This document shows, in pieces, positions 1 to 64,000 of a stretch of DNA of 64,000 bases; position 1 is the stretch's first letter, and the number at the start of each line of letters is the position of its first letter. A program made the translations under genes and the position numbers. Source of the DNA: Phaeacidiphilus oryzae TH49 (lineage in GTDB: Bacteria; Actinomycetota; Actinomycetes; Streptomycetales; Streptomycetaceae); contig NZ_JQMQ01000005.1 of NCBI RefSeq assembly GCF_000744815.1, positions 5,165,801-5,229,800 of the forward strand, in the 5' to 3' direction. The notes beneath the pieces were generated by a model that saw only the letters and a program-made list of their open reading frames with translations, had not been told where the DNA came from and did not search any database.

Positions 1-33
1 TCCCGCGCCCAGCCTAAGTGCGTCGGCCCCCGG

Positions 34-612
34 TCAGGGCGCGGCGGTCAGCCGACGGGCTGCTATTCGGCTCCGCAGCCGCCGGTGGGCGGCGAACAGC
101 GGCAGCGCGGCGGCCTGGAAGGCGACCACGATCCCGGCGTGCACCATCCAGGCGCCGAACAGGGTGGGTCCGCCCCAGGAGTCCCGCATCCGCGGGTCGG
201 CGCTGAACATATGGCCGATCGAGGGGAACGCGTCCGGCCGCAGCGGATAGAGCCAGCCGGCGCCGATTCCGTAGACGCAGAGGCCGGCGGAGACGAAGGC
301 GAGGAGGGAGAGCGGCAGTACGGCCAGCGCGTACCGGACCGGCTGCGGGCGCCCGGCGGGGGGCGGACCGGACCGGCCAAGCGCCAGGCGCGCGGCCCGG
401 CGCCGCGCTCCGGCCAGGCCGAGGAGCAGCGCCCCGGCATCCCGGGGGAGGGCGGTGAAGCCGAAGCGGGTCAGCCGCAGCGCCCGGCGGACCGGGCCGG
501 CGGGCCCGCTGTGGATCCCCGCGCTGTGGGTCGGCGTGCTGCGGGTCGGCGTGCTGCGGGTCGTGGCGCTGCCGTGGGTGATCGGACGTCGGACGGTCGT
601 GTTCTCGTTCAT
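34..612 (-). CDS. Putative membrane protein, weakly like the Streptomyces 'putative sensor' domain
   Basis: Function unknown. The protein (192 aa from ATG at 612) has an N-terminal low-complexity part rich in T/S/P/H/R, encoded by DNA that includes a twice-repeated 15-bp unit near 533-562. Two or three hydrophobic segments follow: around 'LAVLPLSLLAFVSAGLCVYG' and, after a polar stretch, 'FGAWMVHAGIVVAFQAAALP'. The alternation of a PLSL-F-type helix and a hydrophilic loop ending in a second helix is loosely like half of the PF13796 'putative sensor' module, but this is only a resemblance. An upstream in-frame ATG at 666 is possible; neither start has a clear ribosome-binding site. Confidence 0.5.
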   Translation of the reverse strand: MNENTTVRRPITHGSATTRSTPTRSTPTHSAGIHSGPAGPVRRALRLTRFGFTALPRDAGALLLGLAGARRRAARLALGRSGPPPAGRPQPVRYALAVLPLSLLAFVSAGLCVYGIGAGWLYPLRPDAFPSIGHMFSADPRMRDSWGGPTLFGAWMVHAGIVVAFQAAALPLFAAHRRLRSRIAARRLTAAP

Positions 613-705
613 GCCGCGGACGGTAGGTCGACGGCCGCCGCGGGGGCGTCGTACCGGGGCGGTCATTCTGGCGCGGCCCGCTGGTACCCGGGTAGGGGGT
701 CCTGA

Positions 706-1494
706 TCAGTGGTGGTACCAGGTGACGGTGAACTGCCGCCCCCCGTCCAGCGGCGAGGTCCGCGCCTTGACCGTCCCCCCGCGGGAGGCCATGGTCAGCC
801 GCTGCGGTCCGGCGGAGCCGAGCGACCGCCCGTCGGCGGTGGCGCCGAGGAAGGTCACCGCGCCGAAGTCGGCCAGCGGCTGCACGCTGCCCGAGGAGCT
901 GGACGGCGCCTCCGCGATCACCTCGGCCGAGGAGAGCCGCGCGGCGCCCAGCCGGCGGTGCTCGGTCCGGCTCCAGCCGCGGGTGATGTCCACCAGCCGC
1001 AGGGTGAACGAGCGGCCCGCGCCCGCGGTGACCGAGGCCCACATGTGGTCCCCGGCCCGCACCGGCGCGGCGAAGTCGACCGGGGGGCCGGGGTAGAGCT
1101 CGTACCAGCCGTAGACGGACGGCAGGCCGGCGGCGCAGTCCGTGTCGGTGCCGATCTGCTCGACCGTGCCGCTGGACACCCCGTCCAGGCCGACCCAGAA
1201 GGAGGAGACCCCGTCCCCCGCCGAGCAGCGCGCCGCGGGCTGGCGCCAGCCCGCCGAGACCTGGGTCCAGCCGCCGCCGGAGGCGGTGTAGCCGGCCCAG
1301 TTGGTGCTGGTCGCGGAGGCGGCCCGGTGGAGGCGGACCTGGCGGGAGGCCGCGTCGGCGGCCTTCGCCGCGGCCCCGGCGGAACCGGTCGGGACGGCTG
1401 CGCCTGCGGCCGCGGTGGCCATCGCGGCCACCGCGGCACAGCCGGCGGCGAGCGCCCGGCGTTTCGTCTGCTTGGTGAATCGGCGTGCGGGCAA
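706..1494 (-). CDS. Secreted G1-family (glutamic) endopeptidase, copy A
   Basis: Predicted exported acid-type peptidase of the eqolisin/G1 family, hydrolysing proteins outside the cell. The start is a TTG at 1494 preceded by a GA-rich site (AAAGAGGGGG); a longer frame to 1545 lacks a site. The N-terminus has KRR followed by an Ala-rich hydrophobic stretch, a typical signal peptide. Family landmarks are visible: 'TNWAGY', 'FWVGLDG', then Gln in 'VEQIGTD' and Glu in 'AEVIAEAP', which match the catalytic Gln/Glu pair of scytalidoglutamic peptidase, plus 'YELYPGPP'. It lies just downstream of a same-strand paralogue (1642-2412) with the same landmarks; the two are separated by about 150 bp, so they may be separately transcribed. 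Substrate unknown. Confidence 0.85.
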   Translation of the reverse strand: MPARRFTKQTKRRALAAGCAAVAAMATAAAGAAVPTGSAGAAAKAADAASRQVRLHRAASATSTNWAGYTASGGGWTQVSAGWRQPAARCSAGDGVSSFWVGLDGVSSGTVEQIGTDTDCAAGLPSVYGWYELYPGPPVDFAAPVRAGDHMWASVTAGAGRSFTLRLVDITRGWSRTEHRRLGAARLSSAEVIAEAPSSSSGSVQPLADFGAVTFLGATADGRSLGSAGPQRLTMASRGGTVKARTSPLDGGRQFTVTWYHH

Positions 1495-1641
1495 AGGGAA
1501 TCCCCCTCTTTCCCTGGACGGTCGCGTGGTGCCGTTGCCCGTCAAGGTAGGAGGGGGATCAGTGGGCGGACAGGTGCTCGGCTCAAGTGGCTCGGCGCCT
1601 TCCGGACGGATCGGGCCGATCCGGGCGTCCGCCCCTCGCCG

Positions 1642-2412
1642 TCAGCTGTGCTTCCAGGTCACCGAGAAGGCGGTGCCGCTGCTCAGGGACGAGGTGGTGG
1701 CCTTGGTGGTGGAGCCGGAGGCCATGTTGATCTGGTCCGGGGAGAAGTTGCCGATGCTCTGGCCGTTGGCCTTGGAGCCGCTGAAGTTCACGGTGCCGAA
1801 GTTGGAGAGCGGCAGCACCCCGCTGGAGCTGGACGGCGCCTCCGCGATCACCTCGGCCGAGGCCAGGGCGGCGCTCTTCAGGGTCGCGTTGACGGTCTTG
1901 GTCCAGCCCTCGGTGTTGTTGGCCAGGGTGAGGGTGAAGGAGCCGCTGCCGTTGGTGGTCACGGTGGCGGTGAACTTGTCGCCCGGCCTGACCGTGTTGG
2001 AGAAGTTCACCGGGTACTTCGGGTACATCTCGTACCAGGACGAGTAGACCGGGCTGCCGCCCGAGCAGTCGGCCTCCGTGCCGGTCTGCTCCACCGAGTT
2101 GCTGCCGTCGCCGTCCAGGCCCACCCAGAAGCTGGAGTACGTGGTCGAGCTGCCGCAGCTCACCGACGGCTGGGTCCAGCTGGCGGTGATGCTGGTGAAC
2201 TTGGAGCCGGTGGCCGCGTAGCCGGCCCAGTTGGAGCTCGAGGAGTTGAGTATTCGCCCGTGGGGGTCCGTCACATGGGCGGCCAGGCTCTGGGCGGGGG
2301 CGTTCAGGGCGGCTGCCGCGGGGGCGGCGACGGCTGCCGCGGGTGCGGCTGCGCCGAGCACCGCGAGGATCGCGGCGGACAGTGCGGTGGTGCGACGGGG
2401 GTTCGCCGGCAT
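1642..2412 (-). CDS. Secreted G1-family (glutamic) endopeptidase, copy B
   Basis: Paralogue of the neighbouring peptidase. The chosen ATG at 2412 has an AAGGAG-type site (CTGAAGGAGCAGTCG), giving 256 aa; the open frame continues upstream to 2538 without one. The protein begins MPANPRRTTALS and has a long Ala-rich signal segment. Conserved G1 features are 'SNWAGYAATG', 'FWVGLDGDGS', 'VEQTGTEADC' (catalytic Gln), 'YEMYPKYPVNF' and 'AEVIAEAPSSSSG' (catalytic Glu). The role inferred is extracellular protein degradation. A strong stem-loop at 2597-2635 separates it from aceE upstream, so it is probably transcribed from its own promoter in 2413-2596. Confidence 0.87.
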   Translation of the reverse strand: MPANPRRTTALSAAILAVLGAAAPAAAVAAPAAAALNAPAQSLAAHVTDPHGRILNSSSSNWAGYAATGSKFTSITASWTQPSVSCGSSTTYSSFWVGLDGDGSNSVEQTGTEADCSGGSPVYSSWYEMYPKYPVNFSNTVRPGDKFTATVTTNGSGSFTLTLANNTEGWTKTVNATLKSAALASAEVIAEAPSSSSGVLPLSNFGTVNFSGSKANGQSIGNFSPDQINMASGSTTKATTSSLSSGTAFSVTWKHS

Positions 2413-2596
2413 CGACTGCTCCTTCAGGCCTTTGCACCGGTTCCGGAGGTGGCGGGTTCGCGCCGTCCGGGGAACCGATGTTGTTGATGTGCCGTCAAAT
2501 CTAGGGCGCGGTTCCGCCGGCGAACCCCGCCGGTTCACAACTCTTCACGGGAACTCCCGCGCGCACCGGCTCGAACAAAGGCCCGGTAAAAACACC

Positions 2597-2635
2597 GGTG
2601 CCCGGTGGGTGACGATCCGTCACCCACCGGGCACC
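2597..2635 (-). terminator. Long perfect stem-loop after aceE
   Basis: Two 18-base arms (GGTGCCCGGTGGGTGACG and its complement) flank a 3-base ATC loop, with no mismatch. It lies 44 bp past the aceE stop on the minus strand and before the peptidase gene. It has no long T run, as is common for actinobacterial terminators. It should end aceE transcription. Confidence 0.85.
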
Positions 2636-2679
2636 GTACGTCGATCAGACGTCACTCAGACGTCGATCGGGTGGCAGCG

Positions 2680-5430
2680 TCAGGCGTCGCCGCCGGCCGC
2701 CCCCGGGTCCGCCGCCGCGACGTCCAGCAGCTGGTACCGGTCGATCGCGGCCTTCAGCACCGAGCGGTCCACCTTGCCCTGCTTCGCCAGCTCGGTCAGC
2801 ACGCCCACGACCACCGACTCGGCGTCGATGTGGAAGAACCGGCGGGCGGCGCCGCGGGTGTCCGCGAAGCCGAAGCCGTCCGCGCCCAGCGACTGCCAGG
2901 GGCCCGGCACCCAGCGCGAGATCTGGTCCGGGACCGCCCGCATCCAGTCCGAGACGGCCACGAACGGGCCCTCGGAGCCGGAGAGCTTGCGGGTCACGTA
3001 CGGGACGCGCTGCTCCTCCTCCGGGTGGAGGAGGTTGTGCTCCTCGCAGGCCACCGCGTCCCGGCGGAGCTCGTTCCACGAGGTGGCGGACCAGACGTCG
3101 GCCTTCACGTTCCAGTCGCGGGCCAGGATCTCCTGGGCCTCCAGGGCCCAGCCCATCCCCACGCCGGAGGCGAGGATCTGCGCCGGGATCTCGCCCTCGG
3201 TGCCCGGCCGGTACTTGTAGACGCCCTTGAGGATGCCCTCGACGTCCACGTTCTCCGGCTCGGCCGGCATCTTGATCGGCTCGTTGTAGACGGTGAGGTA
3301 GTAGAAGACGTCCTCGCCGTGGGGGTGCTCCGGCGAGGAGCCGTACATCCGCCGCATGCCGTCCTGGACGATGTGCGCGATCTCGAAGCCGAAGGCCGGG
3401 TCGTAGGCCACGGCCGCCGGGTTGGTCGAGGCCAGCAGCTGCGAGTGGCCGTCGGCGTGCTGCAGGCCCTCACCCGTGAGCGTGGTCCGGCCGGCGGTCG
3501 CGCCCAGGACGAAACCGCGCACCAACTGGTCGGCCATCTGCCAGAACTGGTCGCCGGTGCGCTGGAACCCGAACATCGAGTAGAAGACGTAGACCGGGAT
3601 CAGCGGCTCGCCGTGGGTCGCGTACGCGGAGCCCGCGGCGATCGCCGAAGCGGTGCAGCCGGCCTCGGAGATGCCGTCGTGCAGCATCTGCCCGGTGGTC
3701 GACTCCTTGTACGCCAGCAGCAGCTCGCGGTCGACCGACTCGTAGGTCTGGCCCTGCGGCGAGTAGATCTTCGCCGAGGGGAAGAGCGAGTCCATGCCGA
3801 AGGTGCGGTACTCGTCGGGCGCGATCGGCACGAAGCGCTTGCCGATGTTCTTGTCCCGCATCAGGTCCTTGAGCAGCCGGACGAACGCCATCGTGGTGGC
3901 GATCTGCTGGTTGCCCGAGCCCTTCTTCAGCGCCTTGTAGGCGTCGTCGCCGGGCAGCTCCAGCGGCTTGCTGCGGACCTTGCGGGTCGGCACGAAGCCG
4001 CCGAGCTCCCGCCGGCGGTCGTGCATGTACTGGATCTCCTCGGAGTTCCGGCCCGGGTGGAAGTACGGGGGCAGGCCGCTCTCGAGGTCCTTGTCGGCGA
4101 TCGGCAGGTGCAGACGGTCGCGGAACCGCTTGAGGTCCTCGACGGTCAGCTTCTTCATCTGGTGGGTCGCGTTGCGGCCCTCGAAGTTGGGGCCGAGCGT
4201 CCAGCCCTTGACGGTCTGGGCGAGGATCACCGTCGGCTGGCCCTTGTGCTCGCGGGCCGCCTTCATCGCGGCGTAGATCTTGCGGTGGTCGTGGCCGCCG
4301 CGACCCAGGTGCTGGATCTGCTGGTCGGTCAGGCCCTCGACCATCTTCCGCAGCCGCAGGTCGCTGCCGAAGAAGTTCTCCCGGATGTACTCGCCGGACT
4401 CGGTCGCGTACGTCTGGAACTGGCCGTCCGGGGTCTTGTTCAGCTTCTCGACCAGGACGCCGTCCCGGTCCTGCGCCAGCAGCGGGTCCCAGGTGCGGTC
4501 CCAGACCAGCTTGATGACGTTCCAGCCGGCGCCGCGGAAGACCGACTCCAGCTCCTGCATGATCTTGCCGTTGCCGCGGACCGGGCCGTCCAGACGCTGG
4601 AGGTTGCAGTTGACCACGAAGGTCAGGTTGTCCAGGTTCTCCCGGGCGGCGATGGTCAGCTGGCCGAGCGACTCGACCTCGTCCATCTCGCCGTCGCCGA
4701 GGTAGGCCCAGACGTGCGAGTCCGTGAGGTCCTTGATGCCCCGGTCGGTCATGTACCGGTTCATCCGGGCCTGGTAGATCGCGCCGAGCGGGCCGAGGCC
4801 CATGGAGACGGTCGGGAACTCCCAGAAGTCCGGCATCGAGCGCGGGTGGGGGTAACTGGAGAGGGCGTTCGGCGCCTTCGACTTCTCCTGGCGGAAGCCG
4901 TCCAGCTGCTGCTCGCTGAGCCGGTCCAGAAGGAAGGCCCGGGCGTAGATGCCGGGGGAGGCGTGGCCCTGGAAGTAGACCTGGTCGCCGGACTCACCCT
5001 CGGCGTCCTTGCCCCGGAAGAAGTAGTTGAAGCCCACGTCGTAGAGGGACGCGGAGGAGGCGAAGGTCGCGATGTGGCCGCCGACCCCGATGCCGGGGCG
5101 CTGGGCGCGGGACACCATCACGGCCGCGTTCCACCGGGTCGCGTTCAGGATCTTGCGCTCGATCTCCTCGTTGCCGGGGAAGAACGGCTCGTCCTTGGTC
5201 GCGATGGTGTTGACGTAGTCCGTGCTGCGCATCTCGGGCACGGCCACGCGCTTGGCGCGGGCATGCTCGATCAGGCGGAGCATCAGGTAGCGGGCACGCT
5301 CGCGGCCGCGCTCGTCGATGGCGGCGTCGAGCGAGTCAAGCCACTCGCCGGTCTCCTCGGGATCGAAGTCCGGGACCTGGCTGGGCAGGCCGCCAATCAT
5401 GATCGGGTTGCGATCGGATCCGGAAGCCAC
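2680..5430 (-). CDS. aceE: Pyruvate dehydrogenase E1 component, homodimeric type
   Basis: Thiamine-diphosphate enzyme that decarboxylates pyruvate and acetylates the lipoyl group of E2, linking glycolysis to the TCA cycle in the cytoplasmic PDH complex. The 916-aa length fits the single-chain AceE family (about 890-920 aa). Recognisable blocks are '[12 protein letters not shown]', '[20 protein letters not shown]', '[16 protein letters not shown]', the ThDP/Mg motif 'GDGEMDE' near residue 245 followed by '[14 protein letters not shown]', '[10 protein letters not shown]', 'DGISEAGC' and '[15 protein letters not shown]'. The start is GTG at 5430 with GAAGGA 6 bp upstream. It is monocistronic, ending in a strong hairpin. 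An inverted repeat and a palindrome lie in the promoter region (see 5452-5525). Confidence 0.97.
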
Positions 5431-5451
5431 GCTGTTCCTTCACTGTCGGTC

Positions 5452-5525
5452 GTAGAGATGGGTCGCGCCGCCTCCATCGTGTACCGCGGTCGGAGATCCG
5501 TCATCTCTACTCATCGGTAACCGAT
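5452..5525. promoter_or_regulatory. Inverted repeat and palindrome upstream of aceE
   Basis: The 476-bp space between aceE (minus) and the DUF3052 gene (plus) holds divergent promoters. Near aceE there are 9-base arms GTAGAGATG (5452-5460) and CATCTCTAC (5502-5510), and a near-perfect palindrome ATCGGTAACCGAT (5513-5525). These look like regulator-binding sites for aceE; the regulator cannot be named. The rest (5526-5906) shows no convincing gene. Confidence 0.45.
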
Positions 5526-5906
5526 TATCGATCAAACCGACCGGTGGTGGGTGGCGATGGTTTGGTGGGCCACCCCGAGACTGTACGCCTGTTCTCCCCC
5601 TGGGCGGGAAGGGGCCACGAGGACCTGCGGTTCGCGGCGAGTGAACGCGGCGTGGAGTTCTCGGCGCCCGCGGTGGGCGACCGTCACACCGTCCTCTTGC
5701 TCCCCCGTGGGCAGAGGCGGTCGGGAAGCGTCTAAATGAGGACAAAGGGCAGTGAGGTGTGTCACGCTCTACGGCGTGTCCAGCAATCAGACGTCAACGT
5801 TCGGGCGACGGCGCGACCTGGGTACTTGCGCGAACCGCCCCGCCCGTGTGGACTACGCCCACAACCCCGGCCGGGAAGGCCGGGACGGATACAGGAGGTC
5901 ATACCC

Positions 5907-6344
5907 GTGAGCGCGACCGCGGACCCCGCGGAGGACAGGCTCAAGACCGCACGTCGGCTGGGCCTTGAGCCGGGACAGGTGGTCCAGGAGCTCGGTTACG
6001 ACGAGGACTCCGATCAGGAGTTCCGCGAGGCGGTCGAGGAACTGCTGAACACCGAGCTCGTCGACGAGGAGTACGGCGACGTCGCTGACGCGGTGCTGCT
6101 GTGGTACCGAGACGATGAAGAGGACGGCGATCTGACGGACACCCTCGTCGATGCCCTGGAGTATCTGGCCGAGGGCGGCCTGGTGTGGCTGCTGACGCCG
6201 AAGACCGGCCGGCCCGGGCATGTGGAGCCGCAGGACATCGCCGATGCCGCGAAGACCGCAGGCCTTTCGCAGACGTCGACTCTGACGGTCGGCAAGGACT
6301 GGGTAGCCAGCAGGCTGGCCTCCCCCAAGTCGTCGAAGAAGTAA
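5907..6344 (+). CDS. DUF3052 family protein
   Basis: Small acidic actinobacterial protein of unknown biochemical role (145 aa). Start GTG at 5907 has AGGAGG 9 bp upstream; the longer open frame to 5736 has no site. The sequence runs 'ATADPAEDRLKTARRLGLEPGQVVQELGYDEDSD', a central 'DGDLTDTLVDALEYL' and 'GLVWLLTPKTGRPGHVEPQDI', all typical of DUF3052. Proteins of this family are regularly found beside aceE in Streptomyces, matching the context here. A bidirectional hairpin follows at 6430-6483. Confidence 0.9.
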   Translation: MSATADPAEDRLKTARRLGLEPGQVVQELGYDEDSDQEFREAVEELLNTELVDEEYGDVADAVLLWYRDDEEDGDLTDTLVDALEYLAEGGLVWLLTPKTGRPGHVEPQDIADAAKTAGLSQTSTLTVGKDWVASRLASPKSSKK

Positions 6345-6429
6345 CGCTTCCCGGGGCCGCCGCCCCGGGCCCGATGGCGCGAAGCGCCGTCACGGGCCGC
6401 GGGGAACCGCGCGCCCGGCCGTGAACTCC

Positions 6430-6483
6430 GCCGCACTCGGCAAGGGACTCCGGATCTCCCCGGAAGCCCTTGCCGGGTGCGGC
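6430..6483. terminator. Bidirectional stem-loop between convergent genes
   Basis: Arms GCCGCACTCGGCAAGGG and CCCTTGCCGGGTGCGGC pair with one mismatch, with an inner CTCCGG/CCGGAAG stem in the loop. It sits between the ends of the DUF3052 gene (plus) and the hypothetical gene at 6543 (minus), so it can stop both transcripts. Confidence 0.75.
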
Positions 6484-6542
6484 TTCGTCATGGGGGCGGG
6501 CGCGCGGCTCCGGAACGGCCGCTCAGCGTGGGTCAGGCGGCG

Positions 6543-7541
6543 CTAGAAGGCGAGCCTGCCCAGCAGGCCGGTCACCGCCCGGGGGAGCGGGATGCTGACC
6601 GGGAGGTCGTCCAGCAGCGGGGTCAGGGCGAGCAGCTGCGGGATCCGGCGGAGGCGGAGCTCGCGGCGGGCCAGCAGGGTGGGGACGGAGCAGCGGCCCG
6701 CGGCCACGCCCAGCAGGACCTCCGTGCGCGCCTCCGGCCCCGGCAGGTCGCCGCCGGGCGCCGGCGCCAGGGTCCAGCCCTCGCCGTCGGCGCGGAACCA
6801 CCAGCCGCGGCCGTCGGTGGTGTGCGCCGCCGCGGTGGCCCGCAGGCCGCGCCGGAAGGCCAGGGCGCCGAGGACGTCGAGGAGCGCCGCGCAGGCGGCG
6901 TCCTGCAGCGGCTCCCCGGCGGTCGCGGTCCGCGGCAGCGCCAGGGCGAGCTGGAAGGGGATCGCGTGCACCTGGGTGAGGAGGGGGAGGGGGCCGTACG
7001 CGGAGCCCGTCCGGGCCGCGGCCAGCGCCGCCGACTCGGGACGGGCCAGCCGGTCGAGCACCTCGGCGGTGGTGTCCCGGGCCCGCCGCAGGGCGGACCG
7101 CAGGTCGGCGGCGGAGGGCGGCGGCAGCCGCCGCGGCTCGGCGGCGGCGACCGCGCCGTGGGGGGCCGGGGGTGACGGGACCTGGGCGGGGCCTTCGGCG
7201 ACGGGTCCGCGGGCAGCTGTGCGGGCGGCTCCTTCGTCGGGCGGGCCGGGGGCGGCTCCTGGGGCGGCTCCTGGGGCGGCGAGGCCGTGGGCGGGGCCCT
7301 CCGCGGCGGACCGCGCCTCGGTCAGCAGGCGGGCCAGGAAGCGGTCCTCGGGCCAGTCGCCCAGGGCGGCCAGCGCGGGGGTCGGCTCGGGGGCCTCGCC
7401 GAGCCCGGCGAGGAAGGCGTCCCAGGCGCGCAGTACCCGGCCGCGCAGCTCGTCCTGGGGATGGGAGGCAGCGCCCCGCGGGCCGCGCGGATGGTCGTAC
7501 ATGGGATCCATTGTCCGCTGCGGATCTTCCGGATGGGACAC
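6543..7541 (-). CDS. Hypothetical protein, possibly maleylpyruvate isomerase/SCP2-like
   Basis: Not firmly recognised (up to 332 aa). The N-terminal half is Ala/Pro-rich and low in complexity (about residues 85-165). The C-terminal part has a helical region ('LRSALRRARDTTAEVLDRLA') and a segment 'GRGWWFRADGEGWTLAPAPG' followed by 'TEVLLGVAAGRCSVPTLLAR', which loosely recalls the sterol-carrier-like tail of mycothiol-dependent maleylpyruvate isomerases. That is a resemblance only. The start is uncertain: GTG at 7541, ATG at 7511 or ATG at 7502; none has a strong site. It is divergent from the peroxiredoxin gene, with about 70 bp between. Confidence 0.6.
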   Translation of the reverse strand: MSHPEDPQRTMDPMYDHPRGPRGAASHPQDELRGRVLRAWDAFLAGLGEAPEPTPALAALGDWPEDRFLARLLTEARSAAEGPAHGLAAPGAAPGAAPGPPDEGAARTAARGPVAEGPAQVPSPPAPHGAVAAAEPRRLPPPSAADLRSALRRARDTTAEVLDRLARPESAALAAARTGSAYGPLPLLTQVHAIPFQLALALPRTATAGEPLQDAACAALLDVLGALAFRRGLRATAAAHTTDGRGWWFRADGEGWTLAPAPGGDLPGPEARTEVLLGVAAGRCSVPTLLARRELRLRRIPQLLALTPLLDDLPVSIPLPRAVTGLLGRLAF

Positions 7542-7611
7542 TGGGCGGGGCGTCCGAGTGGGCGCCTCTTCGACGGACTTCTACAGTCTCCGACTTGGAG
7601 GGCGAATCGCT

Positions 7612-8070
7612 ATGGCGGTCGAGATCGGTACCGAGGCTCCGGACTTCGAGCTGAAGAACCAGCACGGCGAGCTGGTGAAGCTCTCCGACTTCCGGGGCAG
7701 CAAGAACGTCGTCCTGGTGTTCTACCCGTTCGCCTTCACCGGCGTCTGCACCGGTGAGCTCTGCTCCCTGGAGCGCGAGCTGCCGCAGTTCCAGAACGAC
7801 GACGTGCAGATCCTGGCGGTCAGCAACGACAGCCCGTTCAGCCTGCGGGTGTTCGCCGAGAAGGAGGGCCTGGAGTACCCGCTGCTCTCGGACTTCTGGC
7901 CGCATGGAGCCGCTTCCCGGGCCTACGGCGTCTTCGACGAGGAGAAGGGCTGCGCGGTGCGCGGGACCTTCGTCATCGACAAGCAGGGCGTCGTGCGCTG
8001 GACCGTGGTGAACGGCCTGCCGGACGCCCGTGACCAGCAGGAGTACCTGAAGGCGCTGTCGGCCCTCTGA
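7612..8070 (+). CDS. Peroxiredoxin (AhpE-like)
   Basis: Thiol peroxidase that reduces hydrogen peroxide, organic peroxides or peroxynitrite in the cytoplasm. The 152-aa protein starts 'MAVEIGTEAPDFELKNQHGE', has the peroxidatic cysteine in 'FAFTGVCTGELC' (Cys46) and a second cysteine five residues on (Cys51). It ends with the usual 'GTFVIDKQGVVRW' strand. AhpE-type enzymes mostly act as 1-Cys proteins recycled by mycoredoxin/mycothiol in actinobacteria; whether Cys51 resolves cannot be told. Start ATG 7612 with GGAGGG upstream. Its position beside TerD genes suits a stress role. Confidence 0.93.
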   Translation: MAVEIGTEAPDFELKNQHGELVKLSDFRGSKNVVLVFYPFAFTGVCTGELCSLERELPQFQNDDVQILAVSNDSPFSLRVFAEKEGLEYPLLSDFWPHGAASRAYGVFDEEKGCAVRGTFVIDKQGVVRWTVVNGLPDARDQQEYLKALSAL

Positions 8071-8137
8071 TCGGCCGGCTGACCTGCGGGTGCTGAAGGA
8101 CCGTCACCGTTCCCGGCCGAAGGGGTAGGTAGCTCTC

Positions 8138-8713
8138 GTGGTGGTGAGCCTCAACAAGGGCGGCACCGTCTCGCTGTCGAAGGAGGCGCCCGGGCTGACC
8201 GCGGTCGACGTCGGACTGGGGTGGGACGTCCGGACCACCGCGGGCACCGGCTTCGACCTGGACGCCAGCGCGATCCTGGCCACCGCGGAGGGCCGGGTTG
8301 CCCGGGACGAGGACTTCGTCTTCTACAACAACCGGGCCAGTTCGGACGGGTCGGTCGAGCACTCGGGAGACAACCGCAACGGCGTCGGGCCGGGCGACGA
8401 CGAGGCGATCCGGGTCAATCTGGCGGCGGTGCCGCCGGAGGTGCAGCGGATCGTCGTGGTGGTCTCGGTCTACCAGGGCGAGCAGCGCGGCCAGAACTTC
8501 GGCCAGGTGCGGAACGCCTTCATCAGGGTGGTCAACCGGGCGAACGGGGAGGAGATCGCGCGCTACGACCTCTCCGAGGACGCGGCGCTGGACACCGCGG
8601 TGGTCTTCGGCGAGCTCTACCGCTTCGGCGGGGAGTGGAAGTTCCGGGCGATCGGGGAGGGGTACCGCACCGGTCTGCGCGGGATCGCCGCCGACTTCGG
8701 GGTGGACGTCTGA
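8138..8713 (+). CDS. TerD family stress protein, copy 1
   Basis: Calcium-binding TerD-fold protein of the tellurium-resistance/stress system; cytoplasmic, thought to act with TerC-type membrane proteins. The 191-aa sequence is canonical: 'VSLNKGGTVSLSKEAPGLTAV', 'FDLDASAILA', 'FVFYNNRASSDGSVEHSGDN', 'GDDEAIRVNLAAVPPEV', 'ARYDLSEDAALDTAVVFGELY' and 'WKFRAIGEGY'. The acidic GDN and GDDE loops that bind calcium in characterised TerD domains are intact. Three consecutive GTG codons begin the frame; the first at 8138 matches the usual N-terminus and follows an AGGGGTAGG stretch. Confidence 0.93.
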   Translation: MVVSLNKGGTVSLSKEAPGLTAVDVGLGWDVRTTAGTGFDLDASAILATAEGRVARDEDFVFYNNRASSDGSVEHSGDNRNGVGPGDDEAIRVNLAAVPPEVQRIVVVVSVYQGEQRGQNFGQVRNAFIRVVNRANGEEIARYDLSEDAALDTAVVFGELYRFGGEWKFRAIGEGYRTGLRGIAADFGVDV

Positions 8714-9066
8714 TCCCCTTGATCCCCTGAACCGCTCTGCCCAGGTGGCGCCCTGACGGGTCGTCGGATGCCGATCGCCGGCTTCCGGCGGCCCGTTCCG
8801 CGTTGCGTGGCAGTGGTGTGCGCCGGGGGAGTTGAGGCGCGGATAGGCGCACGTGGTGAAGCGCGCGCCGGGGGGCGCGCACCTTCAGTTCAGGGAAATT
8901 CAGGTGCTCTTCGGGCACCACCGGCGCTCGCGGTGCCGTAGGACTGGAGGAGCGGCCTGCGGGGGAGGCCTGCTTCGTGCGTGCCGTCGCTCGCCGTCAC
9001 GGCGGGCACCGCGGCGCGGGGACACGACGTCGCAGACCACCCGAGCGGAGCCGAAGGAGGAGCAGG
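8714..9066. other. 353-bp spacer between TerD genes
   Basis: No gene or clear hairpin was seen here. It probably holds the promoter and leader of the second TerD gene, whose ribosome-binding site (GGAGGAGCAGG) is at its end. Confidence 0.4.
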
Positions 9067-9723
9067 ATGAGCGTGACGCTCGCCAAGGGCGGAAACGTCT
9101 CCCTGAGCACGGTGGCCCCCCATCTCAGCGCCGTGGAGGTCGGCCTCGGCTGGCGGGCGCGGCCAGGGGGCCGGGAGCCCGCCGACCTCGCGGAAGCGGC
9201 GGAGCGCGGAGAACCGGTGGACCCGGCCGCGGCGCCGTTCGATCTGGACGCCAGTGCACTGCTCTGCGCGCACGGCAGGGTGCTCGGCGACGACTGGTTC
9301 GTCTTCTACAACAACCTCAAGTCCCCCGACGGCTCCGTCGAGCACATGGGCGACGAACTGCGCGGCGGCACGGGCGCCCAGGACGACGAGACGATCCAGG
9401 TCGACCTGGAGCAGGTGCCGCCGGAGGTGGACGCGATCGTCTTCTGCGTCTCGATCTACGAGGCGGAGATCAGAGGCCAGAACTTCGGGCGGGTGAGCGA
9501 CGCCTACATACGCGTCGTCGACCAGGCCGACGGGAGCGAGCTCGCCCGCTACGACCTCACCGGTGAGGCCTCGGAGCAGACCGCGATGGTCTTCGGCGAG
9601 CTGGTGCGGGCCGAGGCCGACGGCCCCTCCGGGCGCGGCGACTGGCGGTTCCATGCGGTGGGCCGCGGATATCCGACGGGGCTGCGCGGCATCGCACTGC
9701 AGCACGGCGTCAACGTCCAGTAG
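9067..9723 (+). CDS. TerD family stress protein, copy 2, with a loop insertion
   Basis: Second canonical TerD protein (218 aa), start ATG 9067 after a strong GGAGGAG site. It keeps 'MSVTLAKGGNVSLSTVAPHL', 'FDLDASALLCAHGRVLGDDW', 'FVFYNNLKSPDGSVEHMGDE', 'QDDETIQVDLEQVPPEVDAI' and 'YDLTGEASEQTAMVFGELV'. Unlike copy 1 it carries about 25 extra residues, rich in Ala/Glu/Arg, between 'VGLGW' and 'FDLDAS', and about 8 extra before the final strand. Nineteen base pairs separate it from the DUF475 gene, so the two probably form an operon linking a soluble TerD to a TerC-like membrane partner. Confidence 0.93.
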   Translation: MSVTLAKGGNVSLSTVAPHLSAVEVGLGWRARPGGREPADLAEAAERGEPVDPAAAPFDLDASALLCAHGRVLGDDWFVFYNNLKSPDGSVEHMGDELRGGTGAQDDETIQVDLEQVPPEVDAIVFCVSIYEAEIRGQNFGRVSDAYIRVVDQADGSELARYDLTGEASEQTAMVFGELVRAEADGPSGRGDWRFHAVGRGYPTGLRGIALQHGVNVQ

Positions 9724-9742
9724 CGGAAAGGGATCCACCGCC

Positions 9743-11026
9743 GTGTTCTTCCGCACCTTCGGGTGGGCCGTCGGCGCCTCGGCCGTCGCGCTCGCCGCCT
9801 CCGCCACGCTCTGGGGACCCACCGGCTTCGGGGTGGTCCTGATCCTCGCCATCCTGGAGATCTCGCTCTCCTTCGACAACGCCGTCGTCAACGCCACCGT
9901 GCTGCGCCGGATGCCGGCGTTCTGGCAGAAGCTCTTCCTCACCCTCGGGGTGCTGATCGCGGTCTTCGGCATGCGGCTGGTCTTCCCGCTGCTGGTGGTC
10001 GGCGCGACCGCGCAGATCGGCCCGAAGACCGCCATCGAGCTGGCCCTCGACCCCCACCGGACGTACCACGGGCTGGACTACGCACAGCATCTGCAGGCGG
10101 CGCACCCGGCGATCGCCGCCTTCGGCGGGATGTTCCTGCTGATGATCTTCCTCAACTTCCTGATCAGCGAGAGCGAGTACGCCTGGCTCAAATGGATCGA
10201 GAACCCGCTGCAGCGGTTCGCGCTGCGCAGCCGGAGCGACGGGCGGCTGCCGGTGGTCTTCTTCGCGCTGCTGGTGCTGGTGGCGGTGGTGGTCTTCCTT
10301 CGCCAGGACGGCATCGGCACCGGCACGGTGGCGATAGCCGGGATCTCCGGGCTGGCCGCCTTCCTGCTGGTGGAGGGGGCGTCCAACTGGTTCGAGTCGA
10401 GCGCCGAGCGGCAGGACGAGGAGACGGCGGAGGCGAAGGAAGGGGCGGAGGAAGGGGCGGAGGGCGGAGGCCGGCCGGCCGCCGGATCCGGGCGCGGGAC
10501 GGCGGTGGCCGGACGGGCCGCGTTCCTCCTCTTCGTCTACCTGGAGGTGCTGGACGCGACCTTCTCCTTCGACGGGGTGGTCGGCGCCTTCGCGGTCAGC
10601 CAGGAGATCTTCCAGATCGCGGTCGGCCTGGGCATCGGCGCGATGTTCATCCGCTCCCTGACCGTCTACCTGGTCCGGCAGGGCACGCTGGACGAGTACG
10701 TGTACCTGGAGCACGGGGCGCACTACGCGATCGGCGCGCTGGCGGTGGTGCTGCTGATCGGCATCAAGTACCAGGTGCCGGAGATCGTCACCGGGCTGAT
10801 CGGGGTCTGCTTCATCGCCGTCGCGCTGTGGTCCTCGGTCCGGCTCAACCGGCGCGACGCGCGGGCCGCGCGGGAGCGGGAGTGGAGCGAGACGCGGTCG
10901 GCGGAGGCGGAGACGGAGGCGGTCTCGCCGGCGGAGCCGGTCGACGCGGCGCCTCCGGGGACACCCCGGGACGTCATCCAGGACGCCGTCCCGGCACGCC
11001 CGGACGGGACGCCCCACGGCGCGTAG
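9743..11026 (+). CDS. DUF475 / TerC-like integral membrane protein
   Basis: Polytopic membrane protein of the TerC superfamily (427 aa), possibly a metal-ion transporter or a scaffold for TerD proteins. GTG start at 9743 after GAAAGGGA. Eight to nine hydrophobic helices are visible. The paired TerC signatures are there: 'LEISLSFDNAVVNATVLRRM' near residue 40 and, in the second half, 'LEVLDATFSFDGVVGAFAVS', each with the conserved acidic residues in a membrane helix. A Glu/Gly-rich cytoplasmic loop (about residues 220-255) joins the halves. The C-terminal 60 residues are hydrophilic. Same operon as the TerD gene before it. Confidence 0.9.
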   Translation: MFFRTFGWAVGASAVALAASATLWGPTGFGVVLILAILEISLSFDNAVVNATVLRRMPAFWQKLFLTLGVLIAVFGMRLVFPLLVVGATAQIGPKTAIELALDPHRTYHGLDYAQHLQAAHPAIAAFGGMFLLMIFLNFLISESEYAWLKWIENPLQRFALRSRSDGRLPVVFFALLVLVAVVVFLRQDGIGTGTVAIAGISGLAAFLLVEGASNWFESSAERQDEETAEAKEGAEEGAEGGGRPAAGSGRGTAVAGRAAFLLFVYLEVLDATFSFDGVVGAFAVSQEIFQIAVGLGIGAMFIRSLTVYLVRQGTLDEYVYLEHGAHYAIGALAVVLLIGIKYQVPEIVTGLIGVCFIAVALWSSVRLNRRDARAAREREWSETRSAEAETEAVSPAEPVDAAPPGTPRDVIQDAVPARPDGTPHGA

Positions 11027-11219
11027 TGCGGCCCGCGCGCGACGGCCGCGCGGCCCGGCAGTGGGCCCGGGGCCGCCGCGGCCTCCGCTGCCGAGTGCGG
11101 CAGCTCACCGGCCGGCCGTGCGGTTCTCCCGCCCCTTGTTGCCGGCGCCTGCGGCGCCGCGCTCGGCGTCGCGTCCGAGCGGAGCCGGCTGAGGGGAGTC
11201 GGCTGAGCGGAGCCGCTCG

Positions 11220-12392
11220 CTACAGCGGGGCGTGGAAGCGGTGGCTCAGGATCTGTTCCAGCGCCGCCTGGGCGGCCACCGCGACCGCCCCGGACAGCAC
11301 CGCCCCCGACCCCAGTCCGGAGACCGCCAGCCGCGGCGGGTAGGGCACCCGGCCGGCCAGCCTGGCCGACACCCGGTCCAGCAGCAGGTCGCCGTTGAGG
11401 CCGATGCCGCCGCCCAGCACCACCAGCTCGACGTCCGCCACCGCCGCGAGCGGGGCGATGTAGCCGGTGATCCGCCGGGCCTCCTCGTCCAGCACGGCCA
11501 GCGCGCCCGGATGCCCCTCGCGGGCCAGGGCGAAGACCCGCTCCGTGGTCAGCGGCGGCCCGTCGGCCGGGACCTGGAGCCGTGCCCGGGCGTAGCGCAG
11601 CAGCGCGGGCGCGCACGGGTCGTTGTCCGGCTGGGAGCGCTGGTCGATCGCGTAGTCCAACTCGCCCGCCGCACCGGAGAATCCGCGGTGGAGCTCGCCG
11701 CGGAGCACCAGGCCGGCGCCGACCCCGGTGCCGATCGAGACGAAGGCGAAGTCCTCGGCGTCCCGGCCCAGCCCGCACCAGCGCTCGCCCAGCGCGGCCA
11801 GGTTGATGTCGTTCTCCACGGTCACCGGCATCCGCAGGGCCGAGCGGAACTCGGCCTCGGCCGGGAAGCCGTCCAACGCGGGCACGTTGAGGGCCTGCGC
11901 GAGCCGTCCGCGCCTCCGGTCCACCACCCCCGGCACCCCGACCGCGGTGTGCCGCAGCGCGGTGCGCGGGAGGCCGGCCTCGGCTGCCAGCCGGTCCGCG
12001 AGCCGGGCCGAGGCGGCCACCACCCGCGGTGCGTCCTGCCCGTCCACGTCCACGTCCTCGCGGATCAGGACCGTGCCCTCCAGGTCCGCGAGCACCCCGC
12101 GGAGCCGTCGGGCGCCCATGTCCAGGCCCAGGACGTGGGCCGCGTCCGGGCGCGGGGAGAAGAACAGCGCGCCGTAGGTGGGTCCTTGGGCCGGCCGCCC
12201 CTGCGGGCCGGTCTCGGCCACCAGGCCCATCTCCAGCAGATCCTGGAGGAGGGCCGAGACGGTGGGCTTGGATATCCCCGTGCGCCGGGCCAACTGGGCG
12301 CGGGAGACCGGCCGCTCGGCACGGATCGTCTGGAAGACGGTGCGGAGGTTGATCTCCTTGAGCGTGCGCGAGGTGGCCGGGCCGGCAGTCAT
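11220..12392 (-). CDS. ROK-family transcriptional regulator lacking the zinc motif
   Basis: N-terminal winged helix-turn-helix (about residues 15-65, 'PVSRAQLARRTGISKPTVSALLQDLLEMGLV') followed by a ROK/sugar-kinase-like domain with 'VLGLDMGARRLRGVLADLEG', 'VGVPGVVDRRRGRL', 'VENDINLAALGE' and 'IGTGVGAGLVLRGELHRG'. The ROK signature is degenerate: 'GELDY' stands where an ExGH histidine is usual, and the Cys-rich zinc-binding segment is replaced by 'QRSQPDNDPCAP'. It therefore probably senses a ligand without kinase activity. The 390-aa length is normal for NagC/XylR-type repressors. It is divergent from the TerA-like gene, which may be its target. Confidence 0.88.
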   Translation of the reverse strand: MTAGPATSRTLKEINLRTVFQTIRAERPVSRAQLARRTGISKPTVSALLQDLLEMGLVAETGPQGRPAQGPTYGALFFSPRPDAAHVLGLDMGARRLRGVLADLEGTVLIREDVDVDGQDAPRVVAASARLADRLAAEAGLPRTALRHTAVGVPGVVDRRRGRLAQALNVPALDGFPAEAEFRSALRMPVTVENDINLAALGERWCGLGRDAEDFAFVSIGTGVGAGLVLRGELHRGFSGAAGELDYAIDQRSQPDNDPCAPALLRYARARLQVPADGPPLTTERVFALAREGHPGALAVLDEEARRITGYIAPLAAVADVELVVLGGGIGLNGDLLLDRVSARLAGRVPYPPRLAVSGLGSGAVLSGAVAVAAQAALEQILSHRFHAPL

Positions 12393-12481
12393 GGCGACAC
12401 CCTAAGGTGCAGGCCGGAGGGTGCGGGAGTGCCCTTCCGGGTAATGGACTTGTCGGTACGTCAGGTGAAGGGGTGGAGCCG

Positions 12482-13225
12482 ATGGCGGGGGTCCGGGACT
12501 TTCTGCGCAGGAGCGAGCGCCAGTACGACACCGGTGTCAACCGGGTCACGCTCACCAAGTCGCAGCCGGTCGTCGAACTGGGCGAGCAGGCCACGCTCTC
12601 CGGCACGCTCCAGGTCAACCTGCACTGGACGATGCGGGAGGCGGACCTGACCCCGCGCCGGCAGCGCGGCGGCGGGCTGTTCAACGGCGGGGGGCTGTTC
12701 CGGCCGATCGAGGTGCAGTCGGCCAGCAAGCCGATGGTGAACGTGGACCTCGACCTGGCCTGCATGTACGAACTCACGGACGGCACCAAGGGCGTGGTGC
12801 AGCCGCTCGGCGGCTACTTCGGGGAGCTCCAGCACCCGCCGTTCATCAAGCTCAGCGGCGACGACCGGTACGGCGCCCCGTCCGGCGAGACGATGTACGT
12901 CAACATGGACCAGAAGGAGGCCTTCCGGCGCCTGCTGATCTTCGTCTACATCTACGACGAGACCCCGGCCTTCGCCCGCACCCACGGGGTGGTGACCTTC
13001 TTCCCGTACGCCGGCCCGCGGATCGAGATCCGCCTGGACGAGCGGGACTCGCACGCCCGCTCCTGCGCGGTCGCACTGCTGGAGCGGAAGGGCGAGCGGA
13101 TCACCGTCCGCCGCGAGGTGCGCTACGTCTACGGCTACCAGGCCGAGTTGGACCGGTTGTACGGCTGGGGCCTGCAGTGGAAGCGCGGCTACAAGGGCGG
13201 CTCCGGGCCGGAGGTCAACGGCTGA
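12482..13225 (+). CDS. TerA-like tellurium resistance/stress protein
   Basis: The 247-aa protein has 'LTKSQPVVELGEQATLSGTLQVNLHW' near the start, 'VNVDLDLACMYELTDGTKGVVQPLGG', 'PPFIKLSGDDRYG' and 'IEIRLDERDSHARSCAVALL'. This is the TerD-fold variant seen in TerA-like actinobacterial proteins: a calcium-type acidic loop ('DLDLACMYEL', 'GDDRYG') and a strand set without the TerD C-terminal motif. Start ATG 12482 with AAGGGGTGGAG upstream. It is divergent from the ROK regulator (89 bp). Role inferred: part of the Ter stress response. Confidence 0.82.
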   Translation: MAGVRDFLRRSERQYDTGVNRVTLTKSQPVVELGEQATLSGTLQVNLHWTMREADLTPRRQRGGGLFNGGGLFRPIEVQSASKPMVNVDLDLACMYELTDGTKGVVQPLGGYFGELQHPPFIKLSGDDRYGAPSGETMYVNMDQKEAFRRLLIFVYIYDETPAFARTHGVVTFFPYAGPRIEIRLDERDSHARSCAVALLERKGERITVRREVRYVYGYQAELDRLYGWGLQWKRGYKGGSGPEVNG

Positions 13226-13289
13226 GGTGCGGGGGCCGCGCGGGCCGGCGCCGGGCGGGTCTCCAGCCGCGGACCTCGGGGACTACCGG

Positions 13290-14078
13290 TCAGCGGGGGG
13301 TGAACTGCGGGCCCTGGGGCGGCAGGGCAATATCCGGCGAGCCGCCGGAGCCGGGGCGCCCGCCCTGGCCGCTTCCGCTCCCTCTCCCGCTCCCCGTCCT
13401 ACTCCCGACGCCTTTCCCGCTGCCGCCCCCCGCGCCGGTCGGCGGGGAGCCGGCCTCGGTCGGGGTGTCCGCGCCGGACCGCGCGGACGGCGGCGTCCGG
13501 GAGGCCGCCTCGGCAGGCGCCCCGGCCGGCTCCTCGTCCACCACGATGCCGAAGTCGGTGGCCAGGCCGACCAGGCCGGACTCGTATCCCTGGCCGATCG
13601 CGCGGAACTTCCAGCCGCCGTCCCTGCGGTAGAGCTCCCCGCAGAGGAGCGCGGTCTCGCGCACGGCGTCGGTCAGGTCGAAGCGGAGCAGCGGTTCGTC
13701 ACCGGGTAGGCCGGCCGTGCGCTGGTCGTGCAGCAGCAGCCGGAGCGCCGGGACCCGGCCGAAGGTCGCGCCCTCGGCCGAGGCGGCGACCACCACCCGC
13801 TCGACGGCGGCCGGCAGCCGGCCCAGGTCGACGTCGAGCAGGTCCGCGACCTCTTCCCCGAACCGCTGCTTGGCCCGGTGCCTGACCAGGCCGGACGGGT
13901 GCCGGGGCTGGTTGTAGAAGACGAAGTCGGCGTCGGTGCGCACCCGGCCGTCCGCGCCCAGCAGCAGCGCCGACACGTCGACGTCGGGGGTGCCGGGGGC
14001 GTCGTGCCAGCGCAGAACGGCCCGCACCGCGCGTACCGCGAGCCGGGTGTTCGCGCCCTTGGACATGACCTCCGCCAT
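13290..14078 (-). CDS. Degenerate TerD-like protein with long Gly/Pro/Ser tail
   Basis: The first 175 residues follow the TerD pattern: 'MSKGANTRLA', 'VDVSALLLGADGRVRTDADF', 'VFYNQPRHPSGLVRH', 'LLRFDLTDAVRETALLCGEL', 'YRRDGGWKFRAIGQGYESGL'. The usual calcium loops are missing: where copies 1 and 2 have 'GDN...GDDE' this has 'RAKQRFGEEVADLLDVDL'. Residues about 180-262 form a disordered tail (repeated GSG/GRG), ending 'PPQGPQFTPR'. It starts 9 bp after the MTH1187 gene stop, so the two are translationally linked. It may be a regulatory or non-calcium-binding member of the Ter set. Confidence 0.82.
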   Translation of the reverse strand: MAEVMSKGANTRLAVRAVRAVLRWHDAPGTPDVDVSALLLGADGRVRTDADFVFYNQPRHPSGLVRHRAKQRFGEEVADLLDVDLGRLPAAVERVVVAASAEGATFGRVPALRLLLHDQRTAGLPGDEPLLRFDLTDAVRETALLCGELYRRDGGWKFRAIGQGYESGLVGLATDFGIVVDEEPAGAPAEAASRTPPSARSGADTPTEAGSPPTGAGGGSGKGVGSRTGSGRGSGSGQGGRPGSGGSPDIALPPQGPQFTPR

Positions 14079-14087
14079 GGGAAGAGG

Positions 14088-14393
14088 CTAGCTCTTGGCG
14101 GTGTCGGCGAGGCGTCGCTCGACGCTCTCGACCTTGGCGGTCATCCCGTCGGTCACCCCGGCCCGGATGTCCGCCTTGAGCACCAGGCTCACCCGGCTGC
14201 TGGCGGCCCGGACCGCGTCGGTGGCCCGGCGCACCACGTCCATCACCTCGTCCCACTCGCCCTCGACGGTGGTGAACATCGAATCGGTCCGGTTGGGCAG
14301 CCCGCTGGCCCGCACCACGCGGACCGCCTCGGCGACCGCGTCGCCGACGTCCTCACCGCTGCCGATCGGGGTCACGGAGAACGCCACGATCAT
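14088..14393 (-). CDS. MTH1187-family thiamine-binding protein
   Basis: Small ferredoxin-like fold protein (101 aa) of the MTH1187/YkoF group, which bind thiamine or related ligands as oligomers. The frame begins '[20 protein letters not shown]', has '[24 protein letters not shown]' and '[13 protein letters not shown]', the family core. It is the first gene of a two-gene unit with the TerD-like gene (9 bp gap), and divergent from the StiP gene. Confidence 0.88.
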
Positions 14394-14593
14394 GGGGTAC
14401 CGCCTCTCTGTCGCACCGCTGTGTCATTCGTCTCTGTATTTTGTCGGATATGCCCGACTCTGTGCCCGAGCATCGCCTTCCCTGAGGGAGAATGGCGCCG
14501 GGAGCAGTGGAACCAAACGTGATCTCGGCTACGTTCTTCGTGTATCGCCGAGCCCTGCCGGACCGAAGTGCACGCCGAAGATCGGGGACGCCC

Positions 14594-15778
14594 ATGACGA
14601 CGATGCCGCCGCCCGTCGACGCCGCCTCGTCCGGCCATGTCCCGGTGCCGGCGCCGCTCCGCGCCCCCGGGCGGAGGGAGCTCGTCCCGCTCGGCGGGCC
14701 GGGGTTCTCCAGCTGCGCGGGCGAGGAGGTGGCCTGGCTGCTCACCGACCTCACCGGGGTGCCGCTGGACGCGGCCCCCACCGCCCTTCCGGTCGAGTAC
14801 CAGCCCGCCGCCGAGCACCAGCGGCTCTTCGAGGAGGCGCTCGCCGAGGGCGCCCGGCACACCGCCCGCGCCGTCGGCGTCCTCACCGAGACCCTGATAG
14901 CCGAGCGCGGCCGGGAGCAGCCGGACGGCTTCGGCGGGAACATCGTGCTGGCCTCGCTGCTGCGAGCGGGCACCCCGGTGGGCATCCTGATCCGCCGCTG
15001 GGCGGCCTGGGGCCACGGCATACGGCTGCGGCACTACGCCGTCTCGATGGTCCGCGGGCGCGGGGTCGACCCGGCCGCCCTCCGCTACCTGGCGGCCCGG
15101 CACGATCCGGCGGACGTGGTCTTCGTGGACGGCTGGACCGGCCGCGGAGCGCGCACCAGGGAGCTCGTCGAGGCGCTGGACGGCACGCCGTTCACCCCGG
15201 AACCCGCGGTGCTGGCCGACCCGGCGCGCTGCGCCCGCACCTTCGGCACCCGCGAGGACCTGCTGATCCCGTCCGCGCACCTGGACGCCACCGTCTGCGG
15301 TCTCGTCTCCCGCCCGGTGCCGGTCGCCGAGGGCGCCTTCCACGGAGCGCGCTGCTTCCGCGAGCTGGCCGGGGCGGACGCGACGGCGACCTTCCTGGAG
15401 GCGGTGACCGCCCGCTTCGAGGAGGTACGGGACGAGGCCGTCCACGAGGCGGCCGAGCTGGTCGAGGCCGACCCCGAGGACCGCGAGCCGGACTGGGCGG
15501 CCTGGGACGCCGCGGAGCGGATCGCCCGTGAGCGGGGGCTGGCGCACGGCAGGAGCTCAGGCGCCGAGCTGGTCCGGCCCGGGGTCGGCGAGACGATCCG
15601 GGTGCTGGAGCAGCGGCGGCCGCTCGCCGTACTCGTCAGCGCGTCGTCGCCGGAGTCGGCGGCGGCCGAGGACCTGGGGCTCCGCCAGGCGCTCGCGCTG
15701 GCGGGGCAGCACGGCGTCCCGGTCGAACGGGTCGAGGGCCTCCCCGTCACCTGCGCGGGGATCGTGGCTCCCGACTGA
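14594..15778 (+). CDS. StiP-type protein: Ter-system phosphoribosyltransferase/PELOTA
   Basis: A 394-aa protein of the group named cysteine protease StiP (PF11202) found in Ter-dependent stress clusters. After 'PLGGPGFSSCAGEEVAWLLTDLTG' come 'RHTARAVGVLTETLIAERG', 'VLASLLRAGTPVGILIRRW', 'IRLRHYAVSMVRGRGVDPAA' and 'VVFVDGWTGRGARTRELVEA', which resembles a phosphoribosyltransferase PRPP loop. The C-terminal 90 residues ('RPLAVLVSASSPESAAAED...GVPVERVEGLPV') fit a PELOTA RNA-binding domain. Start ATG 14594; its site (CGGGGACG) is modest. Domain analysis in published Ter systems suggests nucleotide or nucleoside-like chemistry under stress; the true activity is unproven. Confidence 0.85.
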   Translation: MTTMPPPVDAASSGHVPVPAPLRAPGRRELVPLGGPGFSSCAGEEVAWLLTDLTGVPLDAAPTALPVEYQPAAEHQRLFEEALAEGARHTARAVGVLTETLIAERGREQPDGFGGNIVLASLLRAGTPVGILIRRWAAWGHGIRLRHYAVSMVRGRGVDPAALRYLAARHDPADVVFVDGWTGRGARTRELVEALDGTPFTPEPAVLADPARCARTFGTREDLLIPSAHLDATVCGLVSRPVPVAEGAFHGARCFRELAGADATATFLEAVTARFEEVRDEAVHEAAELVEADPEDREPDWAAWDAAERIARERGLAHGRSSGAELVRPGVGETIRVLEQRRPLAVLVSASSPESAAAEDLGLRQALALAGQHGVPVERVEGLPVTCAGIVAPD

Positions 15779-15803
15779 TCCGTGCCAGTGGACGGATCAG
15801 TCC
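15774..15803 (+). terminator. Stem-loop overlapping the StiP stop codon
   Basis: An 11-bp perfect stem, GACTGATCCGT (15774-15784) and ACGGATCAGTC (15793-15803), encloses an 8-base loop and includes the TGA of the StiP gene. Converging DUF4383 ends 75 bp further on. Confidence 0.7.
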
Positions 15804-15877
15804 GACCGGGACGCCGGTCGACCGCCGCCCGCGCCGCCTTCCATGCCGTCCAGGCGCGGGTCGGAGGGCGGGCGCGG

Positions 15878-16402
15878 TCAGAGGCTGCGCGGCGGGACGT
15901 GCGGGACGCGGGCGATGGCGATCGCGTCCTCCTTGGCCGCCTTCTCCGGGTGCCGCTTGCGCCAGTAGGGGTTGTCGTGCGCCAGGCCGCCGGTGACCCG
16001 GCCGTAGAGGCCGAACATCATCAGGATCAGCCCGACCACGAAGCTGAACAGGACGTTCTGGATGTGGAAGGCCAGGAAGTTGTTCGGCCCGTCCAGCAGG
16101 CCCAGATTGACGAAGCCGCTGATCAGGAAGATCACTCCGACCACCGTGTTGAGGGTGGAGGCGAAGTTCCCGCCGCGCACCGCGCCGAACATCAGCAGCA
16201 GGCCGAAGAGGATGGAGAGCAGGGAGAGCAGTCCGTTGGTGGACAGCCCGGCGAGCTTGTCCCCGTTGGTGCTGAAGAAACCGACGTCGCCGGCGAAGCC
16301 GAAGGCGCCGAAGACCAGCAGCACGAGGCCGATGAAACCGGCCCCGTAGCGGTAGACGAGGTTGAGCCGGTGGTCCGCCGGATGCTTGTCGTTGAGTTGC
16401 AT
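15878..16402 (-). CDS. DUF4383 integral membrane protein
   Basis: Four-helix membrane protein (174 aa) typical of DUF4383, function unknown. The start is the ATG at 16402 with AGGAGGCGGCG before it ('MQLNDKHPADHRLNLVYRYG'); the open frame extends further but without a site. Helices are visible at 'FIGLVLLVFGAFGFAGDVGF', 'LLSLLSILFGLLLMFGAVRG', 'VVGVIFLISGFVNLGLL' and 'VLFSFVVGLILMMFGLYGRV'. The tail 'NPYWRKRHPEKAA' is basic and cytoplasmic. Confidence 0.88.
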   Translation of the reverse strand: MQLNDKHPADHRLNLVYRYGAGFIGLVLLVFGAFGFAGDVGFFSTNGDKLAGLSTNGLLSLLSILFGLLLMFGAVRGGNFASTLNTVVGVIFLISGFVNLGLLDGPNNFLAFHIQNVLFSFVVGLILMMFGLYGRVTGGLAHDNPYWRKRHPEKAAKEDAIAIARVPHVPPRSL

Positions 16403-16595
16403 CGCCGCCTCCTGGGGGTTGGGGGGCAGGACGGTCGACGCATCCATGGTCCGGCCGCTGAGTGAACCCGGCAAGCGAACCGGGGCGTGCGGGGGGCTCG
16501 GCCCCGGCGCGCGCCCCGATGTCCGTGCGGCTCAGCGTTGCGACCCGGCGGTGCGGCTCAGCGTTGCGACCCGGCGGTGCGACCCGCGGTGCGGC

Positions 16596-16820
16596 TCAGC
16601 CGCCGCAGCCGCAGGACCCCCCGCAGCAGCCGCCACCGCCGCCCGCGCCCGGGGCGGGGGCCTGGGCGCCGGCCGTGCCGGTCACCGCGACCGTCGAGAG
16701 CAGCTTCACCACATCGTCGTGCCCGGACGGGCAGACGGCCGCGGCGTTCGCCGCCGCCATCGGCCGCCGCAACTCGAAGGTCGCACCACAGGTCCGGCAC
16801 CGGTATTCGTAACGAGGCAT
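16596..16820 (-). CDS. FmdB-type zinc ribbon protein
   Basis: The 74-aa protein begins 'MPRYEYRCRTCGATFELRRP' with a CxxC zinc knuckle, a second pair approximated by 'VCPSGH', and ends in a Gly/Cys-rich tail (CCGGSCGCGG). This is the usual FmdB/CxxC regulatory-type layout of actinobacteria. The DNA nearby (16540-16585) repeats an 'AGCGTTGCGACCCGGCGGTG' unit twice, just past its stop. Role unknown. Confidence 0.8.
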   Translation of the reverse strand: MPRYEYRCRTCGATFELRRPMAAANAAAVCPSGHDDVVKLLSTVAVTGTAGAQAPAPGAGGGGGCCGGSCGCGG

Positions 16821-16852
16821 GGCCGCAGCGTACCGTCCGGGCGCCGGCTCGC

Positions 16853-17728
16853 TCAGGCGCGGGCGCCGCCGTCCACCGGGAGGACCGCGCCGGTGACGTA
16901 CGAGGAGCGGTCGCTGAGCAGCCAGGCGGCGGTCTCGGCGATCTCGGCCGGGTCGGCCGCGCGGTGCAGCGGGGTGAGGGAGATCAGGTGGTCGACCAGG
17001 CCGGGGGTGTGCTCCGCCCATTCCCGGATCATCTCGGTGGAGGTGTGGCCGGGGGCGATCGCGTTGACCCGGATGCCCTCCGGGCCGTAGGTCACCGCGG
17101 CCGACTCGGTGAGGCTGTTGACCGCGCGCTTCATGGCTCCGTAGGCGGGCAGCGCGGGGTTGCCGCGAAGGCTGCCGACAGAGCTGTTGTTGACGATCGC
17201 CCCGGTGCCGGCGGTCGCCCGGATGGCGGCGACCTCGGCGGACATGGCCACCCAGACGCTCTTCAGGTTGACCTGGTAGAGCTGGTCGAAATCGGACTCC
17301 GGGGTGGTGTCCATCGGGCCGGGCGGGACGGCGATCCCACCGTTGTTGAAGGCGGCGTCCAGCCGCCCGAAGCGGTCCACGGTGGCCTCCACCGCGGCCC
17401 GTACCGCGGCCGGGTCGGCCAGGTCGCAGACCACGTACTCGGCGGTGCCGCCGGCCGCCCGGACCTCCCCGGCCACCGACTTCAGCTGCGCCTCGGTGCG
17501 GGCCGCGAGCATCACGCGGGCGCCCTCGCGGGCGAACAGCCGGGCGGCGGCGGCGCCGATGCCGCGGCCGGCGCCGCTGATGAAGGCGACCTTGCCGGCC
17601 AGGAGCGGGCGGGGGGCGGTCGCGGTGTCCGTGGCGTCCGTCGTGCTCGCGGTGGTTGGGGTGGTTGCGGTGTTCGTCGTGCTTGCGGGGTTCGTCGTGC
17701 TCGCGGGGTTCGTCGTGGTGTCGCTCAT
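16853..17728 (-). CDS. SDR-family oxidoreductase
   Basis: Short-chain dehydrogenase/reductase (291 aa) using NAD(P)H. 'VAFISGAGRGIGAAAARLFA' is the TGxxxGIG-type cofactor motif, 'NNGG' follows, the catalytic serine is in 'IVNNSSVGS' and the Tyr/Lys pair in 'YGAMK'. The C-terminus 'SYVTGAVLPVDGGARA' is canonical. The first 45 residues are an unusual Thr/Asn/Ala/Ser repeat (TTNPAS units) not found in typical SDRs; a start downstream of it cannot be excluded. Divergent from the XRE/MmyB regulator with 86 bp between, the usual arrangement in which the regulator controls the SDR. Substrate unknown. Confidence 0.92.
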   Translation of the reverse strand: MSDTTTNPASTTNPASTTNTATTPTTASTTDATDTATAPRPLLAGKVAFISGAGRGIGAAAARLFAREGARVMLAARTEAQLKSVAGEVRAAGGTAEYVVCDLADPAAVRAAVEATVDRFGRLDAAFNNGGIAVPPGPMDTTPESDFDQLYQVNLKSVWVAMSAEVAAIRATAGTGAIVNNSSVGSLRGNPALPAYGAMKRAVNSLTESAAVTYGPEGIRVNAIAPGHTSTEMIREWAEHTPGLVDHLISLTPLHRAADPAEIAETAAWLLSDRSSYVTGAVLPVDGGARA

Positions 17729-17814
17729 GGCATCGAGGCTGCGCCCGGCCGGGGCGGCCATCCAGGCATCACCCGTACCTGGCTCCGCGATCCGGGGTCG
17801 CGCAGACTGGGTGC

Positions 17815-18672
17815 GTGGACAGACGAGAGCTGGCGGACTTCCTGCGCAGCAGGCGGGAGCGGATCAGTCCCGCGGAGGCGGGGCTGCCGACCGGGCAGCG
17901 CCGGCGCACCCCGGGACTGCGGCGCGAGGAGGTGGCCCAGCTCGCGTACATCTCCATCGAGTACTACACGCGGCTCGAACAGGCCCGCGCGCCGAAGCCC
18001 TCGGCCGAGGTGCTCGCCGGGCTCACCCGGGCGCTGCGGCTCTCCGACCGCGAGCGCGACCATCTCCACCTGCTGGCCGGCGCGCCGCCGGTGCGCCCGC
18101 TGGGGCCGCCCCGTGAGGTGCGGCGGAGCATCCTCGACATGCTGGACCGGATGCCGCTGTCCGCCGCCTTCGTCACCTCCGCCGCGTTCGAGGTGCTCGC
18201 CTGGAACGAGCTGGCGGCCGCGCTGATGGAGGACTTCTCGGCGGTGCCGCCCCGGGACCGCAACCTGCTGCGCCGGGCCTTCCTCCAGCCGCGCCAGGAG
18301 GGGCGGACGCTCTACGGGGTGTCGGACGTGGAGGCGTTCCGGCGCAACTCGGTGGCCAGGCTGCGGAACTCGACGGCCCGCTACCCGGAAGATCCGGGGC
18401 TGGCCGAGCTGGTGGACGAACTCCGGGCCGGGAGCCGGGAGTTCGAGCGGTTGTGGGCGGCCCGCGAGGTGGTCGGCGAGCCGACGCTGCAGAAGACCTT
18501 CCAGCACCGCCTGGTGGGCCGGATCACGGTCGACTGCGACGCCCTGGACATCTCCGACCGCGACCAGCAGGTCGTCATCTACACGGCCGTCCCCGGCTCG
18601 CCGTCGGAACAGGCTCTGCGGCTCCTCTCGGTGCTGGGCACCGAGCGGATGGGCGCGGACTCGCGCGGCTGA
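17815..18672 (+). CDS. XRE-family regulator with MmyB-type ligand domain
   Basis: Transcription factor (285 aa): N-terminal HTH 'LADFLRSRRERISPAEAGLP...RRTPGLRREEVAQLAYISIEYY' (about residues 5-65), then an MmyB/PAS-like domain with 'LLDRMP..AAFVTSAAFEVLAWN' and a C-terminal 'QKTFQHRLVGRITVDCDALD' block. This composition is a standard Streptomyces regulator paired with divergent SDR or oxidoreductase genes. Start GTG 17815. Confidence 0.92.
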   Translation: MDRRELADFLRSRRERISPAEAGLPTGQRRRTPGLRREEVAQLAYISIEYYTRLEQARAPKPSAEVLAGLTRALRLSDRERDHLHLLAGAPPVRPLGPPREVRRSILDMLDRMPLSAAFVTSAAFEVLAWNELAAALMEDFSAVPPRDRNLLRRAFLQPRQEGRTLYGVSDVEAFRRNSVARLRNSTARYPEDPGLAELVDELRAGSREFERLWAAREVVGEPTLQKTFQHRLVGRITVDCDALDISDRDQQVVIYTAVPGSPSEQALRLLSVLGTERMGADSRG

Positions 18673-18706
18673 GACCGGGTCGCGCGGGCGGGTTTTGTTA
18701 GCAGCC

Positions 18707-18735
18707 TTGACAGTCACCTGGGCTGCGCCCATATT
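18707..18735 (+). promoter_or_regulatory. Likely promoter of the lactate permease gene
   Basis: TTGACA at 18707-18712 and CATATT at 18730-18735 are 17 bp apart, an unusually good housekeeping-sigma match in this GC-rich DNA. It lies 166 bp before the lactate permease start and after the XRE gene. Confidence 0.55.
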
Positions 18736-18900
18736 CCTCTACGCGAAAGGCGTTGATCACATCGCGGAATCCGCACCCGTACCGTGCGGAGCCCATGGAG
18801 GTCCCATGCCCGTCCCGTCGCTTGCGTCCCCGCCCACCGCCGGTGCCGGTCCCGGCACCCCCGCCGACAGACGGTCGTGCCGGGCCGAGGAGGTGTGCGG

Positions 18901-20610
18901 ATGACGGCCGACGTCTTCCACCAGGTGCTGGACCCCGCGCACAGCACTCTGGGCAGCACCCTCCTCGCGCTGGTGCCCGCAGTGGTCCTGCTGCTCCTGC
19001 TGGCCGCCTTCCGGATGAGTGCCTGGAAGGCGGCGATCATCGCCTCGGTGGTGACCCTGGTCGAGGCGATGACGCTGTGGCAGGCACCGGTCGGGCATAC
19101 CTTCGCCGCGTACGGACTCGGCGCCGCCACCGGTGTGTGGTCGGTGGACTGGATCGTGCTGTGGGGCGTCGTCATCTACAACACGATGGTGGTCACCGGG
19201 GCGTTCGAGGCCTTCAAGCGCTGGCTGGTGACCCATGCGACGGCCGACATCCGGGTGCAGACACTGCTGATGGCCTGGGCGTTCGGGGCACTGATGGAGG
19301 GGCTGGTCGGGTTCGGCTACCCGTGGGCCGTGGTGGCCCCACTGCTCATCGGCTTCGGAATGGCCGACCTGGCCGCGATCCGGGTGGCCGCGCTGGCCAA
19401 CAACGCACCCGTCTCCTTCGGAGCGCTGGGGGCGCCCATCATCGGTCTGGCGGCGGTGACGGGGCTGCCGCTGATGTCGCTGTCGGCGGCGGTCGGAAAG
19501 ATCGTCGCGGTGCTGGCGCTCGCCCCGCCGTGGCTGCTGATCTACCTGGTGAGCGGGAAGCGCGGGTTCCGGGACGGCTGGCCGCTGGCGGTGGTCGGCT
19601 CGCTGGCGTACATCCTCGGGCAGTACCCGACCTCGCAGTGGCTCGGGCCGTATCTGCCGGACGTGATCGGGTCGCTGGTCTGCTTCGGCGCGCTGCTGGT
19701 GCTGCTGCGGTACTGGAGGCCGAAGTCGATCCTGGGCTTCGGCGGGACGCCGCTGACGGAGGAGCAGATCCGGGAGCACGAACGGGGGCTGGCGGGCGAG
19801 CCGCCGTCCGGCGAGTCGCCGTCCGGGGAGTCGCCGTCCGGGGAGCCGGCGTCCGCCGGGCCGGGGGCCGCCCGGGCCGGTGCTCCGGTGCGGCAGGCGT
19901 GGCGGGGGCTGGTGCCGTTCGGGATCCTGGTCGCCGTGGTGGTGGCCTGGACCGGCCCGTGGTCCCCGCTGCCGAAGTACGTGCCGTTCGCCCCGCATGT
20001 GGACGCCGTCTCCTCGCTCTCCGGCAAGCTGAGCAAGGCGAGTTGGTCCTTCGCGCCGTTCGTGGCCGGCACCGCGATCCTGGTCTGCTGGATCATCATC
20101 GCGGCCTTCCTGCGGCCGAACGCGGCGGAGCTGCGGCAGGTCGCGCGGAACACCTTCCGGCAGATGTGGGGCGCGCTGCTGGTCGGGCCGATCGTCTTCG
20201 GCCTGGCGTACGTCTACAACTTCTCCGGGATGGGCAACTCGGTGGCGCACGGCTTCGCGCAGGCCGGCTCGGCGTTCATCATCGTCTCCCCGCTGCTCGG
20301 CTGGGTCGCGGTGGCCCTCTCCGGCAGCAACACCTCGGCGAACGCGCTCTTCGGCGGGCTGCAGTACTCGGTGGCGAACCTGCTGCACGCGCCGGTGCTG
20401 CTGTTCCCCTCACTCAACTCGCTGGGCGCGGAGGTCGGCAAGCCGGTCGCCCCACAGACCGCGAGCGTCGGGGTGGCCACGACGCGGCTGGTCCGCAGCG
20501 AGGGGCAGGTGATCCGCTACAACCTGGGCTGGACGCTGGCCGTGCTGGCCTATCTGGTGCTGATCGGGCTGCTCTTCTACTACGTGCTGCCGGGGACGAT
20601 GCGGGTGTAG
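18901..20610 (+). CDS. L-lactate permease (LctP family)
   Basis: Proton-coupled lactate/glycolate importer of the cytoplasmic membrane (569 aa). Start ATG 18901 with GAGGAGGTG 8 bp upstream. About 12 hydrophobic helices are visible, with family motifs 'VTGAFEAFKRWLVTHATADI', 'LMEGLVGFGYPWAVVAPLL', 'ALANNAPVSFGALGAPI', 'GSNTSANALFGGLQY' and the end 'GLLFYYVLPGTMRV'. The central loop holds a tandem repeat of a 5-residue PSGES unit encoded by a 15-bp repeat (about 19801-19853), a sign of slippage in a surface loop. Confidence 0.93.
   Translation: MTADVFHQVLDPAHSTLGSTLLALVPAVVLLLLLAAFRMSAWKAAIIASVVTLVEAMTLWQAPVGHTFAAYGLGAATGVWSVDWIVLWGVVIYNTMVVTGAFEAFKRWLVTHATADIRVQTLLMAWAFGALMEGLVGFGYPWAVVAPLLIGFGMADLAAIRVAALANNAPVSFGALGAPIIGLAAVTGLPLMSLSAAVGKIVAVLALAPPWLLIYLVSGKRGFRDGWPLAVVGSLAYILGQYPTSQWLGPYLPDVIGSLVCFGALLVLLRYWRPKSILGFGGTPLTEEQIREHERGLAGEPPSGESPSGESPSGEPASAGPGAARAGAPVRQAWRGLVPFGILVAVVVAWTGPWSPLPKYVPFAPHVDAVSSLSGKLSKASWSFAPFVAGTAILVCWIIIAAFLRPNAAELRQVARNTFRQMWGALLVGPIVFGLAYVYNFSGMGNSVAHGFAQAGSAFIIVSPLLGWVAVALSGSNTSANALFGGLQYSVANLLHAPVLLFPSLNSLGAEVGKPVAPQTASVGVATTRLVRSEGQVIRYNLGWTLAVLAYLVLIGLLFYYVLPGTMRV
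19801..19853 (+). repeat. 15-bp tandem repeat inside the lactate permease gene
   Basis: About three and a half copies of a CCGTCCGGGGAGTCG-like unit encode repeated PSGES in a hydrophilic loop. The unit length is a multiple of three, so copy changes keep the frame. Confidence 0.8.
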
Positions 20611-20669
20611 CGAGCAGGGGTGTCAGGTCGGTTCCGGTCGAGTCCAGTCGAGTCCGGTCGGGTCGGTGG

Positions 20670-21404
20670 TCAGCCGGGGCTGGTCGGCGGCGGGCAGGAC
20701 TTGGCCGTGCCGTCGCTGCGGCCGGTGAGCCGGTGGCCGGAGGTGAGGACGTCGACCTCGACTCCCTCCGCGCCCTCCCCGCCCGTGACCGGGGAGGGGG
20801 TCGGCGCGGCGGTGGCGGTGCGGAGGGCGAGCGCTGCGGTGCAGGTGAGCTGGCGCATCGCCAGGGCGTCCGGTGCGGGCGCCCGTCCGGGCAGGTCGAC
20901 GAGGACGGTCCGGCCGGCCACCCGCACGTGGACGGTTCCGGCGGGGCGGGACAGGCGGGTGCCCAGCCCGGCGGGGCCGGCGCGCTCGGCCGCGGTAGGG
21001 CCGGCGAGGAGGGCGTTCACCGCGGCGGCGACCGGGTCGCCGCCGGCCCGGAGGTCGCGGACGACCGGGCGGAGGCGGCCGGCGGCCAGGAGGTAGACGA
21101 AGACCCGGAGGCGGGCGGGGGACGCGGTGGGCGCGGTCGTCGGTGCCGGAGCCCTCGATGCCCAGGGCGCGACGGTGCCCGACGGCGGTCGCGTCGGCGG
21201 CATCGCCAGGCCGGTCGCCGGCGCGCCGGCGTCGATCACGCCGGAGCCGGGGACGCCGCAGCCGGCGAGGGAGAGCGCCAGCGCCGTCCCGAGAGCTGTC
21301 GCGAGCGCCGTGCCGAGCGCCTTCGCGGGCGCTGTGCCGGTCGGTGGCAGGAGCCGGCCGTCGGCCGTCGGCCGTGGGCGGGAGTCCGGTCCGGTCACGC
21401 CCAT
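20670..21404 (-). CDS. GerMN-domain lipoprotein of the two-component operon
   Basis: Predicted lipoprotein (244 aa) with a lipobox at 'LSLAGC' (Cys49), a Pro/Ala/Thr linker and a domain 'LRVFVYLLAAGRLRPVVRDL', 'AVNALLAGPTAAERA', 'VHVRVAGRTVLVDLPG', 'MRQLTCTAALAL' that matches the GerMN fold. Its start overlaps the end of the histidine kinase gene, so it is translated with it. Lipoproteins encoded with kinases in actinobacteria often tune signal sensing (as CseA or LpqB do); a similar role is inferred. Confidence 0.82.
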   Translation of the reverse strand: MGVTGPDSRPRPTADGRLLPPTGTAPAKALGTALATALGTALALSLAGCGVPGSGVIDAGAPATGLAMPPTRPPSGTVAPWASRAPAPTTAPTASPARLRVFVYLLAAGRLRPVVRDLRAGGDPVAAAVNALLAGPTAAERAGPAGLGTRLSRPAGTVHVRVAGRTVLVDLPGRAPAPDALAMRQLTCTAALALRTATAAPTPSPVTGGEGAEGVEVDVLTSGHRLTGRSDGTAKSCPPPTSPG

Positions 21405-23161
21405 GCCGGCTCCTCGTCCGGGCCGGTGACCGCCTCCGGCGCGCCCGCGCGGTTCGGCGCGGCGGGGCGGACGGGGAGGTCCACGGTGAAGACCGTCCCC
21501 TCCTGTGGGTGGCTGGCGGCCCGGATACGACCGCCGTGCAGCCGCACGTTCTCCTTGGTGATGGCGAGGCCGAGGCCGCTGCTCTCGCTGCGGACGCGGG
21601 CCGAACTCGCCTTGTAGAAGCGCTCGAAGATATGCGGCAGCGCCTCCCCCGGGATGCCGGGGCCGCGGTCGCGGACGGTCAGCCGTACCTGCTCCGCGCC
21701 ACCGGCGGACGGGCGCGCCCGGAGCCGTTCCAGGGTGAGGGTCACCGGCGGCGAGCCGTGGCTCAGGGCGTTGCCGACCAGGTTGGCCACCACCACGTCG
21801 AAGCGGCGCGGATCGACCGTGGCGCGGAGCACCCCCGGCGCGGGCAGCCTGGTCACCACCCGGTCCTGCCAGCCGCGGCCGGCCAGGGTGTGCCGTACCG
21901 ACTCGGCCAGGTCGATCTCGTCCAGGCGGAGTTCGGCGGCGCCGGCGTCGAAGCGGGAGATCTCCATCAGGTCGTCGACCAGCCGGGCGAGCCGGGCCGT
22001 CTCCTCGCTGACCAGCCGGACCGCGTCGGCGGTGTCCCCGGTCAGCTGGGCCGCCTCACCGTCCAGGATGTCGGTCACCGCGGACATCGCGGCCAGCGGG
22101 GTGCGCAGCTCGTGGGAGACGTCCGCGACGAAGCGGTGCGCCTGCGCCTCCATGCGGCGGAGCTCGGTGACGGACTGCTCCAGGGCGGCCGCGGTCTCGT
22201 TGAACGCCCGGGAGAGGTCGGCGAGTTCGTCCGAGCCGTGGACGCTGAGCCGGGTGTCGAGGCGGCCGGCGGCCATCCGCCGGGTCGCCTGGCGCAGCGC
22301 CCGCACCGGACGCAGCACGCCCTGGGCGACGAACAGCGCCAGCAGGACGGCCAGTCCGAGGGCCGGCACCGCCGCCCGTTCGGCCGCGCCGACCAGCGCG
22401 TCGACGTTCTCCTGCTCCGTGGACTGCGGTACCACCAGGTAGAGGTCGAGTCCGCTGCCGATCCGGGTGCCGTCGGCCGAGTCGGCGGCCACCGGGAGGC
22501 CGACGACCAGGGAGGAGCGGCCGCCGGTGCGCACCCGCTGGAAGACGGCGACCGAGCGGGTGCCCACCGACCGGCGCAGGGCGGGGGTCAGCTCCGGGAA
22601 GCGGTCCCCGGTCGGGGAGGCCGCCTGGCGGTCTCCGTAGGTGGCCAGGACGCGCCAGTGCTGCGAGCGGTGGGTCCAGGAGAGCTGCTCCGCCAGGGCC
22701 GACAGGTCGGTCTGGCCGGGCGGGACGGGGACGTCCGGCGCGAGGGTGTCCACGCTGTCCCGGAACTCGTCCACCACCATGTCCTGGCTCTGCTGGAGGA
22801 CGCCGATCCGGGCCTCCCGGAACGTCATCACGCCGGTGGCCAGCACGCCCGCGACCGCGACCAGGGTGAAGCCGACGACGAGGCGGAAGCGGAGCCCGCG
22901 CAGCGCGTTGCCCGCCTTCGCGGCGGCCGCGGCGGTGAGGGCGCGGCGGGCGGCTGCGGCGGGTTGGTCGACCGGAGGGGGCTGGGCGGGGTGACCGGGG
23001 TGGACGGGGTGGCCCTGGTGGACGGGGTGGCCGGGGTGGCTGGGCTGGCCGGGTTGGCCAGGCAGGCCGGGTAGGCCGGGCTGGCCGGGGCGGCGCAGTG
23101 GGGTGTTTCGGCTGCTCCGGTCGGGGTGGTCGGCCCGGTCGTTCCGGCTGGTGCCGCTCAT
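21395..23161 (-). CDS. Sensor histidine kinase
   Basis: Membrane histidine kinase (588 aa) that would phosphorylate the response regulator encoded just upstream. Start ATG 23161 overlaps that gene's stop (ATGA). The N-terminal 65 residues are a collagen-like Gly/Pro/His/Gln repeat, unusual for a kinase. Membrane helices are near residues 93-113 and 265-283 and flank an extracytoplasmic sensor domain of about 150 residues. Then come HAMP (about 283-333), the phosphoacceptor His350 in 'FVADVSHELRTP', the N box 'VVANLVGNALSHG', the G box 'VRDRGPGIPGE' and 'SSGLGLAITKENV'. The signal is unknown. Confidence 0.93.
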   Translation of the reverse strand: MSGTSRNDRADHPDRSSRNTPLRRPGQPGLPGLPGQPGQPSHPGHPVHQGHPVHPGHPAQPPPVDQPAAAARRALTAAAAAKAGNALRGLRFRLVVGFTLVAVAGVLATGVMTFREARIGVLQQSQDMVVDEFRDSVDTLAPDVPVPPGQTDLSALAEQLSWTHRSQHWRVLATYGDRQAASPTGDRFPELTPALRRSVGTRSVAVFQRVRTGGRSSLVVGLPVAADSADGTRIGSGLDLYLVVPQSTEQENVDALVGAAERAAVPALGLAVLLALFVAQGVLRPVRALRQATRRMAAGRLDTRLSVHGSDELADLSRAFNETAAALEQSVTELRRMEAQAHRFVADVSHELRTPLAAMSAVTDILDGEAAQLTGDTADAVRLVSEETARLARLVDDLMEISRFDAGAAELRLDEIDLAESVRHTLAGRGWQDRVVTRLPAPGVLRATVDPRRFDVVVANLVGNALSHGSPPVTLTLERLRARPSAGGAEQVRLTVRDRGPGIPGEALPHIFERFYKASSARVRSESSGLGLAITKENVRLHGGRIRAASHPQEGTVFTVDLPVRPAAPNRAGAPEAVTGPDEEPAWA

Positions 23162-23859
23162 CCGGCGCGGAAGCGGTACCCGAAGCCGCGTACCGTCTCG
23201 ATGTAGCTGGGCGCGTCGCCGAGTTCGCCGAGCTTGCCGCGCAGGCGCTTCACGCAGGCGTCCACCAGCCGGGCGTCCCCGTGGTAGCCGTGCTCCCAGA
23301 CGGTCTCCAGCAGCTGCTGGCGGCTGAAGACCTGGCCCGGGGCGGCCGACAGGGCCAGCAGCAGGCGCAGTTCGGAGGGGGCGAGCGGGACCGGCTCGCC
23401 GCGGTGGGTGACCTCCATGGCCGCCCGGTCGACGGTCAGGTCCCCGTAGGTCCGCGGGACCGGCCGGCCGGGGGCGGCGCCCGGTCCCGCCGGGTCGCTG
23501 CGGCGCAGCACCGCGCGTATCCGGGCGTCCAGGACTGCCGCGCGCACGGGCTTGACCACGTAGTCGTCCGCGCCGGCCTCCAGGCCGACGACCACGTCCA
23601 CGTCGTCGCCGCGGGCGGTCACGATGATGATCGGGATCTGGTCCCGGTCGCGCACCCGCCGGCAGACGTCCAGGCCGGAGACGCCGGGCAGCATCAGGTC
23701 GAGGATCAGCACGTCGGGGCGGTTGGAGTGGAACTCGGCGAGGCCCTCCTCGCCGGTCGAGGCCGCCGTCACCTCGTGGCCCCGGTACCGCAGTCCCGAT
23801 GCGACCCCGCGTTGGACGGCGGGATCGTCTTCGATCAGCAGGACACGCGGCATGGGCAT
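23158..23859 (-). CDS. OmpR-family response regulator
   Basis: Two-component transcription factor (233 aa). The receiver domain has 'MPRVLLIEDDPAVQRG', phosphoacceptor Asp in 'VLILDLMLPG' (Asp54), Thr in 'IIIVTARGD' and Lys in 'YVVKPV'. The C-terminal winged helix reads 'LTVDRAAMEVTHRGEPVPLA', 'QLLETVWEHGYHGDARLVDA', 'IETVRGFGYRFRAG'. ATG codons at 23859 or 23853 can start it. No ribosome-binding site is seen, but a CATACT element sits just upstream, which would suit a leaderless transcript (inference). First gene of the regulator-kinase-lipoprotein operon. Confidence 0.93.
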   Translation of the reverse strand: MPMPRVLLIEDDPAVQRGVASGLRYRGHEVTAASTGEEGLAEFHSNRPDVLILDLMLPGVSGLDVCRRVRDRDQIPIIIVTARGDDVDVVVGLEAGADDYVVKPVRAAVLDARIRAVLRRSDPAGPGAAPGRPVPRTYGDLTVDRAAMEVTHRGEPVPLAPSELRLLLALSAAPGQVFSRQQLLETVWEHGYHGDARLVDACVKRLRGKLGELGDAPSYIETVRGFGYRFRAG

Positions 23860-24207
23860 CAGTATGCGCAGTTGGCGGGGCTGATCCACAGGGGGTTCGC
23901 ACCGCAGGGGCACGATTGTTCCACAACCGTCACACAGGGAGGGGGCTGCTGCGGGCCTGCTGCGGCCCCGCTGCGCCGCTGCTGCGCCGCTGCTGCGCCG
24001 CTGCTCAGGGGGTGGTGCCCGGCTGCCTCGGGTGTTGCCCGCGGGCACCGCGGGCCTGCTCCCGGCGGGGCCAACTGCCCTCCCGGCGGGTGGTGTTACG
24101 GACTCGTGACCGTACCGCCCTGGTGCGATCATCTGACTGAATCAGCCTTCCCTCTGTCGTCGTGGAGCGTGCCCAGGTGCCGACTCCGTGGATGGGGAGG
24201 GCATGGC
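23860..24207. other. Intergenic region with a GCTGCTGCGCC repeat
   Basis: 348 bp between the divergent response regulator and DUF3152 genes. At about 23968-24005 an 11-bp unit (GCTGCTGCGCC) occurs about three times in tandem, and a related GCTGCTGCGG lies just before. The remainder should carry the two divergent promoters; no gene is supported. Confidence 0.5.
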
Positions 24208-25113
24208 ATGGGTGGGCACAGGGGGCGTCCGGCGCCCGGGCGCAGGGGGTCACGGCGGCGGGCACCGCGGCGGAGGGGGTCCCGCGTACTGCTGGTGCTC
24301 GTGGTCGTGGCGCTGGCGGGTTCGGGCCTCTTCGTACTGAAGCGGGAGGTGCCCGGGCTCACCGGCGACTCGCGGTCGGCCGGCTCGGTGGCCGGCGCGG
24401 CCGGTCCCGGCAGCGGGGCGACCCAGGCCGATCGGGGCGACGGTCGGCTCGGCGCGAGCACCAGCCCGACGCCGGGGGCCTCCGCGTCCCCGACGGTGCG
24501 GACGAGCCCGACGCCCACCGCCTCCCGGTCCTCCGCCCCGCCGTCCGTCCCCGAGCACGGCACCGGCGACTTCACCGTCGCGCAGCACTCCGGCGGGGCG
24601 TACGGGCACGGGTATGTGCGCCGGTACGAGGTCGAGGTGGAGGGCGGCGCCGGAATCTCCGCCAACGCGGCGGCCGACGCGGTGCAGGCGATCCTCGCCA
24701 ACCCGCGCGGCTGGACGGCCGACGGCCACGACGCCTTCCGGCTGGTCTCCTCCGGCCCGGTGGACTTCGTGATCAAGATCGCCACCCCGGACACCGTGGA
24801 CCGGATCTGCGGGGCCGCCGGACTCGACACCCACGGCGAGGTCAACTGCGACGTCGGCGCGGACGTCGTGGTCAACCTCCGGCGCTGGCAGCTGGGTTCG
24901 CCCGAGTTCCCCGGGCCGGTGGCGGAGTACCGCGCGCTGATCATCAACCACGAGGTGGGCCACCGCATCGGCCACGGCCACGAGGGCTGCCCGGGGCAGG
25001 GGATGCTGGCCCCGGTGATGATGCAGCAGATCTTCGGCCTCCACGGCTGCCGCGCGAACGCGTGGCCGTACGACTCGGCGGGGCACTACATCCAGGGGCC
25101 GGCGGTGGCGTGA
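24208..25113 (+). CDS. DUF3152 protein, membrane-anchored putative metalloprotease
   Basis: Actinobacterial DUF3152 protein (301 aa). Start ATG 24208 after GGGGAGGG. It has a basic N-terminus, one membrane helix ('VLLVLVVVALAGSGLFVL', about residues 25-45), a Ser/Thr/Pro linker and the conserved domain 'RYEVEVEGGAGI', 'PRGWTADGHDAFRLVSSGPV', 'VNLRRWQLGSPEF'. Near residue 247 stands 'HEVGHRIGHGH', an HExxHxxGxxH pattern as in metzincin zinc peptidases, and a downstream Met ('PVMMQQ') could be the Met-turn. Four cysteines in the domain may pair. Outside-facing zinc protease activity is inferred; the family has no proven function known to me. Confidence 0.87.
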   Translation: MGGHRGRPAPGRRGSRRRAPRRRGSRVLLVLVVVALAGSGLFVLKREVPGLTGDSRSAGSVAGAAGPGSGATQADRGDGRLGASTSPTPGASASPTVRTSPTPTASRSSAPPSVPEHGTGDFTVAQHSGGAYGHGYVRRYEVEVEGGAGISANAAADAVQAILANPRGWTADGHDAFRLVSSGPVDFVIKIATPDTVDRICGAAGLDTHGEVNCDVGADVVVNLRRWQLGSPEFPGPVAEYRALIINHEVGHRIGHGHEGCPGQGMLAPVMMQQIFGLHGCRANAWPYDSAGHYIQGPAVA

Positions 25114-25274
25114 GGCGGGGGGTTCGGGGTTCGGGTGGGCCGTGGCTGGGTCTCGGCTGGGTCTCGACTGGGCCGAGTGGAGGGTGAACGGGACCATCGG
25201 CCCCCCTCGGCGCGGCCCGGCCCGTGCGCACAGTTGCGGTGGGGGAGAGGACTCCGCGAGGAGATGATCCGATC

Positions 25275-25733
25275 ATGCCCGCACCGCTGATCCAGCGCCG
25301 TCGCGCGCTGCTGCCCGAGCTGAGGCAGCGGCTGGAGGGCGGTCTGCCCGTCATTCCCATGCTGTCCCTGCCGTGGCTGCACGAGTTCGTGAGCCGCACC
25401 TTCCCCGTCGAGCTCGCCGAGCTGGACGACGCGTACGTGGTGCGCGCCGAACTGCCGGGGCTCGACCCGGACCGCGACATCGAGCTCACCACGGACGCCG
25501 AGACCCTGACCATCCGCGCCCACCACCCCGAGCAGCCGGAGACCGAGGAGGAGAAGCTCTGCTCGGAGTTCCGCTACGGCACCATGGAGCGCACCGTGCG
25601 GCTGCCCTTCACCGTCCCGGACGAGGGCATCAAGGCCGCCTACCACGGTGGTCTCCTGACCATCCGCATCCCGGCCCCGCCGGAGTACATCAAGCACCAC
25701 GCCCGCACGATCCCGGTGGAGCACGGCGCCTGA
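25275..25733 (+). CDS. Hsp20/alpha-crystallin small heat-shock protein
   Basis: ATP-independent holdase chaperone (152 aa). The alpha-crystallin domain spans about residues 45-140: 'DDAYVVRAELPGLDPDRDIE', 'LTIRAHHPEQ', 'YGTMERTVRLPFTVPDEGIK' and 'YHGGLLTIRIP'. The N-terminus is short and the C-terminus ends 'TIPVEHGA', with an IPV that acts like the usual I-x-I/V anchor. Start ATG 25275 with GAGGAGATG upstream. No HAIR-type operator was found by eye. Confidence 0.9.
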   Translation: MPAPLIQRRRALLPELRQRLEGGLPVIPMLSLPWLHEFVSRTFPVELAELDDAYVVRAELPGLDPDRDIELTTDAETLTIRAHHPEQPETEEEKLCSEFRYGTMERTVRLPFTVPDEGIKAAYHGGLLTIRIPAPPEYIKHHARTIPVEHGA

Positions 25734-25937
25734 CACCCCGTCGGCGCTTCCGTCCAGACCCCCGGCGCCCGCCTGCCGCCTCACCGGGCGAGCGCCGGGC
25801 CGTGCCGGGGCCCTGCCCGGTCTCGGACCTCGACCACGGCCGCCCCGCGCGGAGGTCCGCAGACACCAGCCGTGGGTCGCCGCGCCGGCCGGCGCGAGGC
25901 GCATGACCTGGGAGCTTTGGGCCCGGGGAGCAAGAGA

Positions 25938-25974
25938 GGCCCAGGCTCGGCGGTAAACTTCGCTGAGCTGGGCC
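25938..25974 (-). terminator. Terminator of the tRNA-Val transcript (copy A)
   Basis: Stem GGCCCAG-CTC-GCG paired with CGC-GAG-CTGGGCC, 33 bp beyond the tRNA 3' end on the minus strand. A near copy sits beside the second tRNA fragment (40955-40993), so the duplicated block reaches past the tRNA itself. Confidence 0.65.
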
Positions 25975-26006
25975 TTCGTCGAATCTCGGAACGCGGGGAT
26001 CCGGCT

Positions 26007-26050
26007 GGTGGGCGCAGACGGTTTCGAACCGCCGACCCCTGCTTTGTAAG
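26007..26050 (-). other. attL: 3' part of tRNA-Val(UAC), left end of element 1
   Basis: On the minus strand this reads as the anticodon loop CTTACAA (anticodon UAC), 3' anticodon arm AGCAG, variable GGGTC, T arm GGCGG-TTCGAAA-CCGTC, acceptor TGCGCCC, then ACC. The 5' half of a tRNA is absent to the right, so it is not a functional tRNA gene. The same 44 bp recur exactly at 41022-41065. This is the att core of an element inserted in a tRNA-Val gene. Confidence 0.88.
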
Positions 26051-26355
26051 CCTTCGGTGGTGATCATAGGAACGACCTGGGGTATCCCGAGCTCAGGTCC
26101 GCGCGTAGGGGAGCGCCCGTGCCAGACCGCGAGTGCCCGCGGGTGGCCCCTCGATCTGGCACGGATCTGGCACGGAGCAGCGTCCGGTGACGCGGGCCGT
26201 GTTACGACCAAGCGCCGCAGGTGCAACGGCCAAGGCTGCCTGGGGTGGTGGGCTCGGCCGTTGCCGAACAGCGAACCCAGTACCCCGAGACCTCTCCGCA
26301 CGCGCGATGCCGTGTTAGAGGGGTAAGGCAACGCCTGCTGTCCTACCATGCCAGT
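26051..26355. other. Left arm of element 1 with integrase arm-type repeats
   Basis: 305 bp without a gene. An 11-bp GATCTGGCACG occurs twice in direct tandem (26153-26163 and 26164-26174) and once more at the other end of the element by the int stop codon (40894-40904). This is what integrase or Xis arm sites look like. The region also carries the promoter of the restriction-methylase gene. Confidence 0.55.
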
Positions 26356-29190
26356 ATGGCGAACCCAGCACCGGATGACCTGCGCTCACGACTGAATGAG
26401 TTCAAGCGATACCGCAACGAACATCTCAGCGGGGATGAAAAAGGCGAGTCTCAGGTATTTCTAGATCGCCTCTTCCAGGCATTCGGACACGGTGGCGTTC
26501 GCGAGGCTGGGGCAACCCTAGAAATGCGCATAAAAAAGCGCGACAGAGTTTCCTTCGCCGACCTCCTTTGGAAGCCGCGATGCCTAATTGAGATGAAGAA
26601 GGCGGGCTCAGATCTTTCTCGGCACTATCGACAAGCTTTCGATTATTGGATAAATGCAGTTCCAAATCGGCCACGATTCGTCATTCTTTGCAATTTTGAC
26701 GAGTTTTGGATCTATGACTTCGATGCGCAGCTCGATGCGCCAGTGGATCGGGTGTCGATTGACCAGATTGACCACCGATATGACGCACTTTCGTTTCTTC
26801 TCCCCGTCGAAGTAAAGCCGATCTTCCATAACGACCTCGTTGCAGTGACGCGCGAGGCGGCTGCAGGCGTTGCCAGGGTTTTCTCAGAAATGCATGAACG
26901 CGGCGTGTCCAGGACCGCAGCCCAGCGATTCGTCTTGCAGTCGGTGATGGCAATGTTTTCGGAAGACATTGGCCTTCTCCCGAGCGGACTATTCACGCGC
27001 GCGCTGGATGACTCCCTCGGCAAAGATAGTGCCTATGATCTTGTTTTTGGCCTATTTCGGGAAATGAACACGCCGGGGGTTACGCCAGCAGGCCGCTATC
27101 GGGGAACGCCTTATTTTAACGGTGGCCTCTTTTCCGAGATCTTCCCGGTAGAGCCCACTAAGGATGAGCTGGAGGCTCTCCGCAGAGCGGCTGAAACGGA
27201 TTGGTCTGCTGTACGGCCGGAGATTTTCGGAACACTTTTCGAGGGCTCCATGGAAGAAGGCGAGAGGCACGCTCATGGGGCACATTTCACCAGCCAAGCA
27301 GATATCGTTAAAATTGTTAATCCTGTCATAGTCAATCCCTGGCGCGAAAGGATCGCCCAGGCAGGAACCATCCAAGAGCTACAAAAACTCCTGCTTGAGC
27401 TGGCGAATTTCAAGGTTCTGGATCCAGCTTGTGGCTCAGGAAATTTCCTATACGTTGCCTACCGAGAGTTGAGGAGGATTGAAAATGAAATCCAATCTAT
27501 GATTTCGGAAAGAAGAAGGGGAGGGCTAGCCGGCCAGACATCAATCTCAGGGATTACAGGGAACCACTTCCTCGGCTTGGACAGCAATCCGTTCGCGGTC
27601 GAGATGGCCAAAGTAACGATGATGCTCGCCAAGAAACTATCAACCGACGAGTTGGATGACCATGAAGAGGTCCTCCCGCTGGAGAACCTCGACGGAGCTA
27701 TTCGCGCGGCCGATGCTTTGTTTACCGATTGGCCTCAGGCCGACGTCGTAATTGGAAACCCGCCTTTTCTGGGGCGTCGTCGAATGATCCGTGACCTAGG
27801 CCCTGATTACTGCGCCCGGTTGGCTGAGAGGTTCCCGACCGTGAGTGGGGTGTCCGATTTCGTTACCTACTGGTTTCCGTTGGCCCACGCCCACCTGCCA
27901 GCAGGTGGTAGGGCTGGATTGGTTGCCACGAACACTATTCGTCAGAACCATTCCCGTAGATCGTCATTGGATCATATCGTAGACAACGGTGGACAAATCT
28001 TCGAAGCAGTTTCTTCTCAGCCGTGGTCGGGTGACGCTGTTGTACACGTTTCACTAGTCAATTGGCTCAAGGGTGCAGAACCTGGGAAAAAGATCCTTTG
28101 GCTTAACGATGGCCAACTTCGGCTGGAGATGGATCATATCCCCACATCACTCAGCCCGGGGATTGACGTTACCAAGGCTGCCATTCTCCCGGTGAATAAA
28201 GAACCCCAGGTTTGCTTTCAAGGACAGACCCCTGGCGTTACCAAGGGAGATGGATTTGTACTTGACCGCGCTACTCGCAGAAGAATCGTTGTGGATCCTA
28301 GAAATCGGGACGTAGTTCACCCGTATCTTGGCGGGCGGGAGATGCTGCACGATACCTCTGTGGATCGTTGGGTAATTGACATCCCGGAAACAGATAGCCT
28401 AGAGGCAGAAGCGCGTTACCCGACACTGATGTCTTATCTGCGCAAGAACGTGCTGCCGAAACGACAGGAGAAGGCAGCAGATGAATCCAGTCGTAATACT
28501 CCTCTCCTGGCGCGGAATCCAAAAGCTCGTGTTAACATGCACCATTCCCGTTTCCTTGAAAATTGGTGGAGGCTCAACTATCGACGCGGTGACATGCTAG
28601 CGGCAATCTCGTCGCTCGACCGCTATATTGCTACCTCTCGTGTTGCGAGTATCAATCGTCGGACAGTGGTCTGCTTTGTCGACGCTTCAATCCGGCCTGG
28701 CGACTCGATGACGGTTTTTTCTCTGGATGATGACTATTCTTTCGGCGTTTTGAGTAGCTGTTTCCATGATGTCTGGACGCGAGCTCGTTGCTCTTCTATG
28801 AAATCAGATCCTCGGTACACATCGACCACCGTTTGGGATACCTTCCCGTGGCCCCAAAACCCTTCCCGAGAGGTCATTGCGGGGATTGTTAACAATTCCT
28901 CTGAAATTTTGAAGGAGCGCGAGAAGTATCTCGATCGCGGGGTGTCGCTTGAGCGGCAATATGAATCGCTAAATAATCCTGGAAATAATAGACTAAAGAC
29001 TCTGCATGAATCTCTCGACCGCTTGGTGGCGCAGGCATACGGATTTTCCCTTGATGAGGATCCGCTAGCTCAGCTTTACGCCCTTAATCAGGATTTGGCG
29101 GCATCTGCTGCTGATATGCGGGGTCCGGGAAGCCATGCTCTCGGAGGCGTAAGAATTTCTGATTCGCGGGTTCTTCCCCCGATCGCGTGA
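26356..29190 (+). CDS. MmeI-like type IIG restriction-methylation enzyme
   Basis: Single-chain restriction endonuclease plus DNA adenine methyltransferase (944 aa; MmeI is about 920). N-terminal nuclease: Asp69 and 'IEMKK' (Glu79, Lys81) give the D-x9-ExK core of MmeI enzymes. The methyltransferase domain has motif I 'VLDPACGSGNFLYVAYRELR' near residue 354 and motif IV 'NPPF' near 468, an N6-adenine type. A target-recognition region follows, with 'AILPVNKEPQVCFQGQTPGV' and 'VHPYLGGREML', then 'FSLDDDYSFGVLSSCFHDVW' and a helical C-terminus. It should both cut and protect DNA as phage defence. GC is clearly lower than in neighbours, a sign of transfer. Start ATG 26356 lacks a strong site. Confidence 0.88.
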   Translation: MANPAPDDLRSRLNEFKRYRNEHLSGDEKGESQVFLDRLFQAFGHGGVREAGATLEMRIKKRDRVSFADLLWKPRCLIEMKKAGSDLSRHYRQAFDYWINAVPNRPRFVILCNFDEFWIYDFDAQLDAPVDRVSIDQIDHRYDALSFLLPVEVKPIFHNDLVAVTREAAAGVARVFSEMHERGVSRTAAQRFVLQSVMAMFSEDIGLLPSGLFTRALDDSLGKDSAYDLVFGLFREMNTPGVTPAGRYRGTPYFNGGLFSEIFPVEPTKDELEALRRAAETDWSAVRPEIFGTLFEGSMEEGERHAHGAHFTSQADIVKIVNPVIVNPWRERIAQAGTIQELQKLLLELANFKVLDPACGSGNFLYVAYRELRRIENEIQSMISERRRGGLAGQTSISGITGNHFLGLDSNPFAVEMAKVTMMLAKKLSTDELDDHEEVLPLENLDGAIRAADALFTDWPQADVVIGNPPFLGRRRMIRDLGPDYCARLAERFPTVSGVSDFVTYWFPLAHAHLPAGGRAGLVATNTIRQNHSRRSSLDHIVDNGGQIFEAVSSQPWSGDAVVHVSLVNWLKGAEPGKKILWLNDGQLRLEMDHIPTSLSPGIDVTKAAILPVNKEPQVCFQGQTPGVTKGDGFVLDRATRRRIVVDPRNRDVVHPYLGGREMLHDTSVDRWVIDIPETDSLEAEARYPTLMSYLRKNVLPKRQEKAADESSRNTPLLARNPKARVNMHHSRFLENWWRLNYRRGDMLAAISSLDRYIATSRVASINRRTVVCFVDASIRPGDSMTVFSLDDDYSFGVLSSCFHDVWTRARCSSMKSDPRYTSTTVWDTFPWPQNPSREVIAGIVNNSSEILKEREKYLDRGVSLERQYESLNNPGNNRLKTLHESLDRLVAQAYGFSLDEDPLAQLYALNQDLAASAADMRGPGSHALGGVRISDSRVLPPIA

Positions 29191-29209
29191 CTCCATCAAT
29201 CGGGGGTTT
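29176..29209 (+). terminator. Intrinsic terminator at the end of the restriction gene
   Basis: CCCCCGAT (29176-29183) and ATCGGGGG (29199-29206) form a perfect 8-bp stem followed by TTT. It spans the stop codon of the type IIG gene and ends the cargo transcript. Confidence 0.7.
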
Positions 29210-29358
29210 GGCTTCAGGTGTGGATACCGATGGCGGTGAGCGAGCGGTCCGGTAGATCAGCTGTGCGGTCCGAGCTGCGCACCCGATGTGCGAACTCTCG
29301 GTGCTCCTGCGTTGGGATCGCCCTGTGCGCGCTGCCCTTCGGAAGGTACGTTCCTCGT

Positions 29359-29925
29359 GTGGCTACTGAACCTGAGGACACCTCGACGGCGTGGCGGGTG
29401 CATGGTGAGCGGATCATCTATGACAACGAGTGGATCAGGGTCTTCCTGACGGATGTTGAGCTGCCGGACGGGGATCGGTTCGAGCATCACACCGCGAAGT
29501 TGAAGCCGGCCGCGATGACGGCGCTGATCGACGAGGAGGATCGGGTGCTGCTGATGTGGCGGCATCGGTTCGTCTCGGATCGGTGGGGCTGGGAGCTGCC
29601 GGGCGGTGTGGTGGATGAGGGGGAGGACCCGGAGGAGACGGCGCTGCGGGAGATGGTGGAGGAGGTGGGCTACCGGCCCAAGTCTTTCCGGCATGTGACG
29701 CGGTTTCAGCCGATGGTGGGGATGATCGACTCCTGGCACGACGTGTTCGTCGGCGAGGGGGCGGTGAAGGTCGGGGAGCCGACCGAGAAGACCGAGATGC
29801 AGCGGATGGAGTGGGTGCCGCTGTCCTCGATCATGGACAAGATCCGGGACGGGGACATCTGGAACTCGGGGACGCTGGTTGCGCTGCTGTACGTGCTCGC
29901 GGAGCGCGGTCAGCGGGGGAAGTGA
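29359..29925 (+). CDS. NUDIX hydrolase (Pif-like)
   Basis: NUDIX pyrophosphohydrolase (188 aa from GTG 29359). The catalytic box 'GGVVDEGEDPEETALREMVEEVGY' fits GX5EX7REUXEEXGU. The preceding 'RWGWELPGG' and following 'KTEMQRMEWVPLS' are typical of ADP-ribose-type NUDIX enzymes. pSAM2 encodes a NUDIX protein, Pif, that prevents redundant transfer between donors; position within an AICE suggests the same role (inference). GGAAGG at 29340 is somewhat far from this start; the frame extends up to 29218. Confidence 0.85.
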   Translation: MATEPEDTSTAWRVHGERIIYDNEWIRVFLTDVELPDGDRFEHHTAKLKPAAMTALIDEEDRVLLMWRHRFVSDRWGWELPGGVVDEGEDPEETALREMVEEVGYRPKSFRHVTRFQPMVGMIDSWHDVFVGEGAVKVGEPTEKTEMQRMEWVPLSSIMDKIRDGDIWNSGTLVALLYVLAERGQRGK

Positions 29926-29932
29926 CGGTGGG

Positions 29933-31066
29933 TCAGAGTTTGAGGGCGAGTTGATCGACGCGGCGGCGTTGCCGGGCGGAGCCGGCGAGGTCCACGAGCT
30001 TGCGGGCCTGGTCGATGTGTTCGCGGGCCTGGGTGGTGTCGCCGCGGGCGATCAGGGCGCCGGCGAGGTCGCAGTGTAGGCCGGCCTCGGCGCGGGTGAA
30101 GGTGCCGGAGCCCATGCCTTGGAGGGCTTGGGTCAGGTCCTCGATTGCTTCGGCGTCGCCGAGTGAGGCCAGTACGGAGCCGCGCCACCGGGAGAGGTGG
30201 ACGAGGTTCAGTGCGAGGTAGGGCATGCTCGGGTCGTTGCTGTCCTGGGGGAGGGTGCCGGCGGCGGCGTCCATGGCGCGCAGCGCGGTGGCCTGGTCGC
30301 CGAGTGCGGCATGGGCCTCGGCTTCGGCGGCGTAGAGCCAGGCGCGGATCAGCGGCGGTAGGTGGGCGCGGTCGGCCTGGTGGGCGTGCTGGATGAGCTG
30401 GAGAGCCGGTTCGGGGCGCTGGAGGTCCAGCAGGACGTATGCCTGTTCGGCGGTGGCGAAGGCCAGCACCATTGGGTCGCCTGCTTCGCGGCCGGCGGCC
30501 TTGGCGCGCTCGAAGTGGTCCCAGGCGTCGCGTAGAGAGCCGGTATCGATGGCCTGCCAGCCGGCGAGGGCGGAGGCGTCGGCCAGTACGTAGGCGAGGG
30601 CTGAGCGGTCGGCGTGGAAGGTGCCGAACCGTAAGAGGTCTTCGGTCTGCTGGAGATGGGCGGTCATCTCCTGGGCGAGGACGTGAGCCCCGAGCTTGCG
30701 GTCCTTCATCCGGATCATGTCGGTGTGCAGGTTCATCATGCGGATGAGCTCGGCGTCCACCGAGGTTGCGGTGTCCAGGTGTTGGAGTAGGTCCGCGGTG
30801 AGGGCGTCCAGGGGATCGGGGGCTGGGCCGTAGCCGAGATCCGCGGGCTGGCACTGGAAGATCTCGCAGAGCAGCGGGAGGTAGAAGTCGTCGGGCGCCT
30901 GGGTGCCCTTCTCCCAGTAGATGACGCGGCGGCGGATGCTCTCGTCCTTGGCCACGCTGAATCCGTGCCGCTGGGCGGTGGTCCGGATCCGCGAAACCAG
31001 TTGCGCCAGCGACCAGTTGCGATCGGTCCGCGCCTTGCGGAGCGGGGTGTCCGGTGCCGTGGTCAT
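29933..31066 (-). CDS. XRE-type HTH regulator with TPR-like repeats
   Basis: Regulator of 377 aa. HTH region about residues 5-65 ('NWSLAQLVSRIRTTAQRHGF', 'DESIRRRVIYWEKGTQAPDD'), then about 290 residues of TPR-like helical pairs ('AWDHFERAKAAGREAGDPMV', 'AEAEAHAALGDQATALRAMD', 'AREHIDQARKLVDLAGSARQ'). This layout is common next to AICE NUDIX and transfer genes in Streptomyces. ATG 31066 has a GAGACGAGG site. It converges with the NUDIX gene (7 bp apart) and diverges from the following plus-strand genes. Confidence 0.8.
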   Translation of the reverse strand: MTTAPDTPLRKARTDRNWSLAQLVSRIRTTAQRHGFSVAKDESIRRRVIYWEKGTQAPDDFYLPLLCEIFQCQPADLGYGPAPDPLDALTADLLQHLDTATSVDAELIRMMNLHTDMIRMKDRKLGAHVLAQEMTAHLQQTEDLLRFGTFHADRSALAYVLADASALAGWQAIDTGSLRDAWDHFERAKAAGREAGDPMVLAFATAEQAYVLLDLQRPEPALQLIQHAHQADRAHLPPLIRAWLYAAEAEAHAALGDQATALRAMDAAAGTLPQDSNDPSMPYLALNLVHLSRWRGSVLASLGDAEAIEDLTQALQGMGSGTFTRAEAGLHCDLAGALIARGDTTQAREHIDQARKLVDLAGSARQRRRVDQLALKL

Positions 31067-31187
31067 CGCCTCGTCTCCCGTGGAGGTGACGGGGGGACGC
31101 GTCACCCCCGCATCACTACCCGTCATCTTCTGACTCTGGTGTGCGCGGGTCAACGCTGTTCCCCAAGAGCCACACGAACACTGACGG

Positions 31188-31829
31188 ATGATCAAGGGGT
31201 GGATGGCGGTGGGTGTCGTAGCGGACAGGGGCCTGACCTGGCTGGCGGGCGCGGCGGATCGGCCGGCGCTGTGCCGGCAGTTGTGGCAGGACAACCCGCG
31301 TCGGCCCGGGTTGCTGGCGGCCGGCTGGAGCTTCGACGTGGTGATCGTCGGTGAGCGGCTGGGTGTGGAGGCGTGGGATCTGCTGCGGCGCCATCGGCTG
31401 CCCAGCGGCCCGATCGTGGTCGATCACGGCGCGAGCAAGGTCGGGTTCATGGTGCCGACCACCGGGCGGGAGGTCTTCGTCAGCGTCCTGGGTCGCTTGG
31501 CGCCGAAGGGACTGGAGTACCAGTACCTGTCCAGCGGTGCGTACTTCGTGGTGCCGGGGCCGGAGCCGCACCCGGACGACCCGTACCAGTGGCTCGCGCC
31601 TCCGGCGGCCGGGCTGGAGGAGAGCCGGCGTCCCTCGGCCGCGCTGGCCGTCATGCTCGGCTCGGCCGCTTGGCTGCTCAAGCGGGTGGACGAGTGGGGT
31701 GCGAGTGACGGGCAGGCGCTGGTGGCCCCGAAGGTGGGGCCGGAGCTGAGCGCGTGGGTGCACGGCGAGAGCCAGGGGTCGCATGCGGAGCGCGTGGTCC
31801 TGGAGGGGGTGCCCGGTCGTGGCGAGTGA
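31188..31829 (+). CDS. AICE hypothetical protein, weakly like a primase/polymerase N-terminus
   Basis: Protein of 213 aa with no sure family. 'LLAAGWSFDVVIVGERLGVE', 'RHRLPSGPIVVDHG' and 'KVGFMVPTTG' recall the N-terminal layout of Streptomyces bifunctional DNA primase/polymerase proteins (a Prim-Pol-like fold), but catalytic acids cannot be matched with confidence. It overlaps the next gene by 11 bp and forms a three-gene unit to 32441. Confidence 0.65.
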   Translation: MIKGWMAVGVVADRGLTWLAGAADRPALCRQLWQDNPRRPGLLAAGWSFDVVIVGERLGVEAWDLLRRHRLPSGPIVVDHGASKVGFMVPTTGREVFVSVLGRLAPKGLEYQYLSSGAYFVVPGPEPHPDDPYQWLAPPAAGLEESRRPSAALAVMLGSAAWLLKRVDEWGASDGQALVAPKVGPELSAWVHGESQGSHAERVVLEGVPGRGE

Positions 31830-32109
31830 GCTGATCGACCCGGACGGGGAGGGGTCGGATGCCTCGGCGGATCCGTGGTTCGAGGCGCGGGAAGCGGTGT
31901 TGGACCTGCGCGATGTGTTGAAGGCGGCCGGCCTGGCGCGGCAGTTCCCGTACCTGCAAGCGGACGTCAATGCCTTCGGCAACGGGTTCGTGACGCTGGG
32001 GCGCACGACGCCGAAGGCGGCCAAGCGGCTCGCGGAGCTGTTGAAGGCGGCTCGGGAAGCGATGGGTGAAGCCGCCTTCGCCGGGCGCGAGCGGGAAGAG
32101 GAGCGGTAG
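31819..32109 (+). CDS. Small AICE protein, paralogue 1
   Basis: Unknown 96-aa acidic protein. GTG 31819 overlaps the end of the preceding gene. The segment 'FPYLQADVNAFGNGFVTLGR...TPKAAKRLAELL' is shared with the next protein, so the two are tandem paralogues. A helix pair around an aromatic strand is suggested. No function assigned. Confidence 0.72.
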   Translation: MASELIDPDGEGSDASADPWFEAREAVLDLRDVLKAAGLARQFPYLQADVNAFGNGFVTLGRTTPKAAKRLAELLKAAREAMGEAAFAGREREEER

Positions 32110-32111
32110 CC

Positions 32112-32441
32112 ATGGCGGCCGATGAGGACGAGGTGCCCGACCTGGGACAGGAGCGGGCGGAGGTGCTGTACGACGGCATCCCGTACGTACGGGGTTGGGC
32201 CACAGCCCACGGGGCGGCGGATGAGTTGGCGGGCGAGCTGCGGGCGCTGGGCTTCGAAGAGGACTTCGCCTACCTGCGCGCGGATGTCGACGTGCGCGGG
32301 CAGGGCTTCGTCAACCTCGACGTGATCACCACCGAAGCGGCCCAGCGCCTCGCGCGGCTGCTGACCCTCGGGCTGTGCACCGAGCTGGAGCGCCTGGCGC
32401 CGGCGGACATACCCGGCGACCGGGCACCGCGGGTGAGTTGA
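32112..32441 (+). CDS. Small AICE protein, paralogue 2
   Basis: Unknown 109-aa protein starting 2 bp after the previous stop. 'FAYLRADVDVRGQGFVNLDV...TTEAAQRLARLL' matches the neighbour position by position (F-x-YLxADV...GxGFV-x-L...TxxAAxRLAxLL). The first 45 residues differ. Probably a duplicated accessory gene of the element. Confidence 0.72.
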   Translation: MAADEDEVPDLGQERAEVLYDGIPYVRGWATAHGAADELAGELRALGFEEDFAYLRADVDVRGQGFVNLDVITTEAAQRLARLLTLGLCTELERLAPADIPGDRAPRVS

Positions 32442-33156
32442 CGCCCTCCCCGGACTCCGGCGGACGGTCGGTTCCGTACTGGGCGCCCGCCCCGGACCCC
32501 GGCGGGCGGCCGGCACCGCACACCCCGTCCGCCGGGTGATCGGACTCCGGACGGAGGGCAACGCTTCCGGAGTCCGAAGGCCCCGCTCGCGGAGCGGCTG
32601 ATCCCCCGAACAGCCAACCACGGGTGGGGCTCCTCCGCGTCTGCGGGACGGTAGCGCGCTCGGGCCTTGACCATTCCGGGGCCACCCTCCCGATGGCTGC
32701 GAGGTTTTGGACCTTCGGCGCCCGCGTCAAGGGCCGAAGAGGACCAGGACGCGCCGGCCAACTGGGCTGTGCCGTGGGCAGCTTCGGGTGCGCGTCCTGG
32801 TCCGTGCCCTTGACGCGGGCGCCGAAGGCCCACAATCGGCTGTCGGGAGGGTGGACCCGTACGGCGAGCAACCGGCGCCGGAACTCCGTTGCGGGGCAGG
32901 ATCTTCGACGGGGCAGGGTGATCGCTTCCGGCTGAGCCGCCCGCCGTGCGGGCGGGCCGGACCGGCGCCCCAGCGCCGCACGCCGGGCCGCCCGAAGCGG
33001 CGGGCGGCGGCGAGCGGAGCGAGCCGCCCTTGAATACGTAGAGAAGATTTGAACCACGTCCCAGGCAGCCGTTGCCGTGACTGGCGCTTGGCGCTCTGCT
33101 GACCTCCCGCCACGAAAGATAGCCGGTGAAGGTGTCACGAGTTCTATACTGACGGG
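32442..33156. other. Gene-free 715-bp block with a large inverted repeat
   Basis: No believable gene was found. The centre (32681-32856) holds an inverted repeat with arms of roughly 75 bp: CCACCCTCCCGA, then CCTTCGGCGCCCGCGTCAAG and GGACCAGGACGCG on the left are mirrored on the right around a loop near 32758-32782. Such a structure between accessory and cargo genes may be an origin or transfer site, or a remnant of a transposed segment. A TATACT box at 33145 lies at its right end, just before the cargo gene. Confidence 0.6.
32681..32856. repeat. Imperfect inverted repeat, arms about 75 bp
   Basis: Left arm 32681-32757 and right arm 32783-32856. The longest exact part is a run of more than 20 bp around CTTCGGCGCCCGCGTCAAGG; additional paired blocks are GGACCAGGACGCG/CGCGTCCTGGTCC and CACCCTCCCGA/TCGGGAGGGTG. 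It could fold into a long cruciform. Confidence 0.8.
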
Positions 33157-34647
33157 GTGATTCGACGTCTTCGGCACTCAAACTTGACTCCGACCATGAA
33201 CTCAGAATGGCCGAAGAATCCAACAGGTCGACGTGCTTCGTTGTTCGTTCCCCGCGCCCCGATGCGGTGTTTGGTTGTAATGGCTGATGCGGACACAATT
33301 ATTACTGATGTAGACGGCCCGTGGTGCCCAAAACTAGTGCTGAGCGGATTGCTTACGCATGAGTTTGTGAAACTGTATCGGTATGCCGATGGTGGTCCGC
33401 CAGTCGACCTGCCTCACAAGAAGTACGGACCATATGCCGAAGCCGTGCCAGGATGGGTAGAAGTGCTTCCTAAGAAGGCGGGGAGCGACGTTTGGCCTGT
33501 GGCTTATGCGACCTCCGAACATGTAGGACGAAGTGGAATTATCGGGAATCGGACGCTGATTGCGCAGAACGACGTAAAAGCACAGTCGTACAAGCAACTC
33601 GGCGAGGTGGAGGCACGTTCCCGGCGTGAAGCAGACTCTTTGGCTGCTCAGGCGGCAGAGACGGTGCATGCGGATCTCTTCATCACCGAGAGGCCCTATC
33701 TGAGTGAGACTAGGACTCCGTATGGCGTGATGGTGTGTACGCCAGAGGAAGCACTCGCATTCGTAGGGCTGTATCTCCGTGCACAGGGCCTATATATCAC
33801 CTACCGAGGCCCTGATGGGCGTGGCACATATTCGATGAACAAGGGGCTCTACTACTGGGTGGGTACTCGGGAGTTGCTGCCGGCTGCTTGGCGCTGGTTC
33901 GGCGCTTGCGTCCAGAACGCAAGCAACGTCGGAGATCAGTCGTTTGTCCAGCTCGGTGGTTCACTGCTGCGACGGGTTCAAGCGTCGCTACAGAGCCGTG
34001 ACGAACTGCACATCGCACTGAATCTCGAACAGAACAACGACACCGCTCTGGAAGTGCTAAACTGCCTGGACGTCATTCTAGTTTCGCTCATGGGCGCAGT
34101 TGACGTGTCTGCTCGGGTGGCGCACAAAGTTCTTGGTCTGCAAAGCAGATCCTACCAAGCGGCTTGGCAAAATAAGAACTGGCTTAAGGAAATTCGAGAT
34201 AAGGATGCAGCGCTGGCATCGATTGTGGGACCGAATTCGCAAGGAAAGCACACGGTCACAGTTCTCCGACTGTTGCGGAACTCGGTACATGGCGAGGCTC
34301 TATCGACCTTGGCGGTCCGCAATATGGGTGGGCCAATCGAGACTCGCGTGCGATTGCCGCATGCAGATGCCGCAGATATTCTGACGGCAATGGATGCCCT
34401 GGGTGGCAGGTCAAAATGGGGCGTTAAGAAGATAGTCCGAGGTTCCTGGGATGCTGATCCTGGCGTGCTGGTGGAGGAGCTGTTTCCATGCGTCATGAAT
34501 TTGCTTAACAACTTGATGAAACTGACGCCTGTGGAAAATCTTAGCTGCGTCAATATCGCAGCAAAGGACGAACTTCCTCCACTTGACCCACAAGGGCCGT
34601 TCAATCCGAGGGAGCGTGAGGTTATTCGCTGGCAGCTCGGATTCTGA
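33157..34647 (+). CDS. Cargo protein of unknown function, lower GC
   Basis: No family recognised (496 aa). Base composition is much more AT-rich than the AICE core, like the restriction gene, so it was probably acquired separately. The GTG at 33157 stands 6 bp after a TATACT (-10-like) box, consistent with a leaderless start; ATG 33280 ('MADADTIITDVDGPWCPKLV') is an alternative. The first 200 residues contain charged and aromatic patches; the second half is helical ('LEVLNCLDVILVSLMGAVDV', 'HTVTVLRLLRNSVHGEALST', 'LNNLMKLTP'). The 'LRNSVHGE' phrase recalls HEPN/Apea-like 'RNxxxH' motifs of RNases in defence genes, but this one reads R-N-S-V-H, one residue short of Rx4-6H. A defence role is only a guess. 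Confidence 0.75.
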   Translation: MIRRLRHSNLTPTMNSEWPKNPTGRRASLFVPRAPMRCLVVMADADTIITDVDGPWCPKLVLSGLLTHEFVKLYRYADGGPPVDLPHKKYGPYAEAVPGWVEVLPKKAGSDVWPVAYATSEHVGRSGIIGNRTLIAQNDVKAQSYKQLGEVEARSRREADSLAAQAAETVHADLFITERPYLSETRTPYGVMVCTPEEALAFVGLYLRAQGLYITYRGPDGRGTYSMNKGLYYWVGTRELLPAAWRWFGACVQNASNVGDQSFVQLGGSLLRRVQASLQSRDELHIALNLEQNNDTALEVLNCLDVILVSLMGAVDVSARVAHKVLGLQSRSYQAAWQNKNWLKEIRDKDAALASIVGPNSQGKHTVTVLRLLRNSVHGEALSTLAVRNMGGPIETRVRLPHADAADILTAMDALGGRSKWGVKKIVRGSWDADPGVLVEELFPCVMNLLNNLMKLTPVENLSCVNIAAKDELPPLDPQGPFNPREREVIRWQLGF

Positions 34648-34706
34648 GGAGGTACGTAAAAACATGCGTCCTAAGGTCGACCTGCATGCCGATACGCCGA
34701 CATGCA

Positions 34707-35459
34707 TCACAGCTGAGGCGGGTACGTGTAGCTGATCTCCAGGTCGTCACCGGGCATGCGTAGTTCTTCCAGGGCGAGCGGCCGGTCATCTTGGTTGAGC
34801 GTCAGGCGCAGGATGTGGAGCAGGGGAACGCCCTCCGCGAGCCGGAGCGTGATCACCTCGTCGGGCAGCGGCATGCGGGTGCGGATGTACTCCGTGAAGT
34901 GGATTTCGTGGCCCAGGTCGGCGAGCGCGTCGAAGAGTGCGGGGGCCGGCGGGGGCGCGGTCTCTTCGTACTTGGTGCCGATCAGTACGGAGAACGGGAT
35001 GTAGGTGCGGTGGAGTTGGCGTAGGCGGCCGTGGTCGGCGGTCTCGTGCTGATCGAAGGTGAACAGCGGCTCGCCCGGCGGGATACGCAGCAGATCGGCG
35101 AGTGCGACCGGGGCGTCGGTGCGGGTGGCGGTCGGCTCCTCGGCGGCGGTCCAGCGGATGGCGTCGGCCTCGCTGAACCGGCCGTCCCGGTCGCGCCGGA
35201 CCCCACGCGGTCGGGTCAGGTTCGGGCGCGCCTGGGGGGAGCGGACGAAGCTGCCTCGGCCCATCATCACCTCGACCAAACCGGCGGCCCGAAGCTCAGC
35301 GATCCCCTGCCGGACCGTGGGGCGGGTGACCTTGAACTGATTGGCCAAGACCTCCTCGGACGGGAGCGGCTGTCCCGGTGCGAACGTGCCATCGATGATG
35401 CGTTCCCGCAGGTAGTCCGCAATCGCCCGGTACTTCGGGGCCTTCCGCCCGGTCTCCAT
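34707..35459 (-). CDS. GntR-family repressor, KorSA-type
   Basis: Element control repressor (250 aa). N-terminal GntR winged helix 'KYRAIADYLRERIIDGTFAP', 'LPSEEVLANQFKVTRPTVRQ', 'ELRAAGLVEVMMGRGSFV', followed by a UTRA-type effector domain (about residues 95-245, 'LRQLHRTYIPFSVLIG', 'RTRMPLPDEVITLRLAEGVP'). In pSAM2 KorSA represses its own gene and the replication/transfer activator; this gene has the same place upstream of the transfer genes. Start ATG 35459 with GAAGGGCGG. A perfect palindrome lies 22 bp upstream. Confidence 0.9.
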   Translation of the reverse strand: METGRKAPKYRAIADYLRERIIDGTFAPGQPLPSEEVLANQFKVTRPTVRQGIAELRAAGLVEVMMGRGSFVRSPQARPNLTRPRGVRRDRDGRFSEADAIRWTAAEEPTATRTDAPVALADLLRIPPGEPLFTFDQHETADHGRLRQLHRTYIPFSVLIGTKYEETAPPPAPALFDALADLGHEIHFTEYIRTRMPLPDEVITLRLAEGVPLLHILRLTLNQDDRPLALEELRMPGDDLEISYTYPPQL

Positions 35460-35480
35460 CGTGTCCGCCCTTCACCTCGT

Positions 35481-35581
35481 TAGCGGGTACCCGCTATCTC
35501 TGCGCCAAGCATCCCGTACTACGGGGAGCTTGACAATCCACACGCCGGGGACCACTCTCGAAGCGCCACCCGAAGTACGGG
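35481..35581 (+). promoter_or_regulatory. Divergent control region with three palindromic operators and a promoter
   Basis: TAGCGGGTACCCGCTA (35481-35496) is a perfect 16-bp palindrome next to the repressor start. CCCGTACTACGGG (35513-35525) and, in the opposite sense, CCCGTACTTCGGG (read on minus, 35569-35581) flank a TTGACA (35530-35535) and a CACTCT box 17 bp on. A KorSA-type dimer on these sites would block the rightward promoter for the SCO3933-like/TraSA/RepSA genes and its own gene. A further CCCGGTACTTCGGG lies inside the repressor gene near 35430. Confidence 0.65.
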
Positions 35582-35639
35582 ATGGCAACCACGACGGAAG
35601 CAAGGCGCTCCGTCGCTTGATCGAAAGGGAGGTTGCGCG

Positions 35640-35999
35640 GTGGCTATCGCGCTTCCGATCGACATGAGCAAGTTCACCGGTGCGCTGTGTGCGGTGGCTC
35701 CGGCGCCGCGGTTGGCGAACCGGGAGACTGGACAGGTCCGCGTCGACCGCGACTCGGGCCTGACGATGTACCAGGTCGGCGTCTGCCTGCTGGCGGGCAC
35801 GCAGGCCGAGGTCATCAACGTCTCGGTGCCGGGCGAGCCGAAGGGCGTCACGCTGGGGGTCCCGCTGGAGGTGCGGGAGCTGCGGGCGACACCGTGGGAG
35901 AACGACGGGCGGCACGGCATCGCCTTCCGCGCCACGGAGGTCAAGCCGCTGTCCGGCTCCGCGCCGGCTCCGGCGTCCGGGAAGGGCGGCGCGCAGTGA
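35640..35999 (+). CDS. SCO3933-family regulatory protein of AICEs
   Basis: Conserved 119-aa protein at the head of AICE transfer/replication operons. It begins 'MAIALPIDMSKFTGALCAVA', with 'RETGQVRVDRDSGLTMYQVG' and 'VPLEVRELRATPWENDGRHG', as in the SCO3933 family, which looks like an OB/beta-barrel fold. GTG 35640 has AAAGGGAGG upstream. It overlaps the next gene (GTGA). Confidence 0.85.
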   Translation: MAIALPIDMSKFTGALCAVAPAPRLANRETGQVRVDRDSGLTMYQVGVCLLAGTQAEVINVSVPGEPKGVTLGVPLEVRELRATPWENDGRHGIAFRATEVKPLSGSAPAPASGKGGAQ

Positions 36000-37432
36000 T
36001 CGGCCCCGGGGCGTACATGACGCGCCACCCTGCGACCGTGGCGCACCATGCCTCTCGTGGCGGCTGGTTCGGCTGGCTGCTGCTGGCCCTGCTTGCCGTG
36101 TGGGCGGTGCTGTACCTGGGGGCGCCGGTCTACCGGCGGCGGTTTCCGGCACTGTGGTGGTTCGGCATCGGGCTGCCCGCGGTGCTGTGGCGGGTGCTCG
36201 TGCGCTGGCCGGAGACGATGGCGGGATGCCACCTTGCCGCCTCGCGCAAGCCGGCGCTGACCGTGCTGGCGAACCTGGTGGGCAGGGGATCGAAGCCGCC
36301 GCGGCCGAGGGTGCCGCGTCGGCGGATGCTCCACCCGACGCGGAACGGCTTCTGGTTGCTGGTGCGGCTGCTGCCGGGACAGGTCCCGTCCGACTTCGCC
36401 GACGCGGCTCCCGCGCTCGCGCACGCCTGGCGGGTGCACGGGGTCCGAGTGACCACCCCGGCCGAGGGTCTGGTGAAGCTGACCGCGACGGCGCTGGATC
36501 CGCTCGCGGAACCGCATCTGCCCCAACCCGGGCACGGGGCGGGGGAGTTGCTGCGGGTGGTGGTCGGCGCTCTGGAGTCCGGTGGGGCGTGGGTGCTGGA
36601 TCTGCGCCGGATCCCGCACTGGCTGATCGTGGGGGCCACCCGGTCGGGGAAGTCGACGCTGATCAACGCACTGGTGGCGGGGCTGGCTCCGCAGGCGGTG
36701 GCGCTGGTCGGGATCGACTGCAAGGGCGGCATGGAGTTGTCCCTGTACGGGCCACGGCTGTCCGCCCTGGCCACCGACCGGCGGCAGGCGGTCAAGCTGC
36801 TGGCCGCACTGGTGGAGCTGACGCAGGAGCGGATGGCGCTGTGCCGCTCCCGCGCGGTGCGCAACGTGTGGGCACTGCCGGACGGCACGCGGCCGGTGCC
36901 GGTGGTGGTGATCGTGGACGAGATCGCCGAACTGTTCCTGATCGCCTCCCGCGCGGAGAAGGAAGAGGCGCAGGGTGCGGCAACGGCGCTGATCCGGCTG
37001 GCCCAACTCGGCGCCGCCTTGGGGGTGTTCCTGGTGGTGGCCGGCCAACGGGTCGGCTCGGACCTGGGGCCGGGGGTGACCGCGCTGCGCGCGCAGCTCG
37101 GCGGCCGGGTCTGCCACCGGGTCGCCGATCCGGAGACCGCCGCCATGACCCTGGGCGACCTGCACCCGGACGCGCTGGAGGCGGCGCAGGCCATCGACCC
37201 CACCCAACCGGGCACGGCGGTGCTGGCCTCCGGGGACGGCTGGGAACGTGCCCGCTCCGCCCTGGTGGCGGAGGACGCGGCCCAGCGGATCGCGGAGCGG
37301 TTCGCGCACCTGACCCCGGACCTCCCGCTCGACCTGGAGGCGGAGTCGGTCTACGACACCCCGCCGGCCTCGGCCAAGGGACTGATCCCGCGCCAGCGCC
37401 GCGCGGCCGACGACCACCAGCCGACCGACTGA
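35996..37432 (+). CDS. FtsK/SpoIIIE-type DNA transfer protein (TraSA-like)
   Basis: Hexameric DNA translocase that moves double-stranded element DNA between mycelia (478 aa). Two N-terminal membrane helices ('GWFGWLLLALLAVWAVLYLG', 'ALWWFGIGLPAVLWRVLV') precede the motor domain: Walker A 'GATRSGKSTLINAL' near residue 218, Walker B 'VPVVVIVDEIAELF', and 'VVAGQRVGSD', 'CHRVADPETAAMTLGD'. GTG 35996 overlaps the previous stop. A single such protein suffices for conjugation in Streptomyces. Confidence 0.93.
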   Translation: MIGPGAYMTRHPATVAHHASRGGWFGWLLLALLAVWAVLYLGAPVYRRRFPALWWFGIGLPAVLWRVLVRWPETMAGCHLAASRKPALTVLANLVGRGSKPPRPRVPRRRMLHPTRNGFWLLVRLLPGQVPSDFADAAPALAHAWRVHGVRVTTPAEGLVKLTATALDPLAEPHLPQPGHGAGELLRVVVGALESGGAWVLDLRRIPHWLIVGATRSGKSTLINALVAGLAPQAVALVGIDCKGGMELSLYGPRLSALATDRRQAVKLLAALVELTQERMALCRSRAVRNVWALPDGTRPVPVVVIVDEIAELFLIASRAEKEEAQGAATALIRLAQLGAALGVFLVVAGQRVGSDLGPGVTALRAQLGGRVCHRVADPETAAMTLGDLHPDALEAAQAIDPTQPGTAVLASGDGWERARSALVAEDAAQRIAERFAHLTPDLPLDLEAESVYDTPPASAKGLIPRQRRAADDHQPTD

Positions 37433-37464
37433 CCGCCCAGGCCCCCGCCAGGAGGTGAACCCCT

Positions 37465-37656
37465 GTGATCGTGTCCGGTTCCGCCGCGGTCGTGCTCGGC
37501 CTCGTGATCTTTGTTCTCGTGCGCTACCGCGTCCTGTCCTACCTGTCGCTGTTCCTGTGCGGCACGTTCGGCTTCCTGCTCGCCAGCACCGGACTCGCGC
37601 CGTTCCTGCGGTCGGTGCTCGGCTTCCTGGCCAACGTCCTCGGCTCCATCGGCTGA
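37465..37656 (+). CDS. Small membrane protein (spread-type)
   Basis: 63 aa, almost entirely hydrophobic: two helices 'AAVVLGLVIFVLVRYRVLSY' and 'FLCGTFGFLLASTGLA' and a third short one. GTG 37465 follows an excellent AGGAGGTG. It lies between TraSA and RepSA like the Spd (spread) proteins that aid plasmid movement within mycelia; that role is inferred from place and topology. Confidence 0.8.
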   Translation: MIVSGSAAVVLGLVIFVLVRYRVLSYLSLFLCGTFGFLLASTGLAPFLRSVLGFLANVLGSIG

Positions 37657-37679
37657 CCCTCATCTCAGAAAGGCAACCA

Positions 37680-38018
37680 ATGTCCAGCGGACCCGCCCCC
37701 GCCTTCCTCCCCGCCGACCTGGACGGTTTCGTCGCCGGCCTGCGGGAGTTGGCGCAGTTCCTGACCGACAACCCGAAGATCCCCGCCCCGTACGCCCCGA
37801 GCCTGATGGTCTTCGCCAGGGGCGAGAGCGAGCCGGAGCGCCGTGCGGCCGTCGTGCGGGCCGCCGAGCTGATGGGGACCGAGGTAATCGAGAAGCGCGA
37901 CCACTTCAAGACGCTCCGCCGGTTCGGTCCCATCGCCTATCAGGTGTGGGGGTCCACCGATGTCGGATACGCCGAGTACGACGCCCGGCGCTCCTACGAC
38001 GACTCGGTGCGCCTGTGA
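37680..38018 (+). CDS. Conserved AICE hypothetical protein
   Basis: 112-aa soluble protein of unknown role: 'FLPADLDGFVAGLRELAQFL', 'NPKIPAPYAPSLMVFARG', 'AELMGTEVIEKRDHFKTLRR', 'IAYQVWGSTDVGYAEYDARR'. ATG 37680 has AGAAAGG upstream. Located directly before the replication gene. Confidence 0.78.
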   Translation: MSSGPAPAFLPADLDGFVAGLRELAQFLTDNPKIPAPYAPSLMVFARGESEPERRAAVVRAAELMGTEVIEKRDHFKTLRRFGPIAYQVWGSTDVGYAEYDARRSYDDSVRL

Positions 38019-38128
38019 CGGCGAGCAAGCCGGGCACCCGGCGGGGCGACAAGTCGCCAAACTCCACCGCCTCGCCGGGGCCCTCCTCCACCAACCACCG
38101 CAAGATGACTGATCGGAGTTCCCTCAGC

Positions 38129-39532
38129 ATGCCCACCCCCCGGCCCCTCGGCCAAACCGCGGCACTCCCGCCGGCGGTCGCCGAGCTGATCCGACAGGCG
38201 AACGCCCCCGGCTTTACCGCCTGGCGGGCCAACATCACCCGTGCCGGTGGCTGCACCAACCCCGTCCACCTGGTCGGCACGGCCGACACCGTGGACACCG
38301 CCACCGGCGAGATCCTGCACACCCACACCAGCGCGGACGGGCGCCTCCTGGTCGCCTGCGGCAACCGCCGCGCCACCGTCTGCCCCACCTGCTCCCGCCT
38401 CTACCGCGGCGACACCTACCAGCTCATCCGCGCCGGACTGATCGGCGGCAAGGACACCCCCGGCACGGTCACAGCCCACCCCCGGGCGTTCGTGACGCTG
38501 ACCGCCCCGGGCTTCGGACCGGTCCACACCCGCCGGGAGATCGGCGGGAAGGTCCAGCGCTGTCGGCCCCGCCGCGCCGGCGGCACCTGCCCGCACGGTC
38601 TCCCCCTCGGCTGCCCGATCCGCCACACCGAGGAGGACGCCCAGCTCGGCGAGCCGCTGTGCCCGAACTGCTACGACTACCCCGGCGCGGTCCTGTGGCA
38701 GGCACACGCCGGAGCCCTGTGGCACCGCTTCACCATCCAACTGCGCCGCGAACTCGCCCGCGCCGGCGGAATGTCCCGCGCCCGGCTCGCCCGGATGCTG
38801 CGGCTGTCCTTCGCGAAGGTCGCCGAGTACCAGCGGCGCGGCCTGGTCCACTTCCACGCCGTGATCCGGCTGGACGGCCCGACCGGACCGGAGGACGAGC
38901 CGCCCGGCTGGGCCACGCTCCCCGTGCTGGAGGCGGCCATACACGGCGCGGCCAAGCGCGTCCGGGTCCTGGCGCCCGGGGCCGAGGTACTGGGCCGCAG
39001 GCTGGAGCTGCGGTTCGGGCGACAGCTCGACGTCCGGCCGATCGACGCCTTCGGCCCCGGGGAGCGCATCACCTCGGCGGCCGTAGCCGGGTACATCGCC
39101 AAGTACGCCACCAAGGGCGCCGAGAGCGCCGGGGCCGTCGACCGCAGGATCCGGCACCTGTCCGAGCTGGAGTCCATCCCGCTCCGCCCGCACGCGCGCC
39201 GGATGATCGAAACCTGCTGGGAGCTGGGCGGCCTGGAGCCGCTGGCGGACCTGGCCCTGCGCCGTTGGTCGCACATGCTCGGCTTCCGCGGCCACTTCTC
39301 CACCAAGAGCCGCCACTACTCCACCACCCTCGGCACCCTCCGCCAGACCCGCACCGATCACCGGGCGGCCGAGAGGGCACGGCGCCTCGGCCTGGCCGAC
39401 CGGCCCACCCTCGTGATCGGCCACTGGCGCTACGCCGGCCGCGGCTACACCCCGGCAGAGGCCCTGATCGCCTCGGCCTCGGCCTCGGCCGACCCCGGAG
39501 GGGAGGGAGCCCCGTGGCTGAACGTCTCCTGA
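38129..39532 (+). CDS. Replication initiator protein, RepSA family
   Basis: Rolling-circle-type initiator for the excised element (467 aa from ATG 38129, where a GGAG precedes). Zinc-like pairs 'RATVCPTCSRLY' and 'GEPLCPNCYDY' and the 'AFVTLTAPGFGPVHTRRE' block are family marks. 'RGLVHFHAVIRLDG' carries an HxH metal-binding core, and 'VAGYIAKYATKGAE' holds the lysine/tyrosine region. Alternative starts are ATG 38105 and a GTG at 38015 overlapping the previous stop. The Xis gene overlaps its end by 19 bp. Confidence 0.9.
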   Translation: MPTPRPLGQTAALPPAVAELIRQANAPGFTAWRANITRAGGCTNPVHLVGTADTVDTATGEILHTHTSADGRLLVACGNRRATVCPTCSRLYRGDTYQLIRAGLIGGKDTPGTVTAHPRAFVTLTAPGFGPVHTRREIGGKVQRCRPRRAGGTCPHGLPLGCPIRHTEEDAQLGEPLCPNCYDYPGAVLWQAHAGALWHRFTIQLRRELARAGGMSRARLARMLRLSFAKVAEYQRRGLVHFHAVIRLDGPTGPEDEPPGWATLPVLEAAIHGAAKRVRVLAPGAEVLGRRLELRFGRQLDVRPIDAFGPGERITSAAVAGYIAKYATKGAESAGAVDRRIRHLSELESIPLRPHARRMIETCWELGGLEPLADLALRRWSHMLGFRGHFSTKSRHYSTTLGTLRQTRTDHRAAERARRLGLADRPTLVIGHWRYAGRGYTPAEALIASASASADPGGEGAPWLNVS

Positions 39533-39720
39533 CGATTCCTGAGGTCGCCGAACGGCTCGGGACCACCCCGCGGTTCCCCCGCCGGCTCATCGCGGAGCGG
39601 CGCATCACCTTCGTCCACGTCGGGCGCCACGTGCGCATACCCGAGCCGGCCTTGGACGAGTTCATCGCGAGCAACACCACCCACCCGATCAGGCGGCGAC
39701 ACGGAAGGCAGGTGGCCTGA
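39514..39720 (+). CDS. xis: Excisionase (Xis), MerR-type helix-turn-helix
   Basis: 68-aa directionality factor. 'LLTIPEVAERLGTTPRFPRR', 'IAERRITFVHVGRHVRIPEP', 'ALDEFIASN' is a standard winged HTH of the excisionase/HTH_17 group. GTG 39514 has GGGAGGGAG upstream. It overlaps RepSA at its 5' end and Int at its 3' end (TGATG). Confidence 0.9.
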   Translation: MAERLLTIPEVAERLGTTPRFPRRLIAERRITFVHVGRHVRIPEPALDEFIASNTTHPIRRRHGRQVA

Positions 39721-40907
39721 TGCCCAACTCCAAGGGACGCAAGCGGCGGTTCGGCGCAGTCCGGCAACTCCCCTCCGGCCGCTGGCAGATCCGCTACCCC
39801 GACCCGCAGACCAAGCAACTGCGCAACGGGGAGCGCACCTACCCGAGCAAGACCGATGCCGAGGCCGCGTTGTCGGTCATCGAGGCGGACATCCTGCGCG
39901 GGCAGTGGACAGACCCGGAGGCCGGGAAGGTCACGTTGGCGGAGTTCGCTGGGCCGTGGCTCAAGGAACGGAACCTGGCTGCCAGTAGCCGGGACCGCAA
40001 CGAGGTGGCCATTCGGCTGCATCTGGTGCCGAAGCTGGGGGACCTGGCGCTCAATCAGATCAGTACGCCTCGGGTTCGACGTTGGCGGGCCGAGCTGCTG
40101 GACTCCGGGGTCGGTGAGCCGACGGTCGTGCGGGCGTACCAGGTGCTGCGCGCGATCATGAACACCGCTGTCGACGACGGGTTGATTCAGCGCAACCCCT
40201 GTCGGATCAAGGGCGCGGGGGTGACCAAGACGCCGGAGCGGCCGACGCTCACCGTCGCTGAGGTCTTCAAGGTGGCGGATGCCATCGAAGCGCGGTACCG
40301 CACGCTGGTGCTCCTGGCGGCGTTCGCCAGTCTGAGGTTCGGGGAGCTGGCGGCGCTGGAGCGGCGGGATATCGACCTGGGGCGGCGGGTCGTCCGGGTG
40401 CAGCGGGCGCAGGTGGAGACGAAGTCGGCGGGGCTGGTGGTGAAGGCTCCCAAGACGGAGGCCGGCGTCCGGTCGGTGGCCTTTCCGGCGTCGATCGTTC
40501 CGGCGCTGGAACAGCACCTCGGCACCTTCTCCCAGAAGGGGCGTACCGGGCTGGTCTTCGTGGGGCCGCGGGGAGGGAGCCTGCGGCGGAGCAACTTCCG
40601 GGACACCTGGTTGGCGGCGCTCAAGACGGCCGGGCTGGAGAGCGTCCACTTTCATGACCTCCGGCACACCGGGAACACCCTCGCTGCGAACAGCGGGGCG
40701 AGTACGCGGGAGCTGATGCAGCGGATGGGGCACGCGTCAGTGCGGGCCGCGCTGATCTATCAGCACATGACCGGGGGACGGGACCAGATCATCGCGGAGC
40801 AGGTGGACGGGATGATCAAGGACGCGCAGAAGGAGGAGCGGAAGAGGAAGCGGAAGGCCGGGAAGGCGGGTAGGAAGCGGAAGATCGACGGGGGATCTGG
40901 CACGTAA
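39720..40907 (+). CDS. int: Tyrosine site-specific integrase of element 1
   Basis: Integrase of 395 aa. N-terminal SAM-like core-binding domain ('TLAEFAGPWLKERNL...RDRNEVAIRLHLVP') and catalytic domain with Arg in 'FASLRFGELAAL', 'FHDLRHTGNTLAA' (HxxR), 'RMGHASVRAALIYQH' (H, then nucleophile Tyr). The last 30 residues are very Lys/Arg-rich. ATG 39720 overlaps the Xis stop. It recombines attP with the tRNA-Val attB; attR begins 114 bp beyond its stop. Confidence 0.95.
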   Translation: MPNSKGRKRRFGAVRQLPSGRWQIRYPDPQTKQLRNGERTYPSKTDAEAALSVIEADILRGQWTDPEAGKVTLAEFAGPWLKERNLAASSRDRNEVAIRLHLVPKLGDLALNQISTPRVRRWRAELLDSGVGEPTVVRAYQVLRAIMNTAVDDGLIQRNPCRIKGAGVTKTPERPTLTVAEVFKVADAIEARYRTLVLLAAFASLRFGELAALERRDIDLGRRVVRVQRAQVETKSAGLVVKAPKTEAGVRSVAFPASIVPALEQHLGTFSQKGRTGLVFVGPRGGSLRRSNFRDTWLAALKTAGLESVHFHDLRHTGNTLAANSGASTRELMQRMGHASVRAALIYQHMTGGRDQIIAEQVDGMIKDAQKEERKRKRKAGKAGRKRKIDGGSGT

Positions 40908-40954
40908 GTGGCACGGAGGCTCCGGCAAGATCGTTCGGCCGGGGGAGTGATCAA

Positions 40955-40993
40955 GGCCCAGTCTCGGCGGGTATCCTCGCTGAGCTGGGCCTT
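40955..40993. terminator. Terminator (copy B) between int and attR
   Basis: Arms GGCCCAG-CTC-GCG and CGC-GAG-CTGGGCC, extended by AA/TT on the outside; a near copy of the hairpin at 25938-25974. It serves the plus-strand int transcript and would serve as the tRNA terminator once the tRNA 3' end is supplied by the element. Confidence 0.65.
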
Positions 40994-41021
40994 CGTCATG
41001 TTCTGGATCTTGGATCCGTGG

Positions 41022-41065
41022 GGTGGGCGCAGACGGTTTCGAACCGCCGACCCCTGCTTTGTAAG
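41022..41065 (-). other. Second tRNA-Val(UAC) 3' fragment: attR of element 1 / attL of element 2
   Basis: Exact copy of 26007-26050. Again the 5' half of the tRNA is missing on its right, where element 2 DNA begins. The intact tRNA is therefore expected at the far right end of element 2, outside the window. Confidence 0.85.
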
Positions 41066-41234
41066 GCACGTGGGCATAGTGATCATGGGTCTGATGAGGT
41101 CCGATGTGGACCGATGTGGGGTACGTTCGAGCCTGCTCAGGGCCAGTGCCAGGTTCCGAGACTGCGATGTGATCCGATGCGAGCGGATGTGGGCTCGTGG
41201 ATTTGTTGTGGACTCACGGTGGACTGCGGCCTGC
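41066..41234. other. Left arm of element 2 with CCGATGTGG repeats
   Basis: CCGATGTGG occurs at 41101-41109 and 41111-41119 in tandem, with variants GCGATGTG (about 41164) and CGGATGTGG (41184). These are different from the arm sites of element 1, suiting a different integrase. Confidence 0.5.
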
Positions 41235-42494
41235 TCAGTTCGAACTGCTCACCATGCGAAGCCGCGGGGCGCCCGGGTCGAGGACCCGCCTCACGATCTC
41301 AACGGCCTCCGCCGGCGCGTGCTGGTAGATCCACGTCACCTTCGCGCCGCGCTCGTGCCCCAGGATGATCTGGGCCGTGGTCTCTGGCACGCCCTCATCG
41401 TGCAGCCGCGAAGCGAAGGTGTGCCGGATGTCGTGCACGTGCGGCCACCACTCCATCCGCCCCGTCTGCGGGTTCTTCACCGACCGTGCGATCCCCGCCT
41501 CCTGGATGGCCGAGACCCACAACCGTCGGAAGTTATGCCGACTCAGCACGCCGCCGAGTGGACCACGGAAGATCAGTTCCTCCTCATGCATGCCGTCCTG
41601 CGGAGCCGTGCGCGTCTCGGCCGGCCGCCGCAGCCGCATCGCTTCGCGCATCGCGTCCGCTGCCTTCCCCGTCAAGGGCACCGTGCGGAACCCGGCGGAG
41701 CTCTTCGGCTGTTCCTTGCGCTGCAGGCCGTGCTCGGTGGTCTCGACGATGACCTCCCGCACCTGGATCGTGCCGAGATCGAAGTCGACGTTCTGCAGTC
41801 GGAGGTCGGTGAGCTCGCCCCAGCGCAGGCCGCTCTCCTCCGCTGTGATCAGCAGCGGGTGGTAGTGCACTGGGAGGTGCTCCCGCACGAGCGCCAGCTG
41901 CTGATAGGTCGGAGGCCGCAGGTCGTCCGGGTGCTTCGGCTTCTTCCGTGGCAGCTTGATCCCATCGCAGGGATTGAAGGGGATCCTCCGGTCTCGCAGT
42001 GCGACGGCCAGCAGCCGGTCCAGCAGCTGGAAGGCCTTGATGACTGCCGTGCGCCCGGTCGCGTTGCCCATGCGAGTGACCCAGGCGTCGACGTCCATGT
42101 GGGAGATGTCGAGCAGCTTCCAGGCGCCGAAGGCCGGCTCGACGTGCACGGTCCAGGACGACACGTCCCGCTCGATGGTTGTCTGCTCGCCACGGCGGCC
42201 GCCGATGTAGTCGGAGTACAGGGTCGCCAGGGTGATCCCGGAGCGGCCCGGGTCGATGTAGGTGCCGGTCCGCACGTCGGAGCGCACCGAGTCGAGGAAC
42301 GCCTCAGCCTGCTTCTTCGTGCGGAACGTCTTCGCACGCTGCTTCCCGCCTGGGTCCCGGTACCGGGCCTGCCAAGAACCCGTGCAGTCCTTTCGGGTGG
42401 GCTTCTCGCCGGGGCGAAAAGCCGCGACGCACAGCTTGCAGCTGCAGGACTTCGACCTGATCTGACGCGGATTGTTCCGCGCTTTACGAGGCAT
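41235..42494 (-). CDS. int: Tyrosine integrase of element 2
   Basis: 419-aa recombinase. The first 35 residues hold a Cys cluster ('SCSCKLCVAAF') and a basic stretch, then an arm-binding AP2-like part ('SWQARYRDPGGKQRAKTFRT'), a core-binding domain and the catalytic domain with 'ESGLRWGELTDL', 'VHDIRHTFASRLH', 'ILGHERGAKVTWIYQHA' (R, HxxR, H, Tyr). It is only distantly like the integrase of element 1 although the att site seems the same. ATG 42494 overlaps the preceding small gene by 11 bp. Confidence 0.94.
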   Translation of the reverse strand: MPRKARNNPRQIRSKSCSCKLCVAAFRPGEKPTRKDCTGSWQARYRDPGGKQRAKTFRTKKQAEAFLDSVRSDVRTGTYIDPGRSGITLATLYSDYIGGRRGEQTTIERDVSSWTVHVEPAFGAWKLLDISHMDVDAWVTRMGNATGRTAVIKAFQLLDRLLAVALRDRRIPFNPCDGIKLPRKKPKHPDDLRPPTYQQLALVREHLPVHYHPLLITAEESGLRWGELTDLRLQNVDFDLGTIQVREVIVETTEHGLQRKEQPKSSAGFRTVPLTGKAADAMREAMRLRRPAETRTAPQDGMHEEELIFRGPLGGVLSRHNFRRLWVSAIQEAGIARSVKNPQTGRMEWWPHVHDIRHTFASRLHDEGVPETTAQIILGHERGAKVTWIYQHAPAEAVEIVRRVLDPGAPRLRMVSSSN

Positions 42495-42765
42495 TCCTCG
42501 TCCTTTCCCCCTGCGCTTTCCCGCGCTGTTCCGGGATGAACGCCCGAGCTGGGTCTCCGCGGGGAGCGGGGATCTCGACGGGGTCGCCGCACCAACAGGT
42601 CGGCTCCGTCTGCCCGGCCGGCGCCCCGAGGAAGACCAGCAGAAGCCGGACGTGGGCACGCGCACGCTCTGCGCTGAGCCGGTCAGAGACCTTGATCGAG
42701 ACGTTGGGGCGGTCGTACACCGGTGCGGCCGGATCGATGTCCGCAGTGCGGACCGTGACGCACAT
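42484..42765 (-). CDS. Hypothetical protein upstream of the integrase
   Basis: 93-aa protein with no recognised family; begins 'MCVTVRTADIDPAAPVYDRP' and contains 'CWCGDPVEIPAPRGDP'. ATG 42765 follows GGGGGAG, and its stop lies inside the integrase start, a translational coupling that supports it as a real gene. Might be an integrase accessory factor. Confidence 0.6.
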   Translation of the reverse strand: MCVTVRTADIDPAAPVYDRPNVSIKVSDRLSAERARAHVRLLLVFLGAPAGQTEPTCWCGDPVEIPAPRGDPARAFIPEQRGKAQGERTRNAS

Positions 42766-42945
42766 AGCTCCCCCTGTGCGAGACGGGTGGGTAGAGGCCG
42801 CAGGTGGAGGGTCAGCGGTAAGAATCGACCGTATACCCTCTTACCTATGTGCGTGTAGAGGTTCCGGATGACCAGATGTGCACTGCACTCATCTAGAAAT
42901 GGTTGTGCTACCCGAGCATGATTTTTTAAATTGTGACGGGTGTGA

Positions 42946-43395
42946 CTACTGAGACGCTTCCTTGTCGCTGCGCATTGCCTCCATGGTCGCGAGGACCACA
43001 CGGCGCTCCTTGGTGTCCAGCTCGCGCAGCATGTGCAGGAAGTGGCTCTCCTCGTCCGGGGAGAGCGGTCCCGGCACCCGGCGGCCAGCGGCCTCGAAGA
43101 CCTCGGCCGCTGGGAGCCCCAGGCCCTTGGCGAGCTTCCGCAGTTTCTCGGGGGCGGGTCCACGGCTCCCGGTCCCTCGCACGCGCGTGGCCCAGGAGTG
43201 CACAGTCGAGGTAGGTAGCCCGCTGCGACGGGCGATCGTCGTGAACCCCCAGCCCTTCTCGTCCTTGACGCGCTGGATCAGCGCCGCGAGGCCGTCCACA
43301 TCCTCTTCCACGTGCGCCAGCATGGGCCAGCGTCCACATTCGGAGCAAGCTGGTAGGCGCACGTTGGCCGGTTGTCGCATCCACATTCGTGACAC
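42946..43395 (-). CDS. XRE-type repressor of element 2
   Basis: 149-aa HTH protein. After a Cys pair ('LPACSECG') comes 'LAALIQRVKDEKGWGFTTIA', 'RRSGLPTSTVHSWATR', 'PAPEKLRKLAKGLGLPAAEV', the usual XRE helices, and a helical C-terminus 'ESHFLHMLRELDTKERRVVL'. Divergent from a small Cro-like gene with repeated CCACATTC motifs around; a lysogeny-type repressor is inferred. The start (GTG 43395, ATG 43386, ATG 43380 or ATG 43323) is uncertain. Confidence 0.78.
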   Translation of the reverse strand: MSRMWMRQPANVRLPACSECGRWPMLAHVEEDVDGLAALIQRVKDEKGWGFTTIARRSGLPTSTVHSWATRVRGTGSRGPAPEKLRKLAKGLGLPAAEVFEAAGRRVPGPLSPDEESHFLHMLRELDTKERRVVLATMEAMRSDKEASQ

Positions 43396-43867
43396 GGCCG
43401 ATCATGCTCTGACCTGCATGATCAGCAACTGACCTGCAAGTACAGCAGATTTGTCGACATCACATCGCTTGACATCCATCCAAATCTGGATGTGGAATGT
43501 GGAAACACGGCATGGGACCGAACGGCTCCACATCCACATTCCACGAACGATCCCGGCTGCCGCGCACCCCGAGGAGACGCGCATGATCAAGCTGGACGGC
43601 GGTCAGCCGCTGAGAGAAGCACTGGCCGAGTCCAAGTTGAGCATCGCGGAGCTCGCTCAACGCACCCGCGAACTCGACCCCGAGCACCGCGGAGTCACCA
43701 AGTCGACAATCGGCCACCTCGTGTCTACGGGAACCTCCGAACGCCCCGGGTGCCGCCGGCGCGCCGCAGGCCTCATCGCGGCCGCCGTCGACCGGCCGGT
43801 CGACGCCCTATTCCGCTGATCCATCCCGCTTCGTGCGGGCGCTCGCACGCCATTGGTTTCCACATTC
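43334..43867. promoter_or_regulatory. Five CCACATTC motifs around the divergent regulators
   Basis: CCACATTC occurs on the plus strand at 43334-43341, 43381-43388, 43534-43541 and 43860-43867, and on the minus strand at 43495-43502. The longer GTTTCCACATTC is shared by the minus copy and the last one; copies at 43495 and 43534 form an inverted pair. CTGACCTGCA also repeats at about 43409-43440. They are candidate operators for the element 2 repressor. Confidence 0.55.
43583..43819 (+). CDS. Cro-like XRE DNA-binding protein
   Basis: 78 aa: 'LREALAESKLSIAELAQRTR', 'HRGVTKSTIGHLVSTGTSER', 'PGCRRRAAGLIAAAVDRPVD' forms a compact XRE HTH. ATG 43583 has GAGGAGACG. First rightward gene, opposite to the repressor; plausible Cro-like switch protein or activator of the early operon. 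Confidence 0.78.
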   Translation: MIKLDGGQPLREALAESKLSIAELAQRTRELDPEHRGVTKSTIGHLVSTGTSERPGCRRRAAGLIAAAVDRPVDALFR

Positions 43868-43898
43868 GCTGGAAAATCATCCACTTCCGAGGGAAGAG

Positions 43899-44141
43899 AT
43901 GAACGACAGCATCAAGCCCCCCTGGATCCTCGTCACCCGACCTGAGCTGCTCGCGGCACTGCGCGTCAGCGAGTACTGGCTCCGCACCCGCGAGGAGGAC
44001 GACCCGGAATGGCGCTCGACCGTCGAGGTCGACATCGCCAACCCGGGTTCCAGTCGGCAGAACCTCCGCTACGAGCTCAACGCGGTCGCCCGGCACCTCG
44101 GCATCCCGGTGCCCGAGGTCCCCATCGCCGAGGCCGCCTGA
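43899..44141 (+). CDS. Small putative DNA-binding protein (excisionase-like?)
   Basis: 80 aa with 'LVTRPELLAALRVSEYWLRT' and 'SSRQNLRYELNAVARHLGIP', which could form a short HTH. ATG 43899 has GAGGGAAG. Place after the Cro-like gene would suit an excisionase, but this is inference. Confidence 0.65.
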   Translation: MNDSIKPPWILVTRPELLAALRVSEYWLRTREEDDPEWRSTVEVDIANPGSSRQNLRYELNAVARHLGIPVPEVPIAEAA

Positions 44142-44232
44142 CAGACCGCGCAGAAGGGCCGCCCGCTGCTACCCGGACGGCCCGTGCGATCAACCCAACC
44201 ATCCATCTCTGACAGACATGGAAGGGGACCGC

Positions 44233-44598
44233 GTGTCCCGATCATTTCAGACCCAGACTGCCGGGCGCGAGCCCGTGACGGTGCCGTACCAGATGCTGAT
44301 CGATGCGGCGCACACCGAGGCGTTGCTGATGGCCGCGCTGGTGCGGGACCAGCATCAGCCCTCGTCGGGCCGTGTGCTGGCCGACGGGCGGATGCGGTGC
44401 ACGTGCGGCGGGAGGTACAGCGTCCTGACTGCCCACCACGCCGAGGTGCTGTCCGGGGCAGCTGCCCCGGAGTACGACGCCTTCGCCGCATCGCACGACC
44501 CGGACCCGCAGTGCTGGACCCCGGCCGAGCGCGGCGAGTACGCCGGCCTCGACCACGGCACCGCCGCGGCGCCGGCCGGGATCGGCGGTGCACGGTGA
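44233..44598 (+). CDS. Hypothetical protein with a CTCGG motif
   Basis: 121 aa, family not known. GTG 44233 stands after GGAAGGGGA. Contains 'LIDAAHTEALLMAALVRDQH' and 'ADGRMRCTCGGRYSVLT', a possible half zinc site. Overlaps the next gene (GTGA). Confidence 0.65.
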   Translation: MSRSFQTQTAGREPVTVPYQMLIDAAHTEALLMAALVRDQHQPSSGRVLADGRMRCTCGGRYSVLTAHHAEVLSGAAAPEYDAFAASHDPDPQCWTPAERGEYAGLDHGTAAAPAGIGGAR

Positions 44599-45005
44599 GT
44601 GAGCCGATGTCCGCCGAGCGGCTGGAAGAGATCCGCTCCGCCCAGCTCGGCAACTGGTACTCCGAGCCCTGGCACGAGGACTACGTCGTCGCCTCCGGCG
44701 ACGAGCCCGCCTACAACCGCGTCGTCTGCGGAAACACGACCCTGGCCACCCTGCCGGACTTCGCCGGGCCGATCGCCCTATGGATCTGCGACGCCCACCA
44801 GGCCGTGCCGCAGCTGCTGGCCGAGGTCGAGCGCCTGACTGCGCTGCTGGAGCAGTCCGGGGCGCTCCCGGTCGTTGAGGAGCTGGAGGGCTGCTGGCGG
44901 GTCCGCTGGTCCGCGTCGCTCCCTGAGCCGCGCGGCCGGTTCTTCCGGACCCGGGCCGCCGCGGACGAGTGGATGGCCAAGCTCAAGGCGGGTGAGGTCC
45001 GATGA
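44595..45005 (+). CDS. Hypothetical protein of the early operon
   Basis: 136 aa. 'GNTTLATLPDFAGPIALWIC', 'DAHQAVPQLLAEVERLTALL' and 'GRFFRTRAAADEWMAKLKAG' suggest a mixed alpha/beta protein ending in a helix; no known family. GTG 44595 overlaps the preceding stop and its own stop overlaps the next ATG. Confidence 0.65.
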   Translation: MSEPMSAERLEEIRSAQLGNWYSEPWHEDYVVASGDEPAYNRVVCGNTTLATLPDFAGPIALWICDAHQAVPQLLAEVERLTALLEQSGALPVVEELEGCWRVRWSASLPEPRGRFFRTRAAADEWMAKLKAGEVR

Positions 45006-45124
45006 CCACGCCCTTCGCGCTGGTCCTGCTCGCGGTCTATGTCGGCGCCTACGGCATGGCGTTCGCCGCATGGGAGCTGGTGGCCGCTGCGGTCCGTATC
45101 GCCCGCAGGCGAGGTGAGCAGTGA
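45002..45124 (+). CDS. Very small membrane protein
   Basis: 40 aa with a single helix ('FALVLLAVYVGAYGMAFAAW') and basic end 'RIARRRGEQ'. Its ATG overlaps the prior stop and its stop overlaps the next GTG, which supports expression. Role unknown. Confidence 0.6.
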   Translation: MTTPFALVLLAVYVGAYGMAFAAWELVAAAVRIARRRGEQ

Positions 45125-45309
45125 CCGCCAACCCGCTGTTCGTCATCGCCGGGGCTATCGCTGCGCTTGGCCTGTTCCTCGGCGCGCGCCTGGCCGCCAG
45201 GCACGCCGCCGCCCGGGCCGGCGCCCGCCGCGCCTACGCCGCCGCGCAGGTCCGCGAGGCCGCCGGCACCCGCCGCATCTACCGCCGTCCGCGAGGAGGA
45301 CGACTGTGA
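45121..45309 (+). CDS. Small membrane protein with basic tail
   Basis: 62 aa: N-terminal helix 'LFVIAGAIAALGLFLGARLA', then an Ala/Arg-rich amphipathic tail. GTG 45121 overlaps the stop before it. Together with the preceding 40-aa protein it may form a membrane pair (holin-like in shape only). Confidence 0.6.
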   Translation: MTANPLFVIAGAIAALGLFLGARLAARHAAARAGARRAYAAAQVREAAGTRRIYRRPRGGRL

Positions 45310-45473
45310 GCGCGATCAAGAAGGCCGTTGGGGTGGTGGCGGACGCCGTCCGCACGGCTCGCGGCGAGCAGACCGAGATCCACGTCGGCACCGCGCGGTC
45401 CGTCCGGACCGTCACCAGCCGCCGCGCCCCGGTGCCGGCGCCCACCGACGACGGCCCGGAGGAGCAGCGATGA
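45306..45473 (+). CDS. Small hypothetical protein
   Basis: 55 aa starting 'VSAIKKAVGVVADAVRTARG'; amphipathic first helix, Pro-rich end. GTGA/ATGA overlaps on both sides suggest it is real. No function can be given. Confidence 0.55.
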   Translation: MSAIKKAVGVVADAVRTARGEQTEIHVGTARSVRTVTSRRAPVPAPTDDGPEEQR

Positions 45474-45946
45474 CGACGAATCACGCCGCGCACGCCGAGC
45501 GGCTGGCCGCCCGCGCGCAGCACTTCAGCTACGGCGACGGAGCCGACCCGGCAACCGGCACTGCGCTCGCTGCCGAGGGCCTGATCCACGCCGTGCTGCA
45601 CCTCGCCGAGCAGCTCGCGCCGAAGACGCTGGATGAGCCTGTCGCCGCGCCGCAGCGGGACGCGACCGCCTACCGGGCAGAGTGCTGCGGCGTTCCCCTC
45701 GGTACGTACTGGTGCATCGGCGACGCCCAGGCGCACTGCGAGACCCAGTACCGGGACGCCTTGCCCGCGCCCGGCGACGGGCCTCTGCACTGGTACCCGA
45801 ACGACGACCGCGACGACAGCGAAGATCCGGCTGCCCCGCTCCGCCTCTACCAGCCCTTCGTAGACGCGGACGGCGAGAACCCCACCGAATACACGGTCAC
45901 GCCGATCGTCGTCTGGGCCGACTTCGACCCGGCGCGGGAGGGCTGA
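45470..45946 (+). CDS. Hypothetical protein of the early operon
   Basis: 158 aa. 'ERLAARAQHFSYGDGADPAT', 'LIHAVLHLAEQLAP' and an acidic tail with 'HWYPNDDRDDSEDP'; three Cys between residues 70 and 90. ATG 45470 overlaps the preceding stop. No family recognised. Confidence 0.65.
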   Translation: MTTNHAAHAERLAARAQHFSYGDGADPATGTALAAEGLIHAVLHLAEQLAPKTLDEPVAAPQRDATAYRAECCGVPLGTYWCIGDAQAHCETQYRDALPAPGDGPLHWYPNDDRDDSEDPAAPLRLYQPFVDADGENPTEYTVTPIVVWADFDPAREG

Positions 45947-45949
45947 GCG

Positions 45950-46192
45950 ATGGCCACGATCCGCCTGACGAAGACCGGCCGCGACTACCTGCAGCGCTTC
46001 GCCGAGGCCACCGTCCACGTCTACCGCGACCCGGCTAAGCCCGGTTCCGGGGTGTCCCGTCCGGCCCTGGACCGGCTGCTCCGCGACGGCCTGGTCCGTC
46101 TCGGCGACCACGCGCCGCTCAAGGGCCGCCCGATCGAGCTGACTGACCTCGGCCGGGCCGTCCTGGCCGGCGGGAAGGAACTGAACGCATGA
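45950..46192 (+). CDS. Small winged-helix-like protein
   Basis: 80 aa with 'IRLTKTGRDYLQRFAE', 'ALDRLLRDGLVRLGDHAP', 'IELTDLGRAVLAGG', a pattern of LTxxGRxxL repeats as in winged-helix DNA-binding proteins. Its stop overlaps the next ATG (ATGA). Confidence 0.65.
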   Translation: MATIRLTKTGRDYLQRFAEATVHVYRDPAKPGSGVSRPALDRLLRDGLVRLGDHAPLKGRPIELTDLGRAVLAGGKELNA

Positions 46193-46725
46193 GCATCACC
46201 GACCGCATCGCGGCCATGGGCGACCACAAGTCGCGTCGCGAGCTGCAGGTCGAGATCACCGACCTGCGCGAGAGTCTCGACATCGTCGGCCGCGAGCGCA
46301 CGGCCCAGGCGCTGCGCGCCAGCGACCTGGAGAACCGGCTCCGCGCCGCCAACCACTTCATCCAGCACCAGCTCCCCGCCGAGGTTGCCAACCCGTGGCG
46401 GCGGATCTGCGAGGCCCGGCGGTACGCCGATGCCGAGCACCGGGAAGCCGACGCGCTCCGGCAGGAGAACAAGGCCATCCGGCGTGAGGCCCACGGCCGC
46501 CGCGAGGAGAACCTCGCGTTGCGCGCCCAGGTCGCCGACCTCGAGCGGGCCCTCGCCGGCCGCCAGCCCATCGCCATCGGCCCCGGCGACCGCGCGGCCA
46601 CCGACCGGCACGCCCAGCCATCCCCGGACCTCGTGGACACCCAGCCGATGGTCGTGTCGCTCGGCTCCGCCGCATGGTTCGCCGGCGCGCGGCGCGCCGC
46701 GGCCGAGAAGGCGGGCGCCGCGTGA
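46189..46725 (+). CDS. Coiled-coil protein
   Basis: 178 aa. Residues about 10-120 are heptad-like and charged ('SRRELQVEITDLRESLDIVG', 'EADALRQENKAIRREAHGRR', 'NLALRAQVADLERALAG'), i.e. a long coiled coil. The C-terminal 50 residues are loose. Followed by another coiled-coil gene with a GTGA overlap; the two may pair. Confidence 0.68.
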   Translation: MSITDRIAAMGDHKSRRELQVEITDLRESLDIVGRERTAQALRASDLENRLRAANHFIQHQLPAEVANPWRRICEARRYADAEHREADALRQENKAIRREAHGRREENLALRAQVADLERALAGRQPIAIGPGDRAATDRHAQPSPDLVDTQPMVVSLGSAAWFAGARRAAAEKAGAA

Positions 46726-47021
46726 TCCGACTTGTTGCTGCCGCGCGCCTGCGCGACCTCGAGGAGCGAGCCGCTCAGTTGGGGCCGCTCCAGGCGGAAC
46801 GTGAGATGCAGGAGTTGGCTGTCGAGGACCTGCGGGTGCGCGCGGCCAGCCTTGCTGCGGACTGTGACCGGCTCGCTCGGCAACTCGCCGCCTCGCAGTG
46901 CGCCCAGACCATCCGGCGCCTGGAGGCCCGGCTCGCTCACCTCCAGTCAGCCAACGAGGCGCTGAGTCGCGAGGCCTACGAGCGGACCCACGGCCCGGCC
47001 GAATCGGGGGCGGTCCCGTGA
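46722..47021 (+). CDS. Short coiled-coil protein
   Basis: 99 aa, nearly all helical: 'RLRDLEERAAQLGPLQAERE', 'LAADCDRLARQLAASQCAQT', 'RRLEARLAHLQSANEALSRE'. GTG 46722 overlaps the prior stop; its own stop overlaps the WhiB-Lsr2 GTG. Confidence 0.68.
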   Translation: MIRLVAAARLRDLEERAAQLGPLQAEREMQELAVEDLRVRAASLAADCDRLARQLAASQCAQTIRRLEARLAHLQSANEALSREAYERTHGPAESGAVP

Positions 47022-47734
47022 CGCACTGGACTGACCAGGCCGCCTGCCAGGGAACCGAGGAACGGCTGTGGTTCCCGGAGTCGGGCGACGGCGACGGTCA
47101 GCTGCAGCGGGCCCGCCGTTACTGCGCCATCTGCCCGGTCTGGGAGCCCTGCCTCGATGCCGAGCTTGCGCGGCCGGGCCCGCAGTACGGCATCCGCGCC
47201 GGCCTCACCGCACGGATGCGCGAGGCCATCCGGGACGGCGAGAAGCCCAGGCCCACCGAACCGCCCCCGTACACGCCCCAGCCCGCCAAGCAGCCGAGAC
47301 GAAGGAACAAGGAGATCTCGATGGAGGAGCCCACGCCGATTCGGCCAGCCGCGCCGGAGCCCGCTACCGAGTCCACCGCCGAGGAGCTCATCGCGTGGGG
47401 CGCCGGCTGCGCCACCCAGCGGGTGCGGACCCTCGCTGAGCGCGCCCGTATCGCCCTGGCCGAGCTGCGCGCCGCCCGCACCCAGGAGGCCCAGGTCGCG
47501 GCAGCCAAGGCCGAGGTGGAGAAGGCCCGCGCCCGGCTGGCCGCGGCGGAGCAGAAGCTGCGCGCGGCCCGCGGCACCGCGACTGGGGCCCAGCGGCCGA
47601 GCACCGATGGCCGCAGCCGGGACGAGCTGCGCGCGATCCGCGACTGGGCCCGGTCCCAGGGCTACGAGGTGGCTGCCCGCGGCCAGGTCGCCCACGAGAT
47701 CCAAGAGGCCTACGACCGCGCCCACGCCGCCTGA
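47018..47734 (+). CDS. WhiB-Lsr2 fusion protein
   Basis: 238-aa protein joining two actinobacterial regulators. Residues 1-70 are WhiB-like: 'WTDQAACQGTEE' with Cys10, then 'YCAICPVWEPC' with Cys36, Cys39, Cys45, the four iron-sulfur ligands; the usual G(V/I)WGG turn is altered to 'GIRAGLT'. A Pro/Lys linker and an Ala/Arg/Glu coiled coil (about 125-190) follow. The last 40 residues, 'RDELRAIRDWARSQGYEVAA...GQVAHEIQEAYDRAHA', match the Lsr2 C-terminal DNA-binding domain (the usual RGR hook reads RGQ). It would bind AT-rich DNA through the tail while the cluster senses redox or binds sigma factor. Start GTG 47018. Confidence 0.86.
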   Translation: MTHWTDQAACQGTEERLWFPESGDGDGQLQRARRYCAICPVWEPCLDAELARPGPQYGIRAGLTARMREAIRDGEKPRPTEPPPYTPQPAKQPRRRNKEISMEEPTPIRPAAPEPATESTAEELIAWGAGCATQRVRTLAERARIALAELRAARTQEAQVAAAKAEVEKARARLAAAEQKLRAARGTATGAQRPSTDGRSRDELRAIRDWARSQGYEVAARGQVAHEIQEAYDRAHAA

Positions 47735-47848
47735 GCCACCTGACCGGCGCGCGGCCCCGAGACCCCCGCGGGGCGGCGTGCCTCCCCGCCCGGCCGGCCC
47801 GCTACCTCCCCTCGGCGGGTCGGCCGGGCCCCGACAGAACGGATCACG

Positions 47849-48511
47849 ATGGACATGGACCTCGTCTTCGGCGACACCGAGACCACCGGGCTCGACCCCC
47901 TGCTGCATGAGGTGTGGGAGGTCGCCCTCATCCACCGCCGGGACGGCCGAGACGTCGAGCGGGTCTGGCACCTGGAGCCGGACCTGACCCACGCCGACCC
48001 CGAAGCGCTCAAGCTCAACCGGTTCTACGAGCGCACCGGCGCGCCCGGCTGGCGGTGGGATGACCCGCAGGAGGCCGCGCGGGAGATCTTCGCGGTGCTC
48101 AACTCCAGCGTCCTGATCGGCTCGAACCCAGCGTTCGACGCGGACCACCTGAGTGGGTTGTTCGCCCGACACTACGCGGTCGGTCGGCCCTGGCACTACC
48201 GAACCGTCGACGTCGCCACGTTGGCCGCCGGATACCGGTACGGGCTCGGCGCCCAGCTCGCCGGCGTCCCGCGGCGCGTCGTGCTCGGCGCCGGCCAGGA
48301 CGCCGCGGCGCTCGCCCTCGAGGACGCCCCGGGCGCACACCTGACGGTGCACGGCGCGACGCCGTGGCCGTGGCGTTCCTACGAGCTGTCGGAGGCCTGC
48401 GGCGTGGACCGCCCTGCCCCGGACGTCGCGCACACCGCCCTGGGTGATGCCCGTTGGGCGCGGGACCTGTGGGACCGCCTCATCGCCCCGGCGCCACCGG
48501 CGACCCCCTGA
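47849..48511 (+). CDS. DnaQ-like 3'-5' exonuclease
   Basis: DEDDh-type exonuclease (220 aa). Exo I 'VFGDTETTGLDP' (Asp9, Glu11), Exo II 'IGSNPAFDADHLS' and Exo III 'VAHTALGDARWARDL' (His, Asp) are all present. Likely role: proofreading or end processing during element replication/recombination. ATG 47849 follows a 114-bp gap rich in GC with no clear hairpin. Confidence 0.88.
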   Translation: MDMDLVFGDTETTGLDPLLHEVWEVALIHRRDGRDVERVWHLEPDLTHADPEALKLNRFYERTGAPGWRWDDPQEAAREIFAVLNSSVLIGSNPAFDADHLSGLFARHYAVGRPWHYRTVDVATLAAGYRYGLGAQLAGVPRRVVLGAGQDAAALALEDAPGAHLTVHGATPWPWRSYELSEACGVDRPAPDVAHTALGDARWARDLWDRLIAPAPPATP

Positions 48512-48586
48512 TCCCGGGGCGGCGCCCGGTGACACGGCCCGGGCGCCGCCCCGCTGTAACCCCAGCACGACTGTGAGGAGATCGAG

Positions 48587-49831
48587 TTGAGCAGCTACAC
48601 CTTCGCTCCCGCGACGCGGGAGCAGGCCAGGGCGCGGATCGCCCTGGAGGGCCCGGAGGGGTCCGGGAAGACGTACACCGCGATGGTGCTGGCGACCGTG
48701 CTGGGCGCCGGCGCCCGGTTCGCTGTCATCGACACCGAGCGCGGCTCCGCCTCGAAGTACGCCCGCGGCAAGTCCGGGACCGGCTTCGACTTCGACGTGG
48801 CGCCGCTGCACTCCTTCGACCCACGGGAGCTGCCGAAGGTGCTGGCCTCGGCCGCCCAGGCCGGCTACCCGGTGGTCGTGGTGGACAGCCTGTCGCACTT
48901 TTGGATGGGCAAGGGCGGCATGCTGGAGCTGGTCGACGCGGTCGGCAAGCGCCAGGGGAGCGGCGGCGGGTTCGGCGGGTGGAAGGAGGCCCGGCCGTGG
49001 GAGCGCGACATGATCGACGCGCTGCTGGCCTTCCCGGGGCACGTCATCGTCACGATGCGGACGAAGACGGAGTGGCTGATCGACGACTCCGGCCCGAAGA
49101 AGAAGATCACGAAGGTGGGGACGAAGGCCGAGCAGCGCGAAGGCATCGGCTACGAGTTCGACATCATCGGCGACTTGGACCAGGAGAACACCCTGGTCAT
49201 CTCCAAGTCCCGGTGTCCGGCGCTGCAGGGGCAGGTCATCAACCGGCCCGGCCCGGACGTCGCCGTGTCCATCCTGGAGTGGCTCAACGACGGTGACGCC
49301 GCCCCGGACCTGAAGGACCTGGTCGAGCAGGCCACCGCGCTGACCACCTTCGTCGAGGCGCGGGCGCTGCGCGATGACGTCGAGCGGCGCGGCCTGCTCG
49401 GCGGCGCGCACATGCACCCCGCCACCGGGCAGCCGACCACGCTCGGTGCGTACATCCTGGAGCGCGGCCACCAGCTGCGCGCCGCCGAGGCCCAGCAGCC
49501 CGCGGCCGCCGCGCCGGTCGAGGACCGCCCGGCGCAGGCACCCGCGGCCGCCGAGGAGCCGTCCGCCGCCGCGGAGGAGCCGCCGACCGCGTCGCCCGCG
49601 GAGCGGGGCGGGCAGCCCTCCGGCCCGCGGCCCGCGACCGCCCCGCAGATGCGCAAGATGGGCGCCCTGTTCCGGGAGCTGAAGCTCACCGACCGGGCCG
49701 AGGCCCTGGAGTACACCGCCGGCGTCATCGGCCGGCAGGTCGCCTCCCGCAACGAGCTGACGCGGGAGGAGGCCGGGCGGCTGATCGACCACATGGAGAA
49801 GTCCGCGGCCTCGGAGAGCGCCTCCGTCTGA
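48587..49831 (+). CDS. Sak4-like phage recombination ATPase
   Basis: RecA-fold ATP-binding protein (414 aa) of the phage nucleotide-binding type (AAA_24/Sak4-like). Walker A 'GPEGSGKTYTAM' (residues 22-33), Walker B 'GYPVVVVDSLSHFW', then 'VIVTMRTKTEWLIDDSGPKK' and 'SRCPALQGQVI'. The C-terminal 130 residues have an Ala/Glu/Pro linker and a helical domain 'QMRKMGALFRELKLTDRAEA'. Expected to load or anneal single strands with SSB. TTG start 48587 has GAGGAGATCGAG upstream. Confidence 0.82.
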   Translation: MSSYTFAPATREQARARIALEGPEGSGKTYTAMVLATVLGAGARFAVIDTERGSASKYARGKSGTGFDFDVAPLHSFDPRELPKVLASAAQAGYPVVVVDSLSHFWMGKGGMLELVDAVGKRQGSGGGFGGWKEARPWERDMIDALLAFPGHVIVTMRTKTEWLIDDSGPKKKITKVGTKAEQREGIGYEFDIIGDLDQENTLVISKSRCPALQGQVINRPGPDVAVSILEWLNDGDAAPDLKDLVEQATALTTFVEARALRDDVERRGLLGGAHMHPATGQPTTLGAYILERGHQLRAAEAQQPAAAAPVEDRPAQAPAAAEEPSAAAEEPPTASPAERGGQPSGPRPATAPQMRKMGALFRELKLTDRAEALEYTAGVIGRQVASRNELTREEAGRLIDHMEKSAASESASV

Positions 49832-49917
49832 CCCCCGGTGGTCGGGCCGCCCGCGCCCAAATCGCGGGCGCCCCGACCACCCCATCATTCCCGACCACCC
49901 CCAGAAAGGAGGAGATC

Positions 49918-51384
49918 ATGCCCGACCCGACCGGAGAGCAGGCGGAGGCGATCGCGGCCTATGGCGACGGCACCGACCTGGTGCTGCAGGCCGGCGCCGG
50001 ATGCGGCAAGTCCAGCACCCTGCGCATGATCGCGGGCAGCGACCGCAGGCGCCGCATGCTCTACGTCGCCTACAACCGCTCCATCGCCGCGGACGCCGCC
50101 AAGTCGTTCCCGGCGAACGTGACCGCGAAGACCGGCCACGGCCTGGCCTTCGATCCGAAGTTCCTGCCCAGGATCCAGCGCCCGCGCCAGACCGCCTTGG
50201 ACGCGGCGAAGGCGCTCGGTGTGGACCGGATGCTCGGCGGAGTCCAGCGGATCCTCACCGACCACGGCGACCTGAAGGCCATGACCAGCAAGGTCGTCAT
50301 GCGCTGCGCCCTGGACACGGTGGCCTGGTTCTGCCACTCCGCCGACCCGGAGCTGACCTCCCGCCACATCCCCGCCTACGAGGGCCTGAAGCTGCCGGAC
50401 GCCCGCGCCGAACTGGTCGACATGGTGCTGCCGGTCGCCAAGCTCGCCTGGGCCGACGTGCTCAAGGGCGACGGCGTCCTGAAGCTGTCCCACGACCACT
50501 ACCTCAAGCTGTGGGCCCTGGGCCGGCCGACGATCGACACCGACGTGATCCTGCTGGATGAGGCCCAGGACACCAACGACGTGCTCTCCCGCGTCCTGCT
50601 GGACCAGGAGCACGCGCAGCGCATCGCCGTCGGCGACTCCGCCCAGCAGATCTACGAGTGGCGCGGCGCGAAGGACGCCCTGACGGTCTTCGAGCGCGAG
50701 CTCGGCGCTGAGACCCGCACCCTCTCGCAGTCCTTCCGCTTCGGGCAGCCCATCGCCGAGGAGGCCAACCGCTGGCTCTACCTGGTCGGCACCGAACTGC
50801 GGCTGACCGGCTGGGAGCAGTGCACCTCCGACGTCGGGCCAGTCACCAGCCCGGACGCGATCCTGTGCCGGACCAACGCCGGGGCGATCGGCATCGTCTT
50901 GGAGGCCCTGCGCGCCGGCCGGAAGGTCCACCTGGTCGGCGGCGGCAGCGAGATCAAGCGCCTGGCGTGGGCCGCCCAGTCCCTGCAGGCCGGCCGGGCC
51001 ACCGACCACCCGGAGCTGCTGGCGTTCCCCTCCTGGGAGGCGGTGCGCGAGTACGCCGAGGAAGAGGACGGCTCCCTGCGGGTCCTGGTCAAGCTGGTCG
51101 ACGACCACGGCCCGGAAGAGCTCATCACCGCCGCGGACGCCCTCGCGGGGGAGACCTCAGCGGAGCTGGTGGTCTCGACCGCGCACAAGGCCAAGGGCCG
51201 TGAGTGGCCGAAGGTGCGCATCCACGGCGACTTCCGCCAGCCCAAGCCCGACCCAGCCACCGGGGAGACCCGGCTGCGCCGCGAGGAAGCACGGCTGGCC
51301 TACGTCGCCGTCACCCGAGCGCGCGAGCACCTGGACTGCGACGCCCTCGCCTGGGTCAGCACGGTCAACGCCGTCAGCGACTGA
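49918..51384 (+). CDS. UvrD/Rep-type superfamily 1 helicase, compact
   Basis: 488-aa ATP-dependent helicase. Walker A 'GAGCGKSSTLRM', motif Ia 'LYVAYNRSIAADA', motif II 'VILLDEAQDTNDV', motif III 'IAVGDSAQQIYEWRG', motif IV 'LSQSFRFGQPIAEE', motif V 'STAHKAKGREWPKV', motif VI 'RLAYVAVTRAREHL' are all intact. It is shorter than cellular UvrD (about 720), as for many phage relatives. ATG 49918 follows AAAGGAGGAG. Confidence 0.92.
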   Translation: MPDPTGEQAEAIAAYGDGTDLVLQAGAGCGKSSTLRMIAGSDRRRRMLYVAYNRSIAADAAKSFPANVTAKTGHGLAFDPKFLPRIQRPRQTALDAAKALGVDRMLGGVQRILTDHGDLKAMTSKVVMRCALDTVAWFCHSADPELTSRHIPAYEGLKLPDARAELVDMVLPVAKLAWADVLKGDGVLKLSHDHYLKLWALGRPTIDTDVILLDEAQDTNDVLSRVLLDQEHAQRIAVGDSAQQIYEWRGAKDALTVFERELGAETRTLSQSFRFGQPIAEEANRWLYLVGTELRLTGWEQCTSDVGPVTSPDAILCRTNAGAIGIVLEALRAGRKVHLVGGGSEIKRLAWAAQSLQAGRATDHPELLAFPSWEAVREYAEEEDGSLRVLVKLVDDHGPEELITAADALAGETSAELVVSTAHKAKGREWPKVRIHGDFRQPKPDPATGETRLRREEARLAYVAVTRAREHLDCDALAWVSTVNAVSD

Positions 51385-51443
51385 CCCCTAGAACCGGCCC
51401 ACCGGGCCGACGAACTCACCACCACGAAGGAAGAGAGACCCCC

Positions 51444-51824
51444 TTGAGCACCGAGCACGAGAGCGCGGACGAGGCCCGTGTGCGGCCCTTCGCCGACTTC
51501 CTCATTGAGCAGGCCGGCGGCCGCACCCACACCGAACTGTCCGAGCAGCTGCACGACCTGATCTCCGCCGTCACCGCGACGGGGAAGGGCGGCGCCCTGA
51601 CCCTGCGCGTCGAGGTCAAGCCGCTTACCCCGGGAGACGCCACCACGCTGACGGTCACCGACAAGGTCACCGTCAAGATCCCGCAGGGCGACCGGCCCAA
51701 GAGCGTCTTCTTCGTGACCGGCGACGGCAACCTCTCCCGCAACGACCCCCGCCAGCTCGCCTTCGAGAGCCTGCGCGAGGTCCCCACCACCACCGCCCCG
51801 ACCGAGCTGAAGAAGGCCAACTAA
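51444..51824 (+). CDS. Hypothetical protein next to DUF2303
   Basis: 126 aa. 'FADFLIEQAGGRTHTELSEQ' and 'GALTLRVEVKPLTPGDATTL' followed by 'VTVKIPQGDRPKSVFFVTGD' make a beta-rich protein usually found beside DUF2303 in Streptomyces phages and elements (recollection of context). TTG 51444 has AAGGAAGAGAG. Confidence 0.68.
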   Translation: MSTEHESADEARVRPFADFLIEQAGGRTHTELSEQLHDLISAVTATGKGGALTLRVEVKPLTPGDATTLTVTDKVTVKIPQGDRPKSVFFVTGDGNLSRNDPRQLAFESLREVPTTTAPTELKKAN

Positions 51825-51827
51825 CCC

Positions 51828-52643
51828 ATGCAGAGCGACAACATGCAGGCCGTCATCGACACCGCGATCCGCGCCTGTCAGGGCGAGCCCCTGGAGCCCG
51901 GCACCGTCTACGCCTTCCACACCCCCGCCGGCATCGAGCGCGTCGACCTGACCGGCCCGGAGTACACCGGCGTCCTGGAGCGCAAGCGCGGCACCGTGAC
52001 CGTCCAGGACGTCGACTCCTTCCTCGCCTACTGGGACAAGCACAACGAGCCCGGCAGCGACATCTACGCCCGCCCGGACCGGCTGACGGTCACCGCGGTC
52101 CTCGACGCACACAGCGCGACCGAGGCCGGCTGGGGACAGCACCGCCTCCACCTGCAGCTCACCCCCACCCCCGCGTGGCAGGCCTGGAAGGCCCTCTCCG
52201 GGCAGTGGGTCGGCCAGGAGCAGATGGCCGAGTTCCTCGAGGACCACCTGCCGGAGATCGTCGAGCCGTCCGGCGCGGACATGCTGGAGCTCGCGCAGAC
52301 CATCCAGGCCACCATCAAGGCCGACTTCAAGTCCAGCTCCCTGCTGGCCAACGGGGCCCGCACCCTGGCCTACGCGGAGGAGATCGACACCCGGGCCGGC
52401 CGCAAGGGCGAGCTGACGATCCCCGGCCAGCTCGCCTTGGGCATCGAGCCGTTCGAGGGCAGCGGCGCCTACCGGGTCACCGCCCGCTTCCGCACGCGGA
52501 TCCAGGACGGGCACCTGCGCCTGGCGGTAAAGCTCGACCGGCCCGAGGACGTGGTCAAAGCCGCCTTCACGGATGTGCGGCAGGCCATCGCCGAGGCCGA
52601 CTCCGTCCGCGTGCCGGTCCTGCTCGGCACCCCGATCGCCTGA
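51828..52643 (+). CDS. DUF2303 (YfdQ-like) phage protein
   Basis: 271 aa. 'HTPAGIERVDLTGPEYTGVL', 'GTVTVQDVDSFLAYWDKHNE', 'QMAEFLEDHLPEIVEPSGAD' and 'FRTRIQDGHLRLAVKLDRPE' are hallmarks of DUF2303, a family encoded with recombination genes in prophages. Biochemical role unknown. Starts 3 bp after the prior stop. Confidence 0.83.
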   Translation: MQSDNMQAVIDTAIRACQGEPLEPGTVYAFHTPAGIERVDLTGPEYTGVLERKRGTVTVQDVDSFLAYWDKHNEPGSDIYARPDRLTVTAVLDAHSATEAGWGQHRLHLQLTPTPAWQAWKALSGQWVGQEQMAEFLEDHLPEIVEPSGADMLELAQTIQATIKADFKSSSLLANGARTLAYAEEIDTRAGRKGELTIPGQLALGIEPFEGSGAYRVTARFRTRIQDGHLRLAVKLDRPEDVVKAAFTDVRQAIAEADSVRVPVLLGTPIA

Positions 52644-52727
52644 CGCACCGCCATCTGTCCGGCCGGGGCCCGTCCTACTCCGCGGGCCCCGGCCGGCACC
52701 ACCCGCACGAGCAAAGGACCGCAGCAC

Positions 52728-53561
52728 GTGGGAATCCGCCTGATCGTCGAGGTGCTGGATCACGCGCCGCAGACGCTGACGCACCGCGAGAAGCTCACCC
52801 TCACGGTGCTGGCGGAGGACGCCAACGACGAGACCCGACGCACCTGGAGCAGCGTCGAGGCGCCGATGATCCTCCGGCGCTGCAAGGTGACCCGTTCGGG
52901 GATGTACGAGGTGCTCAAGGGCCTGGTCGCGAAGGGCGCTTTGGAGAAGACGACGGCGGGCCAGAAGAACGTCCGGGCGGCCGAGTACCGGCTGCTTCCG
53001 CTGGCCCCTCAGTGTCCTGGTTCTCCGGACACTGAGGGCCCTCAGTGTCCCGGAATTCCGGACCCTGAACCCGTACTTCAGGGTCCGGAGAACCCGGACA
53101 CTGAGCCGTCTCAGTGTCCGGAAAACCCGGACGCTGAACCCCAACTTCAGGGTCCGGGGAATCCGGACACTGACGGCTCTCAGTGTCTGGAGAACCCGGA
53201 CACCTACCCCTCAATACAAAAGAGAGATAGCTCTCCACACCCGCCAGCCCCGTCAGCGCACTCCAGCACCGACGGCTTCGCCGAGTTCTGGGAGACCTAT
53301 CCCCGGAAGATCGGCAAGGGGCACGCCCGTAAAGCGTGGGCCGCGGCCATCAAGGGCGGCGCCGACCCCGCCGAGATCCTCGCCGCCGCCGCCCGGCACG
53401 CAGACGCCTGGAAAGCCGCCCACACCGACCAGCGGTTCATCCCCCACCCCACCACCTGGCTGCACGGCGAGCGCTACGACGACGCAGACCTGCCCACCGC
53501 CCCCGCCGCCAACCCGCAGCAGCCCCCGCTGCCCAGCTACGCCGACCAAGGGATCTTCTGA
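52728..53561 (+). CDS. Winged-helix replication initiator-like protein with repeat array
   Basis: 277 aa in three parts. Residues 1-90: helix-turn-helix ('LTHREKLTLTVLAEDANDET', 'MILRRCKVTRSGMYEVLKGL'). Residues about 93-160: six tandem copies of an 11-12-residue Pro-rich unit (QCPGxPDTEP), encoded by DNA full of hairpins. Residues about 180-250: 'FAEFWETYPRKIGKGHARKA', 'HTDQRFIPHPTTWLHGERYD', the conserved helical tail of phage replisome organisers. It stands directly before the DnaB-like helicase (TGATG overlap), the lambda O-P type order. The protein probably binds the origin and loads the helicase. GTG start 52728. Confidence 0.78.
   Translation: MGIRLIVEVLDHAPQTLTHREKLTLTVLAEDANDETRRTWSSVEAPMILRRCKVTRSGMYEVLKGLVAKGALEKTTAGQKNVRAAEYRLLPLAPQCPGSPDTEGPQCPGIPDPEPVLQGPENPDTEPSQCPENPDAEPQLQGPGNPDTDGSQCLENPDTYPSIQKRDSSPHPPAPSAHSSTDGFAEFWETYPRKIGKGHARKAWAAAIKGGADPAEILAAAARHADAWKAAHTDQRFIPHPTTWLHGERYDDADLPTAPAANPQQPPLPSYADQGIF
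53006..53190 (+). repeat. Array of hairpin repeats inside the initiator gene (candidate origin)
   Basis: CTCAGTGTCC and its complement GGACACTGAG, with variants TTCAGGGTCC/GGACCCTGAA, alternate about every 17-20 bp. Adjacent arms make about five successive stem-loops, several with 12-bp stems, for example CCCTCAGTGTCC (53006-53017) with GGACACTGAGGG (53027-53038). In-frame unit length is 33-36 bp. Iterons within an initiator gene are how lambda-type origins are built. Confidence 0.75.
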
Positions 53562-54892
53562 TGACCGCCCCCGCCGCCTTCCCGCCCGACGACAGCCTGG
53601 ACGCAGGGCCGTCCCTGCCCCACGACATCGACGCCGAACAGGCCTTCGTCGGAGCCCTGATCACCGACCCCCGCCGGCTGCGCACCAACCTCGCCGCCGT
53701 GGCTCCCGCCGACTACTACCGGCCCGCCCACGCGATCATCCACACCACCATCCAGCAGCTGCACGACGACGCCCAGGCCGTCGACCCGATCACCCTCACC
53801 GCCGCCCTGCAGGCCGCCGGCCACCTTGGCCGCGTCGGCGGCCGCGACTACCTGCACACCTGCATCACCCAGCTGCCCGCCCCGGCGAACGCCGACTGGT
53901 ACGCCGAGCGGATCCGCGACCTCGCGCTGCGCCGCGCCCTGATCACCACCGGCTCGGACATCGCCGCGATGGGCTACGACCCCGCCTCCGGCGACCCGGC
54001 CGAGCTCGCCGAGCGCGCCGTCGCCTTGGCCCGCGACGTCCGCGACGCCGGCCGCGCCGCCGAGGACAGTCCTGTGCTGGACGTGCATGACTTCCTCGCC
54101 ATCGACGACACCGCCCACGACTGGGTGCTGCCGGGCCTGCTGGAGCACGGCGACCGGATCGTGTGGACCGCGGGCGAAGGCGGCGGCAAGTCCGTGCTGC
54201 AGCGGCAGCTCGCCGTCTCCGCCGCGGCCGGCGCCCAGCCCTTCGAGTTCGAGCCCAACGCCCTCGGACCGCAGAAGGTCTTGGTCTTGGACTGCGAGAA
54301 CAGCGAGCGGCAGTCCCGCCGGCACTTCCGGGACGTGATGAACGCCGCCGAGCGGCGCCGCACCCCCGTCAAGCGCGGCCAGCTGCACGTCGACGTCCGC
54401 CCCGAAGGCGTGGACCTCACGCGCCCGGACGGCCGCGCGTGGCTGATGCGCCGGGTCGAGGCTGTCATGCCCGACCTGCTGATCATCGGCCCGATCTACC
54501 GCCTGCACACCGGCGACCCCAACAGCGAGGAACACGCCCGGCGGATCACGGTGGTCCTGGATGAGGCCCGGGCCACCGCGAACTGCGCGATCAGCCTGGA
54601 GGCGCACTCCCCGCAGGGATCCGGCTTCGGCCCGCGCACCCTGCGCCCCGCCGGATCGAGCCTCTGGCTGCGCTGGCCCGAGTTCGGGCTGGGCCTGCGC
54701 CCGGTCGAGGACGAGCGCTCGGCCCGCGAGCACCGGGCCCGGCGGATCCTGCCCTGGCGCGGCGCGCGGGACGAGCGCACCTGGCCCTCCTTCATCTGCC
54801 AGGGCTACGAGGGCAGTTGGCCCTGGCGCTCCTACAAGCCCGTCGACGCCGACCCGTACTCCGGCTACTCGCCCACCGGCGCCGTCGCATGA
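53561..54892 (+). CDS. DnaB-type replicative helicase / RepA-like ATPase
   Basis: 443 aa. N-terminal DnaB domain (about residues 18-165, 'DIDAEQAFVGALITDPRRLR', 'DYYRPAHAIIHTTIQQLHDD', 'GRVGGRDYLHTCITQLPAPA'), then a RecA-like domain of the RepA/AAA_25 kind: Walker A 'GEGGGKSVLQRQL' near residue 206, Walker B 'PDLLIIGPIYRLH', 'CAISLEAHSPQG'. The C-terminal half is less like true DnaB, so it may be a DnaB-RepA hybrid. ATG 53561 overlaps the stop of the initiator gene. Confidence 0.87.
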   Translation: MTAPAAFPPDDSLDAGPSLPHDIDAEQAFVGALITDPRRLRTNLAAVAPADYYRPAHAIIHTTIQQLHDDAQAVDPITLTAALQAAGHLGRVGGRDYLHTCITQLPAPANADWYAERIRDLALRRALITTGSDIAAMGYDPASGDPAELAERAVALARDVRDAGRAAEDSPVLDVHDFLAIDDTAHDWVLPGLLEHGDRIVWTAGEGGGKSVLQRQLAVSAAAGAQPFEFEPNALGPQKVLVLDCENSERQSRRHFRDVMNAAERRRTPVKRGQLHVDVRPEGVDLTRPDGRAWLMRRVEAVMPDLLIIGPIYRLHTGDPNSEEHARRITVVLDEARATANCAISLEAHSPQGSGFGPRTLRPAGSSLWLRWPEFGLGLRPVEDERSAREHRARRILPWRGARDERTWPSFICQGYEGSWPWRSYKPVDADPYSGYSPTGAVA

Positions 54893-55071
54893 CCTCGCTC
54901 CGCACCGGCCCGCGGATCGGCCCGCAGAAGACCGGCGACATGACCCTGTGGGCCAGGACTATCCGGGGCCGCCCCTACGCCTTCATGGCGTGGCCCCGCG
55001 CCGTCGCCGTCTACCTCACCCCGGACGACGCCACCCCCCAGCTCAAGCACCTGATCACCAAGGAGAACTGA
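54889..55071 (+). CDS. Small hypothetical protein before SSB
   Basis: 60 aa: 'LRTGPRIGPQKTGDMTLWAR', 'AFMAWPRAVAVYLTPDDATP'. ATG 54889 overlaps the helicase stop and the SSB gene starts 2 bp after it. Unknown role. Confidence 0.6.
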   Translation: MTSLRTGPRIGPQKTGDMTLWARTIRGRPYAFMAWPRAVAVYLTPDDATPQLKHLITKEN

Positions 55072-55073
55072 CC

Positions 55074-55544
55074 ATGCCGCTGCCCACCCTGACCGGCGTC
55101 GCCCGCCTGGTCGCCGACCCCGAACTCCGCTTCACCCAGGCCGGGAAGGCCATGGCCCGGCTGCGCCTGGTCTTCCAGAACCGGCGCAAGAACGAGCGCG
55201 GCGACTGGGAGGACGGCGACGTGCTGTGGATCAACGGCACCGCGTTCGGCCCGCTGGCCGAGCACATCGCCGAGTCCCTGGAGAAGGGGATGGAGGTCAC
55301 CGTCTCCGGCCGGCCACGCACCGAGCAGTGGACCGACAAGCAGACCCAGGAGAAGCGCACCGCGGTCGCGTTGGTGATCGACCAGATCGGCCCCTCGCTG
55401 GCCTTCGCGATCGCCCGCGTCTCTCGGCCCGAACGCGACGGGAACGGGTCGCAGGCGGGCGCACAGCAGGCGCCACGGCCCCAGCAGACCCAGAGGCAGC
55501 AGCCGCAGGCCGACCCGTGGGCCATGGACCAGCCCCCCTTCTGA
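55074..55544 (+). CDS. ssb: Single-stranded DNA-binding protein
   Basis: 156-aa SSB. OB fold residues 1-112 ('LTGVARLVADPELRFTQAGK', 'WINGTAFGPLAEHIAESLEK', 'GMEVTVSGRPRTEQW'), a Gln/Pro-rich linker, and the acidic tip 'DPWAMDQPPF' that recruits partners. Coats single strands at forks. ATG 55074. Confidence 0.93.
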   Translation: MPLPTLTGVARLVADPELRFTQAGKAMARLRLVFQNRRKNERGDWEDGDVLWINGTAFGPLAEHIAESLEKGMEVTVSGRPRTEQWTDKQTQEKRTAVALVIDQIGPSLAFAIARVSRPERDGNGSQAGAQQAPRPQQTQRQQPQADPWAMDQPPF

Positions 55545-55583
55545 GCCATCCGCCCCGCCACCACCCGCAGGAAGGAGCTCCTG

Positions 55584-55946
55584 ATGACCGGTCAGATGCA
55601 ACTCGGCATGGCCCTGCCCGGCCTGATCGACGAAGACGCCGGCGAAGCCGCCAAGAACGCCGGCATCGCCCGCGCCGACGCCAACACCCGCCCCGACTGG
55701 GCCGCGCAATGCGACCAGGCCATCCGCACCATGGCCGCCCGCGGCGTCGTCTTCCAAGCCGCCGACCTCATCGCCGAAGGCCTGGTCGACGAGCCCGACC
55801 ACCCCAACCGCTGGGGCGCCCGGTTCTACGCCGCCGCCCGCGCCGGGATCATCCGCGACGCCGGCTCCGCCCGGTCCAAGCGCGCCACCGTCCACCGCTC
55901 CCAGTGCCGCCAGTGGATCGGCATCCCCGAAAGGACCCGGAAGTGA
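55584..55946 (+). CDS. Hypothetical protein after SSB
   Basis: 120 aa. 'ADANTRPDWAAQCDQAIRTM', 'VFQAADLIAEGLVDEPDHPN', 'RWGARFYAAARAGIIRDAGS' looks like a small helical domain known from Streptomyces phage replication regions; no function assigned. ATG 55584 has AAGGAGCTC. Confidence 0.72.
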   Translation: MTGQMQLGMALPGLIDEDAGEAAKNAGIARADANTRPDWAAQCDQAIRTMAARGVVFQAADLIAEGLVDEPDHPNRWGARFYAAARAGIIRDAGSARSKRATVHRSQCRQWIGIPERTRK

Positions 55947-56341
55947 CCACCGCGATACTCCCGCCCGGCCCGACCGCCGACGATCGCCACGGCATCCTCG
56001 CCATCCTCATCGACCACGCCCTGCTGATCGCTGAGGCCAACACCCAGCCCCTCCGCCGCCGCACCCGCGACCGAATCCGGGCCGAGCTGGCGGCCGCCCT
56101 CCGCCCACTCCTCGACCCGACCGACGACGGTGGCACCGAGATCGGCCGGCTGTGCACCGAACTCGCCACCCACCAGCTCAACTTGCGCCTGGCCATCGAC
56201 ATGACCGCCCGCGGCGCCCGCGCCGAGGACGAAGCCCGCCGGTGGCGCCGCCGCTGGGCCGGCGCCGTCGCCCAGGCCCGCCGCGAACACACCCGTGCCC
56301 AGGAGCTCGCGGCCCAGCTCGATCCGTCCGGAGCCCTGTGA
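55943..56341 (+). CDS. Helical hypothetical protein
   Basis: 132 aa, predicted mostly helix ('RHGILAILIDHALLIAEANT', 'RRWAGAVAQARREHTRAQEL'). GTGA overlaps at both ends. No family known. Confidence 0.65.
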   Translation: MTTAILPPGPTADDRHGILAILIDHALLIAEANTQPLRRRTRDRIRAELAAALRPLLDPTDDGGTEIGRLCTELATHQLNLRLAIDMTARGARAEDEARRWRRRWAGAVAQARREHTRAQELAAQLDPSGAL

Positions 56342-56484
56342 AGCCTTCCGTCACCTACCTCGCGCGCTACGCACTCGGCACAGCCGTCCTGCACCCACAG
56401 GCGGCCCGCGCCCTGTTCGCCGCCGCGCTGGTCGCGCTCGCCGTTGGGATCGCGCTCTACGCCAGTGACCGGGAGCGCCGATGA
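56338..56484 (+). CDS. Very small membrane protein
   Basis: 48 aa with one helix 'ALFAAALVALAVGIALYASD' and basic tip. GTG 56338 and its stop overlap both neighbours. Unknown. Confidence 0.6.
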   Translation: MKPSVTYLARYALGTAVLHPQAARALFAAALVALAVGIALYASDRERR

Positions 56485-56984
56485 CCACCCGCCCGGCCCC
56501 CGGGCTGTCCCGGGCCGCCGTGATCTCGCCGTGCGGCCGGTACCGGTACGAGCTGCGCCGCTGCTGGGCCGGCGGCCCGAACGCGACCTGGATCATGCTC
56601 AATCCGTCGACCGCAGACGCCGAGCGCGACGACCCCACGATCCGCCGTGTCTGCGGCTTCTCCCGGGCGCTCGGCTGCGGCGCCGCCACCGTGCTGAACC
56701 TCTACGCCTGGCGCGCGACCCGGCCCGCCGAGCTGTGGCAGACCGACGACCCGGTCGGCCCGGACAACGACGCCCACCTGGCCCACGCGGCCGAGGAGTC
56801 CGCGCGGACCGGCGGCCCGCTCATCGCCGCCTGGGGCGCCGGCGCCCGGCCCAACCGCATCGGCCAGGTCCTCGACCTGCCCGGCATGCACCGGCTCACC
56901 GCCCTCGCCACCACCCGCGCCGGCCAGCCCCGGCACCCGCTCTACCTTCCCGCAGGCCTCACCCCCAGCCCCCTGGAGTCCTGA
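56481..56984 (+). CDS. DUF1643 domain protein
   Basis: 167-aa member of DUF1643, found in phages and accessory DNA. 'RYELRRCWAGGPNATWIMLN', 'PSTADAERDDPTIRRVCGFS', 'NLYAWRATRPAELWQTDDPV' and 'IAAWGAGARPN' are its core. Activity unknown. Confidence 0.88.
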   Translation: MTTRPAPGLSRAAVISPCGRYRYELRRCWAGGPNATWIMLNPSTADAERDDPTIRRVCGFSRALGCGAATVLNLYAWRATRPAELWQTDDPVGPDNDAHLAHAAEESARTGGPLIAAWGAGARPNRIGQVLDLPGMHRLTALATTRAGQPRHPLYLPAGLTPSPLES

Positions 56985-57076
56985 CGCCTGACCACCCGGT
57001 CCGGCGGCCGCCCTGCGCCCGGCCGCCGGACCCCGAACCGCCCCCCGTCCCGCCGCACCGCCAGGAGCCCGCACCG

Positions 57077-57703
57077 ATGCTCGACCAGGCCACCGCCGAC
57101 CGCCTCCGCCGCCAGCTCCGCGACATCCCTACCCTCTGGGTGTACGCCCACATGTCGCTGCTGCCCGGCTCCGCCCCCGCCGGCGGCCGCGTCACCGGCG
57201 CCACCCGCACCCCGCCCCTGCCCTGCCGCGTCGACCTGCTCTCCCAACTCGGCCCCGGGAGCGCGCTCGGCGACGACACGGGGGAGTGGCCCCTGCTCGC
57301 CGTCCTCACCGGCTGGGCCCGCTACATCGCCCACCAGCGCCAGCAGCCCGCCCCCCGCGACCACGTCCAGGACCTCACGCACTTCCTGCTGCGGCACCAC
57401 CGCTACGCCGCGCAGCAGGACTGGGCCGCCGACTACGCCGCACAGGTTGACCACGCCGTCCGGCCGCTCCGCGCCGTCGGCCCCAGCGACGTACCCGCCG
57501 GCCGCCGACGTACCATCCCCTGCCCCCGCTGCCACCGGCTGAGCCTGGTCGAGGAGTACCGGCCCGTCGTCCGGCCCGGCGGCGTCGACCGCGCGCGCAT
57601 CGTCTGCTCCCGGCCCGACTGCGCCTGCGCGCTCACCGCCGTCGAGTACGACGCGCTTGCAGCGGCTGCGGGGCATGCGGTCGAGGCCGGAGTAGGAATC
57701 TGA
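57077..57703 (+). CDS. Hypothetical protein with C-terminal zinc ribbon
   Basis: 208 aa. The end has 'IPCPRCHRLSLVEEYRPVVR' and 'VCSRPDCACALTAVEYDAL', a four-Cys zinc ribbon. The N-terminal helical part ('WARYIAHQRQQPAPRDHVQD') is typical of small Streptomyces phage proteins. ATG 57077 has CCAGGAG. Last gene of the rightward operon. Confidence 0.72.
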   Translation: MLDQATADRLRRQLRDIPTLWVYAHMSLLPGSAPAGGRVTGATRTPPLPCRVDLLSQLGPGSALGDDTGEWPLLAVLTGWARYIAHQRQQPAPRDHVQDLTHFLLRHHRYAAQQDWAADYAAQVDHAVRPLRAVGPSDVPAGRRRTIPCPRCHRLSLVEEYRPVVRPGGVDRARIVCSRPDCACALTAVEYDALAAAAGHAVEAGVGI

Positions 57704-57721
57704 CTCCAGTGACCTGCGGGT

Positions 57722-58159
57722 CTAAGGCATTTGAAAGGATGGGTCAGTGACAGTCGCAGCGTTGTACCAATTCGCCAATGCATTTTGGTATGCCTGTAGA
57801 TCCGTGCTGGGGTCTGTTCCCTGCTGACAGGTAGTGGCCGCGCTGGCCAGTTCACTCATTGCCGTCTGCCAATCCTGTGGGTCGACCGGCGGCGCAGGAA
57901 TGTCTGCGGCGACGTTGACGGCACCGCCCAATGTGGGGCAGTCGACCGAGCTGCTGATCGCGTCGACTGCCTGAATGTTGACGTAGTACGTTGCCGTCCA
58001 GCTTTCCAGCGCCGCAGCATCTGCCCCCGGTGTGGTGGCAGACGCTGAACTCGGAGGTACGGCACTGTTGGTGCTGCTCGACCCACAGGCGGTGAGAGCG
58101 AGTGCAGCGGCGACGAGCCAGCTGACACCAAAGCCGAGTACGGATTTGCTGCGACCCAT
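57722..58159 (-). CDS. Small lipoprotein A of an unnamed family
   Basis: 145 aa with signal peptide and lipobox 'ALALTACGSSS'. After a Ser/Thr linker comes a helical domain with two Cys and 'IPAPPVDPQDWQTAMSEL'. The motif PxPPxDxQDW is shared with the next protein, so the two are diverged paralogues. ATG 58159 has GGGGATG upstream (ATG 58168 possible). Exposed on the outer face of the membrane; role unknown. Confidence 0.75.
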   Translation of the reverse strand: MGRSKSVLGFGVSWLVAAALALTACGSSSTNSAVPPSSASATTPGADAAALESWTATYYVNIQAVDAISSSVDCPTLGGAVNVAADIPAPPVDPQDWQTAMSELASAATTCQQGTDPSTDLQAYQNALANWYNAATVTDPSFQMP

Positions 58160-58189
58160 GTCGATCATCCCCAGGGGACTCTGCTTCGC

Positions 58190-58654
58190 TCAGAAGTCCA
58201 GCGGTGCGGTCTCCAACTGCTGGCCGAGCGTCGGCCACTTCGCGTTGACCGAATTCACGAACTGCGTCCACCCGGTCTTCGCGGCCTGGTGGTCCGCAGC
58301 GTAGTTGGAGCTGCCCGCACCCACGCAACTGTCCTTGTAGGACGCCTCAAGGTGGGCTGTGAACATTGACCAGTCCTGCTGGTCATAGGGCGGCTGTGGC
58401 AGCGCCTGCAGAGCTTGGATAGCTGGCTGGCCGGTGGCGCAGCTGAACGTACCCTGGTCTGCGTAATTGCCGGTTTCGAGGAGTGTGATCGTGTTGCTCG
58501 TCCATGCCGTCATCTCGGACGTGAGGCTCGCACCCGACCCCGAAGCGGAGTTCTGAGAGCTACTGCCGCACCCGGTCGCCGCAGCGGTGGCGAGCAGCAG
58601 ACCGCTGACTATGACGCTGATAACCCTGGGGTGCGAAGCGCCGATGTGGGGCAT
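58190..58654 (-). CDS. Small lipoprotein B, paralogue of A
   Basis: 154 aa. Start ATG 58654 with GGAGGTGGAGG. Lipobox 'TAAATGCGSSS'. The mature part has 'WTSNTITLLETGNYADQGTF', a Cys, 'LPQPPYDQQDWSMFTAHLEA' and a second Cys ('YKDSC'), then a helical end. Shares the PxPPxDxQDW motif, spacing and Cys with lipoprotein A. Same strand, 30 bp apart, likely co-transcribed. Confidence 0.78.
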   Translation of the reverse strand: MPHIGASHPRVISVIVSGLLLATAAATGCGSSSQNSASGSGASLTSEMTAWTSNTITLLETGNYADQGTFSCATGQPAIQALQALPQPPYDQQDWSMFTAHLEASYKDSCVGAGSSNYAADHQAAKTGWTQFVNSVNAKWPTLGQQLETAPLDF

Positions 58655-58793
58655 ATCGATCGCCTCCACCTCCAAGGATGCGCTGACCGCGAGGCCCGCG
58701 CATGCTCCCAGAAGTACGACGCAGGCCGTAGTGGGCCTGATGGAGCATGCTGGAAGGAGCACAACCGGGAAGTCCCTTAGGGAGGCGACTCCC

Positions 58794-59156
58794 GTGAACG
58801 AGCAACCGTCGCAGCAACCCCCCTCACCTCCGCCTGGCCCATCTCAACAGGGCTGGCAGTCGCCGGCGACCAGGCCCTACCTTCCACAACGAGTCGGCCA
58901 GTCTCCGCCGATGCAAGTCGTACCGAAGTCGCCGGGGATCGCGGTCCTCGCCTCGCTCTTCATCCCCGGCCTCGGCTCGATGATCAGCGGGCGGGTCGGA
59001 ATCGGCGTTCTGATCCTCGCCCTCTACGCGATCTCCTGGATCCTCACGATTGTGTTGATCGGCTTCATCGGGGTCTTCGCCTTTTGGGTCTGGGGGATGG
59101 CGCAGGCCTACCACGACGCCGTCGACTGGAACCGCAGACACGGATTCATCAGCTGA
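58794..59156 (+). CDS. TM2-like small membrane protein with Pro/Gln-rich N-terminus
   Basis: 120 aa: disordered N-terminus (Q/P/S-rich), then 'GIAVLASLFIPGLGSMISGR' and two helices ending 'VFAFWVWGMAQAYHDAVDWN', a pattern of TM2-type proteins. GTG 58794 has TAGGGAGGCG. Divergent from the lipoprotein genes. Confidence 0.75.
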   Translation: MNEQPSQQPPSPPPGPSQQGWQSPATRPYLPQRVGQSPPMQVVPKSPGIAVLASLFIPGLGSMISGRVGIGVLILALYAISWILTIVLIGFIGVFAFWVWGMAQAYHDAVDWNRRHGFIS

Positions 59157-59189
59157 TCCAGACAAACAGAGAAGCCCCGTCCGCCCGAC

Positions 59190-59417
59190 TCAGCCCCGCC
59201 GGCGGGCGATCGCCGCGTTCTGCTCCTGCAGGACCTCCAGGATTCCAATGACGTCGTGGATGAGACTCTCCGAGATCGGCCCCTAGCTCAACCTGCTCGA
59301 CCAGAGGCTCGGCGACTCGCCGACCGCGACGACCTCACCGTTACCGGCCTTGAGCCGGAAGCGCCACTGCTGGGCCTTGTCCTGGTAGATCTCGAACTTG
59401 CCGGCCCGGTGACTCAC
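59190..59417 (-). pseudogene. DUF1508 (YegP-like) gene interrupted by an in-frame TAG
   Basis: 'GKFEIYQDKAQQWRFRLKAG', 'NGEVVAVGES' is the beginning of the small YegP/DUF1508 fold, but then reads 'PSLWSSRLS' and stops at TAG (59283-59285) instead of the usual YxSKxxxxxGI end. The same frame stays open after the TAG and codes 'ESLIHDVIGILEVLQEQNAA' before the next stop at 59190. It may be a decayed gene, or two pieces. Start GTG 59417 or ATG 59477. Confidence 0.5.
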
Positions 59418-59551
59418 CTCGCCGTGCGGAGGATCAGTACGTACCGGCGCGTTAAGTCCGAGTCGCTCGTCTGGCATCCAGAGTGGGCCAAACCGGAGCT
59501 CACGCCGTTTACCTGCCCCAAAGTGCTGTCAGCCGGATCGGTCTCGGTCCG

Positions 59552-59977
59552 TCAGTCAGGGCTCGCCGGGGCCCGTACCTGCAAAGGATCACCAAGTTCC
59601 CTCGACCTCTCCCGCCAACCGATCACGGGCCGACGCCGAAGAACAAACACAGTGACGAGAGGTGCCGCCCCCGGAACGGTGATGACAGCAGCTGTGCCAC
59701 TGTGTCCACGGCTCACCTGCCACACGCCGAGACCCAGAGCTACAGCGGCGATGATGAACCCGAAGATCAATCCCAGAAGGTCAAGTTGCCAAGCGCGTTC
59801 ATCTCGCAAGGCAGCTTGTCGCTGCTCTTCGACCCTCAGGTCATGCTGCCTCGTCATCTCAGGCCCGACTGCAAGCAAACACGCAGCGAGGTGCTCGGGA
59901 GGCAGCTTTGCCCATTGCATCGCGATGTCGAGGCCAGTCGGCCCGTGCCCGGCACTCTGGCTACTCCCCGCGCTCAC
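59552..59977 (-). CDS. Small membrane protein, DUF2335-like
   Basis: 141 aa. 'LPPEHLAACLLAVGPEMTRQ', a charged helix, then two membrane helices ('LDLLGLIFGFIIAAVALGLG', 'AAVITVPGAAPLVTVFVLRR'). The layout P-E...R-Q...two helices recalls DUF2335 membrane proteins of prophages. Overlaps the upstream gene by 4 bp. Confidence 0.65.
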   Translation of the reverse strand: MSAGSSQSAGHGPTGLDIAMQWAKLPPEHLAACLLAVGPEMTRQHDLRVEEQRQAALRDERAWQLDLLGLIFGFIIAAVALGLGVWQVSRGHSGTAAVITVPGAAPLVTVFVLRRRPVIGWRERSRELGDPLQVRAPASPD

Positions 59978-60432
59978 TGCAGCGACCCCCCGTCCAGTGC
60001 ACTGGGATGCCCACTTTGATCTGACGCACCTTCCGGAGGAGGCCCGAGAGTCCGCAACATACGGTCCAACTGGGCGAAGAGCACCGCCTCGGCGTGCGGG
60101 GTCTCCGGGGCCTCAGCAAGACGCGCCAGCGAGATTCCCGCATATCGCCCGATATCGAATGTCTGCGCAAGCAGCCGGGCCTGCTCTTCGAGTTCCCGCT
60201 CTTGTGCACGCTTCATCGCAGCTAAGTGTCTATCTCGGGCCACCATATGCAGCTCATCCATCGCGGCTGCCGCTAGGGCGACGGCGCCAGGGAGCACCAC
60301 CAACAGGAAGACCTGGCGAGACCCCGCCAGTCCGATGACCAACTGCATTACAGTGAAGATCAAAACCCATGCCGTTGAGATGATCGAAAGATCACTACGT
60401 GTCCGCGCTCGGCTCCGATGCGGTTCGGTCAT
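59974..60432 (-). CDS. Membrane protein, partner of the DUF2335-like gene
   Basis: 152 aa. Two N-terminal helices ('IISTAWVLIFTVMQLVIGLA', 'QVFLLVVLPGAVALAAAAMD') and a long charged helix ('ARDRHLAAMKRAQERELEEQ'), then an acidic tail. Four-bp overlap with the next gene suggests a two-gene membrane unit. Confidence 0.68.
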   Translation of the reverse strand: MTEPHRSRARTRSDLSIISTAWVLIFTVMQLVIGLAGSRQVFLLVVLPGAVALAAAAMDELHMVARDRHLAAMKRAQERELEEQARLLAQTFDIGRYAGISLARLAEAPETPHAEAVLFAQLDRMLRTLGPPPEGASDQSGHPSALDGGSLQ

Positions 60433-60536
60433 CCCTCGATACTGGCAGCCACGCTCACGCCGGATAAGCCCCCTGCTGGACTACGTCACAGCCGAGAGGC
60501 CAAGGCGCCCCTAGGCCCCTCCGGAGCCCCTGCCAG

Positions 60537-61081
60537 CTATCTGCCGATCTGGTGGCGGCTGCCGCTTCGATCAGAAGACTCGACCGCACTCTTCGCCTTC
60601 CTCCGCCCCTTGGCGATGCGTTCGGCCTGCTGGCGGGTTGCCCCGATGATCTGCCCGATCTCGTCGAACGTCATCCGCTGCCCGCGCAACGTCAACACCC
60701 CCTGCGGACGGATCTCCCGCAGCGTCTCGTGCCTGCCCGGCCAGTCCCGGAGCATGCACGTGCCCACCCTCGCGCGCTCCGCCGCGTTGGGGATCGCCTC
60801 CGGGGCCTCCAATGCGGCTCGACCGCGTCATGCCGCTCGACCCGGGCTGTGCTGTACCCCCGGCGCAGTTCCTCCAGCTGCGCATGCAGAGTGTGCGGCA
60901 CCAGCCGGGCCAGCAGCCGCGGGTACTTCCGGAAGGACGCCTCGTGCGTCCGCCATCCCGGCGCTGCCTGTTCCAGCAGCCAACCGACCGCCCGCTCCTC
61001 CCAGCCCGGCCGGCCAGGCGCCGGCACCTGCTCCGGCCAGCCCGGAGGGATGGAGATCTGCAGCTCGCGGGACTCGGTCAT
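60537..61081 (-). pseudogene. Frameshifted HTH protein gene
   Basis: From ATG 61081 the frame gives a sound N-terminal half ('ELQISIPPGWPEQVPAPGRP', 'HTLHAQLEELRRGYSTARVE') up to about 60815, then turns into an Arg-rich shadow. The second half ('RPQGVLTLRGQRMTFDEIGQ', 'IIGATRQQAERIAKGRRKAK', an HTH) lies in another frame beginning near TTG 60812. One base inserted or lost near GCCGCATTGG would join them into a protein of about 180 aa. Either a decayed gene, a sequence error, or two overlapping genes. Confidence 0.55.
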
Positions 61082-61136
61082 GTGTTCGAGTCTAGGTCGA
61101 CGGGCACGCTCGCAGCGACAGGCTCACACTTGGATC

Positions 61137-61661
61137 ATGGGCACCGTGATCCTGAGCTGCATCGCGGTGGCCGTGGCGATCATCACGGCCATAACCGCCG
61201 TATGGCAGGCGCGGTCGGCCCGAATCAGGGAAGTGGAGAGCCTCTACATCAGTCGCTACTGGACGCTCATCGATCGCATGGATCTCCGCACAATCACCTG
61301 CCATGCACTCGGGCCATTGGAGAAAGACGAAGAGAAGTGGCTCAGGCTCTTCATCCGGCTTAGCGAGGATGAAGCGGACCTTCGAGCCGCCGGTTGGGTG
61401 TCCGATGACATCTGGGCGATCTGGGAGGCGTCGATCCGGCGCCAGTTCCGCCCAGGCGCACCCTGTCGGCGGATCTACGAGATGGCGATCAAGGACTCCG
61501 ACGAGGAACGGGACTACCAGTACTTGCACCTGCGGAGGATCCTCGGCGGCGCAGCCTCAGAACAGTACGACCCGGCCTACGGCATGTCTCGCTGCGCATT
61601 CCGCTCCCTGCGCAGACTCCATCCAAGCCGAGTCAAGCGCCCTCGGCATGCACTGGGCTAG
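61137..61661 (+). CDS. Membrane-anchored hypothetical protein
   Basis: 174 aa: N-terminal helix 'VILSCIAVAVAIITAITAVW', then a soluble helical domain 'SLYISRYWTLIDRMDLRTIT', 'WLRLFIRLSEDEADLRAAGW'. Such short anchored proteins are common in accessory regions. ATG 61137 without a strong site. Confidence 0.68.
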   Translation: MGTVILSCIAVAVAIITAITAVWQARSARIREVESLYISRYWTLIDRMDLRTITCHALGPLEKDEEKWLRLFIRLSEDEADLRAAGWVSDDIWAIWEASIRRQFRPGAPCRRIYEMAIKDSDEERDYQYLHLRRILGGAASEQYDPAYGMSRCAFRSLRRLHPSRVKRPRHALG

Positions 61662-61735
61662 CCCGTATAGCCTTCGGCAGCTCACATGCGTGAAACAGTT
61701 GCTCGTACCCCGGCATACGAGTAGTGTGCTTCGTG

Positions 61736-61966
61736 ATGGACCCCCGACCCTGGCGGGAACGCATCGCCGCCGAAGACGAGATCCAGCGCCAGCTCCGCGA
61801 GGACATGGCGCAATCAGCCGTCCGCCGCGCCGAAGCGCTCCGCGACGGCGTCGCCGACCTCGGCAGCAACAGCGCCGTCGCCCGGGACCTGGGCACCACC
61901 GAAGGGGCCGTGAGGCGCGCACTACGCGCCCTCAACTCCGCTGGCACGGAGGAGAACCCCATCTAA
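61736..61966 (+). CDS. Small HTH protein
   Basis: 76 aa. 'SAVARDLGTTEGAVRRALRA' is a convincing helix-turn-helix; a charged helix precedes it. ATG 61736. Possibly a regulator for the following genes. Confidence 0.68.
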   Translation: MDPRPWRERIAAEDEIQRQLREDMAQSAVRRAEALRDGVADLGSNSAVARDLGTTEGAVRRALRALNSAGTEENPI

Positions 61967-62043
61967 CCCCATAAAGCAGCGGGCCCCGGAACAGCGACTG
62001 GCATCGCCGCCCGGGACCACTTGACCAAGGAGTTGCACCCTCC

Positions 62044-62292
62044 ATGGCCCGACCGCACCCTACCGCGCGTGATCGCGCGGAGATCACCCCCGACCCTGCT
62101 CCCATCACCGCGGAGCTCGCCGGCGACGTCGCCAACCGCGACCGCGTGCTGATCACCATCACCGGCACCCGCGGCCTGTGCGACCTCACCCTCCACCGCC
62201 TCCGGCACGTGTTCTCCCACGTCGACGCGGACCAGCCCGAGGACACGGGCATGGCCGGCCTCGCCATCACCTGGGCCACCTGCACCCTCTGA
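62044..62292 (+). CDS. Hypothetical protein
   Basis: 82 aa: 'NRDRVLITITGTRGLCDLTL', 'FSHVDADQPEDTGMAGLAIT'. ATG 62044 has AAGGAG 14 bp away. No family. Confidence 0.6.
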   Translation: MARPHPTARDRAEITPDPAPITAELAGDVANRDRVLITITGTRGLCDLTLHRLRHVFSHVDADQPEDTGMAGLAITWATCTL

Positions 62293-62391
62293 CCCCTCCG
62301 CCACCGCCCGTGCGGGCACGGCGGAAGGCAGCGCACCCATGCGCCGACGTCACCGCCGCGCCCCGGGCCCAGCCCGGAAGGCCACGCACCC

Positions 62392-62583
62392 ATGCGCTTC
62401 TCCACCTGGCTCATCATCCTCACCGCCGCCGCGCTCCTCCTCACCCACCCCGCCGCCCTCGGCGCCGCACTCACCGCCGCCGGCTGGCTCCTGCACAGCA
62501 CTGCCGCCCTGATCGGCCTGCTCGCCGCCGCACTGGCCTGGCGCCTGCTGCGGCCCCACCCGCTGGCCCGGTGGGGCCGATGA
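62392..62583 (+). CDS. Small membrane protein
   Basis: 63 aa with two helices ('WLIILTAAALLLTHPAALGA', 'TAALIGLLAAALAWRLL'). Its TGA overlaps the ATG of the next gene. Similar position to small Spd-type proteins near plasmid transfer genes (inference). Confidence 0.68.
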   Translation: MRFSTWLIILTAAALLLTHPAALGAALTAAGWLLHSTAALIGLLAAALAWRLLRPHPLARWGR

Positions 62584-63785
62584 CCACCGCGTCCTCCATG
62601 TGGAAGCTGCTGGCCGACCACGGCACCGCCCTGGTTCTCACCAGCATCACCGCGGTGGCACTCGGCGCGCTCTGGCGCTCCGCCCGCCGGCCCCGCCTCG
62701 CCCGCCCGCCGATCAACCGCCTGAGGCTCGCCAGCCTCGTCCTGGCCGTCCCCGGGCTGATGGCTCTCGGACTGTCCGCGAACACCTCATACCGCTACCT
62801 GGGCGTCCACCTCGGCATCCACGAGACCACCGAACGCCTCGCCCTGGCCGGCGTCGCCGAGGGGGCCATCGTCGCCCTGAGCGTCTACTCCTGGGCCACC
62901 AAGGCCAAGGGCCCGGCCTGGATCGCCTACGGCGCCGTACTCGTCCAGGCCATCCCCGCGTTCGCGGTCTCCGGCGGCTGGGGCGGCATCGTCCGCGTCC
63001 TGTTCGGCCCGCTGCTGCTCGCCACCGTGCTGCACTACCTCCTCGGCCTCGAACTCCGCGCCGCCGGCCTCCGCTCCGACGGGATCCTCGCCCAGGGCGG
63101 CCGGGAGATGCGCGAGCGCCTGGTCGCCTACCTCGGCATCGGACGCCGAGGCGCCGACTCAGCCGCCATCGCCCGCTCCCGCGCGGCCGACCGCGCCGTC
63201 GCCCTCGCCGACCACACCGCCGCCGCCGAACGGCCACGCCGCAAGCGCCGCCTGGCCGCCCGGCTCGCCATCGCGATGGACGCCGCCCGGCATGGCTTGC
63301 CCGAGCCCGACGCCGACGCTGCCGAGCGCGCGATCGTCGCGCGGATCAAGCGCCGCAAGTCCGCCGCCGCCCTCGCCGCCATCCCCGGCAACTACCAGTG
63401 GACCGCCGGTCGAGCCGAGGCCGGACCCGCTCCGGAGGTGGTCATCGACCGGGCCGCACCGGACAGGCCGGCCCTGCGCTACATCCCCATCGCCCGGCCA
63501 GCCGTACCGGTGGCTGCGCTACCAGCCAAGGACGATCGCCGGGCCCGGCGGGTGGTCACCGAGACCGTGACCATCACCCCCGCTGAGCTGCGACGCAAGG
63601 CACAGCGGCTGAACGCCAAGGTGGTCACTGAAACCGGCCGCCCGGTGACCATCGCCGTGCTCCGCGAAGCGTTCGACCTCTCCCGCCGCGACGCCACCGA
63701 ACTCCGCCGCCAGCTCGTCGGCCAACCGGTCACCCAGCGCCCCGCCGACGACCCCCAGGCCGCTACCACCGAGGGATACCTGTGA
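62580..63785 (+). CDS. DUF2637-like membrane protein with HTH-like tail
   Basis: 401 aa. Four or five helices in the first 170 residues ('ALVLTSITAVALGALW', 'LASLVLAVPGLMALGLSANT', 'LALAGVAEGAIVALSVYSWA', 'VLFGPLLLATVLHYLLGLEL'), as in DUF2637 proteins encoded before transfer genes of Streptomyces plasmids. The cytoplasmic part is Ala/Arg-rich; the end 'TIAVLREAFDLSRRDATELR' is HTH-like. Next gene overlaps (GTGA). Confidence 0.72.
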   Translation: MTTASSMWKLLADHGTALVLTSITAVALGALWRSARRPRLARPPINRLRLASLVLAVPGLMALGLSANTSYRYLGVHLGIHETTERLALAGVAEGAIVALSVYSWATKAKGPAWIAYGAVLVQAIPAFAVSGGWGGIVRVLFGPLLLATVLHYLLGLELRAAGLRSDGILAQGGREMRERLVAYLGIGRRGADSAAIARSRAADRAVALADHTAAAERPRRKRRLAARLAIAMDAARHGLPEPDADAAERAIVARIKRRKSAAALAAIPGNYQWTAGRAEAGPAPEVVIDRAAPDRPALRYIPIARPAVPVAALPAKDDRRARRVVTETVTITPAELRRKAQRLNAKVVTETGRPVTIAVLREAFDLSRRDATELRRQLVGQPVTQRPADDPQAATTEGYL

Positions 63786-64000
63786 CCATCAACGGCCACA
63801 CCCGGCCGAGCCCGAAGCTCCTCCCCGCGTCTGGCGAGGACACCGTCCAGGACCGTGTCCCGGAGACGCTGCCCGCCGTCCCGGCCCCGATCGAGGGCAC
63901 CGTGCTGCCCGCCGACAGCGCCACGCCGCCCGCACGGCGGCCGCGCGTCCGCATCGTGCACGGCGCCGCCCGCACCGTCCGCGTCGTCAAGGTCGTCGCG
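63782..64000 (+). CDS. Truncated gene at window edge, possible FtsK/TraB-type N-terminus
   Basis: GTG 63782 overlaps the previous stop; 73 residues are visible, Pro/Ala-rich, ending 'RVRIVHGAARTVRVVKVV'. A basic stretch like this precedes the first membrane helix in several Streptomyces FtsK-type transfer proteins, and the preceding DUF2637-like gene fits, but the diagnostic motor domain lies outside the window. Confidence 0.5.
   Translation, partial: MTINGHTRPSPKLLPASGEDTVQDRVPETLPAVPAPIEGTVLPADSATPPARRPRVRIVHGAARTVRVVKVVA

Follow-up and report, generated by a model that had tools for sequence, protein, structure and literature searches.

A candidate replication origin of dyad-symmetric units inside the initiator gene of an actinobacterial prophage

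Replication origins that lie within the gene of their own initiator are known already from phage lambda and some plasmids. In the Streptomyces linear plasmid pSLA2, iterons reportedly lie inside rep1, which is followed by the helicase-like rep2. The initiator-binding repeats of iteron plasmids also serve control. In the O genes of lambda and the Stx lambdoid phages, inverted-repeat sites for the initiator dimer are described for the central part of the gene, with an AT-rich stretch behind them, and the number of sites differs between relatives (PMC7466680; PMC5043065). The AT-rich element of lambda is also described as strand-asymmetric (PMC5043065). As for the RepA_N plasmids, the account of pSK41 gives the initiator a winged-helix N-terminus, binding sites in the centre of the rep gene, a linker encoded by the origin and an exchangeable C-terminal domain, and presents this linker as dispensable as protein (PMC5703833). 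According to the same account, the pPR9 hybrid differs from pSK41 only in its N-terminal and origin part. In this type of initiator, a phage-like HTH_36 N-terminus and its origin have replaced those of pSK41, and the C-terminus was kept (PMC5703833). The RepA protein of the Streptomyces plasmid pWTY27 is described as protecting alternating half-sites, GTGGGAAC/TTCCCAC (PMC3583192). For the repA gene of a mycobacteriophage, it is reported that no repeats were found nearby, and the authors suggest an origin upstream of or within the gene (PMC7157519). What appears to be new in the locus described here is a class of actinobacterial prophages with lineage-specific dyads that seem to be kept through frame changes. 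No description of the array or of the gene class was recognised in searches of the open-access literature.

The window, i.e., the whole 64-kb stretch of DNA that was analysed, contains a prophage integrated in the genome of a Streptomyces-like bacterium. An IMG/VR prophage contig with the same initiator gene starts, by coordinate arithmetic, on the first base of the integrase open reading frame (Table 1). The initiator gene sits within a replication module of helicases, SSB and ATPase. Pfam and phrog profiles matched an AAA_24 ATPase, a UvrD-like helicase, a DUF2303 protein, a DnaB-type helicase and an SSB around it. The interval that separates the DUF2303 gene from the initiator gene holds an inverted repeat (52659-52696) with perfect arms of 14 nt and a loop of 10 nt, possibly a terminator or leader element. 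The helicase gene follows directly downstream, its ATG sharing one base (53561) with the TGA of the initiator gene.

The preliminary description had taken the gene for a replication initiator. The profile of a phage replication initiation protein, phrog_270, agrees with this and spans residues 16-266, most of the protein. No curated Pfam or NCBIfam family matched the protein above its cut-off, and its HTH_36 (PF13730) score of 14.9 bits lies below the gathering cut-off of 25. The fold of the modelled N-terminal domain matches Rep and initiator domains moderately: four of the first five Foldseek chains are N-terminal domains of such proteins, one of them in complex with DNA. Against the PDB, 5kbj reached a Foldseek E-value of 2.1e-3 and 4pql a Z-score of 9.5, with unrelated winged helices close behind at Z 8 to 8.7. 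The best PDB matches (5kbj, 4pt7 and 4pql) we take to be N-terminal domains of the staphylococcal RepA or RepA_N family. The model of the C-terminal domain had no PDB match at E <= 0.001.

Within the initiator gene, six dyad-symmetric 27-bp units of the form TCAGNGTCC-N9-GGACNCTGA occupy 53009-53206, and their centres are spaced 33, 36, 33, 36 and 33 bp apart. Units 1 to 5 are good, whereas unit 6 is degenerate (TCAGTGTCT...GGACACCTA). The repeats had been placed at 53006-53190, between the HTH and the C-terminal domain and just before a DnaB-like helicase. The position is correct to within a few bases, except that the array extends to about 53206. The winged helix and the C-terminal domain do flank it, and the next gene combines a DnaB N-terminal domain with AAA_25. 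The count of about five stem-loops fits the five good units and the degenerate sixth, and the Pro-rich peptide repeats said to be coded by the array are present and in frame. In the 7.8-Mb genome, the exact pattern AGNGTCC-N9-GGACNCT occurs five times, always within the array; with one mismatch, 20 matches were obtained, all elsewhere, and a reversed control pattern gave 22. The window has 19 half-sites with at most one mismatch; outside the array there are 8 of them, where a shuffled window would be expected to give 12.7, and no further dyad unit was found elsewhere in the 64 kb. Owing to the dyad symmetry, an open reading frame of 107 aa on the minus strand (52915-53238) codes for almost identical peptide repeats. 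It came up as a second match to the initiator and is probably an artefact.

Table 1. Position of the initiator gene, its array and associated features in the window
Feature	Coordinates	Strand	Evidence or remark
Integrase gene	39720..40907	+	phrog_1, E 1.1e-65; first base coincides with the IMG/VR prophage contig start
Replication initiator gene (GTG start, 277 aa), contains the array	52728..53561	+	phrog_270, E 3.2e-36
N-terminal winged-helix domain, presumed DNA-binding part	52728..53008	+	AlphaFold2 model, mean pLDDT 90
Dyad unit 1	53009..53035		repeat search; among exact genome-wide matches
Dyad unit 2	53042..53068		repeat search; among exact genome-wide matches
Dyad unit 3	53078..53104		repeat search; among exact genome-wide matches
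Dyad unit 4	53111..53137		repeat search; among exact genome-wide matches
Dyad unit 5	53147..53173		repeat search; among exact genome-wide matches
Dyad unit 6, degenerate	53180..53206		absent from exact genome-wide matches
AT-raised stretch after the array, candidate unwinding element	53204..53249		AT 0.47 against 0.32 for the gene; ACCCCTC at 53206
C-terminal domain, presumed helicase contact	53256..53558	+	shared with other phage initiators; four-helix model, mean pLDDT 78.5
DnaB-type replicative helicase gene	53561..54892	+	DnaB N-terminal domain, E 7.9e-23; AAA_25, E 2e-23; phrog_19

Homologues were gathered from viral contigs, species genomes and whole genomes, and one is present in 36 of the 394 genomes of the family. 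The sample comprises 85 records, the window included, of which 81 matched the N-terminal profile and reduce to 61 distinct proteins and genes. Two proteins (L054 and L082) were left out of the structure alignment, which holds 59. HTH_36 is reached at E <= 0.1 in 36 of 59 family members, with a best E-value of 6.1e-10. A de novo half-site search, read by eye, gave alternating arrays in most of the 61 genes; those of a few, e.g., L026, L054, L067 and L077, are not cleanly alternating. In a comparison of four N-terminal domains with a collection of isolated phages, one match appeared at E 0.6 and none at E <= 0.001. A plasmid search with the N-terminus of the window protein returned one record, the Pseudonocardia alni plasmid pPaSha2, whose initiator relative has an excess of inverted repeats (0 of 200 shuffles as high); the same search with the N-terminus of L072, a distant relative, gave no match. 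The plasmid pPaSha2 carries phage-like genes (Bet); its initiator relative lies from position 4001 on, and the listed rows of its gene table show no CDS over most of this relative.

The array is very probably the core of the replication origin of the prophage, inside the gene of its own initiator and bound by that initiator. At the level of sequence, the part of this reading that places an origin inside the initiator gene is well supported. In the proposed mechanism, a dimer of the N-terminal winged helix would bind each 27-bp dyad, and the loading of about six dimers would strain and open the adjacent AT-raised stretch. The C-terminal domain would then bring in the DnaB-type helicase encoded directly downstream. 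In this scheme the origin would operate much as the lambda origin and the RepA_N plasmids do, and steps of the kind have precedents in lambda O (PMC7466680; PMC5043065) and in the Rep protein of pSK41 (PMC5703833). The coding frame would merely pass through the origin as a flexible linker, and hence the gene would tolerate changes of repeat number and frame inside the array. Since protein and site travel in one gene, the half-site could change along with the DNA-binding domain, and such a joint change would give each lineage an origin specificity of its own.

Constraint on the DNA itself was assessed with synonymous shuffles, in which the protein was kept, codons were shuffled within the gene 200 times, and pairs of 8-mer inverted repeats were counted. 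The window gene holds 70 such pairs against 10.1 ± 5.1 in the shuffles, none of which has as many, and six other genes of the prophage showed no excess. In 48 of the 61 homologous genes, the inverted-repeat content likewise lies above all 200 shuffles. The other 13, among which L054, L067, L078, L080 and L083 fail clearly, count against the origin reading. It had been proposed that relatives keeping the gene without repeat DNA would speak against an origin. The check did not refute it, as most relatives retain an array. A further point on the opposing side is the gene order of the homologues, since only 13 of the 61 have a helicase-like open reading frame within 2.6 kb downstream, although some loci end sooner.

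The stretch behind the array is consistent with strand opening at this place. Not one of 200 synonymous shuffles made it as AT-rich in the window gene, and the gene's 36-nt window of lowest GC starts 6 nt before the array ends. Among the homologues, the AT content of the 45 nt after the array exceeds the gene mean in 59 of the 61 genes (on average 0.44 against 0.33), and in 50 of the 61 no more than 10 of 200 synonymous shuffles match this richness. In 53 of the 61 genes, the 36-nt stretch with the most pyrimidines is found at the array end; the window gene is not one of them, which counts against the origin reading. The hexamers CCCCTC, CTCCTC and CCCCTA, a set chosen after inspection of the sequences, reach 23.4 per kb behind the arrays and 1.4 per kb in all other parts of the genes. 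The exact heptamer ACCCCTC, of which the window gene holds a single copy, occurs 25 times in 16 of the 61 genes and in all three frames, against 7.1 ± 2.1 copies in 100 synonymous shuffles. Motifs of this kind cluster no more than 70 nt past arrays of unrelated half-sites in the 61 homologous genes. Being common where the dyads differ, they may be read by a host factor or take part in strand opening.

The likeness to lambda-type O origins with a distinct sequence, which the preliminary description had pointed out, is close: here, too, inverted-repeat sites lie inside the initiator gene. The differences concern the sites, which in lambda are 19 bp long and of another sequence against units of 27 bp here, and the next gene, which in lambda encodes a P-type loader and here a DnaB-type helicase. 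The O-like profiles phrog_391 (E 2.6e-5) and phrog_8540 (E 1.9e-4) matched weakly, and no Pfam O family matched the window protein at E <= 0.1. With pSK41 the locus has in common a winged-helix N-terminus, here by model, a central position of the presumed binding sites, a linker that these sites encode and C-terminal parts open to exchange. Compared with pSK41, which has four Rep boxes with an A+T-rich tract in them, the present dyads are GC-rich and belong to an actinobacterial phage module. RepA_N was absent at E <= 0.1 from the Pfam matches of the window protein and of its relatives, for which the best 25 of 38 families are listed. Lacking a P-type loader and a RepA_N match, and with only weak O homology, the gene was filed under neither lambda O nor RepA_N. 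The modularity of the pPR9-type initiators is the same as that of the exchanged C-terminal parts described below, in a staphylococcal plasmid and likened by description. In pWTY27, also likened by description, the iteron lies beside repA in non-coding DNA, and RepA has 522 aa.

Alternatively, the array could serve regulation or copy control as a cluster to which the initiator or another prophage protein binds, with replication starting elsewhere. The double use of initiator-binding repeats in iteron plasmids speaks for such a role. Nevertheless, it is improbable here, as the window holds no further unit and the genome no exact unit elsewhere, and as the array is set some 280 bp into the gene, with an AT-raised stretch at its end as in the lambda origin.

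Less probable still is that the units act as hairpins, either in mRNA for the control of translation or termination or as cruciforms extruded from DNA. The predicted folds are very stable: with short flanks, 53009-53206 folds at z -12.9 as DNA, with none of 200 dinucleotide shuffles as good, and at z -13.4 as RNA. However, any set of dyads would fold in this way. The long inverted repeat of pWTY27 is, in the words of its authors, thought to fold when bound (PMC3583192). Base pairing between the two halves of a unit was compared with shuffles within genes. At the most variable core position of the window's group, 46 of 152 units pair against 54.9 ± 4.9 in the shuffles, and at another core position 98 units pair against 106.7 ± 3.4. 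Slightly more pairing than in the shuffles was seen for one core column in one group (37 of 1000) and for one flanking column in the GGGTTCC group (10 of 1000). With shuffling across genes, column 7 was strongly correlated in two groups (0 of 2000) and three further columns were weaker (29 to 34 of 2000). The within-gene control abolished the column 7 correlation in the window's group; for the column in the GGGTTCC group, it is uninformative because the column is invariant within those genes. This want of covariation inside genes favours duplex half-sites over hairpin stems, which on balance seems the better reading of the sequences. Moreover, the units of any one gene have a single half-site sequence in common, a uniformity that stems by themselves do not require. 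Among Rfam families, 14 weak matches at E <= 0.1 were obtained, none reaching its gathering score, and no excess of terminators or promoters was found (one terminator-like site against 0.6 expected). The hairpin named as the active form in the preliminary description is therefore not supported, and a hairpin or RNA element was judged unlikely.

The codons of the array indicate that it is conserved as DNA and not as peptide. When the protein was recoded 3000 times with codons drawn as six neighbouring genes use them, mismatches being counted over both cores together, units with at most one mismatch averaged 0.11 against 5 observed, and those with at most two averaged 0.93 against 6; no run reached either observed number. 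Under a lax definition (at most three mismatches), the contrast is weak, the count being reached in 80 of 3000 recodings and 135 of 5000 within-gene shuffles because the peptide alone yields poor dyads. The array uses the very codons that the neighbouring genes avoid: the Thr codon ACT accounts for none of their 129 Thr codons and for three of four in the array. The same is seen in the 23 genes with the window's half-site. Inside their arrays, TGT to TGC stands at 60:0 (3:25 outside), ACT to ACC at 98:1 (41:208 outside) and GCT to GCC at 14:0 (88:416 outside). The Thr codon of the mirrored half can begin with any base (A 101, C 11, G 11, T 1), whereas its third position is T in 121 of 124. These sites were picked at one mismatch at most, which raises conservation overall but not the contrast between first and third positions. 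Furthermore, in the three largest half-site groups, 22 of 23, 8 of 8 and 13 of 13 genes have dyad units in more than one reading frame. The sole exception among these 44 is the window gene, with all units in one frame, so that the frame argument rests on its relatives. In L012, for instance, one unit is read as QCPETPD and the next as VSVRESRTP. That relatives read the same DNA in other frames, and hence as other peptides, speaks against the role proposed for the Pro-rich repeats as such. A selection of the repeats as protein, i.e., a Pro-rich linker grown by tandem duplication with DNA symmetry as a by-product, could explain the similar in-frame peptide repeats and the poor dyads under lax criteria, but it is hardly credible and was regarded as ruled out by the frame changes in 43 of 44 genes, the fixed third positions and rare codons and the excess over synonymous shuffles, with the caveat that lax unit counts contrast weakly.

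As for the diversity of the presumed origins, the half-sites vary by lineage and include AGTGTCC, GGGTCCGG, GGGTTCC, GGTCACC and GGCGGGA, among others. Five groups (G1-G5), assigned by hand after the de novo search, cover 52 of the 61 genes. Measured on plus-minus neighbours, dyad length is nearly constant per group (23 bp in 99 of 107, 21 in 38 of 40, 20 in 40 of 47 and 20 in 17 of 18), and the gaps between dyads vary within groups, a pattern that a dimer site would give. Group membership tracks the N-terminal domain, whose recognition helix and wing differ between groups, e.g., SRxQxY with an AGQKNG wing against RSSRY with a GrRG wing. The C-terminal parts fall into 12 clusters by single linkage, which may merge types; one cluster holds members of two half-site groups along with other genes, and three clusters contain genes of the AGTGTCC type. 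The half-site thus follows the winged helix and not the C-terminal part, and C-terminal parts have been exchanged. The agreement between half-site and winged helix may reflect descent alone and is no proof of recognition. Of the 13 records with the C-terminal type of the window, three from phages (L086, L087 and L089) join it to an unrelated N-terminus and lack a clear array; their inverted-repeat content was equalled in 36, 5 and 38 of 200 shuffles, respectively, which makes L087 borderline. L088, with a short open reading frame there, was left out.

It seems moderately likely that these genes form a class of actinobacterial prophage initiators with a self-contained origin module, which would combine the winged helix, a linker carrying the dyads and an unwinding element marked by ACCCCTC-like motifs. 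In such a module, the dyads, of at least five half-site types, would change with the winged helix and be kept as DNA through frame changes, and the C-terminal parts would be exchanged. If so, each gene would by nature join a DNA-binding domain to its matching site, and such pairs could reveal how initiator-origin specificity evolves. One domain family would provide dozens of such protein-site pairs, each in one gene and with the site kept as DNA despite frame changes. A joint change of specificity in initiator and origin would become directly testable, as would the possibility that phages swap helicase recruitment and retain the origin. The modules are also compact candidate replicons for Streptomyces-like hosts.

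Some genes of Streptomycetaceae genomes (L071, L072 and L074-L084) form a distant branch with a SIQLM or SIHLM N-terminus, GGGTTCC dyads and a C-terminal part rich in Cys and His. In one genome, G213, the N-terminal profile matched four times; three of these matches share their E-value and sit on three contigs, which would fit several copies of a single element.
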